Assembly: GCA_012031145.1 (NCBI GenBank)
Contig: JAAUUH010000007.1
Location: 1 to 54,694 of the forward strand
Reading direction: 5' to 3'
DNA: 54,694 bases
From: Oscillatoriales cyanobacterium SM2_2_1
GTDB taxonomy: Bacteria; Cyanobacteriota; Cyanobacteriia; Pseudanabaenales; Pseudanabaenaceae
Shown here: piece by piece, positions 1-54,694 of the stretch
Layout: each line of letters opens with the position of its first letter
Numbering within the stretch: the stretch's first letter is position 1
Notes under the pieces: generated by a model
What the model was told of the DNA's origin: nothing
The model's input: the letters and a program-made list of their open reading frames with translations, nothing else
The model's database searches: none
Program-made: the position numbers and the translations under genes

Positions 1-1
1 C

Positions 2-97
2 CATGGCTGCGATGATTTGGGCTTAGGCCGGGATAACCCGGGCTCCCCGCTCAGAATTATCCGCAAGCTTAACGGCAACTTGTTACCTGCTTTGTAA
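2..97 (+). CDS. possible C-terminal end of a gene cut by the window edge
   Basis: One frame is open from the first bases of the window to a TAA at 95-97, giving 31 residues with a basic, leucine-rich end (RIIRKLNGN followed by LLPAL). I recognise no family. It may be the tail of a gene starting outside the window, or a chance open frame. It stops just before an intergenic repeat at 101-205, which is where a gene would be expected to end. Confidence 0.2.
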   Translation, partial: HGCDDLGLGRDNPGSPLRIIRKLNGNLLPAL

Positions 98-100
98 ACC

Positions 101-205
101 TATAGCTATATTCGGGTAGGTTCGGACTCCGAAAGAAAAGGGGGGGCTGCGCCCCCAGTCAGGGGTTTCACCCCTGCACCCCATCCTAACCAAGTTATTG
201 ACAGC
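101..205 (-). repeat. family-1 intergenic repeat, copy 1
   Basis: This is the first of seven related copies. In the reference orientation the element starts with TATAGCTGTAAATAACTTGG, has a GC-rich hairpin (GGGGGC-GCA-GCCCCC type) in the middle and ends with CCTACCCGAATATAGCTATA. The short ends are inverted copies of each other. This copy lies in reverse orientation upstream of kdpA. Confidence 0.85.
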
Positions 206-292
206 AATATCTCCAAGTTGGTCGCCCGATCTGTTCCCTCCAGTAAACGTTCCTGATGTTCCGCTGTTATTCCACTAACGTGAGATGGTTTT

Positions 293-1968
293 ATGGTTCA
301 AGGCTTTGGGCAAATTACTTTAGTATTGATGATTTTGGTGGCGATCGCCCCGTTTTTGGGTCGCTACATGGCAAGGGTATTTCGGGCGCAGCCGACGTTC
401 CTAGACCCAATTGCTCGTCCCCTAGAGCGCCTTATTTTCTGGGGCTCTGGTATTTCCGAGGGGCGAATGATGACCGGAAGGCAGTATGTTCGTGCCGTGT
501 TGATCAGCAATTTAGTCATGGCTATTGCGGTATTTGCGATGCTAATGACCCAGGGTGCCCTACCCCTCAACCCCACGGGATTGGCGGCTCCGAGTTGGGA
601 TTTGGCGCTGCATACAACCCTTTCCTTTGTTACCAATACCGATCAACAGCATTACTCCGGTGAAACGACGTTTAGCTACCTTAGCCAAGTAGGAGGGCTA
701 GGGTTTCTCATGTTTACTTCGGCGGCAACGGGATTGGCCGTGGCGATCGCCTTTATTCGCGGCTTAACCAGTCAGGTGATTGGCAACTTTTACCAAGATT
801 TGGTCTTGTCCATCACGCGCATCTTGCTGCCCCTATCGGTAGCCGGGGCGATCGTACTGCTGGCGGCAGGTGTTCCCGAAACCCTAGCAGGCCCTGTCCA
901 AGCCACCACCCTAGAAGGTGCTACCCAATGGATCGCGCGGGGACCCGTGGCACATTTTGAAGTCATCAAGGAGTTAGGAGAAAACGGCGGCGGTTTTTTG
1001 CCATCAATTCAGCCCATCCCCTAGAAAATCCCAATAATTTCACCAATCTCCTGGAAACCATCCTCATGATGGCGATTCCGGCGGGACTGATCCTCACCTA
1101 CGGATACATGGCGGGCAATCCTAAGCAGGGATGGCTGGTCTTCGGCATGGTGTTAGGATTCTATGTCCTACTGACGGCGATCGCCGCTGGGGGAGAATTT
1201 CAGGGCAACCCTCTGGTAAACCAGATTTTAGGTGAAGCCCAGCCCAACCTAGAGGGCAAAGAAGTACGGTTCGGCTGGGCCATGACGGCCCTATGGGCGG
1301 TTTCCACGACGGGTACCATGTGCGGAGCGGTCAATGGAATGCACGACTCGTTGATGCCCGCCGGCGGGTTTGCCACCTTGTCTAACCTTTTTTTACAGGT
1401 TGTGTGGGGTGGGCAGGGCACTGGTACGGCCTATCTGTTTGTGTTCCTAATTCTGACGGTCTTTTTGACAGGGTTAATGGTGGGGCGCACGCCGGAATTT
1501 TTGGGGCGCAAAATTGAAAAGCAAGAAATTGTGTTGTCTAGCATTGTCCTACTGGTGCATCCAATCGCCATTCTTGTGCCGTCGGCGATCACCCTAGCTT
1601 TTCCTGAATCCCTAGCGGGTATCAGCAATCCCGGGTTTCATGGACTCTCCCAAGTGGTCTATGAATATGCTTCAGCAGCCGCCAACAACGGTTCTGGGTT
1701 TGAGGGATTGGCAGACAACACCCTGTGGTGGAACCTGAGTACGAGTTTTTCACTACTGCTGGGGCGCTATGGGCCGATTATTGCTCTGGTGTTGCTCTCC
1801 GACGGCATGGCCAAAAAGCAGCCCGTACCAGAAACCATTGGCACCCTGCGTACAGACTCCCTGTTATTCACTGGGGTCACTGCCGGGACGATTATCATCC
1901 TCGGTGCCCTCACCTTTCTCCCGGTTTTGGTGCTTGGCCCCGTTGCCGAAGCGTTCAATTTGGGGTAA
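293..1968 (+). CDS. kdpA: KdpA, K+-translocating subunit (frameshifted here)
   Basis: KdpA is the channel-like membrane subunit of the KdpFABC high-affinity K+ ATPase. The reading frame begins at ATG 293 and breaks at about 993-1000. Upstream the frame ends in ENGGGF; after one added base in the TTTTTT run it continues as [12 protein letters not shown] and stays open to 1968. The restored protein would be about 558 residues, the normal KdpA length. Pore-loop signatures are visible ([26 protein letters not shown]), with many hydrophobic segments. kdpB follows after 107 bases. The single missing T in a homopolymer suggests a sequencing error; a genuine mutation or slippage cannot be excluded. 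Family assignment is certain. Confidence 0.95.
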
Positions 1969-2075
1969 CCACCCCAACGTTCTTTGTTGTTGTCTTACCT
2001 CTGGAAGTGCCACGTTCTTTAGATGTGACTCGATGTACTTTTTTGCAATCAATGAATGGTAGGTAACCAGATCCG

Positions 2076-4154
2076 ATGACCCCAATATCGACACTCCGCC
2101 AACCCGGTGGGCCGCGCCAACAACGGCGGCATACTCCTAAGGCCGATCTCTCCAGCCTGTATCAACGGGCATTAAAAGATGCCTTCGGCAAACTTAAACC
2201 CCAAGTGATGGTCAAAAATCCGGTCATGTTTTTGGTCTGGATGGGAACGCTAATTACGGCGCTGTTGACCCTCAATCCCCATATGTTCGGATTTAGTGAA
2301 ACCTCGGCCATGTTCAACGGTTGGGTGACGGTCATTCTGGCCTTTACAGTCCTGTTTGCCAATTTCGCTGAGGCTGTGGCTGAAGGGCGGGGCAAGGCTC
2401 AGGCCGATGCCCTGCGCTCCACCAAGGGCGAAACCTATGCCCGTCGTCTTCTCGCCGATGGTTTAATCGAAGAGGTGCCCTCAACCCGCCTGCAACGGGG
2501 CGATCGCCTACGGGTCGTGGCTGGCGACCTAATTCCCGCCGATGGGGAAGTTCTTGAGGGGGTGGCTTCCGTAGACGAATCGGCGATTACCGGAGAATCG
2601 GCTCCGGTGCTTAAGGAGCCGGGTTCCGATGTGGCCAGTTCCGTAACTGGTGGCACGCGGGTGGTGTCCGATGAGTTGTTAATTCGGGTGACCGCCGATC
2701 CGGGTAAGGGTTTTATTGATCGCATGATCGCCCTAGTGGAGGGAGCCGAACGCACCAAAACCCCTAACGAGATCGCTCTGACGGTGTTGCTGGCAGTGCT
2801 GACCCTAGTGTTTTTATTGGTGGTGTCCACACTGCCACCCATTGCCCATTATCTGAAAAATCCAGTGGGGATTACCCTGTTGATTGCTCTACTGGTGGCG
2901 TTGATTCCCACAACGATTGGTGGGTTATTGAGCGCGATTGGGATTGCGGGTATGGATCGGGTGGCCCAATTTAATGTGGTGGCCACCTCCGGTCGGGCTG
3001 TGGAAGCCTGCGGCGACATCAATACCCTCGTCCTGGATAAAACCGGCACCATTACCCTTGGCAACCGTCTGGCGGAGGAGTTCATTCCTGTGAACGGACA
3101 TTCCGTCGAAGAGGTGGCGGTGGTCGCCCTAGGAGCTAGTGTGTTTGATGCCACCCCGGAGGGCAAATCAATTGTCCGATTGGCAGAAAAGTTCGGGGCT
3201 ACCCCGGCTTTTGATCCCCAACAATCCGAGGGTGTGGAATTTTCGGCACGTACCCGGATGAGCGGCACCAACCTGCCCGACGGCACCGAAATTCGCAAAG
3301 GAGCGGTAGAGGCGATTCGTGGATTTGTGCGATCGCGGGGCGGGCAGGCACCCGAATCCCTCAATGGGGCTTTCGAGCGGGTTTCTAAGTTGGGGGGAAC
3401 CCCTTTGGCGGTCTGTCAAAACCAAGAGATTTACGGTGTGATTTATCTCAAGGACATGATCAAACCCGGCATTCAGGAGCGGTTCGATCAACTACGGCGC
3501 ATGGGGGTGCGCACGATTATGCTCACGGGGGACAACCGCATTACCGCGTCGGTAATCGCTAGGGAAGCAGGGGTGGATGACTTCATTGCTGAGGCTACCC
3601 CCGAAGACAAAATCCAAGTGATTCAACAGGAGCAAGCCGCCGGTAAACTGGTGGCCATGACTGGCGATGGCACCAATGATGCCCCGGCGCTAGCCCAAGC
3701 CAATGTGGGTTTGGCGATGAACTCGGGCACCCAAGCTGCCAAGGAAGCGGCCAATATGGTGGATTTAGATTCCGATCCAACCAAGCTGATTGATCTGGTG
3801 ACCATTGGCAAACAACTGTTAATTACCCGGGGGGCACTGACCACCTTCTCCCTGGCCAATGACATTGCTAAATATTTTGCAATTATTCCGGCGATGTTTG
3901 CTGGGGCAGGTATTAGCACTCTCAATGTGATGGGGCTGAGTAGTCCGCGATCGGCAGTGCTATCGGCATTGATCTACAACGCCCTGATTATTCCCGCCCT
4001 GATTCCCCTTGCCCTGCGCGGGGTAGAGTTTCGTCCCCTCAGTGCCAATCAGTTGCTCCAACGTAATATCTTAATTTATGGTTTGGGAGGGATTGCCGCA
4101 CCATTTGTGGCGATTAAAGTGATTGATCTTGGCATTGCTGTTTTGAACGTTTGA
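2076..4154 (+). CDS. kdpB: KdpB, catalytic P-type ATPase subunit
   Basis: KdpB is the ATP-hydrolysing subunit that energises K+ uptake by KdpA. The 692-residue protein has all P-type ATPase landmarks: TGES in the actuator domain, the phosphorylated Asp in DKTGT (D321), and the hinge motif TGDGTNDAP (about 529-537). Paired hydrophobic helices lie near the N-terminus, after the actuator domain and at the C-terminus. The start at ATG 2076 gives the usual KdpB N-terminus, a basic stretch before the first membrane helix. It is intact and belongs to the kdp operon between kdpA and the small kdpG/F gene. Confidence 0.97.
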
Positions 4155-4213
4155 TTCCCTTCTTGTCAGGAGGGTAAGAAAAATTAAAACCAGTCCTAAT
4201 TATCGCCACCCCT

Positions 4214-4414
4214 ATGCACCCTAAAATTACGCCCTGTTCCAAGTTGATTTTTTTGGGTTTGTTACTGAATTTGGCGATCGCCCCGGCCCTATACGCCGCC
4301 AATAATCAGACCCTGGGTCGGGATACAGCCTACGCGATTGGATTACTGCTGATTTTGGTTTTGTCCCTCGCTGGTTATTTGGTTTGGGTGATTGTTCAAC
4401 CGGAACGCTTTTAG
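4214..4414 (+). CDS. small KdpG/KdpF-like subunit
   Basis: This 66-residue protein sits between kdpB and kdpC. It has two hydrophobic segments: an N-terminal one resembling a signal peptide that ends in ALYAAN, and a second ending in YLVWVIVQPERF. The second half resembles KdpF, the 29-residue lipid-like stabilising peptide of the enterobacterial complex. From family knowledge, cyanobacterial kdp operons carry a small gene here that has been called kdpG. I infer a role in complex assembly or stability. The position inside the operon is stronger evidence than the sequence. Confidence 0.75.
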   Translation: MHPKITPCSKLIFLGLLLNLAIAPALYAANNQTLGRDTAYAIGLLLILVLSLAGYLVWVIVQPERF

Positions 4415-4476
4415 GGTTCCATGTTTGATGCTTCTCAGTTTGTTTTGTTAATCTATTCTTCACTGCGTGACCTTCG

Positions 4477-5049
4477 ATGATTCATGATTTTTGGATTGGC
4501 TTACGTTGTTCAATCTTGCTATGGATTGTGACGGCATTCCTTTATCCCGCTCTGATTTTGGGGATTGGGCAGGGGGTCTTTCCCTACCAAGCTAACGGCA
4601 GCTTGCTGACCCGTGCCCAGGGATCGGTGCTTGGCTCAGCCCTGATCGGTCAGACTTTTACGGGCGATCGCTATTTTTGGAGCCGTCCCAGCACCACCAA
4701 CTACAGTACAGGCGAACAGGCTGGTCCGACGGGTGTTTCCGGAGCTAGCAATCTTGCTCCCGACAATCCAGATTTATGGGAACGCATCCAAACCGATGCC
4801 CGGCGCTTAAAAACTGCCGGCACTGCTCCAACTGCCGATCTGCTCTATGCTTCTGGCTCTGGACTTGACCCCCACATTAGCCCGATCGCCGCCCGTGCCC
4901 AGATTGACCGCGTCGCCAAAGCGCGATCGCAGACTCCCGAACAGATTCGAATACTAGTCGATCGCCATACCGAATCACGGTTCCTAGGGATTTTTGGAGA
5001 GCCGGCAGTTAACGTTTTGCTCTTGAATTCAGCCCTTGATCAGTCCTAG
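4477..5049 (+). CDS. kdpC: KdpC, K+ ATPase assembly subunit
   Basis: KdpC is the periplasm-exposed subunit anchored by one helix that stabilises the KdpA-KdpB complex and affects ATP affinity. The 190-residue protein has one N-terminal membrane helix (about residues 9-32), then the conserved core with GSALIGQTF, YFWSRPS, ASNLAPDNPDL and ASGSGLDPHISP. All are typical KdpC motifs and the length is normal. It is followed by the short kdpD after 12 bases, so the two are probably co-transcribed. Confidence 0.96.
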   Translation: MIHDFWIGLRCSILLWIVTAFLYPALILGIGQGVFPYQANGSLLTRAQGSVLGSALIGQTFTGDRYFWSRPSTTNYSTGEQAGPTGVSGASNLAPDNPDLWERIQTDARRLKTAGTAPTADLLYASGSGLDPHISPIAARAQIDRVAKARSQTPEQIRILVDRHTESRFLGIFGEPAVNVLLLNSALDQS

Positions 5050-5061
5050 TTTCCCAAGTCC

Positions 5062-6168
5062 ATGGCTAATCTCTCTTCTCCCCGTGGTAAACACAAAATC
5101 TTTATTGGTATGGCTCCGGGTGTGGGTAAGACCTATCGGATGCTCGAAGAAGCCCGGCAGTTGAAACAGGAGGGCTTTGACGTAGTGATTGGCATAGTGG
5201 AAACCCACGGACGGGAAGACACTCGTCAAAAAACCCTCGGTCTGGAGCAGATTCCTCCCCAAGAGGTTATTTGGCAGGGGCGATCACTCAAGGAACTGGA
5301 TACGGATGGGATTATCGCCCGCCGCCCGCAGTTGGTGCTGATTGATGAATTGGCCCATACCAACATTCCTACTTCCGAGCGAGAGAAGCGCTATCAAGAT
5401 GTAGAAGCCGTGCTCAGTGCTGGGATCGATGTCTATTCCACTCTCAATATTCAGCATTTAGAGAGTCTCAACGACTTGGTGCACAAAATTGCGGGGGTTG
5501 TGGTGCGCGAGCGGGTGCCCGATCGCGTTCTTGACGAGGCGGATGCCGTGGTCGTGGTAGATGTCACGCCCGAAACCCTCCAAGAACGGTTGAAGGAAGG
5601 GAAGATCTATGTCCCGAGCAAGGTCGATCAAGCACTCCAAAATTTCTTTAAGCGCCAGAACCTTGTGGCCTTGAGGGAGCTAGCCCTGCGTGAGGTAGCA
5701 GACAACATTGAGGAAAATAGCTGGGATGGGCACACTCAGAACTATTGCACCATTCACGAACGAATCTTGGTGTGCATTTCCACTTATCCCAATTCCATTC
5801 AATTGTTGCGCCGGGGAGCCCGCCTTGCCGGTCAGATGAATGGTCGCCTGTTTGTCCTGTTTGTTTCCAATCCCCAGCGGTTTCTAACGAAAACAGAGGC
5901 CCTACACATTGAGACCTGCCAGCGATTAACCCAAGAATTTGAGGGGGAGTTTATTCGCCGCGAATCCGAAGAGGTGGTCAAGGAGATTTTGACCGTAGCC
6001 ATGAGCTATCGCATTACCCAAGTGGTTTTAGGCGAAACCCGGCGATCGCGCTGGCATCTTTGGTTTCGCGGATCGATTGTTCAAAGGCTAATGCACGCTT
6101 TGCCTAGTGTTGATTTGCACATTATTGCTACGACCCCACTCAGCAGCGATAGACCAGACAATCCCTAG
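5062..6168 (+). CDS. kdpD: short KdpD: N-terminal sensor domain without a kinase
   Basis: The 368-residue protein starts with the KdpD/universal-stress region: a P-loop in GMAPGVGKT (about 16-24), then VETHGRED and IDELAHTN. A UspA-like domain covers about residues 230-355. The four membrane helices and the histidine-kinase domain of enterobacterial KdpD (about 890 residues) are absent, and the natural stop lies just past the Usp domain. This short form is known from cyanobacteria such as Anabaena. It cannot phosphorylate a response regulator, so I infer a regulatory role in K+ or turgor sensing through a partner protein. The end overlaps a family-2 repeat. Confidence 0.93.
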   Translation: MANLSSPRGKHKIFIGMAPGVGKTYRMLEEARQLKQEGFDVVIGIVETHGREDTRQKTLGLEQIPPQEVIWQGRSLKELDTDGIIARRPQLVLIDELAHTNIPTSEREKRYQDVEAVLSAGIDVYSTLNIQHLESLNDLVHKIAGVVVRERVPDRVLDEADAVVVVDVTPETLQERLKEGKIYVPSKVDQALQNFFKRQNLVALRELALREVADNIEENSWDGHTQNYCTIHERILVCISTYPNSIQLLRRGARLAGQMNGRLFVLFVSNPQRFLTKTEALHIETCQRLTQEFEGEFIRRESEEVVKEILTVAMSYRITQVVLGETRRSRWHLWFRGSIVQRLMHALPSVDLHIIATTPLSSDRPDNP

Positions 6169-6235
6169 GGTGCCATCACTTCGAGTTGAAGCCCCGGGAG
6201 ATGGGCGATACCGCGCTGTCAAATTTCACGGCAAA
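6164..6235 (-). repeat. family-2 intergenic repeat, partial copy
   Basis: This short stretch matches part of the longer copies at 30311, 36761 and 43394. Shared blocks include CCTAGGG then GCCATCA, GATACCGCGC and CAAATTTCACGG. It starts at the stop codon of kdpD and ends just before the 3' end of cutA. It looks truncated relative to the others. Confidence 0.6.
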
Positions 6236-6247
6236 TGACGACAGCTC

Positions 6248-6577
6248 CTAGGTTTGGGGCTGCATCGCCCTAAGTAGCCATTGGTGATAGCCCTCGGAAA
6301 CAGCGGCGATGGGGAGGGCCAAGATTTCTGGCTCGGTGTAGGGATGGAGTTCCTTGAGTCGCTGGGCGATCGCCTGAAACTGAGTAGGTACGGTTTTGAG
6401 CAGCAGCAGATGCTCACTATCACAGCACAATGCCCCGTCCCAGATATAAAGGGAGGTCAGGTTCGGAAGAATTTGGGCGCAGGCGACCCTGCGCTCCGTT
6501 ACAAGAACCTGGGCGATCATCCGGGCGGTTTCACCATCGGGTAGGGTCGTCATCACAACGATGGGCAGTTCGGTCAC
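6248..6577 (-). CDS. cutA: CutA1 divalent-cation tolerance protein
   Basis: The 109-residue protein matches the CutA1 family, small trimeric ferredoxin-fold proteins linked to divalent-metal tolerance. Key features are the N-terminal strand with VVMTTLP, the VACAQILP segment, LLLLKT and the LHPYTEPEILALP block near the C-terminus. The start is a GTG at 6577 that overlaps the thf1 stop by four bases (GTGA), so the two genes are probably translationally coupled. Confidence 0.93.
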   Translation of the reverse strand: MTELPIVVMTTLPDGETARMIAQVLVTERRVACAQILPNLTSLYIWDGALCCDSEHLLLLKTVPTQFQAIAQRLKELHPYTEPEILALPIAAVSEGYHQWLLRAMQPQT

Positions 6578-7269
6578 GGGGCTTGGGTGGTCTCAACGGA
6601 GGTGGGTTCTACAGCAGCGCGTTTTTTGCGCTCCGCTTCCACCATGTCCTGCATCATTTGCCGCGCCTGCTCCACTTTTTCTATATTGGAGCGGAACAGA
6701 TCCGCATCCCGAATCAGGCGATCGCCGCCAAACTTCAGGGTGTCACCGATCTGCTTGAGTTGGGTTTGGCGGGTTTCTGCCTGTTGCCAGAAGTCGGCAG
6801 TGGTGGCTTCTAACAGCACAAAAATCCCAATGGCTAGGAGGCGGCTATATTTATAGGGCTGGGTGCTAGCGATTTCCCGTACCTGCTGGGTAAACTGATC
6901 CAGGTCGCCGTTGCTGCTTTCGAGGGTTGTCAGGACGCTAAGAATAGACTCGGGCGATCGCACCGACAGTTCAGTGAGCTGCTCAGCTTCTTGGCGGAGG
7001 TGAGCAGGGTCATAGTGGAGGGATTGGCAAAGGGCACTAAAAATCTTCTGGCGATCCGCCTCTGGGGTGTAGCCCACCATAAACCGGTCGAAGGCCGATA
7101 CTATACCCAAACCCAGTAGGGGACTGTAGCGATAGGTACGATCTACGATCAGCAAATGCAATTCTACGAGGAGCTCGTCTACAACCCGACGATACACAGA
7201 CTTAATCGGTTTGGGAAAACTCTGTAAAAATGCACGCTTGGTATCGGAAACCGTAGGGACTGTATTCAC
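6574..7269 (-). CDS. thf1: Thf1/Psb29 thylakoid-formation protein
   Basis: Thf1 (Psb29) associates with photosystem II and is needed for thylakoid biogenesis and FtsH function in cyanobacteria and plastids. I chose the GTG at 7269 because the family motif TVSDTKRAFLQSFPKPI follows directly. The open frame continues upstream, but those residues do not look like the family. The restored 231-residue protein has YRRVVDELLVELHLL, GLGIVSAFDRFMVGY and KYSRLLAIGIFVLLE, and a charged coiled-coil C-terminus. cutA overlaps its stop. Confidence 0.93.
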   Translation of the reverse strand: MNTVPTVSDTKRAFLQSFPKPIKSVYRRVVDELLVELHLLIVDRTYRYSPLLGLGIVSAFDRFMVGYTPEADRQKIFSALCQSLHYDPAHLRQEAEQLTELSVRSPESILSVLTTLESSNGDLDQFTQQVREIASTQPYKYSRLLAIGIFVLLEATTADFWQQAETRQTQLKQIGDTLKFGGDRLIRDADLFRSNIEKVEQARQMMQDMVEAERKKRAAVEPTSVETTQAP

Positions 7270-7292
7270 GGGCAGTACTGATCGCAACGTTC

Positions 7293-8140
7293 CTATGATG
7301 GCACAATCGTTGCCCTCTGGGATCGGAGCCGACTCCAGTACAGGAAGCTGGCGACCCCCAAAAATCCCCAGTAGCAGAGCAGTTGGCCCCAAAAAAGGCG
7401 ATCGCGATATCCCAGAACCGCTTTGAGTAATACACCGGGAATGGCGCGATCGGGCAGCCATAGGTGCCAGTCCCACACCAAAGGGCCCAACAGACACGAA
7501 CCATTGGGGCTAGGTGCGATCGGACAGACGGCTCGCTCCAGATGCCCCAGCACGCCTATTGCAAGCCCAGCTAGGATTAGCAGTAGCAGCACGCCCATGA
7601 TTTGAAAAAATCGCCCCAGATCTAAGCGCACACCCCACTGAAATAGGGCGATGCCGATCCCGGCGGCGGCTCCTAGCCCGCCGATTGCTCCCAATAGCGG
7701 CATCGCTCCAGCGGACAACTGCGCCCCCACAAACAGCACTACCTCAAACCCTTCCCTGAGGATGGAAACCAACACCAAGCCTAAAATTCCCCATCCTGCT
7801 TGCTGCCGAGCCAAGTCCCCTTCAATCTGTCCCCTCAATCCGCGGGATTTTCGGTCATCCACAGCAACATCCAAGACAGCAGGACGATCGCCCCTCCGCC
7901 GATACCCGCCTCAAGCCATTGCTTTGCCACTGGGGATGTCACTCCCTGCCACCACCCTCGCAGCAACAGCCCCAGTCCACCACTAGCCAGGATGCCCAGC
8001 CCCACCCCACCCCATGCCCACGGCACCAATTCTGGGCGCTCAGTGCGCCTGAGGGCCGCCAACACAATGCCAATGATCAGCACTGCTTCTACCCCCTCCC
8101 GCAGGGTAATGGCAAAGGTGGGTAGGGCATCGCTCCACAT
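7293..8140 (-). CDS. FTR1-family iron permease (frameshifted here)
   Basis: This is a membrane permease of the FTR1/EfeU family, which takes up iron across the plasma membrane. The N-terminal half (from ATG 8140) contains REGVEA in the first helix. The second half, in another frame, contains REGFEV in a later helix. The two REGxE motifs are the iron-binding signature. The frame changes near 7852-7857: adding one base restores WMTRKSRGLRGQIEGD. The restored length is about 282 residues, normal for the family. It lies immediately upstream of thf1 on the same strand. I see no EfeO or EfeB partner nearby. Confidence 0.88.
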
Positions 8141-8165
8141 AATTAGCTCCTTGTCGCTCTTGAAT

Positions 8166-10313
8166 TCAGCTTTTACCAGCGCGATCGCCCGCCTGTTGCC
8201 AGAAATGCACAGCCCCGTCCCGACTGGCGCTCACGAGGCAAGGACCAAAGCTGGCCAGGGCCGTAATCGGTGTTTGATGGCGACGCAGGCTTTCGGTCAA
8301 GGCGGCATGGGTGAGATCCCATAGCTTCACGGTGCCATCTTCACTACCACTGGCCAGCATTTGATTACTCTGCTCTAAAAATGTCAGGGCCGTAATCGGA
8401 GTTTCGTGCCCCTTAAGATCGAACAATAACTTGCCGCTCTGCCAGTTCCAAACGCGGATCGTATGGCCGCGACTGCCGCTGACAAGCGTACGACCATCAT
8501 CGGCAAAGGTAAGGGCTTGCACAGGCTTTTGATGGGCCTGCAACACCGCAATCAGACGACCGCTGGGCACATGCCAAACCCGGACACAGCAGTCATCGCT
8601 CCCGACCGCCAAAATCTGACCATCCACCGACAGGGCCAGGCAGTTTAGTTGGGATTGCAGCCGTTCCAAAAAAATGCGATCGCGGGTTTGCACATTCCAT
8701 AGGTAGACCAAATGCCGCTCGACGATCGCCGCAAGGTAGTCGCCGCCGCCGTCATAGACCAGTGCCGAAGCCGTAGCCTTGGGCTGAATAGCATTGATGA
8801 AACTACGTTTTTCCAAGTCAAAAATTTTAATGCTATGCCCCGGTGTGGCGATCGCCACCTGATGCCGCACTGGGTTGACTGCCACCGCGGCAAACTCCTC
8901 GGCATGATCGGGACTGCGCCCAAACCCACTGCAATCAGGGCAGGTTACCCGCTGCATTGTTTCCACCAACAACACCCGCCCCGGACGCTCCACCCGCCCC
9001 GTGCCACTACAGGTTCGGCAAGAATTGCGATCAATCACCACCCCCAGAACTTTCCCCGTGTTGGGCTGGGCCATCCAAACTTCCCGGCGATCGCCCGCTA
9101 GGATCAAACGATCCTTATCCCAAAACATCATCTGGGAAACCCCCTGCTCATAGGCTAGGGAGCGGGTACACTGCCAATCCTGGGAGTAGCGTAAATCAAC
9201 TGTCAATTCATAGGCAGGAGCTTGGGCAAAGGACGCTGGATGAAAATCCCGTAGCAATACATCAATATCATCTTCCCGGGTCGCTGCCGAACCATCCTGT
9301 AGCTGAGCAATCGTCACTGGGTTATCGCTGCTTTCGGCGGCCGTGACATCCTGCAGGAAGGAAGTTAATATCACGTCCAAATCCGAACCCGATGTTGGCG
9401 CGGACATTTTTTGCACTACTGTTGCTTCCTCTATTTTGGCGATCGCCCGCAACACCTCGCCCGCAGTGGCAAATCGCTCTCCCTCATCGGGACGAATCAT
9501 GTGATCAATTACCTCCGCCCAGTCGGGGGAGATGGGATGCTTTAGGGCATTGCGCCACTTTGGCAGCCAGCTAAAGCCATAGCGCACAAAAAGCTTGTGG
9601 GGCGACAGGGCCGTCAGCATCTGAAAAGCGGTCACTCCCAAACTGTAAATATCCGCAGCAGGCGTCACCCTGCCCCCCGTGAGCAACTCCATGGGCATAT
9701 ACCCCGATGAACCCACCGCCGTCCCTGTCTGGGCAAAAGCCTGGGCATCAAAGGTCTTAGCCACACCAAAATCAATTAAGAAAAATTTCTTGGTCAGCTC
9801 GTGCTGCAGAATGTTCTCCGGTTTAATGTCGCGGTGCACCACCTGTCGTTCATGGACAAATTGCAGGATCTCCAATAGCTCTAGTAACAAGCGCCGTACA
9901 TCTGCCTCCGAAAATGCACCCCGTTTTTGTAGCATTTGCAGCAGATTGTCCCCCTCGACAAACTCTTGCACTAGATACTGTTGTCCCTCTTCGACAAAAT
10001 AGGCTAACAGATTGGGGATTTGGGGATGCACACCCAATTCATGCAGCCGCACCGCCTCCTGGTTAAATAACTGTGTGGCCTTCTCCCGATCGGATGTCGA
10101 ATTTAGTTGAGGCAAAAACTGCTTGATCACACACTTGGCATTTAAGCGATCTTCATCTATTGCCAAATAGGTTCTGCCAAATCCGCCCTGCCCCAGAAGC
10201 TTTTCGGCGCGATATCGCGATCGCAGCCTTAACGCACTACCACAACTGTTACACCGCTCCAGCCCTGCTTCATTTTCCGGTTGCAAACAGTGAGGATTAA
10301 TGCAGTATGACAT
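8166..10313 (-). CDS. Ser/Thr protein kinase with zinc motifs and WD40 repeats
   Basis: The 715-residue protein begins with a four-cysteine zinc-ribbon-like module (C4, C9, C21, C24). A Hanks-type kinase domain follows (about 33-295): glycine loop GQGGFG (41-46), invariant Lys K64, HRD (160-162) and DFG (181-183), all intact. After a linker come two CxxCxGxG motifs (CRTCSGTG at 432-439, CPDCSGFG at 458-465), as in the DnaJ zinc domain. The C-terminal third holds about five WD40 repeats with GSDD/GSED and VRVW/VKLW signatures. Such multidomain kinases are common in cyanobacteria. The WD40 part probably docks substrates. No membrane helix is seen. The substrate is unknown. Confidence 0.92.
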   Translation of the reverse strand: MSYCINPHCLQPENEAGLERCNSCGSALRLRSRYRAEKLLGQGGFGRTYLAIDEDRLNAKCVIKQFLPQLNSTSDREKATQLFNQEAVRLHELGVHPQIPNLLAYFVEEGQQYLVQEFVEGDNLLQMLQKRGAFSEADVRRLLLELLEILQFVHERQVVHRDIKPENILQHELTKKFFLIDFGVAKTFDAQAFAQTGTAVGSSGYMPMELLTGGRVTPAADIYSLGVTAFQMLTALSPHKLFVRYGFSWLPKWRNALKHPISPDWAEVIDHMIRPDEGERFATAGEVLRAIAKIEEATVVQKMSAPTSGSDLDVILTSFLQDVTAAESSDNPVTIAQLQDGSAATREDDIDVLLRDFHPASFAQAPAYELTVDLRYSQDWQCTRSLAYEQGVSQMMFWDKDRLILAGDRREVWMAQPNTGKVLGVVIDRNSCRTCSGTGRVERPGRVLLVETMQRVTCPDCSGFGRSPDHAEEFAAVAVNPVRHQVAIATPGHSIKIFDLEKRSFINAIQPKATASALVYDGGGDYLAAIVERHLVYLWNVQTRDRIFLERLQSQLNCLALSVDGQILAVGSDDCCVRVWHVPSGRLIAVLQAHQKPVQALTFADDGRTLVSGSRGHTIRVWNWQSGKLLFDLKGHETPITALTFLEQSNQMLASGSEDGTVKLWDLTHAALTESLRRHQTPITALASFGPCLVSASRDGAVHFWQQAGDRAGKS

Positions 10314-10998
10314 TTTTCCGAAGTGTGTGACATTTTGTGCTTATTATAGCGATTACGTCAACATGCCACACTCAAGTTATTTCTTTACATTGGCATTCAA
10401 CATAATTCTGGAATGCATTCTAAGATTCTCTGCTTGGCGAGCCTGGTGATGTCCCAATTTCCGATCCCTGACGACACTTCATGCCAGGTGGATACCGTGC
10501 TCACTCCTCGATATTCCTGCTGATAGAGTCAACGATTGATTGTCCATCGTATTCCCGCATTGGCTCCCCCTTACCTTAATCTACCCTTACCTTAATCTAC
10601 ATGGACGCAAGGTCTGCGGCGGCTATTTCCATCCATCATCACGGATATTCAGGGCAGTTGGCATCAATTGCCAGTTGCTTCCATTCCATCGCAATGCAAG
10701 CAATGGAAGAGGATGCTTGGGAGTCTTTGCGATTTTGAGATCCATGTTTTTGTTGAATTGGAAATCCTGTATCAGTGGATTGTCTACGGTCAAGTTAGGG
10801 TAACCCGACTCGATGTCAGCCACGGTGCACCATCGAAAGAGATCTATTCAATACATTTCTGTCTAATGCTTCGGAGTCATGGGTTGTCTATCACATTAAT
10901 TGTCACTCAGATCATGGCGGTAGGTATCGCCCAAGTTGGAAGCCATCGCCGAGCGAAATTTCAATTTCAGGGACATTCACAGACTTAGACTGGAAGTG

Positions 10999-11083
10999 TA
11001 GCTATATTCGGGTAGGTTCGGATATCGAAGGAAGAGGGGGCGCACCCCCTGAACCCCGTCCTTAGCAAGTTATTTGCAGCTAT
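10999..11083 (-). repeat. family-1 intergenic repeat, copy 2 (short)
   Basis: This 85-bp copy keeps both ends (TAGCTATATTCGGGTAGG and the reverse of TAACTTGG) but has a reduced central hairpin (GGGGGCGCACCCCC). It is the most divergent of the seven copies. Confidence 0.75.
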
Positions 11084-11100
11084 GCATCTACGTTCCAATT

Positions 11101-11127
11101 AATAGAAAGCTCCCATAGCTTTCTATT
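11101..11127. repeat. perfect 11-bp stem hairpin
   Basis: AATAGAAAGCT and AGCTTTCTATT form a perfect 11-bp stem around a five-base loop. No T-run follows on either strand, so a standard terminator is not supported. It lies about 190 bases past the end of the E2 gene and next to a family-1 repeat. Confidence 0.5.
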
Positions 11128-11317
11128 TCCTAGGGAACAGAGGTTCCACTACTCCCCGCAGCTCATCGATTATGCACTAGGCGCATAGCGCAAGGTTGAT
11201 TCAGCAGAGCTCCCCTACGTAGGGAAAAAGCTCCTCCACGCCTCGGAATCCAGTCGAAGCCATCGACCGACTCAAGTTAGGAGAATTGGCGGCAGAGGTG
11301 CTGAACGGTGCTGGCTA

Positions 11318-12568
11318 TCACAGGGTAAGGCTCTGGGCTTCAGCTTCGAGCAGTTTGGCAAAGTCTTGGAGAAATTGGGCGGCATGGGCTCCATAGATCA
11401 CACGATGGTCGCAGGTCAGGTTGACCTGCATTTGACTGCGAATGGCGATCGCCCCATCGGCCGTGGCCACCACCTGGGGTTGGGAAGCTCCGACGGCCAG
11501 GATCGCCCCGGTGCCCGGTGGCAGGATGGCATCGAAGCGGTCAACACCAAACATCCCTAGGTTGGAGATGGTAAACGTGCCAGTACTGTACTCATGGGGC
11601 TGGAGTTGCTTAGCCCGAGCCCGCTCCACAAGGGACTTCCAAGTGCGGGAAAGGGTATAGAGATCGGACTGATCGGCAGCGGCGAGCACTGGGGTGATCA
11701 GCCCACCATCATCCATGGCAACGGCAACAGCAATGTTGATTTGACTATGGCTGACAATTCCCTGTTCGGTGAAACTGGCGTTCAGGAGGGGATGCTTTTT
11801 AAGGGTGAGGGCGATCGCCTTGGCCAAAAGTGCAGTCATGGTGACTCCCTTAGACTTCACCTGTTTGTAGAGTTGATCGAGGGCATCGGTGGTTATGGTG
11901 TAGCCCACTCGGAAGACGGGCACCTGTAGGCTGGCATTCATGTTGCGGACAACTGCCTGTTGTAGGGTCGTCAGGGGGGCAGCAGTATCGGCGGGGAGTT
12001 GGGGTTGGGTGATGACCGGTTTGACTGCGGAGGCGACGGGCACCGGAGCCGCTGGGTTCACTTGGGACAGAATATCGGCTTCTCGAACGCGTCCATTGGG
12101 GCCAGTGCCTTTGACACTGCGGAGGTCAATGTTATGTTCTTGGGCAAGGCGCTTAGCTCGGGGGGAGACAATCAACCGACCTTCCATTGCCGTAACGGTT
12201 TCGGGAATGGCGGCGATCGCCTGGGGGCTGGGCTCAGCAACAAGGGTTTGGGGCGCATGAAAGGAAGGCGGCGGTGTGGACTCGGCTGGCTTATGGGCAG
12301 GGGGTTGGGGCGTAGCCCCTAATTCTGCTAAGGTTTCGGCCACGTAGGCGATCGCCTGTCCAACGGGGGCACTTTCTCCAGCGGGGACAAGGATTTGCCC
12401 TAGGTAGCCTTCGTAAAAGCTTTCCACATCCATGTCGGCTTTGTCTGACTCCACAACCACGACGGTTTCACCCTTAGCCACTTTGTCCCCCGTTGCTTTC
12501 ACCCAAGCGGTGATCTTGCCTTCGGTCATGGTAGAACTCAGTGCAGGCATGAAAATTTCGTGAATCAT
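11318..12568 (-). CDS. pdhC: dihydrolipoamide acetyltransferase (E2) of pyruvate dehydrogenase
   Basis: E2 transfers the acetyl group from the lipoyl arm to CoA in the pyruvate dehydrogenase complex. I start it at ATG 12568 (MIHEIFMPALSSTM) because the 11 residues upstream are not family-like, giving 416 residues. Order: an N-terminal lipoyl domain with the lipoylated Lys in ESDKADMDVE, an Ala/Pro-rich linker, a subunit-binding domain (VSPRAKRLAQEHNIDL then GTGPNGRVREADI) and the catalytic domain ending in DHRVIYGAHAAQFL. The usual DHRxxDG motif has Tyr in place of Asp; as I recall, cyanobacterial and plastid E2 proteins share this. It is divergent from ddl. Confidence 0.95.
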   Translation of the reverse strand: MIHEIFMPALSSTMTEGKITAWVKATGDKVAKGETVVVVESDKADMDVESFYEGYLGQILVPAGESAPVGQAIAYVAETLAELGATPQPPAHKPAESTPPPSFHAPQTLVAEPSPQAIAAIPETVTAMEGRLIVSPRAKRLAQEHNIDLRSVKGTGPNGRVREADILSQVNPAAPVPVASAVKPVITQPQLPADTAAPLTTLQQAVVRNMNASLQVPVFRVGYTITTDALDQLYKQVKSKGVTMTALLAKAIALTLKKHPLLNASFTEQGIVSHSQINIAVAVAMDDGGLITPVLAAADQSDLYTLSRTWKSLVERARAKQLQPHEYSTGTFTISNLGMFGVDRFDAILPPGTGAILAVGASQPQVVATADGAIAIRSQMQVNLTCDHRVIYGAHAAQFLQDFAKLLEAEAQSLTL

Positions 12569-12674
12569 AGGAGTCTGAAGACAGTAGCAGTGCAGTGACA
12601 ATCTTACTCTGATTTGTCCTCAGGATTGGTTCCGACTCCTAAAAACCCTCTATCCTGCGATATACTGCACAGCT

Positions 12675-13703
12675 ATGACAAAGGTTCCATGCACAGTCGG
12701 GTTGTTGTTTGGCGGGCGCTCGGGAGAGCATGAAGTCTCAATTACTTCGGCTCGGGCGATCGCGGCGGGTCTAGCGGTTCATCCCCAATACCGAATACGT
12801 CCGTTCTATCTCAGTCGCGCCGGGTTGTGGTGTTCTGAGCGGTTGTCCCAGGGGGTGCTAGAGGGTAAATCCCTAGCCATGGCGGATCTGCCGACGGAGT
12901 TTGCCCTGCCCGAGCACCTAGGGGCTGTTGATGTTTGGGTGCCGGTGCTCCATGGGCCCAACGGCGAGGATGGCACAGTGCAGGGATTGCTGACCCTGAT
13001 GCAAAAGCCCTTTGTGGGCAATGGGGTGTTGGCGGCGGCGGTGGGCATGGATAAAATTTTGATGAAGGCGGTGTTTGCCCAAGCGGGACTGTCCCAAGTG
13101 AAGTTTGTGGCCTTAACCCGGCGTCAGTGGCAAGCTGATGCGGCGGACTGGTGCGCCCATGTGGAGGAACGGTTGGGATATCCCTGCTTTGTGAAGCCCT
13201 CCAATTTGGGTTCGTCCGTGGGGATCTCTAAGGTGCGTGATCGCGCCCAGTTACAGTTGGCGATCGCCGCGGCGCTAACCTTCGATCACCGCTGCATCGT
13301 GGAGCAGGGGGTGGTAGCCCGGGAGATTGAGTGTGCCGTTTTGGGAAATGACGACCCCAAGGCTTCAGTGGTGGGGGAAATTACCTACAGCAGTGATTTT
13401 TACGATTACGAGACCAAATACACCTCGGGACGGGCCCAGTTGCATATTCCGGCCCCGATTCCGGCAGAGGTGACGGAAGCCGTGCAACAGATGGCGCTGC
13501 GGGCCTTTCGGGCGATCGCTGGCCGGGGGCTGGCCCGGGTAGATTTTTTTTATATCCCGGAAACAGCGACGATTCTGGTCAATGAGATCAATACTTTTCC
13601 CGGATTTACCGCCACGAGCATGTATCCCAAATTGTGGGAGGCATCGGGAATGTCGTTTCCCGAACTGTGCGATCGCCTGATCCATTTAGCCCAAGAGACC
13701 TAG
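12675..13703 (+). CDS. ddl: D-alanine--D-alanine ligase
   Basis: Ddl joins two D-alanines for peptidoglycan synthesis. The 342-residue ATP-grasp protein begins with [19 protein letters not shown], the family signature. It has [30 protein letters not shown] (ATP-binding loop), [15 protein letters not shown] and the Mg2+-binding [10 protein letters not shown] near the C-terminus. The length is normal and the frame is intact. It converges on the bifunctional-nuclease-family gene with a two-base gap. Confidence 0.97.
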
Positions 13704-13705
13704 CT

Positions 13706-14202
13706 CTAGTTAGAGTCCCTTGTGCCGCGCTTAACTAAGTCGCTCGGGGTAATATCGGCCAAAAATTCGCGAAAGGCCCGCCGCTCCTCCTCATCGGCAT
13801 CCTGATCGACGGGGATCGAGGCTTCCAAAATCACTTCCTCCATCACCCAAATTGGGCAGTGAGCCCGCAGCGCTATGGCGATCGCATCACTGGATCGGGC
13901 ATCAATTTCTTTTTTGATTTCACCCATGGTGACCGTCAGAACAGCGTAGAATGTGCTGTTTTTAAGGGAATGGATCACCACACGCTCCACCGTTAAGCCC
14001 CAAGTGTCCAAGAGATTGACGAGGAGATCGTGGGTCATGGGTCGGGCAGCGGGCTTGGCATCTAAAGCAGAGACGATGGCCCGAGCTTCGGTTTCCCCAA
14101 TCCAATGGGAATCGCACGGCGCTCAGCCGCATCACGGAGGAGAACAACTGGATTACGGCTTACGCCATCAATGGCTATACCTGCAACCTTCATCTCAATC
14201 AT
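13706..14202 (-). CDS. bifunctional nuclease (DUF151) family protein (frameshifted here)
   Basis: The last 110 codons form one frame (MTHDLLVNLLDTWG to the stop) with DARSSDAIAIALR, the family core. The N-terminus lies in another frame from ATG 14202: MIEMKVAGIAIDG, then NPVVLLRDAAERRAIPI. Adding one T at about 14102-14106 restores IWIGETEARAIVSALD and joins the halves into about 165 residues, the usual length. Plant and bacterial members have been reported as bifunctional DNase/RNase proteins; the cyanobacterial role is not established. The end is acidic (DQDADEEERRAF). Confidence 0.88.
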
Positions 14203-14315
14203 TGCGCCCTGACCCCTCAGTTAAAAGTGCCGATGCAACCGGCTGCCGATACGTCTACCCTTTCGACGTCGCCCGCTCTCAGGGTATGCTGCCAAATTAT
14301 ATCACCGTTGATTGT

Positions 14316-15230
14316 ATGAGTTTTTATCCAGTTTCAATCCTGGTTTTAGGGGCGGGAGCTTGGGGATCGGCTTTGGCTCAGCTTGCCAGCACCCAAGGCC
14401 ATCGCGTGATTCTGTGGTCTCGCCGGGGGAATGTGCCCCTTGGGGAAGTGGTATCCCAAGCAGATGTGGTGATCTCGGCGGTGTCAATGGTGGGGTTGCG
14501 ATCGCTAATTGAGTCCCTTCCGCCCGTCCTTCCCCCGACAGCGATCTGGGTGACAGCAACTAAGGGATTAGAACTGGGAACCGGCAAAACACCATCCCAA
14601 CTCTGGCAATCGGTGGTTTCGGGCGATCGCCTTGTGGTTCTGTCGGGGCCAAACCTCTCCCTCGAATTAGTCCGAGGGTTACCTGCCGCCACGGTGGCAG
14701 CCAGCCATAATGGGGAGTCGGCCGAGCGCCTTCAAACCCTTTTGGCTAGCCGACAGCTTCGGGTTTACACAAATAATGATCCCCTCGGGGTAGAGTTGGG
14801 GGGCACGCTCAAAAATGTCATGGCGATCGCCGTGGGAGTTTGCGATGGGTTGCATCTGGGAGCCAATGCACGGGCCGCCCTGATCACCCGGGCTCTACCG
14901 GAGATGATTCGGGTGGGTGTAGCGTGGGGGGCACGGGCAGAGACTTTCTGGGGGCTTTCGGGTCTAGGCGATCTCTTGGCCACCTGCACTAGTCCCCTCA
15001 GCCGTAACTATCGCGTGGGTTTGTCCCTAGCGATGGGGCAAAACCTGGAAGCATCCCTGGCGGGAATCCCTGGCACGGCTGAGGGCGTGAACACGGCTCT
15101 AGTTTTGGATCGTATGGATTTAACGTTGCCAATTACCCACGTGGTGGCAAAGCTGCTCCGAGGCGAACAAACACCCCAACAGAGCGTGGCGGAACTGATG
15201 GAGCGGGATCTAAAGCAAGAATCCCTGTAA
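14316..15230 (+). CDS. gpsA: NAD(P)+ glycerol-3-phosphate dehydrogenase
   Basis: GpsA reduces dihydroxyacetone phosphate to sn-glycerol-3-phosphate for phospholipid synthesis. I chose ATG 14316 because SILVLGAGAWGSALAQLA, the dinucleotide-binding GxGxxG motif, follows at once. The frame is open further upstream but there overlaps the divergent nuclease-family gene antisense. The 304-residue protein has SGPNLSLELVRGLPAATVAA, the catalytic-Lys region GGTLKNVMAIAVGV and SGLGDLLATCTSPLSRNYRVG. The order and length are typical and the gene is intact. Confidence 0.95.
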   Translation: MSFYPVSILVLGAGAWGSALAQLASTQGHRVILWSRRGNVPLGEVVSQADVVISAVSMVGLRSLIESLPPVLPPTAIWVTATKGLELGTGKTPSQLWQSVVSGDRLVVLSGPNLSLELVRGLPAATVAASHNGESAERLQTLLASRQLRVYTNNDPLGVELGGTLKNVMAIAVGVCDGLHLGANARAALITRALPEMIRVGVAWGARAETFWGLSGLGDLLATCTSPLSRNYRVGLSLAMGQNLEASLAGIPGTAEGVNTALVLDRMDLTLPITHVVAKLLRGEQTPQQSVAELMERDLKQESL

Positions 15231-15248
15231 TCCTCAACTTACATCAAT

Positions 15249-16339
15249 TTACATCAAGCGCTGCCCCGATCGCCCATCAAATAAATGCCAATCCTCCGGC
15301 TGGGCGGACACCACAAAATGCTCCGGCACCGAGATATCAGCCCGAACCCGCAGTTGGAGGCGCTGGTGGGGTTGATCGCACAGCACAGCACGAATTACCT
15401 GCTCGCTGCCCAGGGGTTCAATCAATTGGCGCACAAGGGAAAGTTGGATCGGCAGGCTCAGCCCATCAGCTACTAAGTAAAGATGCTCAGGACGAATCCC
15501 TAATTTGACCGGTTCCCTGGGGGGCGATGGCAGCCGCCGTTGCCATAGTTCAGGACAGGGGATTATCTGGGTGCCTAACTGAAAGCCACCATCGGCATAG
15601 GTAGCATCCAAAATATTCATCGGTGGTGTGCCGAGAAACTGGGCCACCATCAGATGCTCTGGCTTTTGATAAACCTCGAGTGGGGTGCCAATCTGCTGAA
15701 TCTGTCCCCGATCCAGCACCACAAGGCGATCGCCCAATGTCATGGCCTCAGTCTGGTCATGGGTGACGTAGAGGGTGGTGGTGCGAAGGCGTTGATGTAA
15801 CAGCTTTAGCTCTGCCCGTGTTTCGTCCCGCAGTTGGGCATCAAGGTTAGAGAGGGGTTCATCTAATAAAAAAACTTGGGCATCTCGGCGATCGCCCGTC
15901 CTAGGGCCACTCGCTGCTGCTGTCCCCCCGAAAGTTGGGGAGGGGTGCGGTGGAGCAAATGATCAATGGATAGGGACTTGGCCACCGCCTGGACGCGATC
16001 GCCAATTTCGGCCCGGGGCATCCCACGCATCTTGAGACCAAAACCAAGATTTTCCGCCACGGTCATGTGGGGGTACAGGGCATAATTTTGAAACACCATG
16101 GCCACATCCCGCTCCCGTGCCGGTAGATGGGTGACGCAGCGATCGCCCAAATAGATTTGCCCCCCCGTCGGCTGCTCCAGACCGGCAATTAGACGCAAAA
16201 TTGTGGACTTACCACAACCCGACGCCCCTACCAGCACCCAGAATTCACCATCGGGAATCTGGACGTTAATATCAGTCAGCGTGTTTTTGTCACTGCCCAG
16301 CCAGCGTTTCTCAAGGCGCTCCAACAGCACCCTAGCCAT
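15249..16339 (-). CDS. MalK/UgpC-type ABC transporter ATPase (frameshifted here)
   Basis: This is the ATPase of a carbohydrate-type ABC importer. The first part (ATG 16339) has Walker A (GASGCGKST), the Q-loop ([10 protein letters not shown]) and the signature LSGGQQQR. The frame breaks at about 15886-15891, beside a GCGATCGC site. Restoring one C gives [19 protein letters not shown] (Walker B and D-loop), then [14 protein letters not shown] (switch His) and the C-terminal OB-fold regulatory domain with [10 protein letters not shown]. The restored length is about 363 residues. Its start overlaps the FkbM gene stop by eight bases. No permease or binding protein is adjacent, so it may serve several sugar permeases, as MsmK-type ATPases do. 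Confidence 0.92.
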
Positions 16340-17021
16340 TGGGCACCTCGGTGGTCACCCAAACTGTGGGGATGGTTCGCTGCTCTCGCCCCAAGAGCCA
16401 GTGGGGAGTCAGTTCCCGCACGGTTACGGGTCGGTGCGCGTCACGGAAAAAATTCAGCACCGGATCAAGTAAGTGCTTCCCGTGAACTTCAACAACCCAG
16501 TGGTGCGGCGCTGCCAGCAACTGCTGGGCGCCGGCAAGTACCTCTAGCTCGGCCCCCTCGACATCCACTTTGACGAGCGATCGCCCACTGTGGGTTTCTG
16601 GGTAACGGGCATAGGCAGCATCGAGGGTGGTTGTGGTCTCCGTACAGGTGGCTCCCACCAATTGGGGAACAAAGGTAAACTGACTATCCTGATATTGGGG
16701 CCATTGGGATGGTGTCACCAAGGTTGACGCGAATTCAGGATTATCCAGTCCCGGTTCAAAGGCGATCACCATTCCCTTCTTGCCGGCAGCGTGCATGGCT
16801 TGGGCAGCTCCATAGGCAAAGTAACCATCGTTAGCCCCCACATCCCAGACCACATCAGTGTGCGGCAGCACTTGAGTTAGCCAAACATTCAAAGTTTCTT
16901 CATAGAGTCCAAAAATCTTGCGCTTAGAATTGCCCGGATTGAGGATTAACCGCGCTCCCCGAAAGGGCCCAAATAAAATTTCAGTGGGTACGGGTTGTTT
17001 TTTCAGGAGGGAGAAAATCAT
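16332..17021 (-). CDS. FkbM-family methyltransferase
   Basis: The 229-residue protein has the SAM-binding signature VVWDVGANDGYFAYGAA, AFEPG at the next strand and VKVDVEGAELEVLAGA, as in FkbM-type O-methyltransferases. I use ATG 17021 (MIFSLLKKQ) rather than the longer frame, because a longer start would overlap the upstream gene. It lies between an unknown HTH-like gene (four bases upstream) and the ABC ATPase (overlapping). FkbM enzymes often methylate sugars or polyketides, but the substrate is not visible from sequence. Confidence 0.85.
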   Translation of the reverse strand: MIFSLLKKQPVPTEILFGPFRGARLILNPGNSKRKIFGLYEETLNVWLTQVLPHTDVVWDVGANDGYFAYGAAQAMHAAGKKGMVIAFEPGLDNPEFASTLVTPSQWPQYQDSQFTFVPQLVGATCTETTTTLDAAYARYPETHSGRSLVKVDVEGAELEVLAGAQQLLAAPHHWVVEVHGKHLLDPVLNFFRDAHRPVTVRELTPHWLLGREQRTIPTVWVTTEVPNG

Positions 17022-17025
17022 AGGA

Positions 17026-17586
17026 TTAGGCCGGACGGACAAACCAACGACTACGTTTGCCATCATAAATGACACAATCGACAATCAAGTTTTTGATGCT
17101 GAGGGGCAGCTGATTTTTGCGCCGTGCCCGCCGTAATTGATCCACAGAAACACTAAGGATTTGAGCCAGCTCACTGGTAGACCACAGACGGGTAAACAGG
17201 TCATCGGGGTAGGTGGAAATCTCTTTTGCCAAGTCCATCCAGGACTGCAAATAAACCTCCGTCTCTTCCCCATGCTGCACAATGGTCTCCTCAGGGGCGA
17301 AGGGTGGCAGGGCAGGAGGGGATGTGTCGAGGGTGCCGTAGATATCCGTATCAACATAGACCTGAAGACTCACAATATCGTCCCAGCTTTGACGGTAGTC
17401 GAGGTCTTCATCCGAGTCGGTGGCAGTAGACTTAACGTGATCTTCTTGGGACAGATCGTAAACCAGAAGGGCCAGGGACTCTAATACTTCATTGCGCTTG
17501 CCTTGGTGGTACATTTGACTCAGTGTCCCGACCATTTCAGCCAAATCTATTGGCACAGCAACGACGGTCGTTTCAGGGGCAGACAT
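17026..17586 (-). CDS. unknown protein with a C-terminal HTH-like segment
   Basis: I do not recognise this protein. From ATG 17586 it has 186 residues; another ATG lies three codons upstream. The middle is acidic (TATDSDEDLDY). The C-terminal part, TSELAQILSVSVDQLRRARR, looks like a helix-turn-helix of the kind that reads DNA, and is followed by a short strand-rich end (DCVIYDGKRSRWFV). The start faces the HDAC-like gene only about 21 bases away, so it may regulate this divergent region. It is the first gene of the operon with the FkbM and ABC genes. Confidence 0.7.
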   Translation of the reverse strand: MSAPETTVVAVPIDLAEMVGTLSQMYHQGKRNEVLESLALLVYDLSQEDHVKSTATDSDEDLDYRQSWDDIVSLQVYVDTDIYGTLDTSPPALPPFAPEETIVQHGEETEVYLQSWMDLAKEISTYPDDLFTRLWSTSELAQILSVSVDQLRRARRKNQLPLSIKNLIVDCVIYDGKRSRWFVRPA

Positions 17587-17607
17587 GGCAACCAATGCGA
17601 CAAACTT

Positions 17608-18567
17608 ATGGGTGTGGCCAACAGTATAACGTCATTGTTTCCAATCATCTACAGCGATGTATTTCTGGAGCACGAAACGGGCTATTTTCATCCCGAAAAT
17701 CCCGGTCGTCTGCTAGCCATTGTGGAGGCTTTGGGGGGATCGCCCCTAGCCAGTCAATTGCAATGGTGTGATCCCCGGGGTGATCGCCCGGACCTAGCCC
17801 AGTGGCTCGGGCGCGTTCACCACACTTCCTATCTCCAGACCTTGACAGCCATCTGTAGGGCGGGGGGGGGGATGCTGGACGGTGACACCCCCGTGTCGCG
17901 ACGCAGCGATAGGGTATCGCAGTTGGCGGTGGCGGCATGGCTCGATGGGGTAGATCGGGTCTGGGAAACCGGATCTCCGGCCTTTGTGGCGGCCCGTCCC
18001 CCGGGGCATCACGCTCGACCAAATCAGGGCATGGGATTTTGTATTTTCGCCAATGCCGCGATCGCCGCCTACTATGGCCGAGAACAGCTTCGGATTCCTC
18101 GAATCGCTATTTTGGATTGGGATGTACATCACGGCAACGGCACCCAAGAGGCCATCTGGCACAGCGAGGGCATCGCCATGGTATCGCTCCATCAGTCCCC
18201 TTTTTATCCCGGCACCGGCGCAGCCGAAGAGGTAGGAGAGTTCCACCAAATTCTCAATATCCCCTTACCAGCGGGCGCAGCGATTACTGAATATGAAGCC
18301 GTCTTCAAACAGCGCGTTCTACCGTTCCTGCAAAGTTTTGCCCCCGACCTCCTGATCGTCAGCGCTGGCTTTGATGCCAATCGGGATGACCCCTTAGCGA
18401 GCATGAACCTTCTTCCCCAGGACTTTGGGCGGCTGACTGAATACTGCTGGCAGATTACCCCCAAAATTCTTTTTGGTCTCGAAGGGGGCTATGACTACGA
18501 CAGTTTGGGAGCTTCGGTGGTGTCCGTCATTGCCACTTGCCTCGCGGCGATGCGAGACACGATCTGA
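17608..18567 (+). CDS. histone-deacetylase-family amidohydrolase
   Basis: The 319-residue protein belongs to the arginase/deacetylase fold family, zinc hydrolases that in bacteria act on acetylated polyamines, acetoin-related substrates or proteins. Visible motifs are YFHPENPGRLLAI, RPPGHHA (active-site His pair), DWDVHHGNGTQ (zinc-binding Asp and His), SAGFDANRDDP (second zinc Asp) and LEGGYDYDSL. ATG 17608 gives a family-like N-terminus (PIIYSDVFLEHETGYFHP). It ends 73 bases inside the convergent nucleotidyltransferase gene. Confidence 0.9.
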   Translation: MGVANSITSLFPIIYSDVFLEHETGYFHPENPGRLLAIVEALGGSPLASQLQWCDPRGDRPDLAQWLGRVHHTSYLQTLTAICRAGGGMLDGDTPVSRRSDRVSQLAVAAWLDGVDRVWETGSPAFVAARPPGHHARPNQGMGFCIFANAAIAAYYGREQLRIPRIAILDWDVHHGNGTQEAIWHSEGIAMVSLHQSPFYPGTGAAEEVGEFHQILNIPLPAGAAITEYEAVFKQRVLPFLQSFAPDLLIVSAGFDANRDDPLASMNLLPQDFGRLTEYCWQITPKILFGLEGGYDYDSLGASVVSVIATCLAAMRDTI

Positions 18568-19001
18568 CTGGTGGACGTCGGCACCTCTACCTGAATCAGC
18601 TCTAGCCGCACCCCCAGTTCCCTGAGCGTTGTAAATTCCGGCAGGGTTTCGGGATGATAGTCTCCCCCCTTAACGTAGATATCGGGGTTCAGGGCCCGGA
18701 TCAAACCATCGGCGGTGCGATCGCCAAACAACACGACTCCATCCACTGCCCGCAGTGCGGCCAAGACTTCTCCCCGCTGCCAGTCTGGAACGAGGGGGCG
18801 GGTCGAACCCTTCAGCAGCCGGACGGTGGCATCACGGTTGACCCCCACCACTAGCGCCCTGCCCAAAGCTCTCGCCGCCACCAGATAACGCACATGGCCT
18901 AAATGGAGCAGGTCAAAGCACCCGTTGGTCAGCACCAAAGGACGCCACTGCTCAGGCTTTTGGGAGATCGCCCACAACAGTTCTGCCTGCTCATAGATCA
19001 C
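18495..19001 (-). CDS. RfaE2-type nucleotidyltransferase (heptose-1-phosphate adenylyltransferase family)
   Basis: The 168-residue protein has the nucleotidyltransferase signature LTNGCFDLLHLGHVRYL (HxGH motif) and the later DIYVKGGDYHPETLPE block of RfaE2/HldE C-terminal domains. In Gram-negative bacteria these activate heptose for lipopolysaccharide. It starts at GTG 19001, overlapping the glutathione peroxidase stop by one base, so the two are probably co-transcribed. The 3' end overlaps the HDAC-like gene. Confidence 0.85.
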   Translation of the reverse strand: MIYEQAELLWAISQKPEQWRPLVLTNGCFDLLHLGHVRYLVAARALGRALVVGVNRDATVRLLKGSTRPLVPDWQRGEVLAALRAVDGVVLFGDRTADGLIRALNPDIYVKGGDYHPETLPEFTTLRELGVRLELIQVEVPTSTSQIVSRIAARQVAMTDTTEAPKLS

Positions 19002-19471
19002 TAGAGCATTGCCTCAAGGTCTTGGATCAGCTTGCTATTGTTTGGTGCCACCGTCGAGGGATAATACTTCGTCACATTACCCTCCCTGTCCACTAAAAAC
19101 TTATTGAAGTTCCATTGCACCTCCTGCTTCAAGGTTTCAGTGAGATACCGGTAGACCTCGGCTTTTTCCGTACCCTTGACCTTGATTTTGGCAAACAGGT
19201 CAAAATCCACATCATAGCGACTGGTGCAGAACTGCTTAATCTGCTCTGCCGTGCCCGGCTCTTGGGCTCCGAAGTCATTGCTAGGAAAGCCTAAAATCAC
19301 CAAGCCGCGATCGCGATATTGACGATACAACTCCTCCAAACCCTTATATTGGGGAGTAAAGCCGCACTGGGAAGCCACATTGACCACCAAAGCCACCTTC
19401 CCTTTGTATTGACTCAAGGGCACCATCTGCCCATCAATTGTTTGGGCCGAGAGATCATAAAAATTAGACAT
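19001..19471 (-). CDS. glutathione peroxidase family protein
   Basis: The 156-residue thioredoxin-fold peroxidase has the active Cys in NVASQCGFTPQY (C36; Cys rather than selenocysteine), FPSNDFGAQEPG (catalytic Gln region), and WNFNKFLVDREG with the conserved Trp-Asn. Cyanobacterial members reduce lipid hydroperoxides, often with NADPH or thioredoxin rather than glutathione. It starts 29 bases from the divergent P-loop kinase gene. Confidence 0.93.
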   Translation of the reverse strand: MSNFYDLSAQTIDGQMVPLSQYKGKVALVVNVASQCGFTPQYKGLEELYRQYRDRGLVILGFPSNDFGAQEPGTAEQIKQFCTSRYDVDFDLFAKIKVKGTEKAEVYRYLTETLKQEVQWNFNKFLVDREGNVTKYYPSTVAPNNSKLIQDLEAML

Positions 19472-19500
19472 CGTTTTGTATCCTTAATATCCTGATCAAC

Positions 19501-19980
19501 ATGGCAGAAGCACTCATCCTGATTGGCATTCCCGGCAGTGGCAAAACCACCTTGGCACGGCAACTCATGCAGGCACCCACCTACCGCTATGTCAGTCCCG
19601 ATGGCATTCGTCAAGACCTCTACGGCGATATGGAAGAGCAAGGACATTGGACCAAAATTTGGCACCAAGTTGAAGTCCAGTTTCTGGAGTCCGCCGGTCG
19701 CCAATCTGTCATCTATGATGCCACAAACTATCGCTCCCGCTATCGACGGGAAGTCACTGCACTGGCACGCCACCATCGATTTCATCCCATCACCGGACTC
19801 TGGCTTAACCTCCCCCTGTGGCTTTGCCTCAATCGCAACCAACAACGCGATCGCCACGTACCCGAAGCCATCATTATCGAAATGTATCGGTGCTTGGTAT
19901 TGAATCCACCCCACCTAGGCGAAGGCTTTGACCGCCTCATGGTCAAAGAAGACCCGCAGGATCAAGCATGGCTTGACTGA
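19501..19980 (+). CDS. small P-loop kinase-like protein
   Basis: The 159-residue protein has a Walker A motif at its start (GIPGSGKT, residues 9-16), then SPDGIRQDLYGD and VIYDATNYRSRYRRE, the pattern of polynucleotide-kinase-like (Zeta-toxin/PNK clan) phosphotransferases. The substrate is not clear. It is divergent from the glutathione peroxidase gene and followed by a family-1 repeat. Confidence 0.75.
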   Translation: MAEALILIGIPGSGKTTLARQLMQAPTYRYVSPDGIRQDLYGDMEEQGHWTKIWHQVEVQFLESAGRQSVIYDATNYRSRYRREVTALARHHRFHPITGLWLNLPLWLCLNRNQQRDRHVPEAIIIEMYRCLVLNPPHLGEGFDRLMVKEDPQDQAWLD

Positions 19981-20502
19981 TATATAGTCATTCTAAATAG
20001 CCATGAGACAGTTTGAATCCTTGAAAATATCACCTGAAGTAGATTGGATTGTCTCGTTTTTATTTGAAATGACTATAGATATATTCGGGTAGGTTTGGAC
20101 AACGAAAGAAAAGGGGGGTTGGGGGCTGCGCCCCCAGCCGTTCATCCCACCTGCACCCCGTCCTAACCAAGTTATTTACAGCTACAAACCTACTGTCAGT
20201 TGATGAAAAGATTAGTAACATCAAATCTTTCGGCACCCATTTATTTAGTTAGCATTAATTAGCAAGAGCGCAGCAGCGTCTTCTCAAAGCTATTTCCGCT
20301 ATCTCAAAAAACTATCCCCAAGCTACCAACCCGGAATGAACTCTAATGCCTCAACCTCCAACTTCAGCCTCTCTTCAGCCTCTGATGAGGACACAAAGCC
20401 CGTGAAGCAGATCGGCGAAAGCGCCTAGGAATGTTTGTCAATGAGTCTATTAATCATTGAATAGGTACCCATATCCAATATCTTCAACTATCTGAGATTG
20501 AA
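19981..20502. other. intergenic region with a family-1 repeat
   Basis: Past the repeat (20074-20184) there is no recognisable gene. The stretch at about 20370-20395 has a short direct repeat (CTTCAGCCTCT twice). Confidence 0.5.
20074..20184 (-). repeat. family-1 intergenic repeat, copy 3
   Basis: Full-length copy in reverse orientation, with ATATTCGGGTAGG at one end and the reverse complement of TGTAAATAACTTGGTTAGGA at the other. The centre is GGGGGCTGCGCCCCC. Confidence 0.85.
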
Positions 20503-20574
20503 AGCGGGTGAAGAGATTCGAACTCTCGACATTCTCCTTGGCAAGGAGATGCTCTACCACTGAGCCACACCCGC
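20503..20574 (-). tRNA. tRNA-Gly (GCC)
   Basis: On the minus strand a full cloverleaf can be drawn: acceptor stem GCGGGTG/CACCCGC, D arm GCTC-AGTGGTA-GAGC, anticodon arm TCTCC-TTGCCAA-GGAGA with anticodon GCC, and a T arm with the TTCGAAT loop. The discriminator base is U, usual for glycine tRNA. The CCA end is not encoded. It lies 46 bases downstream of the sir stop. Confidence 0.95.
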
Positions 20575-20620
20575 AGATGACGTTTGTTTATATTGCCAGA
20601 AGAGTTAAATGCCGTCAAGC

Positions 20621-22543
20621 TTAACCAACTGATACCTGCAGATAATTAGCCAGAGCCGCCTCCACAAATTCCTTCATAGATTTGCCCTGAGCCGCTGCTT
20701 GGTTCTTAACCGACTCATAGGTCTCCGCCGACAGAGTAACCCGATGGCGTTGATCCTTCCGCTTTAGCTGTTCCAATGTTTCCTGACTAATCACAGTACC
20801 TCGATAGTGCTCTGCAAAATGACGTAAATGCTCTAGTCCCATACGGGCACAGAAGTCACCAAAGCGCTCTTGGTCTTGCCGTTCCCGTTGAAAATAGACA
20901 AAAAGAGGCTCCAATCCCGATTCCAACTCATCCAATGCCAGACGCTGCACGTAGGGCTGAGCAAGGCGCGTAGACTGAATGTTCCCACCAAGCCAAACTT
21001 GATATTCATTGACCCCGCTGCCGACAAAACCTAGCTCCGCCATGTAGGGTCGGGCGCAACCATTAGGACATCCGGTCATGCGGATTACCATGGATTCATT
21101 CCCAAGACCTAGGTTTGTCAGTAATGTACGAATTCTGTCCAAGACAGCAGGCAAAATTCGCTCCGATTCGGTAATGGCTAGTCCGCAGGAGGGCAGGGCA
21201 GGACAGGCCATGCTGTAGCGTACTAGGCTATCAAGTCGTTCTGGGGGCAACACCCCACATTGGTTAAGAATATCTTGAATTGGGCCCCGCTGTTCATCGG
21301 AGATGTCCCCAATTAACAGATTGTGATTTGGTGTCAAATATAGGGGGCGCTGATAGGTTTCACCTATCTTTCGCAGGGCGGTCTTAAGATGTAACGTCCC
21401 GGAGTCATGAACCCGACCATTCTCAATGGAAATGCCCACAAAATATTGTCCATCCCCCTGCTCGTGCCAGCCTAGGTAGTCTTGATAACGCCATTCAGGA
21501 AGCCCATAGGGTGGAGCTAGTTCATGGGGATAATACTCCCGCAGCACGTCCCGGAACTTACCAACCCCCCAGTCATTGAGCAAATACTTGAACCTGGCGT
21601 GCTTACGATTGTAGCGATCGCCAAAATCCCGCTGAACTGCCACGATCGCCTTAACCACCATCAAAATCTCGTCCGCCGGCACAAAGCCTAGGGGATCGGC
21701 CAGACGCACGATCGTATCGTCATTATTGTGACTGCGGCCCAAACCGCCGCCCACATAGACATTGAAGCCTAGCAGTCGGTCGCCGTCGGTGATCACCACC
21801 AATGACAGGTCATTAGTAAACAAATCAACCGAGTTATCCCCCGGCACCGCGATCGCCATCTTAAATTTGCGTGGCAAAAATTGGGTGCCATAGATCGGCT
21901 CCGGTGAATTAGGGATATTGCAGCTTCTCGAACCAATCCCCGGATAGGCGCGGGCTCGCACTACCTCTGGTGCTTCCTCTGCGGTCAGAAATAATTCCCC
22001 ATCTAGCCACACGTCGTAGTAAGCACCTGCTTGGGGAGCCAAAAGGTCCGCAATCTTCACGGCGTAGTCCCGGGCAATCTGATATTCGGGGCGCTGCTTA
22101 AGCGGTGCCGGAGGAGCCATCACATTGCGATTAATATCACCACAGGCCCCGACCGTGGAACCCATGTGCCGCACAATATCCGCAACCACCGTTTTTAGAT
22201 CCGCTTTGAGAATGCCATGGATTTGGAATCCTTGGCGTGTAGTCGCACGCAGGGTGCCATTGCCATAGGTGTCCGATAGTCTGTCTAGGGCCAAGTACAA
22301 CTGCCACGGCACCATGCCCCCGGGTGACCTCGTCCGCAACATCATGCTGTACTGCGGTTCTTGTCCTTTTACCCGCACTGGCTCCCGAAACTTCTGCTGA
22401 TAGGAGCCATGGAACTTCAGGATCTGCACCCCGTCATGGCTGAAAGAAGGAAGCTCATTGGTCAGTTCCGCATCAATAGGACCACGCAGAAATCGGCTAT
22501 TTTCTTTAATAAGCTCAACTTTAGATCGCTTCAGAACTTCCAT
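20621..22543 (-). CDS. sir: ferredoxin-sulfite reductase
   Basis: Sir reduces sulfite to sulfide with ferredoxin electrons in assimilatory sulfur metabolism. The 640-residue protein has two nitrite/sulfite-reductase half-domains (RTRSPGGMVPWQLY, TTRQGFQIHG, GACGDINRNVMAPP in the first) and the siroheme-4Fe4S cysteine motifs CPALPSCGLA and TGCPNGCARPYMAELG. The last ~45 residues (VTLSAETYESVKNQAAAQG and on) form a helix-rich tail that resembles a ribbon-helix-helix segment and is not part of the catalytic core. The frame is intact. Confidence 0.96.
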   Translation of the reverse strand: MEVLKRSKVELIKENSRFLRGPIDAELTNELPSFSHDGVQILKFHGSYQQKFREPVRVKGQEPQYSMMLRTRSPGGMVPWQLYLALDRLSDTYGNGTLRATTRQGFQIHGILKADLKTVVADIVRHMGSTVGACGDINRNVMAPPAPLKQRPEYQIARDYAVKIADLLAPQAGAYYDVWLDGELFLTAEEAPEVVRARAYPGIGSRSCNIPNSPEPIYGTQFLPRKFKMAIAVPGDNSVDLFTNDLSLVVITDGDRLLGFNVYVGGGLGRSHNNDDTIVRLADPLGFVPADEILMVVKAIVAVQRDFGDRYNRKHARFKYLLNDWGVGKFRDVLREYYPHELAPPYGLPEWRYQDYLGWHEQGDGQYFVGISIENGRVHDSGTLHLKTALRKIGETYQRPLYLTPNHNLLIGDISDEQRGPIQDILNQCGVLPPERLDSLVRYSMACPALPSCGLAITESERILPAVLDRIRTLLTNLGLGNESMVIRMTGCPNGCARPYMAELGFVGSGVNEYQVWLGGNIQSTRLAQPYVQRLALDELESGLEPLFVYFQRERQDQERFGDFCARMGLEHLRHFAEHYRGTVISQETLEQLKRKDQRHRVTLSAETYESVKNQAAAQGKSMKEFVEAALANYLQVSVG

Positions 22544-22709
22544 GCTTTAACTGGCAAACCGATAATTTTTTCTGATTATACGATCAAATCTATCGGCAAA
22601 CAGGAGATTCCCTCCAAGGAAACTTTTGTTCGTGAACCTATCTAGTCCCCCTCAGGTCAAAATTGCTGTGCTAAACTCAATGCACCTCATCAATTAAAGC
22701 TTTAGAAAT

Positions 22710-23987
22710 ATGGCAAAAAGCGGATTCGTGCTTAGTTCAACAGCAGCTCTAGCTGCAACTTTGGCATTGGTGGGGCTGCACATCGCCAACCCTAGCATTG
22801 CTGCTTTTCGTGAAAGCCCTAAGGAAGTTGTTGATGAGGTATGGCAAATCATCAATCGTGATTATGTCGATGCCAAGTTCAATCAGGTTGACTGGCGACA
22901 ACTACGGCGGCAATTTGTTGAAAGCCGCGACTATGCCTCACGAGCGGAAGCCTATCGCGCTGTGCGGGAAATGTTGAAGCAACTGGATGATCCCTACACC
23001 CGCTTTATGGATCCGGAACAGTTTAAGAGTATGCAGATTGAGACCTCCGGTGAGCTGACTGGGGTGGGAATTACCCTTGGCATGGATGACGAAACCAAGC
23101 AACTGACGGTAATCGCTCCTTTGGAAGGTTCACCTGCGGCAGAAGCTGGCATTCTTTCTCGTGATGTGATCACCACCATTGCTGGAAAAACCACGGAGGG
23201 CATGGATCTTAACCAGGCGGTTTCCTTGATTCGAGGACCAGCGGGTACAACAGTGAAGCTGGGGATTCGGCGGGGCGACAAAACCTTTGAACTGGATCTT
23301 AAGCGGGCCAAAATTGAAATCCATGCGGTCAAGTCCGAGGTGCGTGACACCAGCGTGGGCAAGATTGGCTACATTCAGCTGCGGCAGTTCAATGCCAATG
23401 CCTCTAGTGACATGCGCAAGACCATTCGCACGCAAGTTGATCAAGGAGTGACGGGTTTTGTTCTAGACCTGCGATCCAATCCCGGTGGACTGCTTTATTC
23501 CAGTGCCGAAATTGCCCGGATGTGGTTGAATAACGCCACTATTGTTTCCACAATTTCTCGGTCTGGGGAAAACGAGCGTCTTACAGCTAACCGTCAGGCA
23601 TTGACGGATAGGCCGCTAGTGGTGTTGGTGGATAATTCTTCAGCCAGTGCCAGTGAGATTCTTTCCGGGGCTTTGCAGGATAACCGCCGTGCTGTCTTGG
23701 TGGGAACACAAACCTTTGGCAAGGGATTGGTGCAGTCCGTCCACTCCCTCAGCGACGGCTCAGGGCTGGCTGTGACGATCGCTAAGTACTACACCCCCAA
23801 TGGCCGAGACATCAACAAGTCTGGAATTACACCCGATCATGTGGTGCGTTTAACCGAGAAGGATGTTCAGCGTTTGAACCGGAATCGGGATTTGATCGGG
23901 ACTACCGATGATCCCCAGTATGCAAAGGCATTGGAAATTCTGACCAAGCAAGTACGCGAGCAGCGCACCCCGTCGGCTAGTCGATAG
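22710..23987 (+). CDS. C-terminal processing peptidase (S41 family)
   Basis: The 425-residue protease has an N-terminal membrane or signal segment (about 10-32), a PDZ domain (about 110-195, GVGITLGMDD and SPAAEAGILSRDVI) and the S41 core with LDLRSNPGG. The Ser-Lys dyad fits S313 in SASASE and K338 in TFGKG, 25 residues apart as in the family. Cyanobacteria have several paralogues (CtpA, CtpB, CtpC), of which CtpA matures the D1 protein. I cannot tell the paralogue from sequence alone. Confidence 0.93.
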   Translation: MAKSGFVLSSTAALAATLALVGLHIANPSIAAFRESPKEVVDEVWQIINRDYVDAKFNQVDWRQLRRQFVESRDYASRAEAYRAVREMLKQLDDPYTRFMDPEQFKSMQIETSGELTGVGITLGMDDETKQLTVIAPLEGSPAAEAGILSRDVITTIAGKTTEGMDLNQAVSLIRGPAGTTVKLGIRRGDKTFELDLKRAKIEIHAVKSEVRDTSVGKIGYIQLRQFNANASSDMRKTIRTQVDQGVTGFVLDLRSNPGGLLYSSAEIARMWLNNATIVSTISRSGENERLTANRQALTDRPLVVLVDNSSASASEILSGALQDNRRAVLVGTQTFGKGLVQSVHSLSDGSGLAVTIAKYYTPNGRDINKSGITPDHVVRLTEKDVQRLNRNRDLIGTTDDPQYAKALEILTKQVREQRTPSASR

Positions 23988-24106
23988 ACGGCAACCTTTG
24001 GCGACCCTCGGGCGTCTAAATCGTATCTCACTGTTGTCTGCTGACTAGCTCAGAAGGCGATTCATAGAGTGATGAGCCATAGAGAAACGAAAAGGGGGAA
24101 GTGCTG

Positions 24107-24756
24107 ATGTTAACCTTTATGACAGCAATGTTGTTCGCTCAGGTGCCCGTGGAGTCCTTGCCCGTGGAGCCAAGTTCGCCGCCCAATGTACCGAGCACCG
24201 TACAGCGATTTATCTGCCAAAATCAGGGCGGTGCGCCCGTGGTGGTTTACCAGCCCCAAAGTCAACCCAATGGGATCTTTCCTTGGGCGGCTCCAGCGGC
24301 CATGGGGGGGGCTGGTCGGCGGATCGGCGATGTCAAGAAATTAGCCGCCGCTTAGAGTCCTATCGTCCAGATGGGTTGGTTGAGTTGCAGACCAGTGTTG
24401 AGAACGGCTACAACACGATTTGTGCAACCACGGAACGGAACCCTTCCTGCCGAATTATTCTGACGGTTCCGGTGGGACAGGATCCGATTGTGACGCGCGA
24501 CCGGGTGTTCAGCAACCTAATTACAGCGGATGGTGGACAACAAACGACGGCTGTTAATACCTACCGCTCGCGATCGCAGCGCTCCCTCTTGGGGGATTTA
24601 GACTTGGGTCTTCCGGGGATTTGGTCTCGTCCTTCCGTCCTGCCCAGTTTTCGCAGCGGAATTGACCTCAGACCATTCCTAGATCCTAGCGATGGGGGGA
24701 CAGGGGCGGCGCTGTATGTCCCGAGCAGGCGGTTTCCCCGTGGATTAGGGCGCTGA
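24107..24756 (+). CDS. COP23-domain-like protein (frameshifted here)
   Basis: The first part (ATG 24107, after the Shine-Dalgarno-like GGGGGAA) has a short hydrophobic N-terminus and RFICQNQGGAPVVVYQPQ. The second part, in another frame, has WSADRRCQEISRRLESY and NGYNTICATT. This Cys spacing and arrangement resemble the cyanobacterial COP23 domain, named from a membrane-associated circadian-oscillating protein. The frame changes between 24286 and 24312, in G-rich sequence; one missing G restores about 216 residues. Its TGA overlaps the next gene's ATG. Confidence 0.65.
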
Positions 24757-25733
24757 TGTCTCTGTTGCCCCAAATGCAGCGCTATGTGCGATCGCACCCG
24801 GCAAAAAGGCATTGGGTGCGATCGCCCGACTATGACGAACGGCTGGGCTTTGGTGATGTTACGCCCCGCCTGAGTACAGCTACGCTGTTGGAGGAACCGA
24901 TGCGGGCGATCAGCATCGGCACCTGCGCCCTAGATGAAAATCATTTTAATCACTTTGCGGACGGCATCCAGAGGAGTTGGTTGCTGTTTTATCAAGACTA
25001 TGTTCCGGTGTATTACGGCTATGTGGCGGCGGTTGTTCGGCAACGACAGCAACGGTTAATGAGCCAGTGGCGTCATCGGGCAATTGAATCCCTATACTTG
25101 CCGAGGGCGCTGTGCTCTTTAGAGATCATCGCCACCCTATCGGAATCCGGTATCCCGATTACGGACACCCAGGCGCTCACCGAACCGGAAGACCTCCAAC
25201 CCAATGCCCTAAGGGATGCAGCGCGAGCAGCAATTACTGAAGCGCGCCAAAGTTTAGAGACGCAACTCGCTAGTGAATGGATTACGCATGCCACGGAAGA
25301 TGATTGGCTGGTACTGGATGGTTCATTGACCATTAGCGCAGCTGTGGCCGAGCATCCTCGAATAATCGGATTGGTTAAGAGTCACAACACTCAATATGTT
25401 CGGTTCCCAGAGCAAGAAGTGATCCTCAATCTGCGACTGGGGGAACGCAGTGCGGCTTTTATGCCTCCTGGGCGTCATCGGGTGTGTAGCTGGTACTTGC
25501 GCCTGCACCAAGGCAGTGGGGATGACCTCTACTTTGGATTGGTGCGCGTTGAAGCTGCCCTCCCCTTTGACCCGGAGCGGGTGACCGAGATTAGCCGTTG
25601 GGTGATGACCGAGCGTCGCCCCCTCGCTCTGCCCGATAGCCGCTGGGATCGGATGATTTACCCCATCCGCGACTGCGAACAATTTCTGCGCAGCCATGAG
25701 CCAGGGCGTAGTGCCTTCGGTTGGTTGGGATGA
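24756..25733 (+). CDS. NurA-like nuclease-fold protein (tentative)
   Basis: The 325-residue protein has two separated aspartate motifs: HFADGIQRSWLLF (about residues 68-80), then VYYGYVAAVVRQR, and later DWLVLDGSLTI followed by IIGLVKSHNTQY. Two DG motifs with a following GLVK segment are what I would expect of NurA, the 5'-3' nuclease that works with HerA at DNA ends. herA is at 43642 in this window. The assignment is from motif pattern only. It is coupled by stop-start overlaps to the COP23-like gene upstream and tadA downstream (ATGA). Confidence 0.5.
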   Translation: MSLLPQMQRYVRSHPAKRHWVRSPDYDERLGFGDVTPRLSTATLLEEPMRAISIGTCALDENHFNHFADGIQRSWLLFYQDYVPVYYGYVAAVVRQRQQRLMSQWRHRAIESLYLPRALCSLEIIATLSESGIPITDTQALTEPEDLQPNALRDAARAAITEARQSLETQLASEWITHATEDDWLVLDGSLTISAAVAEHPRIIGLVKSHNTQYVRFPEQEVILNLRLGERSAAFMPPGRHRVCSWYLRLHQGSGDDLYFGLVRVEAALPFDPERVTEISRWVMTERRPLALPDSRWDRMIYPIRDCEQFLRSHEPGRSAFGWLG

Positions 25734-26185
25734 ATTGGGCAGTTCATCAAGATTGGATGGATCGGGCGATCGCCCTAGCCAAGGAAGCTGGGTCCGCTGG
25801 GGAAGTGCCCGTTGGAGCAATGGTGGTTAAGGGTGGCGAACTCATTGCCGCTGCAGCCAATCGAAAAGAGCGCGATCATGACCCCACTGCCCATGCCGAA
25901 CTTCTGGCCCTGCGCTATGCCAGCAAAGTCCTCAAAACATGGCATCTGGGGGGATGTGCCCTCTATGTCACCCTTGAACCTTGCCCCATGTGTGCCGGTG
26001 CGATTCTCCATGCCCGTATAGGTCGCGTATTTTATGGGGTCGATGATCCTAAGACCGGGGCACTGCGATCGGCAATTAATCTGAGTCGTTCCCCCGCCGC
26101 ATTCCATAGGGTAGAGGTGTATGGGGGGATTCGCGAACAGAGGTGTCTGCAACTGATTCAGTCGTGGTTTCAGCTACAACGATAG
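25730..26185 (+). CDS. tadA: tRNA-specific adenosine deaminase
   Basis: TadA deaminates A34 to inosine in tRNA-Arg(ACG). The 151-residue protein has the zinc motifs HAEL (H55, E57) and PCPMC (C85, C88), and GEVPVGAMVV at the N-terminus. ATG 25730 overlaps the previous stop as ATGA. The HAE-to-PCxxC spacing and length are normal for TadA. A hairpin without a T-run follows at about 26192-26215. Confidence 0.95.
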   Translation: MNWAVHQDWMDRAIALAKEAGSAGEVPVGAMVVKGGELIAAAANRKERDHDPTAHAELLALRYASKVLKTWHLGGCALYVTLEPCPMCAGAILHARIGRVFYGVDDPKTGALRSAINLSRSPAAFHRVEVYGGIREQRCLQLIQSWFQLQR

Positions 26186-26376
26186 ACTGATGGCACCGGC
26201 CACTTTGCCGTGGTGCAAAGGGTGATCCCAGCGGCAAAGCCTTTATGCAGGGTTTGTGCTGTTGGCAACTACTTTACCTTGGCGGCGAATTGGCACACGA
26301 TCAAAGGCATCCCCATAGAGTGCGGCAATTTCGCAAATATGCTGTAATAAACCTAAACCACGGATGGGGCGAGACT

Positions 26377-28439
26377 ATGTCCTTAAAGGCGGCAAAAGAG
26401 GCGTTACTCCGTAAGCATTACACCGAAGCTATTGACCTGCTTTTGCGCTATAGCCAAGGGGTGGATCGGCAGAGTCAAAAATATGTGCAGGCGCAGATGT
26501 GGCTGGTATCGGCCTACAAGCGCACCGGGCGGGCCGATAAGGCGATCGCCATTTGTGAGGGACTGCGTGACCATCCCGACCCCCAACTCCAGGATTGGTT
26601 AGGGCGATCGCTGGAAACCCTGCAGCAAATGTTAGCAGCACCGCCCTCTGAGCCAGAAGTAGTCCGTAACGAGGACGTGGCAGCGGTGACGCCTTCGGAT
26701 ACCAATCGCTACCGCAAAGGCTATGTTTCGCTTCCCTTACTCGAAAAATACTTTTACATCTACTGGGCGCTCTTTGCTCTGACCTTGCTGCTCTATCTGG
26801 GGCTCATTTTTGGTTTGTGGCTGCTGCCGATCGCTCTGTTTGTCGAAGTCCTAACCCTCGGTTGGATACAGGTTGCCGCCTGGGGGGCTGGAATCACCAG
26901 TGGGCTATTGTTTTTTATGTCGCCATGGATCATTGACATTACCCAGCGGATCTATCACCGCACCCAGTGGCTCACCCTCGTTGACTTTGATGAATACAAC
27001 CCCGAAGCCGTTAGTGTGATAGAGACCTTTTGCGATCGCACAATCAGGACATCCCTCGCCTTGGACTGATCAGCGAGGATACCCCCGTGGCCTTTGCCTA
27101 TGGCGTGATCCCCAACTCATCCCGCCTCGTCCTCAGTCGCGGCTTGCTCCAAGAACTGGATCCCGACGAAGTGGCGGTAATCATCGCGCTGCTGTTATCC
27201 CAGGTTCAGAATCGTAGCGTGCTACTGCTGACCTTTCTATCGGCCCCGCTGCAGTTAATTTATCTGCTCTACGTATTTTTGCAACGGCGATCACTGCGGG
27301 CCAAGGTGGGCAAGGAGCTATGGCAATTGGCGGCGGTCGTGATTCATACTATTCACGATGTCTGCCACTACCCGATCCTGTCCCTCAACCGTAGCCGGAT
27401 TGTTCTTGGCGATCGCCGAGCGGCGGAAATCACTGGCAATCCCAATGGACTGAGTCGGGCGATCGTCAAAATTGCTCGGGGCATTACTCGCCAGAGTCAA
27501 CTGGGGCAAAACACTAACCGGATTTTGGAATCTACGCGGCTATTGGGTGTGCTTGATGACCGCACCACCTTGGCGATCGGTATTGCCTTTGAGGTACTCT
27601 ACGCCGGCGTCACACCCCACGCTGCCACCCGCGTTTTTTTATGGGAACTCTTCAATCCATGGGCGATGTGGCTCACTTGGAATTCTTCCCACCCCCTAAT
27701 TGGCAGGAGACTGGCGCTCATCAGTGGATATGCCCAAAAGCTAGGATTATCTCCCGAATATGACATTCCCCAACTCGTCAAATATGGCAAACGCCTTGAC
27801 CGTATCCGCCTTTACCGCAACTTTGGGCGAGACCTTTTGATTGAAGTTGGCCCGTGGTTCTTGGCAGTACTTGGTTTCGTTGCCGGACAGATGCTGTACT
27901 GGCTTTATAACTCTTGGCTCACCCCCAGTCTGATGCTGATTGGTTTAGGCATCGGTTGGATGTACCTAGGCAGTCTGCGTTACCCCGACTTCCGACAGGT
28001 TAAAGACACCGACCTCGTCTCCCTACTGACTGATCCCTATGCTAGCCCGGTGAAAGGACAGCCGGTTCAGATACCTGGTGAACTCATGGGCTACACCACT
28101 GAAGACGGCGAGCGGGGATACTTTTTGCGCCTTGAGGATCAAGGCGGGATGATCCAGCTCCATTACCTACCCAATGTGCGGGGTGTTTTCAAGGAACCCA
28201 GCGCCGAAATCGTCAAAATGGAACGACTGTTTGAGCAATCTGTGGTAGTAACTGGATGGTACCGCCGGGGCAAAATTCCATTAGTAGACTTGGCAGTTTT
28301 GCAACCGATCATCTCCGAAACCAAGCAGCGTGCTGCGTCACTCATTGGATTTCATCAGTTTTGGAATAATACCCTTAGCAGCTTGTTATTAATTCTAGGC
28401 TTACTAATGCTATTGGGGTCTTCTCGGCTTTTTTGGTGA
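26377..28439 (+). CDS. membrane M48-peptidase-like protein without HExxH (frameshifted here)
   Basis: The first part (ATG 26377) has a TPR-like helical N-terminus (about residues 1-90), then two strong membrane segments (about 130-185). The frame breaks at 27032-27041 beside GCGATCGC; one C restores CDRHNQDIPRLGLI. After it come YGVIPNSSRLVLSRGLLQEL and PDEVAVIIALLLSQVQNR, where M48 metallopeptidases carry HExxH. Here the histidines and glutamate are absent. More membrane helices follow, and an OB-like C-terminal domain. The restored length is about 687 residues. Catalysis by zinc is unlikely; I infer a structural or chaperone-like role, unproven. Confidence 0.75.
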
Positions 28440-28800
28440 ATAATAAGGATGCGCTGCGGCCAAGAAATATGACTTTTGTCAGTCAACTCTACTGCGGCTC
28501 CACAGCTTAGTATTATATAAATAGAAGCATCAAATAATCCTGGGTTGATTGTGGTTGGAAGTACCGATGTTATAGGGTTCACTGCCCTTAACAAAGTCAC
28601 ATATCAAGACTTCAACCAAGCCGCCTAATGTTGGTATAGCTGTAAATAACTTGGTTAGGACGGGGTACAGGGGTGAAACCCTGCTGGGGGCGCAGCCCCC
28701 AACCCCCCTTTTCCTTCGATGTCCGAATCTACCCGAATATAGCCATACAAGTTCCATCATTAAGCTATCCCAGACTAGGTTTGATCAAAAAAATAAATCA
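28440..28800. other. intergenic region before the restriction-modification island
   Basis: It holds a family-1 repeat (28635-28747). I see no gene in 28440-28634. Confidence 0.5.
28635..28747 (+). repeat. family-1 intergenic repeat, copy 4
   Basis: Full-length copy in the reference orientation: TATAGCTGTAAATAACTTGG, then a hairpin of the GGGGGCGCAGCCCCC type and an ACCCGAATATAGCCATA end. It ends about 50 bases before the methyltransferase start. Confidence 0.85.
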
Positions 28801-29676
28801 ATGACACGACAAGTGCAAATTAAGCAGAATATTAGCGAAGCCGAACACCAAACCAATCTGGAGGTTGTATGGAATTCTAATGATGGGCTTTCTCGTCTGT
28901 ACCACGGCGATAGTTTGGAACTCATGGCTGCTTTACCCGCTGAAAGTGTAGACTGCATTTGGACAGACCCTCCCTATAACCTTTCAAATGACGGCATGAC
29001 CTGCGTCGCTGGGCGTATGGTTAAAGTGAATAAAGGCGAATGGGATCGTAGCCAAGGTGCTGAATTAGATCATGAATTCAACAAAGCTTGGTTGGCTGCT
29101 TGCTATCGTCTACTTAAGCCAACGGGCACCATATGGGTAACAGGAACCTTGCATGTATACCCGTCCGTTGGATTTGCAATGCAACAGCTAGGATTTCGCA
29201 TCCTCAATGACATTATCTGGGAAAAACCTGCGCCGCCGCCAAATTTAGGGTGTCGCTGTTTTACCCATTCAACAGAGCTGATATTATGGGCAACTAAGGC
29301 GCGCAAAGGAAAAGATCGTTACACCTTTAATTATGAGGAGATGAAGGCGGAAAACGGCGATAAGCAGATGAAAAACCTCTGGCGAATGCCTGCGCCTAGC
29401 AAAGCTGAAAAACTTTATGGCAAACACCCGACCCAAAAGCCTATTGGACTTGTTTCACGGTGCCTTCGAGCCAGTACGAATCGAGGTGATTTAGTTTTTG
29501 ATCCTTTTTCAGGTTCTTCCACTACTGGCGTTGCCGCTTTATCACTGGGTCGGGAGTTTATTGGTTGTGAAGCAGATGCGGGACATGCTGCTCTGTCAAG
29601 TAAACGATTAACTAATTTTGCTCACGAGGAGTTGAGCTTGATTGAAAGTAATGATATGTTCGATAGAGGAATTTAG
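28801..29676 (+). CDS. beta-class DNA methyltransferase (DpnA/HindIII-like)
   Basis: The 291-residue enzyme has the catalytic DPPY (56-59) before the SAM-binding DPFSGSSTTG (234-243), the order of beta-class N6-adenine or N4-cytosine methylases. LSNDGMTC, MVKVNKGEWD, PAPPPNLGCRCFTHSTE and HPTQKP strongly recall the DpnA/MboIB/HindIII methylase group, several of which modify GATC. I infer, without proof, GATC or a related target. ATG 28801 starts the family-like part; the frame upstream runs through a repeat. Codons are AT-richer than the neighbours, suggesting transfer. An endonuclease remnant follows. Confidence 0.9.
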   Translation: MTRQVQIKQNISEAEHQTNLEVVWNSNDGLSRLYHGDSLELMAALPAESVDCIWTDPPYNLSNDGMTCVAGRMVKVNKGEWDRSQGAELDHEFNKAWLAACYRLLKPTGTIWVTGTLHVYPSVGFAMQQLGFRILNDIIWEKPAPPPNLGCRCFTHSTELILWATKARKGKDRYTFNYEEMKAENGDKQMKNLWRMPAPSKAEKLYGKHPTQKPIGLVSRCLRASTNRGDLVFDPFSGSSTTGVAALSLGREFIGCEADAGHAALSSKRLTNFAHEELSLIESNDMFDRGI

Positions 29677-29679
29677 TAA

Positions 29680-30210
29680 GCTGGTCATAGGATTGAGCGT
29701 TACTTAGGTTTGGAATTTAACTCATCTCGATTCCTTGATTTTGACCGAACTTTGGTGGTTGGCAGTTAAGGCTAATCCATTTGGTCGGAATGAATAGAAG
29801 AACTTAGGATCAAAGAGACGATGGCGATCGCTATGATCGATCCTGTAGAAGTTGTAAGCAAGGAGTTTGAGGAAAGCCACCTCTTCAACAAATTACAGAA
29901 AATCGTTGTTGTGGCACGGGTTTTTGAGAGCCAAGCAGATGATCGTTCTCTGGTGCATTCAGTAGCGTCTTTCGATCTTGATAATCCTGGAATTTATGAT
30001 CAGGTGAAAGCGGACTACAACCTTGTTCGGGAAACAATAAGAACTCAGGGATTTTCAGGTCTTAGCGGCAGAATGGGCAAACTTGTGCAGCCAAGAACAA
30101 AGGGGCAAGGCCACGGAAGCACCTCTCGTGCTTTCTATGCTCGCATCGGGTTCGTGACGCATATTTTGGGAGAGGGCTATTCGATTGCTTTAGCCATCCC
30201 ATCACAGTGA
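29680..30210 (+). pseudogene. remnant of a Sau3AI/MutH-type restriction endonuclease
   Basis: A 129-codon open frame (29821-30210) matches the C-terminal half of the Sau3AI/MutH family: KETMAIAMIDPVEV (its first residues just upstream of 29821), EESHLFNKLQKIV, then the distinctive QPRTKGQGHGSTSRAFYAR. Upstream, 29680-29820 holds pieces of the N-terminal half in other frames (GHRIERYLGLEFNSS, LDFDR), interrupted by stops such as the TGA at 29791-29793. The D-E-K catalytic residues lie in that broken half. Several errors would be needed to restore it, so real decay is more likely here than for the single-frameshift genes. Its neighbour is the likely cognate methylase. Confidence 0.6.
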
Positions 30211-30310
30211 GTTTGCCATAGTGTTTTGTAGCCAATATGAATCAGGGCTTCCAACGGCCGATGTGCTTTTGCATTCAGAAATCAGTCTAAGCTGCCGAAT
30301 TTTGAAGTTA

Positions 30311-30437
30311 GGGGCTGTCCCCATTTAGCTGCTATAGGCTTTTACAGCGAGGGTTTCAGTCCCAGTCTGTAAAATTTGCGGGCGTGGTAATGCCTGTCCC
30401 GTAGGCTTCTAGATTAAATTGATGATGCGTCCTAGGG
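30311..30437 (+). repeat. family-2 intergenic repeat, copy A
   Basis: This ~127-bp element starts GGGGCTGT, contains a ...TTTAGC block, TTTTACAGCGAGGGTTTCAG, TGTAAAATTTGCGGG, CGGTAATGCC-like sequence and CCCGTAGGCTTCTAG, and ends GATGATGCGTCCTAGGG. It aligns along its whole length with the copy at 43394 and, reversed, with 36761. Confidence 0.7.
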
Positions 30438-31484
30438 ATAGAAGGAAAGATTGGGAATCCCCGTTGCTTCGGGCCAGCCCATCATAATGTTGAGGCATTG
30501 CACCGCTTGGGAAGCCTGTCCTTTCATGAGATTGTCGATCGCCGAAAGGATAATCACCCGCTCCGTGCGGGCATCTACCTCCACCGCCAAAAAACACATA
30601 TTTGTACCCGCTGCCCACTTGGTCTGGGGATAGACGTTCTTGGGTAGCACCCGTACCCACTCGCAGTTACGGTAGAACGATCTGTAAATTGTGAGTAAAT
30701 CATCTTGGATTAGTCCCGGGTCACGGAGTCGCGCATAGACCGTCGCCAAAATTCCCCGCACCATGGGAATCAGGTGGGGCGTGAATTGGACATATAGTTC
30801 CTGCCCTGCGACTAAACTACAGATTTGCTCAATTTCTGGGGTGTGGCGATGGCGGGCAACTCCATAGGCACTAAGAGTATTGCTGGCCTCTGCTAGCAGC
30901 AGATTGATTTCGCCTTTGCGTCCACCGCCGGAGGTGCCAGACTTGGCGTCAATAATGATGGAGTGGGGGTCGATGAACCCGTTTTTCAGCAGCGGGAGCA
31001 CCGCCAATAAGCTGGCTGTTGGGTAGCAACCCGGACAGCCCACTAACTCTGCGCCAACTAGGCGATCGCGGTTTAATTCTGGCAAGCCATAGACAGCACG
31101 GGCGTTGATTGCGGCATCATGGCGGTCAATGCGGTACCACTCTTCGTAGGTCTTGAGGTTTTCAAAACGGTAGTCTGCCGACAGGTCCAGCACCTTGCAT
31201 CCCTTGGCCAAAAGCCTCGGTGTCAGGGTTGCGGCAATACCATTGGGAAGTGACAGAAACACCACTTCCGCCCGTTCGGCGATCGCCTCCGGCTCTAAGT
31301 TCTCAATCATCAGACTGAGCCGATGACCAAGGTGGGGATAGAGATCGCTAAAGTTCTGCCCAACGCTGCCACTACCGCCCATATAGGCAATGTCAACATG
31401 GGGGTGATCTAACAGGAGCCGCACGAGTTGTACTCCGCCATAGCCCGATGCACCCACAATGCCAACCGGAATGCGATCACCCAT
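30432..31484 (-). CDS. argC: N-acetyl-gamma-glutamyl-phosphate reductase
   Basis: ArgC catalyses the third step of arginine synthesis, the NADPH reduction of N-acetylglutamyl phosphate. The protein has [18 protein letters not shown] (Rossmann motif), the catalytic Cys in [21 protein letters not shown] and [15 protein letters not shown] near the end. I take ATG 31484 as start (350 residues); an in-frame GTG at 31496 would overlap the recJ stop. It lies directly after recJ on the same strand. Confidence 0.96.
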
Positions 31485-31495
31485 AGCCCCGCCCA

Positions 31496-33621
31496 CTAAT
31501 TCGTAGAAAGACTATAACCCATCTGCTGAAGTTGGCGATCAAAAAAACGTTGCTGAAAATAGTACTCATCCAGCGCTTCGATCAGGATTTTGGGGGAACC
31601 GCCGGGATGCTGCAGCCGGGTTTGGATCGCTAGGTCGATCAGGTGGCGATCGCCGAGGTGCAGCACCTCAGCCACCTGCTCTGGGGTTATAGGCAAGGGC
31701 ATTTGCTTTAGCTGTTGCCACATTAGCTCCCCGCGGCAGGTTTCTGGAGAGGGGTAATTCAGTATGATCGGCTGGCGTTGATTCACTAGGGACTCCAGCG
31801 CCATAGGGGAATGGGGGCAGACCTCACAGAAATAGGCATCACCGGGTAGGTCGCCATGGGCGGGGAGGAGGGTTGGTGGCGAGCAGTCCCAGGGCTGCGT
31901 CAACGTTGGCGCATAGGAAAGGGCATCGACAACCCGCACTTCATAGCGGCGCTGGAACGGGTTATCGACTAATTCCACCACTACGTCACAGGGTCCCTGG
32001 GGGAGGTCGTAGTGTCGTTTGTCCCACCAATGGCCGGGGATGCTGCCGGTGCTATCGCTGAGGCTAAAACCCACCTTTCGCAAATTGGGGCGTCGCCCTC
32101 GGGTTTCAGGAAATTTCTCTTCCTTAACTTGACTAAATGTTGCCCTCCGAATTAGAAGCCGTGGTTGGGGGTTTCCCATGCCATAGGGTTCCAACTGGGA
32201 CAACTCCCAAAATAGCTCTTTGCCTAAATCGCTGACCCTGACTTCCAGATCAATAATAAGGGCGGGTTGAGGGGGGCGATCGCCATAGAATTGCCAATAG
32301 CGCTGATTTAGGGCCGCCCGCAGCAGGGGCAGTCGCTCTATTAAAACGCTTAATCCTGCGGCAAAGGGATGTCCGCCAAAGCGCAAAATCAAGTCTTCCT
32401 GTCCTGCTAATAACTCGTATAGATCCACTCCAGCGGGCGATCGCCCACTACCCTTGGCCACGTCGTCCTCGATGGTCAGCAGAAATGTCGCCGGCCGTAG
32501 GTCTGCACCGCTTGTCCTGCCACGATCCCCAAAATCCCCGCTGGCCATTGGGCTGACGCCAACACCAGCACCCCAGTGGTTGTCAGGTCTAACCCTTCAA
32601 TCTGCCGCTGCACCTCCTGCCATAGTTCCCCCTGCAGTTCCTTGCGCAACTGATTAGCCTGTTCCGCCGCGTCTACCAGTTGACGGCACTCTGCTTCATC
32701 CCAACTGGTGAGCAAGGTCACACATTGGCGGACATCTCCCCAAATCCGACTGATGGCATTCAAACGCGGTGCAATACCAAACCCAATATCCGTAGCCCGA
32801 TCTCCGGTTTTACGACAGGAATCGAGCAGCAACCGCAGCCCCGGGCGGCGCTTATTCCGCAGCACTTCCAGACCTCGTTGGGCTAGATAGCGCGTTTCCC
32901 CCACCAATTGCACCAAATCCGCCACCAGCCCAACCGCCACCAAATCCAATAGCTCCGCTAAAGGCTCGGGAGACTCTTGAAGTGCCTCTGTCAGCGCGCG
33001 TAGGAAGGTGTAGGCCACTGCTACCCCTGACAGACTGGCAAAGGGATGATCGCCCGGCAGCGATCGCGGATTAATGATCGCTACAACAGGTGGTCGTTCC
33101 ATCGGCAGCGTGTGGTGATCCGTCACAATCACCTCTATCCCCATGGCGGCTGCCATGGCAAGCTCTGCCCCACTAGTGCTCCCCGTATCACAGGTAATCA
33201 GGAGCGAGCAGCGCCCGCGCAAAGTCTCCAGCCCTTGGCGCGAAATCCCGTGGGACTCTCGAAACCGATCGGGAATGTAATAGAGCAGGCGACCGCCTGG
33301 CAAGAACCGACCCAAGCCCTCCCACAGCACTGCCGTGGACGTAATCCCGTCGGCATCAAAATCCCCCCAAATAGCCACTGTCTCCCCCGAGGCGATCGCC
33401 CGAACCATCCGCCCCACCGCCCACTCCATCTCCACCCCAAAGGCAAAGGGGGACGTCTCGGCATAGTCCCGGGGATCCAACCATGCTGCCACCGCTACCG
33501 GTGTGCGAATCCCCCGCTGCCAAAGCAACTGGGCCGCAAATTGCCCTATCCGGGTCACCAACCATGCATCGGGTAGCACAGGGGGCAGCATTTGCCATCG
33601 AGTTTCAGAATTATTAATCAT
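31496..33621 (-). CDS. recJ: RecJ-type single-strand exonuclease (frameshifted here)
   Basis: RecJ is a 5'-3' single-strand DNA exonuclease of recombination and repair. The N-terminal frame (ATG 33621) has the DHH-family motifs: [22 protein letters not shown] and NPR, then DHHA1-like sequence. The frame breaks at 32490-32500. One added C restores [15 protein letters not shown], after which the remaining DHHA1/OB parts ([13 protein letters not shown]) follow to 31496. The restored length is about 708 residues. It is divergent from ndhD. Confidence 0.93.
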
Positions 33622-33836
33622 TTCTTAATACCTATGGTTGTAAACGCTTACATGACAAACTTTCAATTGAAGTCGGCTAAAATCGCCCAAATGATTGCAG
33701 GGCATAGATTTAAGGCATTTTTTACCATCAAAAAATTTGTTAACTTTTCTCTCTTTAGAGCTAGTAATTGGTAACAAATTCTTCATAGAATGATTTCACG
33801 AGAAAATAAGTATTTATTCTCAAAGTAGAGAGTGTC

Positions 33837-35390
33837 ATGCTACCAGAACAGTTTCCTTGGTTAACCGCAATCCTCCTGTTTCCTACCGTTGCCGCCCTAG
33901 GCATCCCCATCATTCCAGATAAAGAGGGAAAAACTGTACGTTGGTACGCCCTTGGTGTCGCCCTTACCGAACTGATTTTAATGGTCACTGTTTTTTGGCA
34001 GCACTATCAACTGGGTAGTGACACCTTCCAGATGGGTGAGACATTTCCCTGGATCCCTACACTAGGTTTGAATTGGTCCTTGGCGGTTGATGGCCTATCT
34101 ATGCCCCTAGTTTTGTTGACCGGTTTGGTCACCACCCTCAGCATCTTCGCTTCTTGGAATACTACAAACAAGCCGCGTTTGTTCTACTTCCTAATGCTGG
34201 TGCTGTTCTCAGCCCAGATTGGTGTGTTCACTGCTCGGGATTTACTCCTATTTTTCCTAATGTGGGAAATCGAATTAGTTCCCGTCTACCTGCTGGTTTC
34301 CATCTGGGGTGGTGCAAATCGCCTTTATGCAGCCACCAAGTTCATTCTTTACACCGCCGTTGGCTCAATCTTTATTCTTGTAGCAGGGCTAGCCATGGCC
34401 TTTTATGGGGAGCCATCCTTCGATATGGCGGTTCTCAGCCAAAAACAGTATCCCTATGTCCTGCAATTGCTCTGCTTCGCTGGATTTTTGATTGCCTTTG
34501 GCGTAAAACTTCCCATTTTCCCGCTGCACACTTGGTTGCCTGACACCCACGGTGAGGCTTCCGCACCTGTATCAATGATTTTAGCGGGGGTGTTGCTTAA
34601 GATGGGTGGTTATGGGCTGATTCGTTTCAATTTAGAAATGTTGCCCGATGCCCATGTCGTTTTTGCGCCCATCCTAATGGTGCTTGGGGTGGTGAATATC
34701 CTCTATGGAGCCTTCTCTGCCTTTGCCCAAGTGAACATGAAACGACGCCTAGCCTATTCTTCAATTTCCCACATGGGATTTGTGCTGCTGGGCATTGCTT
34801 CTTTTACTGACCTCGGTATTAGCGGCGCTTTGCTGCAAATGCTCTCCCACGGTTTGATTGCCGCTTGCCTGTTCTTTTTGGCGGGGGTCACCTACGACCG
34901 CACCCACACCCTGATGGTCGACGAGATGGGTGGTATGGCCAAACCGATGCCTAAGACCTTCGCCCTATTTACGATCGCAGCGATGGCATCCCTAGCCTTG
35001 CCAGGAATGAGCGGGTTTGTCAGTGAATTGAAAGTATTTTTGGGGATGGCCACCAGTGATGTGTATGGGCAACCATTTAAGGTGGTGATGACTTTGCTAG
35101 CAGCTTCAGGACTGATTATTACGCCGATTTACCTGCTCTCGATGTTGCGCGAGGTGTTCTACGGCAAAGGTGTTACGGAGCACAGTAGCGGATTCAGTGA
35201 TGCTAAGCCTCGTGAGGTGTTCATTGCCGCCTGCTTGATCCTACCAATTATTGTAATTGGCTCCTATCCTAAGTTGGCCACCCAAACCTATGAGGCTAAG
35301 GCAGTGGCAGTCGTTTCCGAGGTGCGACAAGCGGTTGCGAACGTACCCAGTGCCTTCGGGGACATACGTTTGGCAGAATCAACGCAGTAA
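33837..35390 (+). CDS. ndhD: NAD(P)H-quinone oxidoreductase chain 4 (NdhD)
   Basis: NdhD is an antiporter-like proton-pumping subunit of the thylakoid NDH-1 complex, used in respiration and cyclic electron flow. The 517-residue, highly hydrophobic protein has [57 protein letters not shown] and [17 protein letters not shown], including the conserved Glu and Lys of the pumping channels. It resembles NdhD1/D2 rather than the CO2-uptake forms, but I have not settled the subtype. The gene is intact and ends before a strong terminator. Confidence 0.95.
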
Positions 35391-35450
35391 ATGTGCGTTT
35401 CAGCACCAATCTAATGCTATCTAAGCTTTGAGAATAAATCCAATCGATAA

Positions 35451-35482
35451 AAGGAGTTCGCCCTAGGGCAACTCCTTTTTTA
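35451..35482 (+). terminator. rho-independent terminator of ndhD
   Basis: GGAGTT-C-GCCC and GGGC-AACTCC pair around a short TA loop, with a bulged C, directly followed by TTTTTT. It lies 60 bases after the ndhD stop and before the convergent HU gene. Confidence 0.9.
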
Positions 35483-35527
35483 TGCCTTTAAAGTCTCTTC
35501 CCAGTCAAAGGGGTTGATAATCCTGGC

Positions 35528-35818
35528 TTAGTCTTCGGCTTCTTCGCCGAGGACGCGATCTTTGAATACCTTACCCGCCGAAAATGCTGGCACCTTAGTT
35601 TCGGGGATAACCATCTTTTCACCCGTGCGGGGATTGCGTCCTTCCCGTTCTTGGCGGATTCGAGGTTCAAAGGAACCAAAACCAACCAATGTAACCCGAT
35701 CGCCCTCAGCTACCGCATCGATAATCACCTCGACGGCTGCGGAAATGACCGCCTCGACACTTTTCTTCGAGATCTCTGTCTTGCTTGCTACAGCATCCAC
35801 CAATTCGCCTTTGTTCAT
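35528..35818 (-). CDS. hup: HU-type DNA-binding protein
   Basis: HU bends and compacts DNA. The 96-residue protein is a standard member: MNKGELVDAVA at the start, GDRVTLVGFGSFEPR before the beta arm, GRNPRTGE with the intercalating Pro, and PAFSAGKVFKDRV. The acidic tail (EEAED) is short. It is convergent with ndhD. Confidence 0.96.
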   Translation of the reverse strand: MNKGELVDAVASKTEISKKSVEAVISAAVEVIIDAVAEGDRVTLVGFGSFEPRIRQEREGRNPRTGEKMVIPETKVPAFSAGKVFKDRVLGEEAED

Positions 35819-35881
35819 TGCGGTTCCCGCCTTATTCCAAGGGATTTGACGCTGACAATACTACCGCAATGGTTGGTTTCG

Positions 35882-36715
35882 TCAAGTTTTTTGGCTTTTA
35901 ATCTTCTGCCGTAGGACTGCCGTTCCCCATGCGATGCCGAAAATGCCAAGACCGCACAGCACAATGGTCGCCCCCGAAGGAGTATTGCCGTAGTAGCTGA
36001 GGTATAGTCCCACAACGGTGGCAATCACGCCGAGACAACTGCCAATCATCATCATCTGGTGCAAGGTTTTGACCCACAGGTAGGCGGCGATCGCCGGGGC
36101 TACGAGTAGGGAAATCACCAACACAACGCCCATAGTTTGCATACTGGCAATTACAGTCAGGGTGGTGCCGGTCATCAGCCCGGTTTCCAGCCAGCGCACA
36201 GGCAGACCCATGGCTTCGGCTGTCGTGCGATCAAAGGTGAGGAGGAGCAGTTGGTGGTAAAACAACACCACAGCAAGCAAGACAAGGGCCGCAATGATCA
36301 GCGATCGCCATACATCCGAACTGCTGACGGATAAAATGTCTCCGAATAGAAAACTATGCCAGTCGAGACGCAGGCGGAGTAGGGAAACCAGCATGACGCC
36401 AGCGGCAAAAAAGCCGGAGGAAAGCAGGGCCATGGCTGCATCAATGGGAATCTGGGCCTGCGATCGCACAAAGTAAATCGCTAGGGTGCTCAGCAGTCCT
36501 GAGGCTAGGGCCCCCCAAGTTAGCTCCTGATTTTGCCAAAAGGCAAGGGTGGCACCGGGCAGAATGGTATGGGTTAGGACGTCGCCAAGGAGGGTGAGGC
36601 GCTGCACAATTAGGTAGCTGCCAACAATTGGGCAAATCATTCCGGCGATCGCCGCAGCCACCAAGGCCCGCTGCATCAGTTCTAACTCTAGGGGCTTGAG
36701 CAACCATTCCAACAT
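35882..36715 (-). CDS. ABC-3 family permease (Mn/Zn-type)
   Basis: The 277-residue membrane protein has about eight helices and the ABC-3 signatures GSYLIVQRLTLLGDVLTHTILPG and SLLVAPAIAAYL, as in MntB/ZnuB permeases for Mn2+ or Zn2+. The binding protein and ATPase that normally share its operon are not in this window. HU lies downstream on the same strand. Zn versus Mn cannot be decided from sequence. Confidence 0.9.
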   Translation of the reverse strand: MLEWLLKPLELELMQRALVAAAIAGMICPIVGSYLIVQRLTLLGDVLTHTILPGATLAFWQNQELTWGALASGLLSTLAIYFVRSQAQIPIDAAMALLSSGFFAAGVMLVSLLRLRLDWHSFLFGDILSVSSSDVWRSLIIAALVLLAVVLFYHQLLLLTFDRTTAEAMGLPVRWLETGLMTGTTLTVIASMQTMGVVLVISLLVAPAIAAYLWVKTLHQMMMIGSCLGVIATVVGLYLSYYGNTPSGATIVLCGLGIFGIAWGTAVLRQKIKSQKT

Positions 36716-36760
36716 TGGGATCAGTAGGGGAGATTCTCACCTCAGCATAGCGGTTTCCCG

Positions 36761-36875
36761 TTAGGGCGCGTCACCCCATGCTGGAAGGCTTGCGGGATCA
36801 GTGATACCGCGCCCGTCAAATTCTACAGGCAGGGGCTGATGTTCTTGCTCTGAGAGCATCTGATAGCTAAATGAT
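36761..36875 (-). repeat. family-2 intergenic repeat, copy C
   Basis: Reverse copy, aligned with 30311 and 43394 through GGGCGC then CACC, CTTGCGGGATC, GTGATACCGCGCCCG, TCAAATTCTACAGGCAGGGG and ATAGCTAAATGAT. It lies about 20 bases from a family-1 copy. Confidence 0.65.
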
Positions 36876-36893
36876 CACAGTGCATCCTGTTTT

Positions 36894-37009
36894 TATATAG
36901 ATGTAAATAACTTGGTTAGAACGGGGTGCAGGGGGGAAACCCCTAGCTGGGGGCGCAGCCCCAAACCCCCTTTCCCTTCGATGTCCGAACCTACCCGAAT
37001 ATAGCTATA
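36894..37009 (+). repeat. family-1 intergenic repeat, copy 5
   Basis: Full-length copy: TGTAAATAACTTGGTTAGAA, GAAACCCCTAGCTGGGGGCG, then CCCGAATATAGCTATA. Confidence 0.85.
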
Positions 37010-37142
37010 GCAGCCAAACCCATTCCTTGATTTTGGAAAGATATGCCCCTGCCTCCCAACGGCCGGCGATTATCTCGGCTTCTCGTCGATTGAATACGGT
37101 TGACCGAAGCGTGCCCCCGTTGCCCAAGTCTAGGACTGACCT

Positions 37143-37161
37143 ACCTAACACTGTGTTAGGT
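37143..37161. promoter_or_regulatory. perfect 19-bp palindrome upstream of sigF
   Basis: ACCTAACAC-T-GTGTTAGGT is a perfect inverted repeat with 9-bp arms about one central base. It lies 101 bases before the sigF start and has no T-run, so it is a candidate operator for a dimeric regulator. I do not recognise the site. Confidence 0.45.
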
Positions 37162-37262
37162 GATTCAAGGGCAGGGCAATGGCGTTCCCTAACGCCCCGA
37201 AAGGTGTCAGGACTGGATGGTTCCAGCTAAGTTGTTACTAATCGTTATCCAGCTAACTTCCT

Positions 37263-38044
37263 ATGGGTCTGCCTCATCCAAAATTTTCCAACGCTGATCG
37301 GGGAACAACCCTAGAGCTGTTAAAGAAATTAAAGCAGTGCCCCTGTCCTCGTCTTCGCGATCGCCTTGTGCGACTCAATATCGGCTTGATCAAAAAAGAG
37401 GTGTCCTATTGGTTGCGCCAGGGGGCAGAATCCTATGAGGACTTACTCCAGGTGGGGGCAATGGGACTGATGGCAGCAATTGACCGGTTTGAACCCGATC
37501 GCGGCTATGCCTTTAGCTCCTTCGCCGTGCGCCACATTCGAGGTGAGATTTTGCACTATCTGCGGGATAAAAGTACCACCCTCCGCATTCCCCGTCGTTG
37601 GCGGGAACTCAATCTCCAAGCGGTCAAGGTAAGTCAGGATTTGCGAGCAGCACTCCACCGCGAGCCCACTCAGAGGGAAATCGCCCATGCCCTTGGGGTC
37701 AGCCAGAGCGAATGGCACGAGGCACGCCTAGCCTATCAAAATCGCTGCCTCATGAGCCTCGACGCTCCTTTGCAATGCCATGAAGAAACTGCTACTTCCT
37801 TTGGTGATCTGCTTGCCGATCCCAAAGCGTGTCCTTGGCAACAGGTCGAGGAGACTTGGCAACTCCACGAGCGATCGCCCAGTTAGAGCAACGCACCCGC
37901 GAAATTTTGGAATATGTTTACCTAGAAGATCTGCCTCAGCGGGATGTGGCAGCAATGATGGGGCTGAGTGTGGTCACAGTTTCCCGTCAAGTCAAAAAAG
38001 GAATCACCACCCTGCGGGCGGCCATGATGGCCCAGGCATCCTAG
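37263..38044 (+). CDS. sigF: SigF-type group 3 sigma factor (frameshifted here)
   Basis: This alternative sigma factor of RNA polymerase resembles cyanobacterial SigF, which in Synechocystis controls pili, motility and surface structures. The first part has region 2 (LVRLNIGLIKKEVSY, EDLLQVGAMGLMAAIDRF, GYAFSSFAVRHIRGEI) and region 3 (AALHREPTQREIAHALGV). The frame breaks at 37871-37874, beside GCGATCGC. One G restores EAIAQLEQRTREILEYVYLE and region 4 with its HTH (DLPQRDVAAMMGLSVVTVSRQ). The restored length is about 260 residues. It converges on menC with a four-base overlap. Confidence 0.92.
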
Positions 38045-39081
38045 CAGCTAGGTTCAAGGGCGATAAACCCCCGGTGCACCTGCGGACAAGGATAGGATAG
38101 ATCTTCCGCTAAAAGAGAACCCGTGCCCAGCCCATGGGCGTGGATTGCAGGTAAGGTTGCGGCCAAATGTATGGCTCCGTGGCGGGCGATCGCCCCATCA
38201 ATTGCCGTAGTGATCACCACAGAAAGTCCCTGTTTCAGAATTTCAGTTGCCGCCTCCCGCGCAACTAACAGCCCACCCAATTGCATCGGCTTAAGTACAT
38301 AAATATCTGCTGCTCCCCAGGACAGAAGGGACTTCAGGGCAGTCAGGGAAGTCACCAGCTCGTCCGCTGCCACGGGCACCGCCGATCGCCACCGCACCTC
38401 AGCTAAATCCTCTCCCGTTGCCACGGGCTGCTCGATATATTCAATTCCCCATGGGGATAGTTCTGCACAATGGGCGATCGCTTCGGTCAAAGTCCACGCT
38501 CCGTTGGCATCAAGGCGTAGCTCCCCCCGCTCACCCAACCAGTCCCGAGTACCCCGTACCCTCTGCCGGTCTTGGGCAAAGTCGTGACCCACCTTTAGCT
38601 TGAAACAGCGATCGCCCTCCTCAAAACCCTGCTGCACCCGGGCTAGGGTTTCTGCCACCGTGCCCCCGCCCACCAATCGATTGACCGCTACTCGGGAAGC
38701 TACTGTCCCCTCTGAACCCGCCACCAAAGCTGCTAGGGAAACCTCTGCCCGTTGCGCTAAGAGGTTCAGTAGGGCAAGCTCTAACCCATGGCGAGTGGCC
38801 GGCGTATGATCACACCCCACCAGCCAAGAGGGCAGCTCTGCTAAGTCCGGCAACGTTCGCCCCACCCACTGGGACAATACCGTCCCTACCTGCGCCACCG
38901 TTTCCGCCCAAGACTCAGTGGTCAAAAACGGAGCTGCCTCCCCGTAGCCCACCGCCCCATCTTCGTCTTGGAGCGTAATCACTACCCCCCTGCGTTCGTG
39001 CCAAGTATGGCTAGCCGTTTTGAGGGGCGATCGCAACGGTAAAACGTAGGGATACCATCTTGCGAAAATGAGACGGGTCAT
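38041..39081 (-). CDS. menC: o-succinylbenzoate synthase
   Basis: MenC dehydrates SHCHC to o-succinylbenzoate in phylloquinone synthesis, the quinone of photosystem I. The 346-residue protein is an enolase-superfamily member: capping domain (VGYGEAAPFLTTESW), the KxK catalytic pair in CFKLKVGHD, metal ligands in RLDANGAW, YIEQP and AADE, and the second catalytic Lys in VLKPMQLGG. The related dipeptide epimerases share the fold, but overall spacing and cyanobacterial need favour MenC. The frame is intact. Confidence 0.9.
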   Translation of the reverse strand: MTRLIFARWYPYVLPLRSPLKTASHTWHERRGVVITLQDEDGAVGYGEAAPFLTTESWAETVAQVGTVLSQWVGRTLPDLAELPSWLVGCDHTPATRHGLELALLNLLAQRAEVSLAALVAGSEGTVASRVAVNRLVGGGTVAETLARVQQGFEEGDRCFKLKVGHDFAQDRQRVRGTRDWLGERGELRLDANGAWTLTEAIAHCAELSPWGIEYIEQPVATGEDLAEVRWRSAVPVAADELVTSLTALKSLLSWGAADIYVLKPMQLGGLLVAREAATEILKQGLSVVITTAIDGAIARHGAIHLAATLPAIHAHGLGTGSLLAEDLSYPCPQVHRGFIALEPSC

Positions 39082-39140
39082 AGATTTGAATAGAGTTCCT
39101 ATGATAGAATGGCTTTCCGTGTCAAAAATAGGATGGTGCT

Positions 39141-39266
39141 ATGAAAGTTGTAAGCTCACTTAAATCTGCCAAAACTCGCCACAAGGATTGCAAAGTAGTG
39201 CGCCGACGCGGCAAGCTCTATGTAATTTGTAAAACCAATCCCAAGTTTAAAGCCCGCCAAGGTTAG
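39141..39266 (+). CDS. rpmJ: type-B ribosomal protein L36
   Basis: This 41-residue gene lies 59 bases from the divergent menC start. [17 protein letters not shown] then [20 protein letters not shown] is the pattern of the second, zinc-free type of L36 (as E. coli YkgO): the four zinc cysteines of ordinary L36 are reduced to two. In other bacteria such paralogues replace the zinc form when zinc is scarce. I cannot see whether a zinc form exists elsewhere in the genome. Confidence 0.9.
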
Positions 39267-39403
39267 AACGCTAATTGTTCGCACAAGAGATGCAATAGAG
39301 TTAACGCAAAATTAGCGCACTGGTTCCATTTCCCTGAAATAGGTGATTTTGGTATTTCCCAGAAGATACTCTGCTGTGATGAGCAGAAGCGTAGCGTTTA
39401 TGG

Positions 39404-39765
39404 TCAACTCAATCCTCGAAGAAACCCGCTCAAACGCTCAACATTCAGGACAAAGGCTGTATCTGGTTCGGCATCTACCCGGTAAATGGTGGGATCGCTA
39501 AGGTCGCCATCCTCCGGCAAGACAAAATATTGATATCGGTCAGCACATTGACCACCATATTCATCATCGCCCCCGTGAGACTCGCCAACGGCGATCGCTT
39601 GAGGACGGACAGACATCCACTTAATTTCATCCGAGTCGGACTCAAATAGCTAAAGTGAAATTGATGATGGGAGAGGTAGGCATCGGGCTCAGCGGACTCG
39701 AAGAAGCGCTGGGGTGAAAATTTTAGCCCCAAAAGGAGTTCCCGAATCGGCGGGCAGGGGGACAC
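39404..39765 (-). pseudogene. SUKH (SMI1/KNR4)-like gene, broken
   Basis: Two frames join at about 39644-39652. The first has RELLLGLKFSPQRFFESAEP, the second ESDSDEIKWMSVRPQAIAVG, DDEYGGQCADRYQYFVLPED and TIYRVDAEPDTAFVLNVERL. One added T would join them into about 120 residues. The strand-rich pattern ending with a D-G-D turn and TIYRVD resembles SMI1/KNR4 (SUKH) proteins, many of which are immunity proteins against contact-dependent toxins. There is also no good start: an in-frame TAG lies two codons before the GTG at 39765. No toxin gene is adjacent. Confidence 0.4.
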
Positions 39766-40088
39766 GCTCTAATGGTGCTCAATTCCCAAACATCTATATA
39801 GTTGAGCGATCAGTTGAGCGGTCATCAACGAACATGGCGTTACACATGAAATTTTACGCTCCAGATTGCCATCCTGAACCTAGGCAAACTCAAAGCCACC
39901 GTAATATAGCTGTAAATAACTTGGTTAGGACGGGGTGCAGCGGTGAAACCCTTGGCTGGGGGCGCAGCCCCCAACCCCCCCCTTTTCCTTCGATGTCCGA
40001 ACCTACCCGAATGTAGCTATATTTCTCAGCATTCTCAAGACTACAAGTCAACACTAGTCCCCTGAACGCCTCACTGCTCCCACAGGTT
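39766..40088. other. intergenic region with a family-1 repeat
   Basis: Family-1 copy 6 occupies 39905-40021. I see nothing else. Confidence 0.5.
39905..40021 (+). repeat. family-1 intergenic repeat, copy 6
   Basis: Full-length copy: TATAGCTGTAAATAACTTGG, then GGCTGGGGGCGCAGCCCCC and an ACCCGAATGTAGCTATA end. Confidence 0.85.
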
Positions 40089-41201
40089 CTAGGAGTCCTT
40101 CAACAGATTCGGCACTGCTCGACATCCTCCCGGAATGGTACGCCGCGTCTCCACTCCACCCCAAGCGCAGAGATATTGGCGCTGCTCCGGTGAAATTCCG
40201 ACTGCCCCATTCAAGTCAACCCCCTCCACTACTGCCCCGGTTTGGGCCCCAGTCTTAAAGTTCGGTGTAACCGTCCGACTCCGGGGCGTTGCGGCATTTA
40301 CGTCATCGCCATAGAAAAAGCACGCCCCTGTAAGATCGGCACCTCGAAAATTTGACATCAGGAGGATGGCACCGGTGAAGTCGGCCCCCGCCAAATTGCA
40401 CCCCTCAAAATTGACCCGCGCCAAATTTGCTCCTGTAAAAACCGCCCGTCGCAAGTCCGTGTAGCTTAGATCCTTACCCGTTAACATGGAGCCGAGATTG
40501 ATCACCCGCACACCCGATGCCAAATCCACCACATACCCCCCAGAGCCGTCAAGGATCGGCCGCCCCAGCATGCCATCCCGACGTAGGGGTGTCAGCAAAT
40601 TGGCACTGGAGAGGAATCGAATCACCTTTGCCTTTCCTCCCGCATCAACGCTAGCTAGGAGTGCTGCGGTGCGGGCCTCGGCAATCACTCGCTCTAGCGG
40701 CCAGTCCTCCATTTGTCCCTCCTCGTCTAGGATAAGCTCGGAAATCCCTTGGAAGTAGGCGTCAATGGTTTGCTGCTGGGTGATGACATTCTGCTGTGTG
40801 GTCAGTTTCTCCGTGATTTCGTTTTGTCTTCCGGCGACCCAAACCGCCAAAATCGCAATCACCACCTGCCCCGCTGCCCCGATCGCCCCGGGTACGCCCT
40901 TTTCCCAGTCAAGTTTGGCCACCCACTCCCAAAACTTATTGTCGAATTTGGTGTAGCTACCGATCAGGAACAGTGTCATGAAGGTCAGGGCAGAAGCAAG
41001 TGTCACATCCCAATGAATTCCTAGGGGGGATTTACGGAAAATCGTGTAAAGGAAGGGGAGCAAAATCGGCAGGGTAAAAAGAGAGAAAATCAATGTGCCC
41101 GCTAGGATCAAATCCTCCCGCAGCAGTTCCACCCCAGCAAACGTCATACCGACGCCGCCAGTGGCAAAAAGCAATCCAAGTAGTCTGATCCGTGTGGACA
41201 T
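40089..41201 (-). CDS. membrane protein with pentapeptide repeats
   Basis: The 370-residue protein has about four N-terminal membrane helices (residues 6-125), a Gln-rich coiled coil (TEKLTTQQNVITQQQTIDAY), a helical middle region and a C-terminal run of pentapeptide repeats (LSYTDLRRAVFTGANLARVN and on, about 242-295; A(D/N)LxX pattern). Such membrane-anchored pentapeptide proteins are common in cyanobacteria; their function is mostly unknown. After the repeats, four cysteines lie in the last 70 residues. The frame is intact. Confidence 0.85.
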   Translation of the reverse strand: MSTRIRLLGLLFATGGVGMTFAGVELLREDLILAGTLIFSLFTLPILLPFLYTIFRKSPLGIHWDVTLASALTFMTLFLIGSYTKFDNKFWEWVAKLDWEKGVPGAIGAAGQVVIAILAVWVAGRQNEITEKLTTQQNVITQQQTIDAYFQGISELILDEEGQMEDWPLERVIAEARTAALLASVDAGGKAKVIRFLSSANLLTPLRRDGMLGRPILDGSGGYVVDLASGVRVINLGSMLTGKDLSYTDLRRAVFTGANLARVNFEGCNLAGADFTGAILLMSNFRGADLTGACFFYGDDVNAATPRSRTVTPNFKTGAQTGAVVEGVDLNGAVGISPEQRQYLCAWGGVETRRTIPGGCRAVPNLLKDS

Positions 41202-41359
41202 GGCCTATCTCTTAAATGGCTGGGCAAGCACATTTTATCCCAAGAGTTCGCCGCAGTCCGAGAAAGAAAAAACCCTCCATCTGTTTCCAGAAGGAGAGCT
41301 GACGGCCTTCATACTATGGGTTTGATGCCATACCCCATTGCAGCCGAGCTAGCTGCAAA

Positions 41360-41797
41360 TTAGGAGGTGGGCAAGCTGACCTTAAAGGCTTTGACCTCAT
41401 TGGTCTTGGGCAGGGTCAAAACCAAAACACCATTTTGGTAATCAGCCTTGACCTCCTCGTTTTGTACCGGAGTGGGCAATTGAAACACCCGTTGGAACTT
41501 GCCATACTGGAGTTCACTCCAGAAATACTGACTGCCCTTCTCACTGTGGCGCTCAACGCAGCGTTCACCAGCAATAGAAACAGAGTTACGGGTGACTTGA
41601 ATGTCGAGATCCTTAGGATTGACATCGGGAATTATGACCCGAAGCGTCAGAACGTCGCCGTCATCCCGCAGTTCACTTGCGGGCAACCATGACCGATCTT
41701 TTTCATCGGTGACTACTCCAGTGGCTTCACCGAGAAGACGATCCATTTGACGTCGCATGAGCTCAAGCTCTGGAAGAGACTGCCAACGAATCAGCAT
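41360..41797 (-). CDS. hspA: Hsp20-family small heat-shock protein
   Basis: The 145-residue chaperone has an alpha-crystallin domain: LTLRVIIPDVNPKDLDIQV, SIAGERCVE, FQRVFQLPTPVQNEEVKADY and the closing GVLVLTLPKTNE. ATG 41797 is chosen over an upstream in-frame ATG because the strong Shine-Dalgarno AAAGGAGGAA lies just before it. Cyanobacterial HspA/Hsp17 protects thylakoid membranes and phycobilisomes in heat. The leader may fold onto the ribosome site. Confidence 0.93.
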   Translation of the reverse strand: MLIRWQSLPELELMRRQMDRLLGEATGVVTDEKDRSWLPASELRDDGDVLTLRVIIPDVNPKDLDIQVTRNSVSIAGERCVERHSEKGSQYFWSELQYGKFQRVFQLPTPVQNEEVKADYQNGVLVLTLPKTNEVKAFKVSLPTS

Positions 41798-41835
41798 AAC
41801 GAATTCCTCCTTTAACATCTGGTGTGCGAAGAACT
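41798..41835 (-). promoter_or_regulatory. candidate RNA thermometer before hspA
   Basis: In the hspA leader, AGUUCUUC (41828-41835 on the minus strand) can pair with GAGGAAUU (41802-41809), eight pairs with two G-U, closing an 18-base loop and covering most of the Shine-Dalgarno. A short, weak hairpin over the ribosome site is how the Synechocystis hsp17 thermometer works. This is predicted by eye, not folded by computer. A second small hairpin (ATGAAC/GTTCAT) lies just upstream in the leader. Confidence 0.4.
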
Positions 41836-42189
41836 TTGAATTGATGAACCCTTCAGTTCATGGTTCCATTATTGAAGTTCCGTCCTGCTGAGGGAAGTCT
41901 GGAGAACCGTTGACCTTGGTGGGGAAGACCGATCCTAGGTGATGTTCCTCCCTTGTTCCCCAATGGAGCAGCTCACGGATGGGTGAAGAAGTCGCCCCAT
42001 AGCCCAAACCTTAACCTCAAGTAAAGCCAAGAGTGACCAGAGAGTCGTGGGGGTTCTCCCAACAGCGATTCAGGTTCGTAGTCTCCAACTCCAAGGGGCT
42101 GATCCAACGCTGATCAAACCTAGATGCATACCAATACGAAGGGTGCATTCCGATATTTTTGTGTGCTGCCCTTCCTTAGGTCATAATTA
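41836..42189. other. intergenic region between divergent hspA and the hydrolase
   Basis: Both genes must be driven from here. I see the short ATGAAC/GTTCAT hairpin of the hspA leader but no clear operator such as a CIRCE element. Confidence 0.4.
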
Positions 42190-43085
42190 ATGCCTATGCA
42201 GGATCAATTTTGGACTTGGCGCGATCGCCAGATTTGTTACTGGGCAGCCCAATCGGTGGCAGATGCTCCGGCCATGGTTTTGATCCATGGTTTTGGTGCT
42301 GGGCGATGGCACTGGCGCAAAAATATTTCTGACCTCAGTGCTTTCGGACGCATCTATGCCATTGACCTATTGGGGTTTGGTGGTTCGGATAAACCCCGTC
42401 CCACTCCCGAACTGCCCTACACCTTTGAGACCTGGGGGCAGCAAGTGGCGGACTTTCTGCGGGATGTCGTGCAATCTCCGGCAATTTTGGTGGGCAACTC
42501 CGTAGGCGCGATCGCGCCATGCAGACCGCTGTGATGGCACCGGAATGGGTACCTAGGGTGGTGCTTCTTAATTGCTCCCTGCGGTTGCTCCATGATCGCA
42601 AGCAGTCTGCGCTACCTTGGTATCGGCGATTCGGTTCCCGTTGGGTGCAGCAAGTGTTGGGTAACCGGGCGATCGCCCAAATCTTTTTCGACCAAATTCG
42701 GCAGCGGCGCAGCATCGGCAACATTCTGAATCAAGCCTATGCCCGCAAAGAAGCAATTACTGAAGAACTCATCGATCTCCTTCTGGCCCCAGCCCAAGAC
42801 TCCGGTGCCGTGGATGTATTTATGGCGTTTGTCCGCTATTCCCAGGGGCCCACACCCGAGGACTTACTCGCCCAACTGCCCTGTCCTGCCACGATTTTGT
42901 GGGGTATTGCCGATCCTTGGGAGCCGATTGCCTTGGCTCAAGAATGGCAAAACTATCCCGCTGTCGAAGCGTTCATCCCCCTAGAGGGTGTGGGCCACTG
43001 CCCCCAAGATGAAGCTCCAGAATTGGTAAACCCTTACCTGAAGGCGGCGCTGGTTGCCTGTGATGCTGATCACGCAATCATCTGA
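42190..43085 (+). CDS. alpha/beta-hydrolase (frameshifted here)
   Basis: The first part has MVLIHGFGAGRWHW (oxyanion loop), YAIDLLGFGGSDKP and the nucleophile elbow GNSVG. The frame breaks at 42511-42523, at GCGATCGC; one added G restores GAIAAMQTAVMAPEWV and the rest of the fold follows, with ILWGIADPWEP (acid Asp) and GVGHCPQDEAPELV (catalytic His). The restored length is about 298 residues. It resembles the chlorophyll-related/epoxide-hydrolase-like group common in cyanobacteria, but the substrate is unknown. A strong terminator follows. Confidence 0.88.
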
Positions 43086-43175
43086 TGTGATTCACATAAC
43101 CTAGGTGCCTTCCATCACCCGGACTAGCGTTCTCCCCCGACATAATAAGGTTACTAGCGACGTATCTATAACTTT

Positions 43176-43202
43176 CCGTTAGCTTCGGCTAACGGTTTTT
43201 TT
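43176..43202 (+). terminator. rho-independent terminator
   Basis: CCGTTAGC-TTCG-GCTAACGG is a perfect 8-bp stem with a UUCG tetraloop followed by TTTTTTT, about 90 bases after the hydrolase stop. Confidence 0.92.
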
Positions 43203-43212
43203 ATGGCTTCCC

Positions 43213-43296
43213 TTAGGAAACAAAGGGCTGTACCAACTTCCAAAATAAGTAAGGTACCCCGATCAACAACAGCGCGTAAATTACATAGGTCATCAT
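43213..43296 (-). CDS. possible 27-residue single-helix membrane protein
   Basis: A short minus-strand frame encodes MMTYVIYALLLIGVPYLFWK followed by LVQPFVS. It is one membrane helix with aromatic ends, the look of the many tiny subunits of cyanobacterial photosynthetic and NDH-1 complexes. I match it to none of the ones I remember. No clear Shine-Dalgarno is visible. Its location, back to back with a terminator and otherwise alone, allows a real gene. Confidence 0.4.
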   Translation of the reverse strand: MMTYVIYALLLIGVPYLFWKLVQPFVS

Positions 43297-43641
43297 GAAA
43301 CTTTGTAGCAAAAATTACTCTACGAATTTTAGCACAAACTCTATAACTATAAAGTTGTATTTAGTCTTCCCAGGTCATATCCGATTTGAATGAGGGGCTG
43401 TATCACTTAGCGGTCAAATGCTCTTACGGTGAGAGGTTTAGCTCCTAGCCTGTGAAATTTGGTAGAGTCGGTCACGCCGATCCCGCAGGGCTGCTAGCTT
43501 GAATTGATGGTGCGCCCGAGGGGATTCGCGGTAATTCCTGGACTGATGGAACTTCTCAGTTCCGAATTCCATCCTGCTGGAATTGGACTAGAGATTAGGA
43601 GGACTGGGAGTTTTTTCTGATAACCTGGGAAAAATCGGAAA
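43297..43641. other. intergenic region before herA with a family-2 repeat
   Basis: It holds family-2 copy B (43394-43522). I see no gene. Confidence 0.5.
43394..43522 (+). repeat. family-2 intergenic repeat, copy B
   Basis: This ~129-bp element starts GGGGCTGT and has TTAGCGGTCAAATGCTCTTA, TTTAGCTCCTAGCCTGTGAA, ATCCCGCAGGGCTGCTAG and GAATTGATGGTGCGCCCGAG in the same order as copy A. Confidence 0.7.
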
Positions 43642-45356
43642 ATGGTCTCTATGGGCGAACTTCAGCCTTTGGGTATTGTGGTGCAGGGCTCCCTCAGTGA
43701 GGGACTAGAGGTGCGTCTGCACGGCTCGGTTTCCGTTGAGGAACTGCGAGTAGGTAAGTTTTTAGTGGTGCAGGGGCGGCGATCGCGCTTTTTTTGTCTG
43801 CTCACGGATGTGATTCTCGGCACCGCTTCACCACGGATTATGGCCAATCCACCCGATCCGAGCGATACATTCTTCACGGAAGTTTTAGCGGGAACTGGCA
43901 CCTATGGCACCGTTCACCTGACACCGATGCTGATGTTTGTGCCCGATAATCCCCTCGATTTACTCACCGAAGCACCCGCCAGGAAAGGTAAACGCAAGAA
44001 GGTTGAAGAACCTAGCACGGCCTATAGTCTGCTACCCGTTAAGACCGTTCCCCAGCACTTTAGTCAGGTATTTGATTCCTCAGAGCGGGATTTTCGGATT
44101 GTGTTTGGCTGGGAAGATGACCCCCACCGGCGAAATTTTGTGATCGGGCGACCCATAGATATGGAAGTGCCAGTGTGCTTGGATCTTGATCGCCTTGTAG
44201 AGCGCAGTAATGGCATTTTTGGTAAGTCAGGAACGGGTAAATCCTTTCTGGCGCGGCTGCTACTGTCAGGGATTATTCGCAAGCGAGCAGCGGTGAATCT
44301 GATTTTTGATATGCACTCAGAATACGGTTGGGAAGCGGCGACTGAGGGCAAGCAGTTCCATACGGTTAAAGGATTACGGCAGTTATTTCCCTCCCAAGTG
44401 CAGATTTACACCCTTGATCCGGATTCCACCAAGCGGCGGGGTGTGCGCGATGCCCAGGAGCTATACATCAGCTATGACCAAATTGATGTGGAAGATCTAA
44501 TGCTGATTCGGGAGGAGCTTAACCTTTCGGAGGCCAGTTTAGAGAATGCGATCATCCTGCGGAATGAGTTTGGCAAAAATTGGATTACCCACCTGCTCGG
44601 TATGAACAATGGGGAAATTCAGGAGTTTTGTGAGCAGAAAATGGGGAATAAGTCTTCAATTATGGCGCTGCAACGGAAACTTACCCGCCTTGAAGACCTC
44701 AAATATCTGCAGGCCACCTGCCCAGAGAATTACATTGAACGAATTTTGCGGGCGATCGCCGCAGAGCAACATATTGTGATTGAGTTCGGCTCCCAGTCCA
44801 ATCTTCTTTCCTACATGCTGGCGACAAATATCATTACTCGCCGCATTCACCATGCCTATGTGCGACAGGCGGAAAAGTTTATGCAGACTAAAAATGTGGG
44901 CGATCGCCGCCCCAACTGATGATCACCATCGAAGAAGCGCACCGATTTCTCGCTCCCATGACCGCTAAGCAGACCATTTTTGGTACGATCGCCCGGGAAA
45001 TGCGGAAATATTTTGTGACGTTGCTGGTGGTCGATCAACGCCCCTCTGGAATTGATAATGAAGTCATGTCCCAGATTGGCACCCGGATCACGGCACTCCT
45101 GAATGACGAGAAGGATATCGAAGCGATTTTTACGGGTGTGGCAGGCAGTGGCGAACTGCGTTCCATTCTGGCGAAGCTCGATTCTAAACAGCAAGCTTTG
45201 GTGCTCGGCCATGCTGTACCTATGCCCGTCGTCGTCCAAACCCGTGCCTATGACGAGCAGTTCTATCGCGAAATTGGCGAGGCCGATTGGCAACAGATGC
45301 CCACTCAGGAGGTGCTCCGCCTAGCCGAAACCGCCCGGGCCGATCTGGGCTTTTGA
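43642..45356 (+). CDS. herA: HerA-like DNA-end translocase (frameshifted here)
   Basis: HerA is a hexameric FtsK-like ATPase that works with the NurA nuclease on double-strand breaks; in many bacteria related systems also give phage defence. The N-terminal HAS-barrel (about 1-100) is followed by Walker A GKSGTGKS (194-201). The frame breaks at 44900-44912 right after GCGATCGCC; one C restores DRPPQLMITIEEAHRFL (Walker B) and the rest follows (LLVVDQRPSGIDNEVMSQIG, sensor/arginine region). The restored length is about 571 residues. The end overlaps rluE by 52 bases, convergent. Confidence 0.92.
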
Positions 45357-45943
45357 GCCTTCACCTGAGGATTAGCGATCGCCTTGAGTTGACACACCTC
45401 CGGCTCTGTTAAAAATCGCCAGGCTCCGCAGGCTAAATCACCCAATTCCAAATGGGCGATCGCCACCCGAATGAGTCGCAGTGTCGGTAAGCCCACTGCC
45501 GCTGTCATCCGCCGCACCTGACGGTTTTTACCCTCATAGAGCGTTAGCGCCAGCCATGCGGTCGGCACAGTGAGACGATGGCGAATGGGGGGATTCCGAG
45601 GTGGTACTTGGGGCGTAATCACTGCTACCCCACAGGGCAAGGTGTGATAGTTCTGAATCGCTAATCCTCCGGCGGTCAAGCGGGCGATCGCCTCTGCCGT
45701 GGGTACGCCTTCGACCTGCGCCCAGTAACTACGGGGATGGCGAAAACGCGGATCACTCAGCCAGTGCTGCAGTTTGCCATCATCGGTTAACAGCATCAGC
45801 CCTTCGCTGTCCTGATCCAGCCGCCCGACGGGATATACCTCCGGCACCGGAATGAAATCCCTTAGGGTTGCATGCTCCGTCGCCCCAGCATCACCAAACT
45901 GACTCAATACCCCATAGGGTTTATGGAATAGCAGGTACGGCAT
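45305..45943 (-). CDS. rluE: rRNA pseudouridine synthase (RluE/RsuA family)
   Basis: The enzyme isomerises a uridine of ribosomal RNA to pseudouridine. The 212-residue protein has LLFHKPYGVLSQF, the catalytic Asp in GRLDQDSEGLMLLT (D43) and the family's GKNRQVRRMTAAVG. No S4 domain precedes the core, as in RluE. A basic tail (KAQKPRSARAVSARR) ends it. E. coli RluE modifies 23S rRNA U2457; I infer a similar target. Confidence 0.92.
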   Translation of the reverse strand: MPYLLFHKPYGVLSQFGDAGATEHATLRDFIPVPEVYPVGRLDQDSEGLMLLTDDGKLQHWLSDPRFRHPRSYWAQVEGVPTAEAIARLTAGGLAIQNYHTLPCGVAVITPQVPPRNPPIRHRLTVPTAWLALTLYEGKNRQVRRMTAAVGLPTLRLIRVAIAHLELGDLACGAWRFLTEPEVCQLKAIANPQVKAQKPRSARAVSARRSTS

Positions 45944-46480
45944 CGCACTCGGTCACCAATAACAAACAAATCCTAACGCCCAAACCATAAAAAAACTGAT
46001 GGGCACCTCGAAAAATCAAGGTCTTATTGAGAATCACGACGGTAGGAACAATGCTCCAGTGTCTCTCTAATCTCAACAAAGTAATTGCAATGTAATTACA
46101 TAGAGCTACCCTGAAGCAAAAGCGGCATGATTTGTGCTTGCGTTATTATTACTTTTTATAAGCTATAGCTATATTCGGGTAGATTCGGACAACAAAAGCA
46201 AAGGGGGGCTGCGCCCCTAGCCAGCCCCTGCACCCCGTCCTAACCAAGTGATTTACAGCTATAACTCAAGACCTAACCAATGATTTGGCCGATGATTCAA
46301 CGGATAGTTCCAAGAATGCCTGCTGGATCTGAACGTTTGAATTAGGATTGGACGAATCAAAGTAGATTAAACGAATTAAGGTCAAGGCAATTCAGCCCAG
46401 TTGAGGATGATCGACCTAATTTCAACTGAGACCTACGAAATTCAGGCTATCAAGGGCGGACATCATCTGCGGACATCATC
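45944..46480. other. intergenic region with a family-1 repeat and a 13-bp duplication
   Basis: Family-1 copy 7 lies at 46164-46263. Near the pgsA stop, GCGGACATCATCT occurs twice in tandem (46456-46481). No gene is seen. Confidence 0.5.
46164..46263 (-). repeat. family-1 intergenic repeat, copy 7
   Basis: Reverse copy of 100 bp with TATAGCTATATTCGGGTAG at one end, GGGGGGCTGCGCCCC in the middle and the reverse of GTAAATCACTTGGTTAGGA at the other. Confidence 0.85.
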
Positions 46481-47002
46481 TTAAGATGAATTTTGCACCG
46501 AATTGTCGAATCCGAGCCCTGACCAAAAATAGCTAACTCCGGAAACTAGGGTAAGCACCACTGCCAGCCAAAATATCACCATGGCATAGGGGAGAGGCAG
46601 CAATAAAGCCACCACGGCGGCAATCTGGGTAACCGTTTTGGCCTTGCCCCAAGGGTTGGCACCGGCCGAAGATTGACCACGCCACGCCGTGAGGAGCAAT
46701 TCTCGCGCCAGAATCAGAAATACGCCCCAAGCTGGCACATCTCCCCATTGCACCAGCAGCAGCAGGGGACTCAGTACCAATAATTTATCCGTCAGGGGAT
46801 CAAGGACCTTCCCTAAGTCAGATTCTTGGTTGAGGCGGCGGGCCAGATAGCCATCTACCCAGTCAGTGGCAGCGGCGATCGCAAAGATCCCTAGACCTAT
46901 GTGCCGCTGGGCAGGGGTATTAGCGGACGTGACCAACCAAAAAACGGGAATCAGGAGCAGTCGCGATAGGGTGATCCAGGTGGGCAAGGTGATCCTATCC
47001 AT
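46481..47002 (-). CDS. pgsA: CDP-diacylglycerol--glycerol-3-phosphate phosphatidyltransferase
   Basis: PgsA makes phosphatidylglycerol phosphate, the precursor of PG, which photosystems require. The 173-residue membrane protein has the CDP-alcohol phosphotransferase motif: D47, D50-G51, A54-R55, G64, D68, D72 in DWVDGYLARRLNQESDLGKV and LDPLTD. Several hydrophobic helices surround it. ATG 47002 is preferred over the upstream 47014. The neighbouring nuclease gene ends eight bases inside the start. Confidence 0.94.
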   Translation of the reverse strand: MDRITLPTWITLSRLLLIPVFWLVTSANTPAQRHIGLGIFAIAAATDWVDGYLARRLNQESDLGKVLDPLTDKLLVLSPLLLLVQWGDVPAWGVFLILARELLLTAWRGQSSAGANPWGKAKTVTQIAAVVALLLPLPYAMVIFWLAVVLTLVSGVSYFWSGLGFDNSVQNSS

Positions 47003-47542
47003 GGCGATTACCATACTGCTGTTGGCGAAACTGTTGCGGTGAGGACTGAATTACAGGGGTATCATGAAGCCAAAGCCCTAAATGTTGATGCTGGGCTTGG
47101 GACTGGAGCTGGTCGTAGCCTTCACAACCTTTGTAAGGACCAGTATGGCTATAGGCAAGACCTTCGCGCACCAACTGCTCATTGACGTTGTGACCATCGG
47201 CGTAGACTTCCGCAAGATAGCGACCAAGGCGATCGCGGCGTTGTACCTTGAGCGAAAGGGGTTGTCCTTCTACTAAGCCCTTCAGCCGGCGGCGGGCCCG
47301 CTGCCCAAGGGGCTGCTTTAGCTCAGGTGCATCAATGCAGGCAAGCTGGACTTTGGTTTTGATCCCACCTTGAATAATGGTCAGATTATCGCCATCGTAG
47401 AATTTGACGGCAAATCGGCATGGGCGGTTGGCATCCAGCAAAAACATAGCAGCAGCCCAAGCAGCAACTTCCAGAAATTCTGTTTCCACGGGCTGTTTGG
47501 GATCAGCATTCGCGATATTATCAGGCTCAGCAACCGCAACAT
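46995..47542 (-). CDS. secreted thermonuclease (SNase-like, frameshifted here)
   Basis: A staphylococcal-nuclease-like enzyme. The core frame has KFYDGDNLTIIQGG, VQLACIDAPELKQP, RRDRLGRYLAEVYADG and LVREGLAYSHTGPYKGCEGY. The N-terminus lies in another frame: a signal peptide WKLLLGLLLCFCWMPTAHAD. One missing C at about 47408-47412 joins them (HADLPVKFYDGD). The restored length is about 171-182 residues, depending on the start (47542 or 47509). It probably acts outside the cell membrane. The family's catalytic Arg and Glu positions appear present (RLGRY, VNEQLVREG). Confidence 0.88.
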
Positions 47543-47573
47543 TATTTTAATCTTACGATTCGGTGAGGTCTTT

Positions 47574-49410
47574 ATGGAAGCGCTGGTCATCGGCATTGGG
47601 GTGTTGGGTGTGGTGTTGGGGCTGGTGATCGCCTTTTTTGGCAGCAGAAACAAATTGCCAAACTCCAGCAAGAGCATGAAAGGGATCTGAGTCGCAGGAT
47701 TCGTCAGCTAGAAGAACAGCACGAACAACGACTCAAGCAGCACATCGAATCCCTTCGCCCTGAACTTGGGTCACAGGAACCTCCTGCTCCTTCCCCCGAC
47801 GTTGATCAACAGTTGCCAATCACCCATATTCTGCGTCGGTTAGAGCAACCCCAAGAACTGGCGATCGCAGAGCCGGAAGATCTCTCCACTTCCTGTGTTG
47901 ATGCTCCGACCGAGACTTTGCCCACCCTAAAATTACCCCAAACAAATCAGCCAGCTTTGACCCAACCCAGCTTCGAGACTGAAATTTCGGCTGTGCTTCC
48001 ATCCCAAGCCCCACCGGATTCAGATTGGGAAGGCTCAAACCTTGACCTTTCCCGGACAGAGTTGGAACCTGCCGGGTCACAAGAACCGATGGGTTTGGAA
48101 GCATCCCACGACGGGCGAGAAGTTCTAGCCGAAAACCTGAGTCAGAGTGACCCCGCTCCGGATGAACCCCTCCCATCCCGTCCATCTGCGGAGGAATGGG
48201 AGAGTTTGGAGGTGGGATCCGAACCCGAGTTCACCCAGTCAGGAGATGGGGTCTTGGCGGCGGACTGGCAATCAGTCGCTCCCTCTTTAGACGATTCGCC
48301 CGCCGTTGGACTTGAGGTTCCCGATGCTGTTCTCCTTGACGATGGGTCTGAGGGCATGGGCAATGATTTGGAACTAAGGATTCCCTCCCTTGATGTCACT
48401 TCCCTATCTTCGGCTCCAGTTGATGATTGGAATGAGTTTTCGGCATCTCAGCCAGCCCAGCTTGGCGGTGAAGTCCCGGCCCAGTTTCTTGTTCCCTCCC
48501 TAGATGAGACTTCCCTAACCGCGACATCAGTTGAAGAATTGGATGAATTTGCAGAACCTACAGAGGTACTGCATGAGGAGGCACCTGAAGCGACCATAAT
48601 CGGGGGTGGAGATGAATGGTTGACTGAAGACTTGGCGGAACCGTTATCTTCCCTTGATGATGTTCCATTAGATCGTGAATTGGAACTCGCCAGTCAACCG
48701 GAGTTGACTGGGGAAGACCACGAAGAAAAGGGCGCAAGCGGATTTATTACCGATGAACAGGCGCGATCGCGCCATTGAACGGGGAACCAGAGCCCACATT
48801 GCCTGACATTGAGATGGTGACTGAACTGCGGGAGCTAAGCATCCACGAGCGCCCGACCCTAATCCAATCGCGATCATCCATGAAGGCGGAACCAACCCTA
48901 CCGGATATTGAGATGGTGACCGAGCTGCGATCCGCGATTCGGTTCGATGAGCCGCCTGGAGAGTCCGAGCCGACCCTCCCCGATGTCGAACTATTAACGG
49001 AACTGCGGGAACGGGTCGAACTGGAGCCTGAGCCATCTCCAACTGTAGATGCGGGCGATCGCCCCCCCACGATTTCCCGACAACAGGAGTCAAAGCTACA
49101 AATCCTTGCCCGCTGGCAGACCCTCTGTCGTCGCAATCCCCAATTTTTAGATCGTCCAGCGATTATCCAGCGCCTAGGACAATTGAGCTGCGATCGCGAT
49201 TCTGAAATTCGGCAACAGTCCCTGGCATTGCTGGGGCGAATTCCCAATGGGGACGTGCTGTCTTACCTCCTAGCCGCTTTGCGTCGGGATGCCCGCTCCC
49301 AAAAGGTGGCTGCCAAGGCCCTTTCCCAACTGCAAAACCTACCCGAGACTTCCCCATCCCGACCCCCAATGGTCTACCTTCGCCGCAGCCGCAAGGTAGT
49401 CTCTCTGTAG
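47574..49410 (+). CDS. membrane-anchored acidic protein with repeated EPTLPD motifs (frameshifted here)
   Basis: I do not recognise this protein. It starts at ATG 47574 with a membrane helix (LVIGIGVLGVVLGLVIAFF). One missing T in the TTTTTT run at 47632-47637 restores a Gln-rich coiled coil (QKQIAKLQQEHERDLSRR...). A long acidic Ser/Pro/Asp/Glu-rich region follows, with internal repeats such as VPSLDETSLTATS and IPSLDVTSLSSA. A second frameshift at 48762-48772, at GCGATCGC, leads into three copies of EPTLPD(I/V)E(M/L)(V/L)TELR. A helical HEAT-like C-terminus (QRLGQLSCDRDSEIRQQSLA and on) ends at 49410. The restored length is about 612 residues. I infer a scaffold or docking protein; no partner is known. 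Confidence 0.7.
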
Positions 49411-49488
49411 GATGGATCCCAGGTGAATTTTGTCCCTCCCCGCAGAGATCGCGGCTCCCTCTGGATGGATAGGCACCATTTGTGGGGT

Positions 49489-51490
49489 CTACCAGATGCG
49501 CCACGCCTCCCAGTCGAGGTTAAATATCGACGTTTCAGGAAAGGCAATGGGGTTGCCGCCTGCTACCAGGCGGCGCTGCAGGGCTTGCAACTGGGGCGAC
49601 ACCCGCGGCAAGTCAGCCACAAACTCATGGGGGCTAAGGCGATCGCGCAAACTCTGATCTGCCACCGCACCCGCCGCTATCCCCACTGACCACTCAAAGG
49701 AATGCACCCGATAGGCCGCCGCTGCCACGTAGCTAACGGCGATCGCCTTCCCAGCCACGAGCATGTTATCCACCCGTTGGGGAATCAGCGCTCTCAGGGG
49801 AATTTGGGCAGGGTAGGAAGGGGCATGGGCCCGCCGTACCTCCGGTCGTTCGATGTTTCCCGGCCGCTCCACGGGGTAATGCTTTAGACAGGGGTGAAAA
49901 TCTATCTGGTAGTGGGAAATTCCCACCGCATCGGCATAAATCGTTGAACGCGTCCGCCGGGTGATGTCCATGGGTTGGCGATTTTCCCGAATGGCTTCGG
50001 TCATCTCCAATCCTGCCAGCGATCGCCACAAATTGCGGAACATCTCCGGTGATAACGTTTCCCGATAGTAGGGATCACGGTAGTCCACCCGGGAAATATC
50101 GATCTCATCGACACTAAAACCCCGATCATGTCCCCAACTGGGACGACCGATGATTCGCCGGGCTTCCCGAATGTAAGGATATTTAGATAGCCCATGCCCC
50201 GTTCCCATGGGCGCATCTACACCCTTTAAGAAGCGGTGATTGGGGTAGGGCTTCTTTTCCCCCGCTTGGGAATTGGTAGTGCCCGCTACGAGCCAGTAGT
50301 AAAAGCCCAGGGCCAGTTCTTCGCCGCTGCGGAGTGTCTCCAACCGTAAGCCGCCGCGCCAGCCTCCAGGAGCCAGTTCGCCCCGCTCCTGCAATTGTCC
50401 CCGGGTAAAAATCAAATTGTCCCGATTGGTACCAGGGCGATAGTCATTCCCCCAGACCCAGTTTTGCATCGAAATATCCCCCGGCTTGGGCAGGGTCACG
50501 CCAAACACCCGCTGACTGCTGCGTGGCACAGGGCTCCAGATGCGGCGATAGGTAAACACCACATTAAAATCCCCCAATCTGGGATTGGGGTCGTAGCCAT
50601 AGTAGGGACTGTACCGCTCATAAAAGGGGGGCTTTTCCTGGGGTTGGGCTGTCTCCGTCTGCTCAAAGGCAAAGGTGTAGGTAAACCCTTGGGTGCAGTA
50701 GGGATCGCCATCCAGGGTTGGGGAGGAGGGATTACGGTGCGATCGCGGATCTAACCCCAACCGATAGGGCACATCCGCCAAGGCTACCAATTCTCCCGTT
50801 TCGGTGCTGTCAATGACCACCCAGCGATCACCCCGAGGACGAAAGCGCCACACCTGCTTAAGAAACCGTGGCGAGTCCCGCGGGTCGTAGGCCTCTGCCA
50901 AAATGACCGACAGCGGATAGTCCGAGATGGGCGGCATCTTAGGAGCCGCCCGGTGCTGAATTCCTAGGGCTCCGACAATCTGGCGGCGATCGCCTGAAAA
51001 CGCCAGCTCCTTCACCACCGTATGGGGAAACCACCGTAGGGTCCCCCCCCCCCGTCTGGGCCGCCTCCGCCAACATGGCTGTCAAAATATGATGGGCATC
51101 ACGGGGTAAAAAGCAGGAAACACTGACCCAGCAATCCCCCGGATTCAACAGTCCATAGAGGGACTCAATTCGCGATCGCAACTCGCGGTAGCCCTGGGCA
51201 AAAAATAACTGCGATCGCTGCTTGGCCCCCTCATCCAAAGCCGAAGTCCCCTGGGATGAGACCTGTCCGCCCACCCAGTCCGTTACCTCCGTCAGGCACA
51301 CCGTTCGCCCCGCTCGCAGTGCTTCATAGGCCGCCGCCGTCCCCGCCATGCCCCCGCCCACAATCAGCAGATCACACTCCACTACCTGCTCCCCGCTCCG
51401 GGGAACTTCCGCCACTGCCAAGCCCCCAAACCCGAGCAGCCCGCCGAGGGTCATCACTCCCCCCCATACACGCCCTAGCCAGCGATTCAT
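49489..51490 (-). CDS. FAD-dependent oxidoreductase (frameshifted here)
   Basis: The first part (ATG 51490) has a signal or membrane segment (MTLGGLLGFGGLAVAE), the FAD motif DLLIVGGGMAGTAAAY and LTEVTDWVGGQVSSQGTSAL, typical of the FAD-dependent PF12831 group. The frame breaks in an 11-base C run at 51043-51053; the rest follows as TLRWFPHTVVKELAFS to 49489, with VEVP-free but family-like blocks (RALIPQRVDNMLVAGKAIAV, RVHSFEWSVGIAAGA). Here one G too many, or two too few, is needed, unlike the other breaks. The restored length is about 666 residues. The substrate is unknown. Confidence 0.85.
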
Positions 51491-51522
51491 CTCCAGATCC
51501 CCTGCTCCATCAAAAAATATTC

Positions 51523-53064
51523 CTAAATACCGCCCGGTTCCGACACGCCCCGAATAATGCGCGACAGCTCCTGCTTTTCATCCACTGAAATTCGAGTCGG
51601 TGAGCCGCTGAGAATTCGCTCAAACCCTTGAAATGAATCCTTGATCTGGGCCCCCTGATCCGTAATCACATACTCCCGGATTCGATTGTCATGGCGTGAC
51701 CCGCGCATCTTAAACACATTCACCGCCCGCGACATCTGCCCGCGAATTTCAACATATTGCAACAAAATTATAGTGTCCGTAATGGTCGAAATATGGGACT
51801 CCGTAATGGAATGGGAGCCCATGAATTGATCTGTGGTATTGGTAAATAATCCGGTGATTTCCTCCTGCTTGACATAGCCGGTCAAGCCAATCACAAACTG
51901 ACGAAAGTTATTATTACTCACCCCCCGAGCCAAGGCTGACAGGGAGTCAATGGCGACTCGTGATGGCTTAAAGGTGGCAATCTCTGATTTGATTACCTGC
52001 AAGTGATCCTCTAGGCCAGAAGACTCGGGATAGACACAAATGATCTTGAGTAGACCGGAGCTCTCCCAGCGATCAAAGTCCGTCCCCCAAGAAGAAGCAT
52101 TGCGGGTCAACTGTTGCCGCGATTCTTCATAGGCAAACAACACGGCCCGTTCTCCTGCTTCACAACCCGTCTCCAGAAACTTGCTCACCATCAAGGTTTT
52201 ACCAGTGCCCGTCGCTCCCGTAATCAAAATAATTGAATCCCGGAAATAGCCGCCGCCACACATTTCATCAAGGGTACGAATTCCTGAGGAAACCCGCGTG
52301 TTGGAAGATTTTTGGGTCAGCCGCATTGCCCCCAGTGGAAAAATATTGATCCCCTTATCGGTCATCGTGAACGGAAACTCTCCCTTCATATGGGTTGTGC
52401 CACGCAGCTTAAGAATTTCTGTTGTTCGGTGCCGTCGCTCGCCTTCCAAGACATTTCGCATGATAATGACATTGTCGGAAACAAACTCTTCGACCCCAAA
52501 ACGGGCCACGGGGCCGTATTCCAACTCTCGCTCTGTCGTCATTACCGTGGTAACCCCCAGGGACTTGAGACGGGCGACGAGGCGAAAAATTTCCCGCCGC
52601 ACCAAGCCAAGGGATTCATACTGCTGAAATACCGCCGTAATAGAGTCAATGGAAATGCGCTTGGCTTTATATTTTAGAATTGCATACTGAATCCGTTCAA
52701 TAAGAGCCGTCAGGTCAAAATCACCAACCACTTCCTGTCCCTCGGGGTCAGGGGAAGCATCTAAAATAAATAATTTGCCCTCATCAATTAGCTTCTGCAA
52801 ATCCCAGTTAAAGCTATGGGCATTTTTGATGATATCCCTCGGCGATTCTTCAAAGGTGACAAAAATTCCCGGCTCATTGAGACTGACAATCCCGTTGTAG
52901 AGAAACTGAAGAGACAACAGGGTTTTACCCGTACCAGAAGTGCCGCTCACCAAGGTGGAGCGACCCATCGGCAATCCTCCATGGGTAATGTCATCAAGCC
53001 CTTCAATCAGGGTGCGTAGCTTTTGAACCCCCAGAAAAGATTGCTCCATTGGCGATTTAGTCAT
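51523..53064 (-). CDS. kaiC: circadian clock protein KaiC
   Basis: KaiC is the hexameric ATPase and autokinase/phosphatase at the centre of the circadian oscillator. The 513-residue protein has two RecA-like domains: Walker A GTSGTGKT (41-48) in CI and GATGTGKT (283-290) in CII, catalytic glutamates E72-E73 (CI) and E313-E314 (CII), and the phosphorylation sites S426 and T427 in ESHISTITD (equal to S431/T432 of Synechococcus elongatus). All key residues are present. The start overlaps the kaiB stop by eight bases. Confidence 0.98.
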
Positions 53065-53362
53065 CGTCGTTTAACTCCTCAAACAGTAAATCTAAACCGA
53101 TTAGCACCTTTTCACGATCGGAAAGGTCGCCAATAATCTTGCGCACAGGGGGGGGCAAAATTTTAGCTAGGGTGGGTGTGGCTAAGATTTTATCCTCCTC
53201 GGCTAACTGGGGGTTTTTAAGCACATCGATCACTTTAAGAGTGTACACGCCCTGAAATTCTTTCTCTAAGATGTCGTTCAGCGTTTTCAGTGCCCGAACC
53301 GAATTGGTAGTGTTGCCAGCGACGTAGAGTTTAAGGATGTAATTTTTGCGAATCAAGCTCAT
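53057..53362 (-). CDS. kaiB: circadian clock protein KaiB
   Basis: KaiB binds phosphorylated KaiC after switching to a thioredoxin-like fold and captures KaiA. The 101-residue protein starts at ATG 53362 ([20 protein letters not shown]), the standard KaiB N-terminus; the longer frame upstream lies in kai[21 protein letters not shown] and [19 protein letters not shown] are family signatures, and the acidic end (ELNDDD) is typical. It starts two bases after the kaiA stop codon. Confidence 0.97.
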
Positions 53363-53363
53363 A

Positions 53364-54158
53364 TTACTCTTCCCTCGGAATGGAACGGCGATACATTTCA
53401 CACAGATGGGCAATGATATCAATCAAGGTGATCCGATAGTCTAAAAGAACCTCATCACTCCGTCCTTCAATGTGAAGGCGATGGGCGAATTCATCCATTA
53501 GTTCCATATGAATTTCTAGGACTTGGGACACCGAAATGTCTGTCCAGAAAGACAAATTGACAAATTCATCAATCGTTGAATTAAGGCATTCAGATTTTTC
53601 CTTGAAATATTCTAAAACGATAATTTCATAGGTTTGTTTTAGACTTTGCCGCGTTGCCTCCCGCTCCTCGGGGGACAGATACCGAAAGAATCGTTTAGGG
53701 TCACGTTTGTAGTACACACCTAGGTATCCTAGCCGCTCTCTAAGTTTACTGGCCAGCCGTTGCTGTTGTTTTTGCAGGGGTTCGGTGATGCTGGTATTGG
53801 GCAACTGCAAAAAGTTGGCGATCGCCTGTTCGATTTTTTGGGGCAGTTGGTGGAGCTGGTCACGGCCAATCCAAACAATAGGGTAGGGGGATGCCTCCCG
53901 CTCTCCGTGGAAATGGACGACCACTGTGGGGAGAAGCAAATACAGCTCCTTGAGTTGGTATAGCAAAACTTCAGGGTGGGGTTCCCAAATTAGAAGGCAG
54001 TCGGGGGGCGGCTCGGCGGCTTGAGTAATGGCATGGAGTTCATTGACGTTGCCCATGGGTTTGAAATGGTACTGGGCTGAATCCATGTGAGCAATGATGT
54101 TTTGCAGCTCGGCGATCGCCCCGAAGCAACAAATCGTAAGAGTGGAATTAGCGGTCAC
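53364..54158 (-). CDS. kaiA: circadian clock protein KaiA
   Basis: KaiA stimulates KaiC autophosphorylation by binding its C-terminal tail. The 264-residue protein is the long two-domain form: an N-terminal pseudo-receiver (about 1-125, [16 protein letters not shown]) and the C-terminal four-helix dimer domain ([60 protein letters not shown]). It is somewhat shorter than the 284 residues of Synechococcus elongatus KaiA. The gene is intact and heads the kai operon. Confidence 0.96.
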
Positions 54159-54256
54159 CGGACGGATTCACATTTTGTACCCATTGCTTATCTTATTCTG
54201 TATTTTCATTTCTGTCTGCAAATCCTGTGTGAAATTGTTTCCTCGGAGGTGCCGCC

Positions 54257-54694
54257 ATGATGGAGTCTGTGGCCGAGCGAGATTTAACTCAAATTGTGCG
54301 CCAGACGGTTCCGGTGCTGGGGGTAACGGATGGGGTGGGGGATGCCATCTGCCGGTTGCGCCAGGGATGGGATTGTGCGGTGGTGGTGGACGGGCAGCAA
54401 CGGCCTGTCGGTATTTTTGATGGCGGCTGTTTGTTGACAGGAATTGGGCAGGGGGCTGATTTTCTGGAGCAGCCCCTCGGTGCGGTGCCTTTGCGGGTGC
54501 TGCCCATGGTTCGGCTGCGAACGGGACTGGAGACGTTTATCCGCCAGATGAGTGGGGCGGACGGGGTGGATCGCTGGCTGGTGGTAGACGATGAGGGCGG
54601 TTTTGTGGGGCTAGTGGAGGTGTTGCCGCTGCGTCCAGCGACTAGTGGGGAGCAATATTTGTTTGCACTCTATGCCCTCTTGGAGCAGTTTCCC
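54257..54694 (+). CDS. CBS-domain-like protein, cut by the window edge
   Basis: From ATG 54257, after the Shine-Dalgarno GGAGGT (54244-54249), a frame stays open to the window end (146 codons). It reads as two CBS-like halves: RQTVPVLGVTDGVGDAICRL with CAVVVDGQQRPVGIFDGG, then a second with RWLVVDDEGGFVGLVEVL. CBS modules bind adenine nucleotides and sit in front of kinases, channels or enzymes; what follows lies outside. It is divergent from kaiA, 98 bases apart. Confidence 0.75.
   Translation, partial: MMESVAERDLTQIVRQTVPVLGVTDGVGDAICRLRQGWDCAVVVDGQQRPVGIFDGGCLLTGIGQGADFLEQPLGAVPLRVLPMVRLRTGLETFIRQMSGADGVDRWLVVDDEGGFVGLVEVLPLRPATSGEQYLFALYALLEQFP

Follow-up and report, generated by a model that had tools for sequence, protein, structure and literature searches.

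Short peptides, in extended or helical form, are frequent ligands of HEAT/ARM solenoids. In cyanobacteria, the phycobilisome HEAT proteins NblB and CpcE-CpcF are soluble, and they are not known to carry a membrane anchor, a coiled coil or a linker. Here we analysed a 54,694-nucleotide stretch (the window) of contig JAAUUH010000007.1 of Oscillatoriales cyanobacterium SM2_2_1, in which positions 47574-49410 may form a single gene for a membrane-tethered scaffold that binds partners through repeated linker motifs and a HEAT domain, a proposal to which we give about even chances on the sequence evidence. Comparisons were made mainly with a genome of the same genus (G001). The main features of the locus are as follows:

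47574..47638, forward strand: N-terminal membrane helix MEALVIGIGVLGVVLGLVIAFF, with its start ATG at 47574 (translation; G001 orthologue)
47634..47639, forward strand: apparent frameshift 1, in a T6 run that lacks one base relative to a continuous frame (comparison with G001)
47639..47769, forward strand: coiled coil, WQQKQIAKLQQEHERDLSRRIRQLEEQHEQRLKQHIESL... (conservation in G001 and across the family)
47770..49080, forward strand: acidic disordered linker, spanning apparent frameshift 2 (composition; pLDDT)
48757..48778, forward strand: 22-nt interval inside which apparent frameshift 2 must fall (stop codons of both frames)
49093..49341, forward strand: C-terminal HEAT domain, shorter than that of relatives (profile, AlphaFold2, Foldseek)
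49408..49410, forward strand: stop codon of the gene (open reading frame)

A previous sequence-only reading of this DNA had described an anchored acidic protein with a helical tail. The tail is indeed helical, but profile and model data identify it specifically as a HEAT alpha-solenoid domain, which that reading had missed. Comparison of the tail with Pfam HEAT_2 (PF13646) gave 22.5 bits (E 1.4e-4), below the gathering cut-off of 27.7 and in comparison with values of 48-55 bits in relatives. Both profiles used for the family searches contain the window sequence, and the E-values they return for the window are not independent; the independent test was a family HEAT profile built without the window sequence, which matched the tail with 31.5 bits (E 4e-8, search space 5000). 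This match covered positions 58-119 of the 123 in the model and left the first repeat unmatched. In an AlphaFold2 model based on a five-sequence alignment, residues 113-193 formed confident helices, with block pLDDT values mostly of 85-91. A Foldseek search with this model retrieved alphaRep and other HEAT/ARM structures (E 0.01 or weaker, mostly with probability 1.00). The search of NCBIfam with the HEAT half of the window protein returned no family at E values up to 1. Altogether, the tail corresponds to a C-terminal HEAT domain of the type present in the family described below.

At the opposite end of the protein, the hydropathy of the predicted membrane helix reached a mean of 2.92 over the best 19 residues, and both start and helix recur in the G001 orthologue, where they share one frame with the coiled coil. 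Alignment (hhalign) of the window and G001 N-terminus with nine family N-termini resulted in a probability of 98.7 (E 4.6e-16) over 65 gap-free columns. For the intact G001 N-terminus the score was 43.1 bits, and none of 300 shuffles of its coiled coil exceeded 28.3, whereas the coiled-coil fragment of the window alone reached only 29.9 bits. A membrane helix directly followed by a coiled coil, as in the family, was thus found, and in the window it requires crossing one frameshift. The linker is strongly acidic (100 D/E vs 22 K/R residues), with pLDDT values of about 45-53 in its modelled part, and 63 of 135 residues aligned with G001 were identical (dN 0.50, dS 1.71), indicating moderate conservation. 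These data support the membrane anchor, the coiled coil and the disorder around the motifs proposed in the previous reading; the single frame implied there did not hold, since three frames had been joined silently.

Judging from its sequence, the window protein is a member of a widespread cyanobacterial family whose architecture comprises a membrane helix, a coiled coil, a Pro/acidic disordered linker and a HEAT domain. This architecture was common to about 33 sampled relatives, all of them with an N-terminal membrane helix, found in other genera of Pseudanabaenaceae (G004, G006) and across Cyanobacteriia; named members include Hormoscilla, Spirulina sp. CCY15215 and uncultured cyanobacteria. 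Strong HEAT-profile matches, one per genome, were present in 56 of 390 Cyanobacteriia genomes (E <= 1e-13). A larger profile extended the set to 76 genomes at E <= 1e-14, with the weakest matches (about 60 bits and below) including other HEAT proteins. A scan of genome contigs with the motif-HEAT half yielded no confirmed relatives. Regarding curated models, none of the four relatives tested against NCBIfam scored above cut-offs, and searches of the N-terminal half against Pfam and NCBIfam revealed no named family. No paper describing such an architecture was found in a search that was thin on subscription journals. HEAT proteins that combine a membrane anchor with a linker bearing motifs are thus apparently unnamed in curated models and literature. 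The statement that no family had been described stands as far as a curated name is concerned, yet the widespread family itself had been overlooked.

The fusion of both ends in these relatives bears on whether the motif region and HEAT tail, starting at TTG 48775, could constitute a separate soluble protein. This segment has an open frame of its own with that possible TTG start, but the HEAT domain is fused in frame to the membrane helix in the sampled relatives, and we regard a separate protein as highly improbable.

In the assembly, the gene is split over three reading frames with intervening stops: 47574-47638 holds the membrane helix, 47639-48778 the coiled coil together with the acidic linker, and the stretch from 48757 onwards the motifs and tail. 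At the first break, G001 reads CTTTTGGTGGCAACAG and the frame stays open, with helix, coiled coil and linker stretch all in one open frame; the break therefore corresponds to a single base missing from the T6 run. The second break is bounded by the frame 1 TGA at 48754-48756 and the frame 2 stop at 48776-48778, and thus falls around a palindrome, GCGATCGC. The three frames with their stops, together with the absence of the first break from G001, would fit a decaying pseudogene in which both frameshifts are genuine and the full-length protein is absent. On the other hand, no stop interrupts the two downstream segments, of 380 and 218 codons, and the copies of the motif described below have diverged synonymously. 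In addition, two further genes of the window are split relative to G001, where they are intact: recJ (31499-33621, reverse strand; DHH, DHHA1 and RecJ_OB domains), broken near 32485 into two frames in comparison with one frame of 703 residues, and the gene for an FAD-dependent oxidoreductase (49489-51499, reverse strand), with a frame change near 51043. Since draft indels account for these breaks better than three independent gene losses, the three-frame layout most likely stems from indel errors made in assembling the draft, as judged from these comparisons, and a pseudogene appears unlikely.

In G001, the orthologue was located through its SNase neighbour, and its contig stops short of the motif; contigs C37 and C67 end on opposite sides of the motif region, the assembly being broken at the locus. 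The neighbouring FAD gene in G001 also runs into a contig end, which indicates an assembly gap rather than absence of the region. No gene neighbours were conserved across the family, sharing being confined to small groups of related genomes, and the neighbourhood hints at neither a partner nor a pathway. A gene identified as kaiC by Pfam KaiC (51523-53064, reverse strand; 98% identical to G001) lies about 2 kb from the gene at 47574-49410, an observation to which no claim is attached. Two small open reading frames, at 53057-53422 and 53364-54158 (reverse strand), may be kaiB and kaiA by size and order only.

Two sets of repeats were found in the linker:

48381..48448, forward strand: PSLDVTSL repeat copy 1, 68 nt
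48492..48559, forward strand: PSLDETSL repeat copy 2, 68 nt, DNA 74% identical to copy 1
48790..48831, forward strand: motif copy 1, EPTLPDIEMVTELR (sequence repeat and codon comparison)
48889..48930, forward strand: motif copy 2, EPTLPDIEMVTELR (sequence repeat and codon comparison)
48967..49008, forward strand: motif copy 3, EPTLPDVELLTELR (sequence repeat and codon comparison)

Both sets had been reported in the previous reading and are present as described. Translation of 48790-49008 revealed two exact copies and one variant copy of the EPTLPD motif, all in frame and spaced by 99 nt and then 78 nt. The best 14-mer self-match scored 71, whereas 200 shuffles gave a mean of 33 (s.d. 3.4) and never more than 48. 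Between copies 1 and 2, 9 of 14 codons differ, every change being synonymous; relative to these two, copy 3 has 7-8 codons changed synonymously and 3 non-synonymously. Such synonymous divergence with an unchanged peptide indicates that the motif peptide has been maintained by selection. The codon data thus support purifying selection acting on the EPTLPD peptide, a pattern that fits a docking motif.

The same comparison bears on the possibility that the repeats are a spacer generated by tandem duplication, with no specific partner. Family linkers do differ in length and acquire different repeats, and this motif was found in one genome only, as a spacer would allow. However, a recent duplication is expected to leave near-identical DNA, and copies 1 and 2 combine 100% peptide identity with 78% DNA identity, the similarity stopping at the motif borders. 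We consider a spacer of this kind improbable, and docking peptides remain the preferred reading of the repeats.

We then considered the distribution of the motif across genomes. A motif-region search of 390 Cyanobacteriia genomes detected EPTLPD in the window's own genome only, the next matches having E values of 0.01 or weaker. Between genera of the family, the expectation that orthologues of close relatives would carry it was not borne out, since the orthologues that could be detected in G004 and G006 lack it; within the genus, the G001 contig breaks off ahead of the motifs. Confinement of the motif to one genome implies that its putative partner is lineage-specific, or that the partner recognises a different peptide elsewhere. 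Other members carry other repeats in the linker or coiled coil: PPTIQDPK occurs twice in several related genomes, L084 has five copies of AESPTVSEIITEST, L089 has two of RNQAALxAxLPQ and G004 has two of LIAxYAAxxIxTP. About a third of family members showed no repeats above shuffles. The pattern P[TSVA][IL]xD, chosen after looking, occurred 16 times in family linkers vs 1.0 expected from shuffling, but its matches were confined to the window and a small number of related genomes; as a motif shared across the family it is a lead only. Two copies of PP(T/V)I(Q/H)D(P/S) are conserved in the linkers of L082, L083, L085, L096 and L098, from another cyanobacterial family, and single copies resembling it occur in L088 and L099. 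The linkers of L109 and L111 (Hormoscilla) contain two near-exact PGSTSFPGSAWERT repeats; these may represent an in-frame insertion of a mobile or palindromic DNA repeat that is now translated.

On these grounds, a mechanism can be proposed for the scaffold. The single N-terminal helix would anchor the protein in the membrane, and the positive residues just after it suggest that the remainder is most likely cytoplasmic. The coiled coil would probably pair two copies, and the long acidic linker would present the repeated docking peptides, so that three motif copies on a dimer could provide multivalent binding. The HEAT domain and the linker motifs would recruit partner proteins and keep them close to the membrane. 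Alternatively, the motif could dock on its own HEAT domain, either in cis or on an adjacent molecule, leading to an oligomer or to a blocked HEAT groove; motif and HEAT domain are on one chain, and the peptide-binding habit of such solenoids speaks for this option. Nevertheless, the motifs were mostly coil in the AlphaFold2 model, with pLDDT of about 50 and no confident structure, in a single-chain prediction with only five alignment rows, and we hold self-docking to be improbable.

If the scaffold proposal is correct, cyanobacteria own a membrane-tethered HEAT scaffold family for which neither a curated model nor a name in a paper was found, and the repeated 14-residue motif offers a ready bait for the partners kept there by the protein. 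More tentatively, and with less confidence than we place in the scaffold itself, the whole family may consist of such scaffolds, the ends remaining constant while the linker evolves lineage-specific docking repeats and the set of partners is rewired.

Regarding known systems, HEAT-like repeats are shared with NblB and CpcE-CpcF, the relatives showed weak NCBIfam matches to these proteins, and the CpcE/CpcF complex was among the Foldseek matches of the window model. Identity as NblB or a phycobilin lyase was rejected, the best relative reaching 26.2 bits in comparison with an NCBIfam equivalog cut-off of 300. The closest examples of the architecture are unnamed proteins of L108 (Cyanobacteria bacterium QS_4_48_99), L109 (Hormoscilla), L110 (Spirulina sp. 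CCY15215), G004 and G006. In contrast with these relatives, whose linkers have at most about 220 residues, the window protein has a linker of about 470 residues (with the boundaries set here), a shortened HEAT domain and a motif found in no other genome. As in these relatives, it combines an N-terminal membrane helix, a coiled coil with a (H/Y)ExRLQxxIxSL-like signature, a Pro/acidic linker and a HEAT domain.
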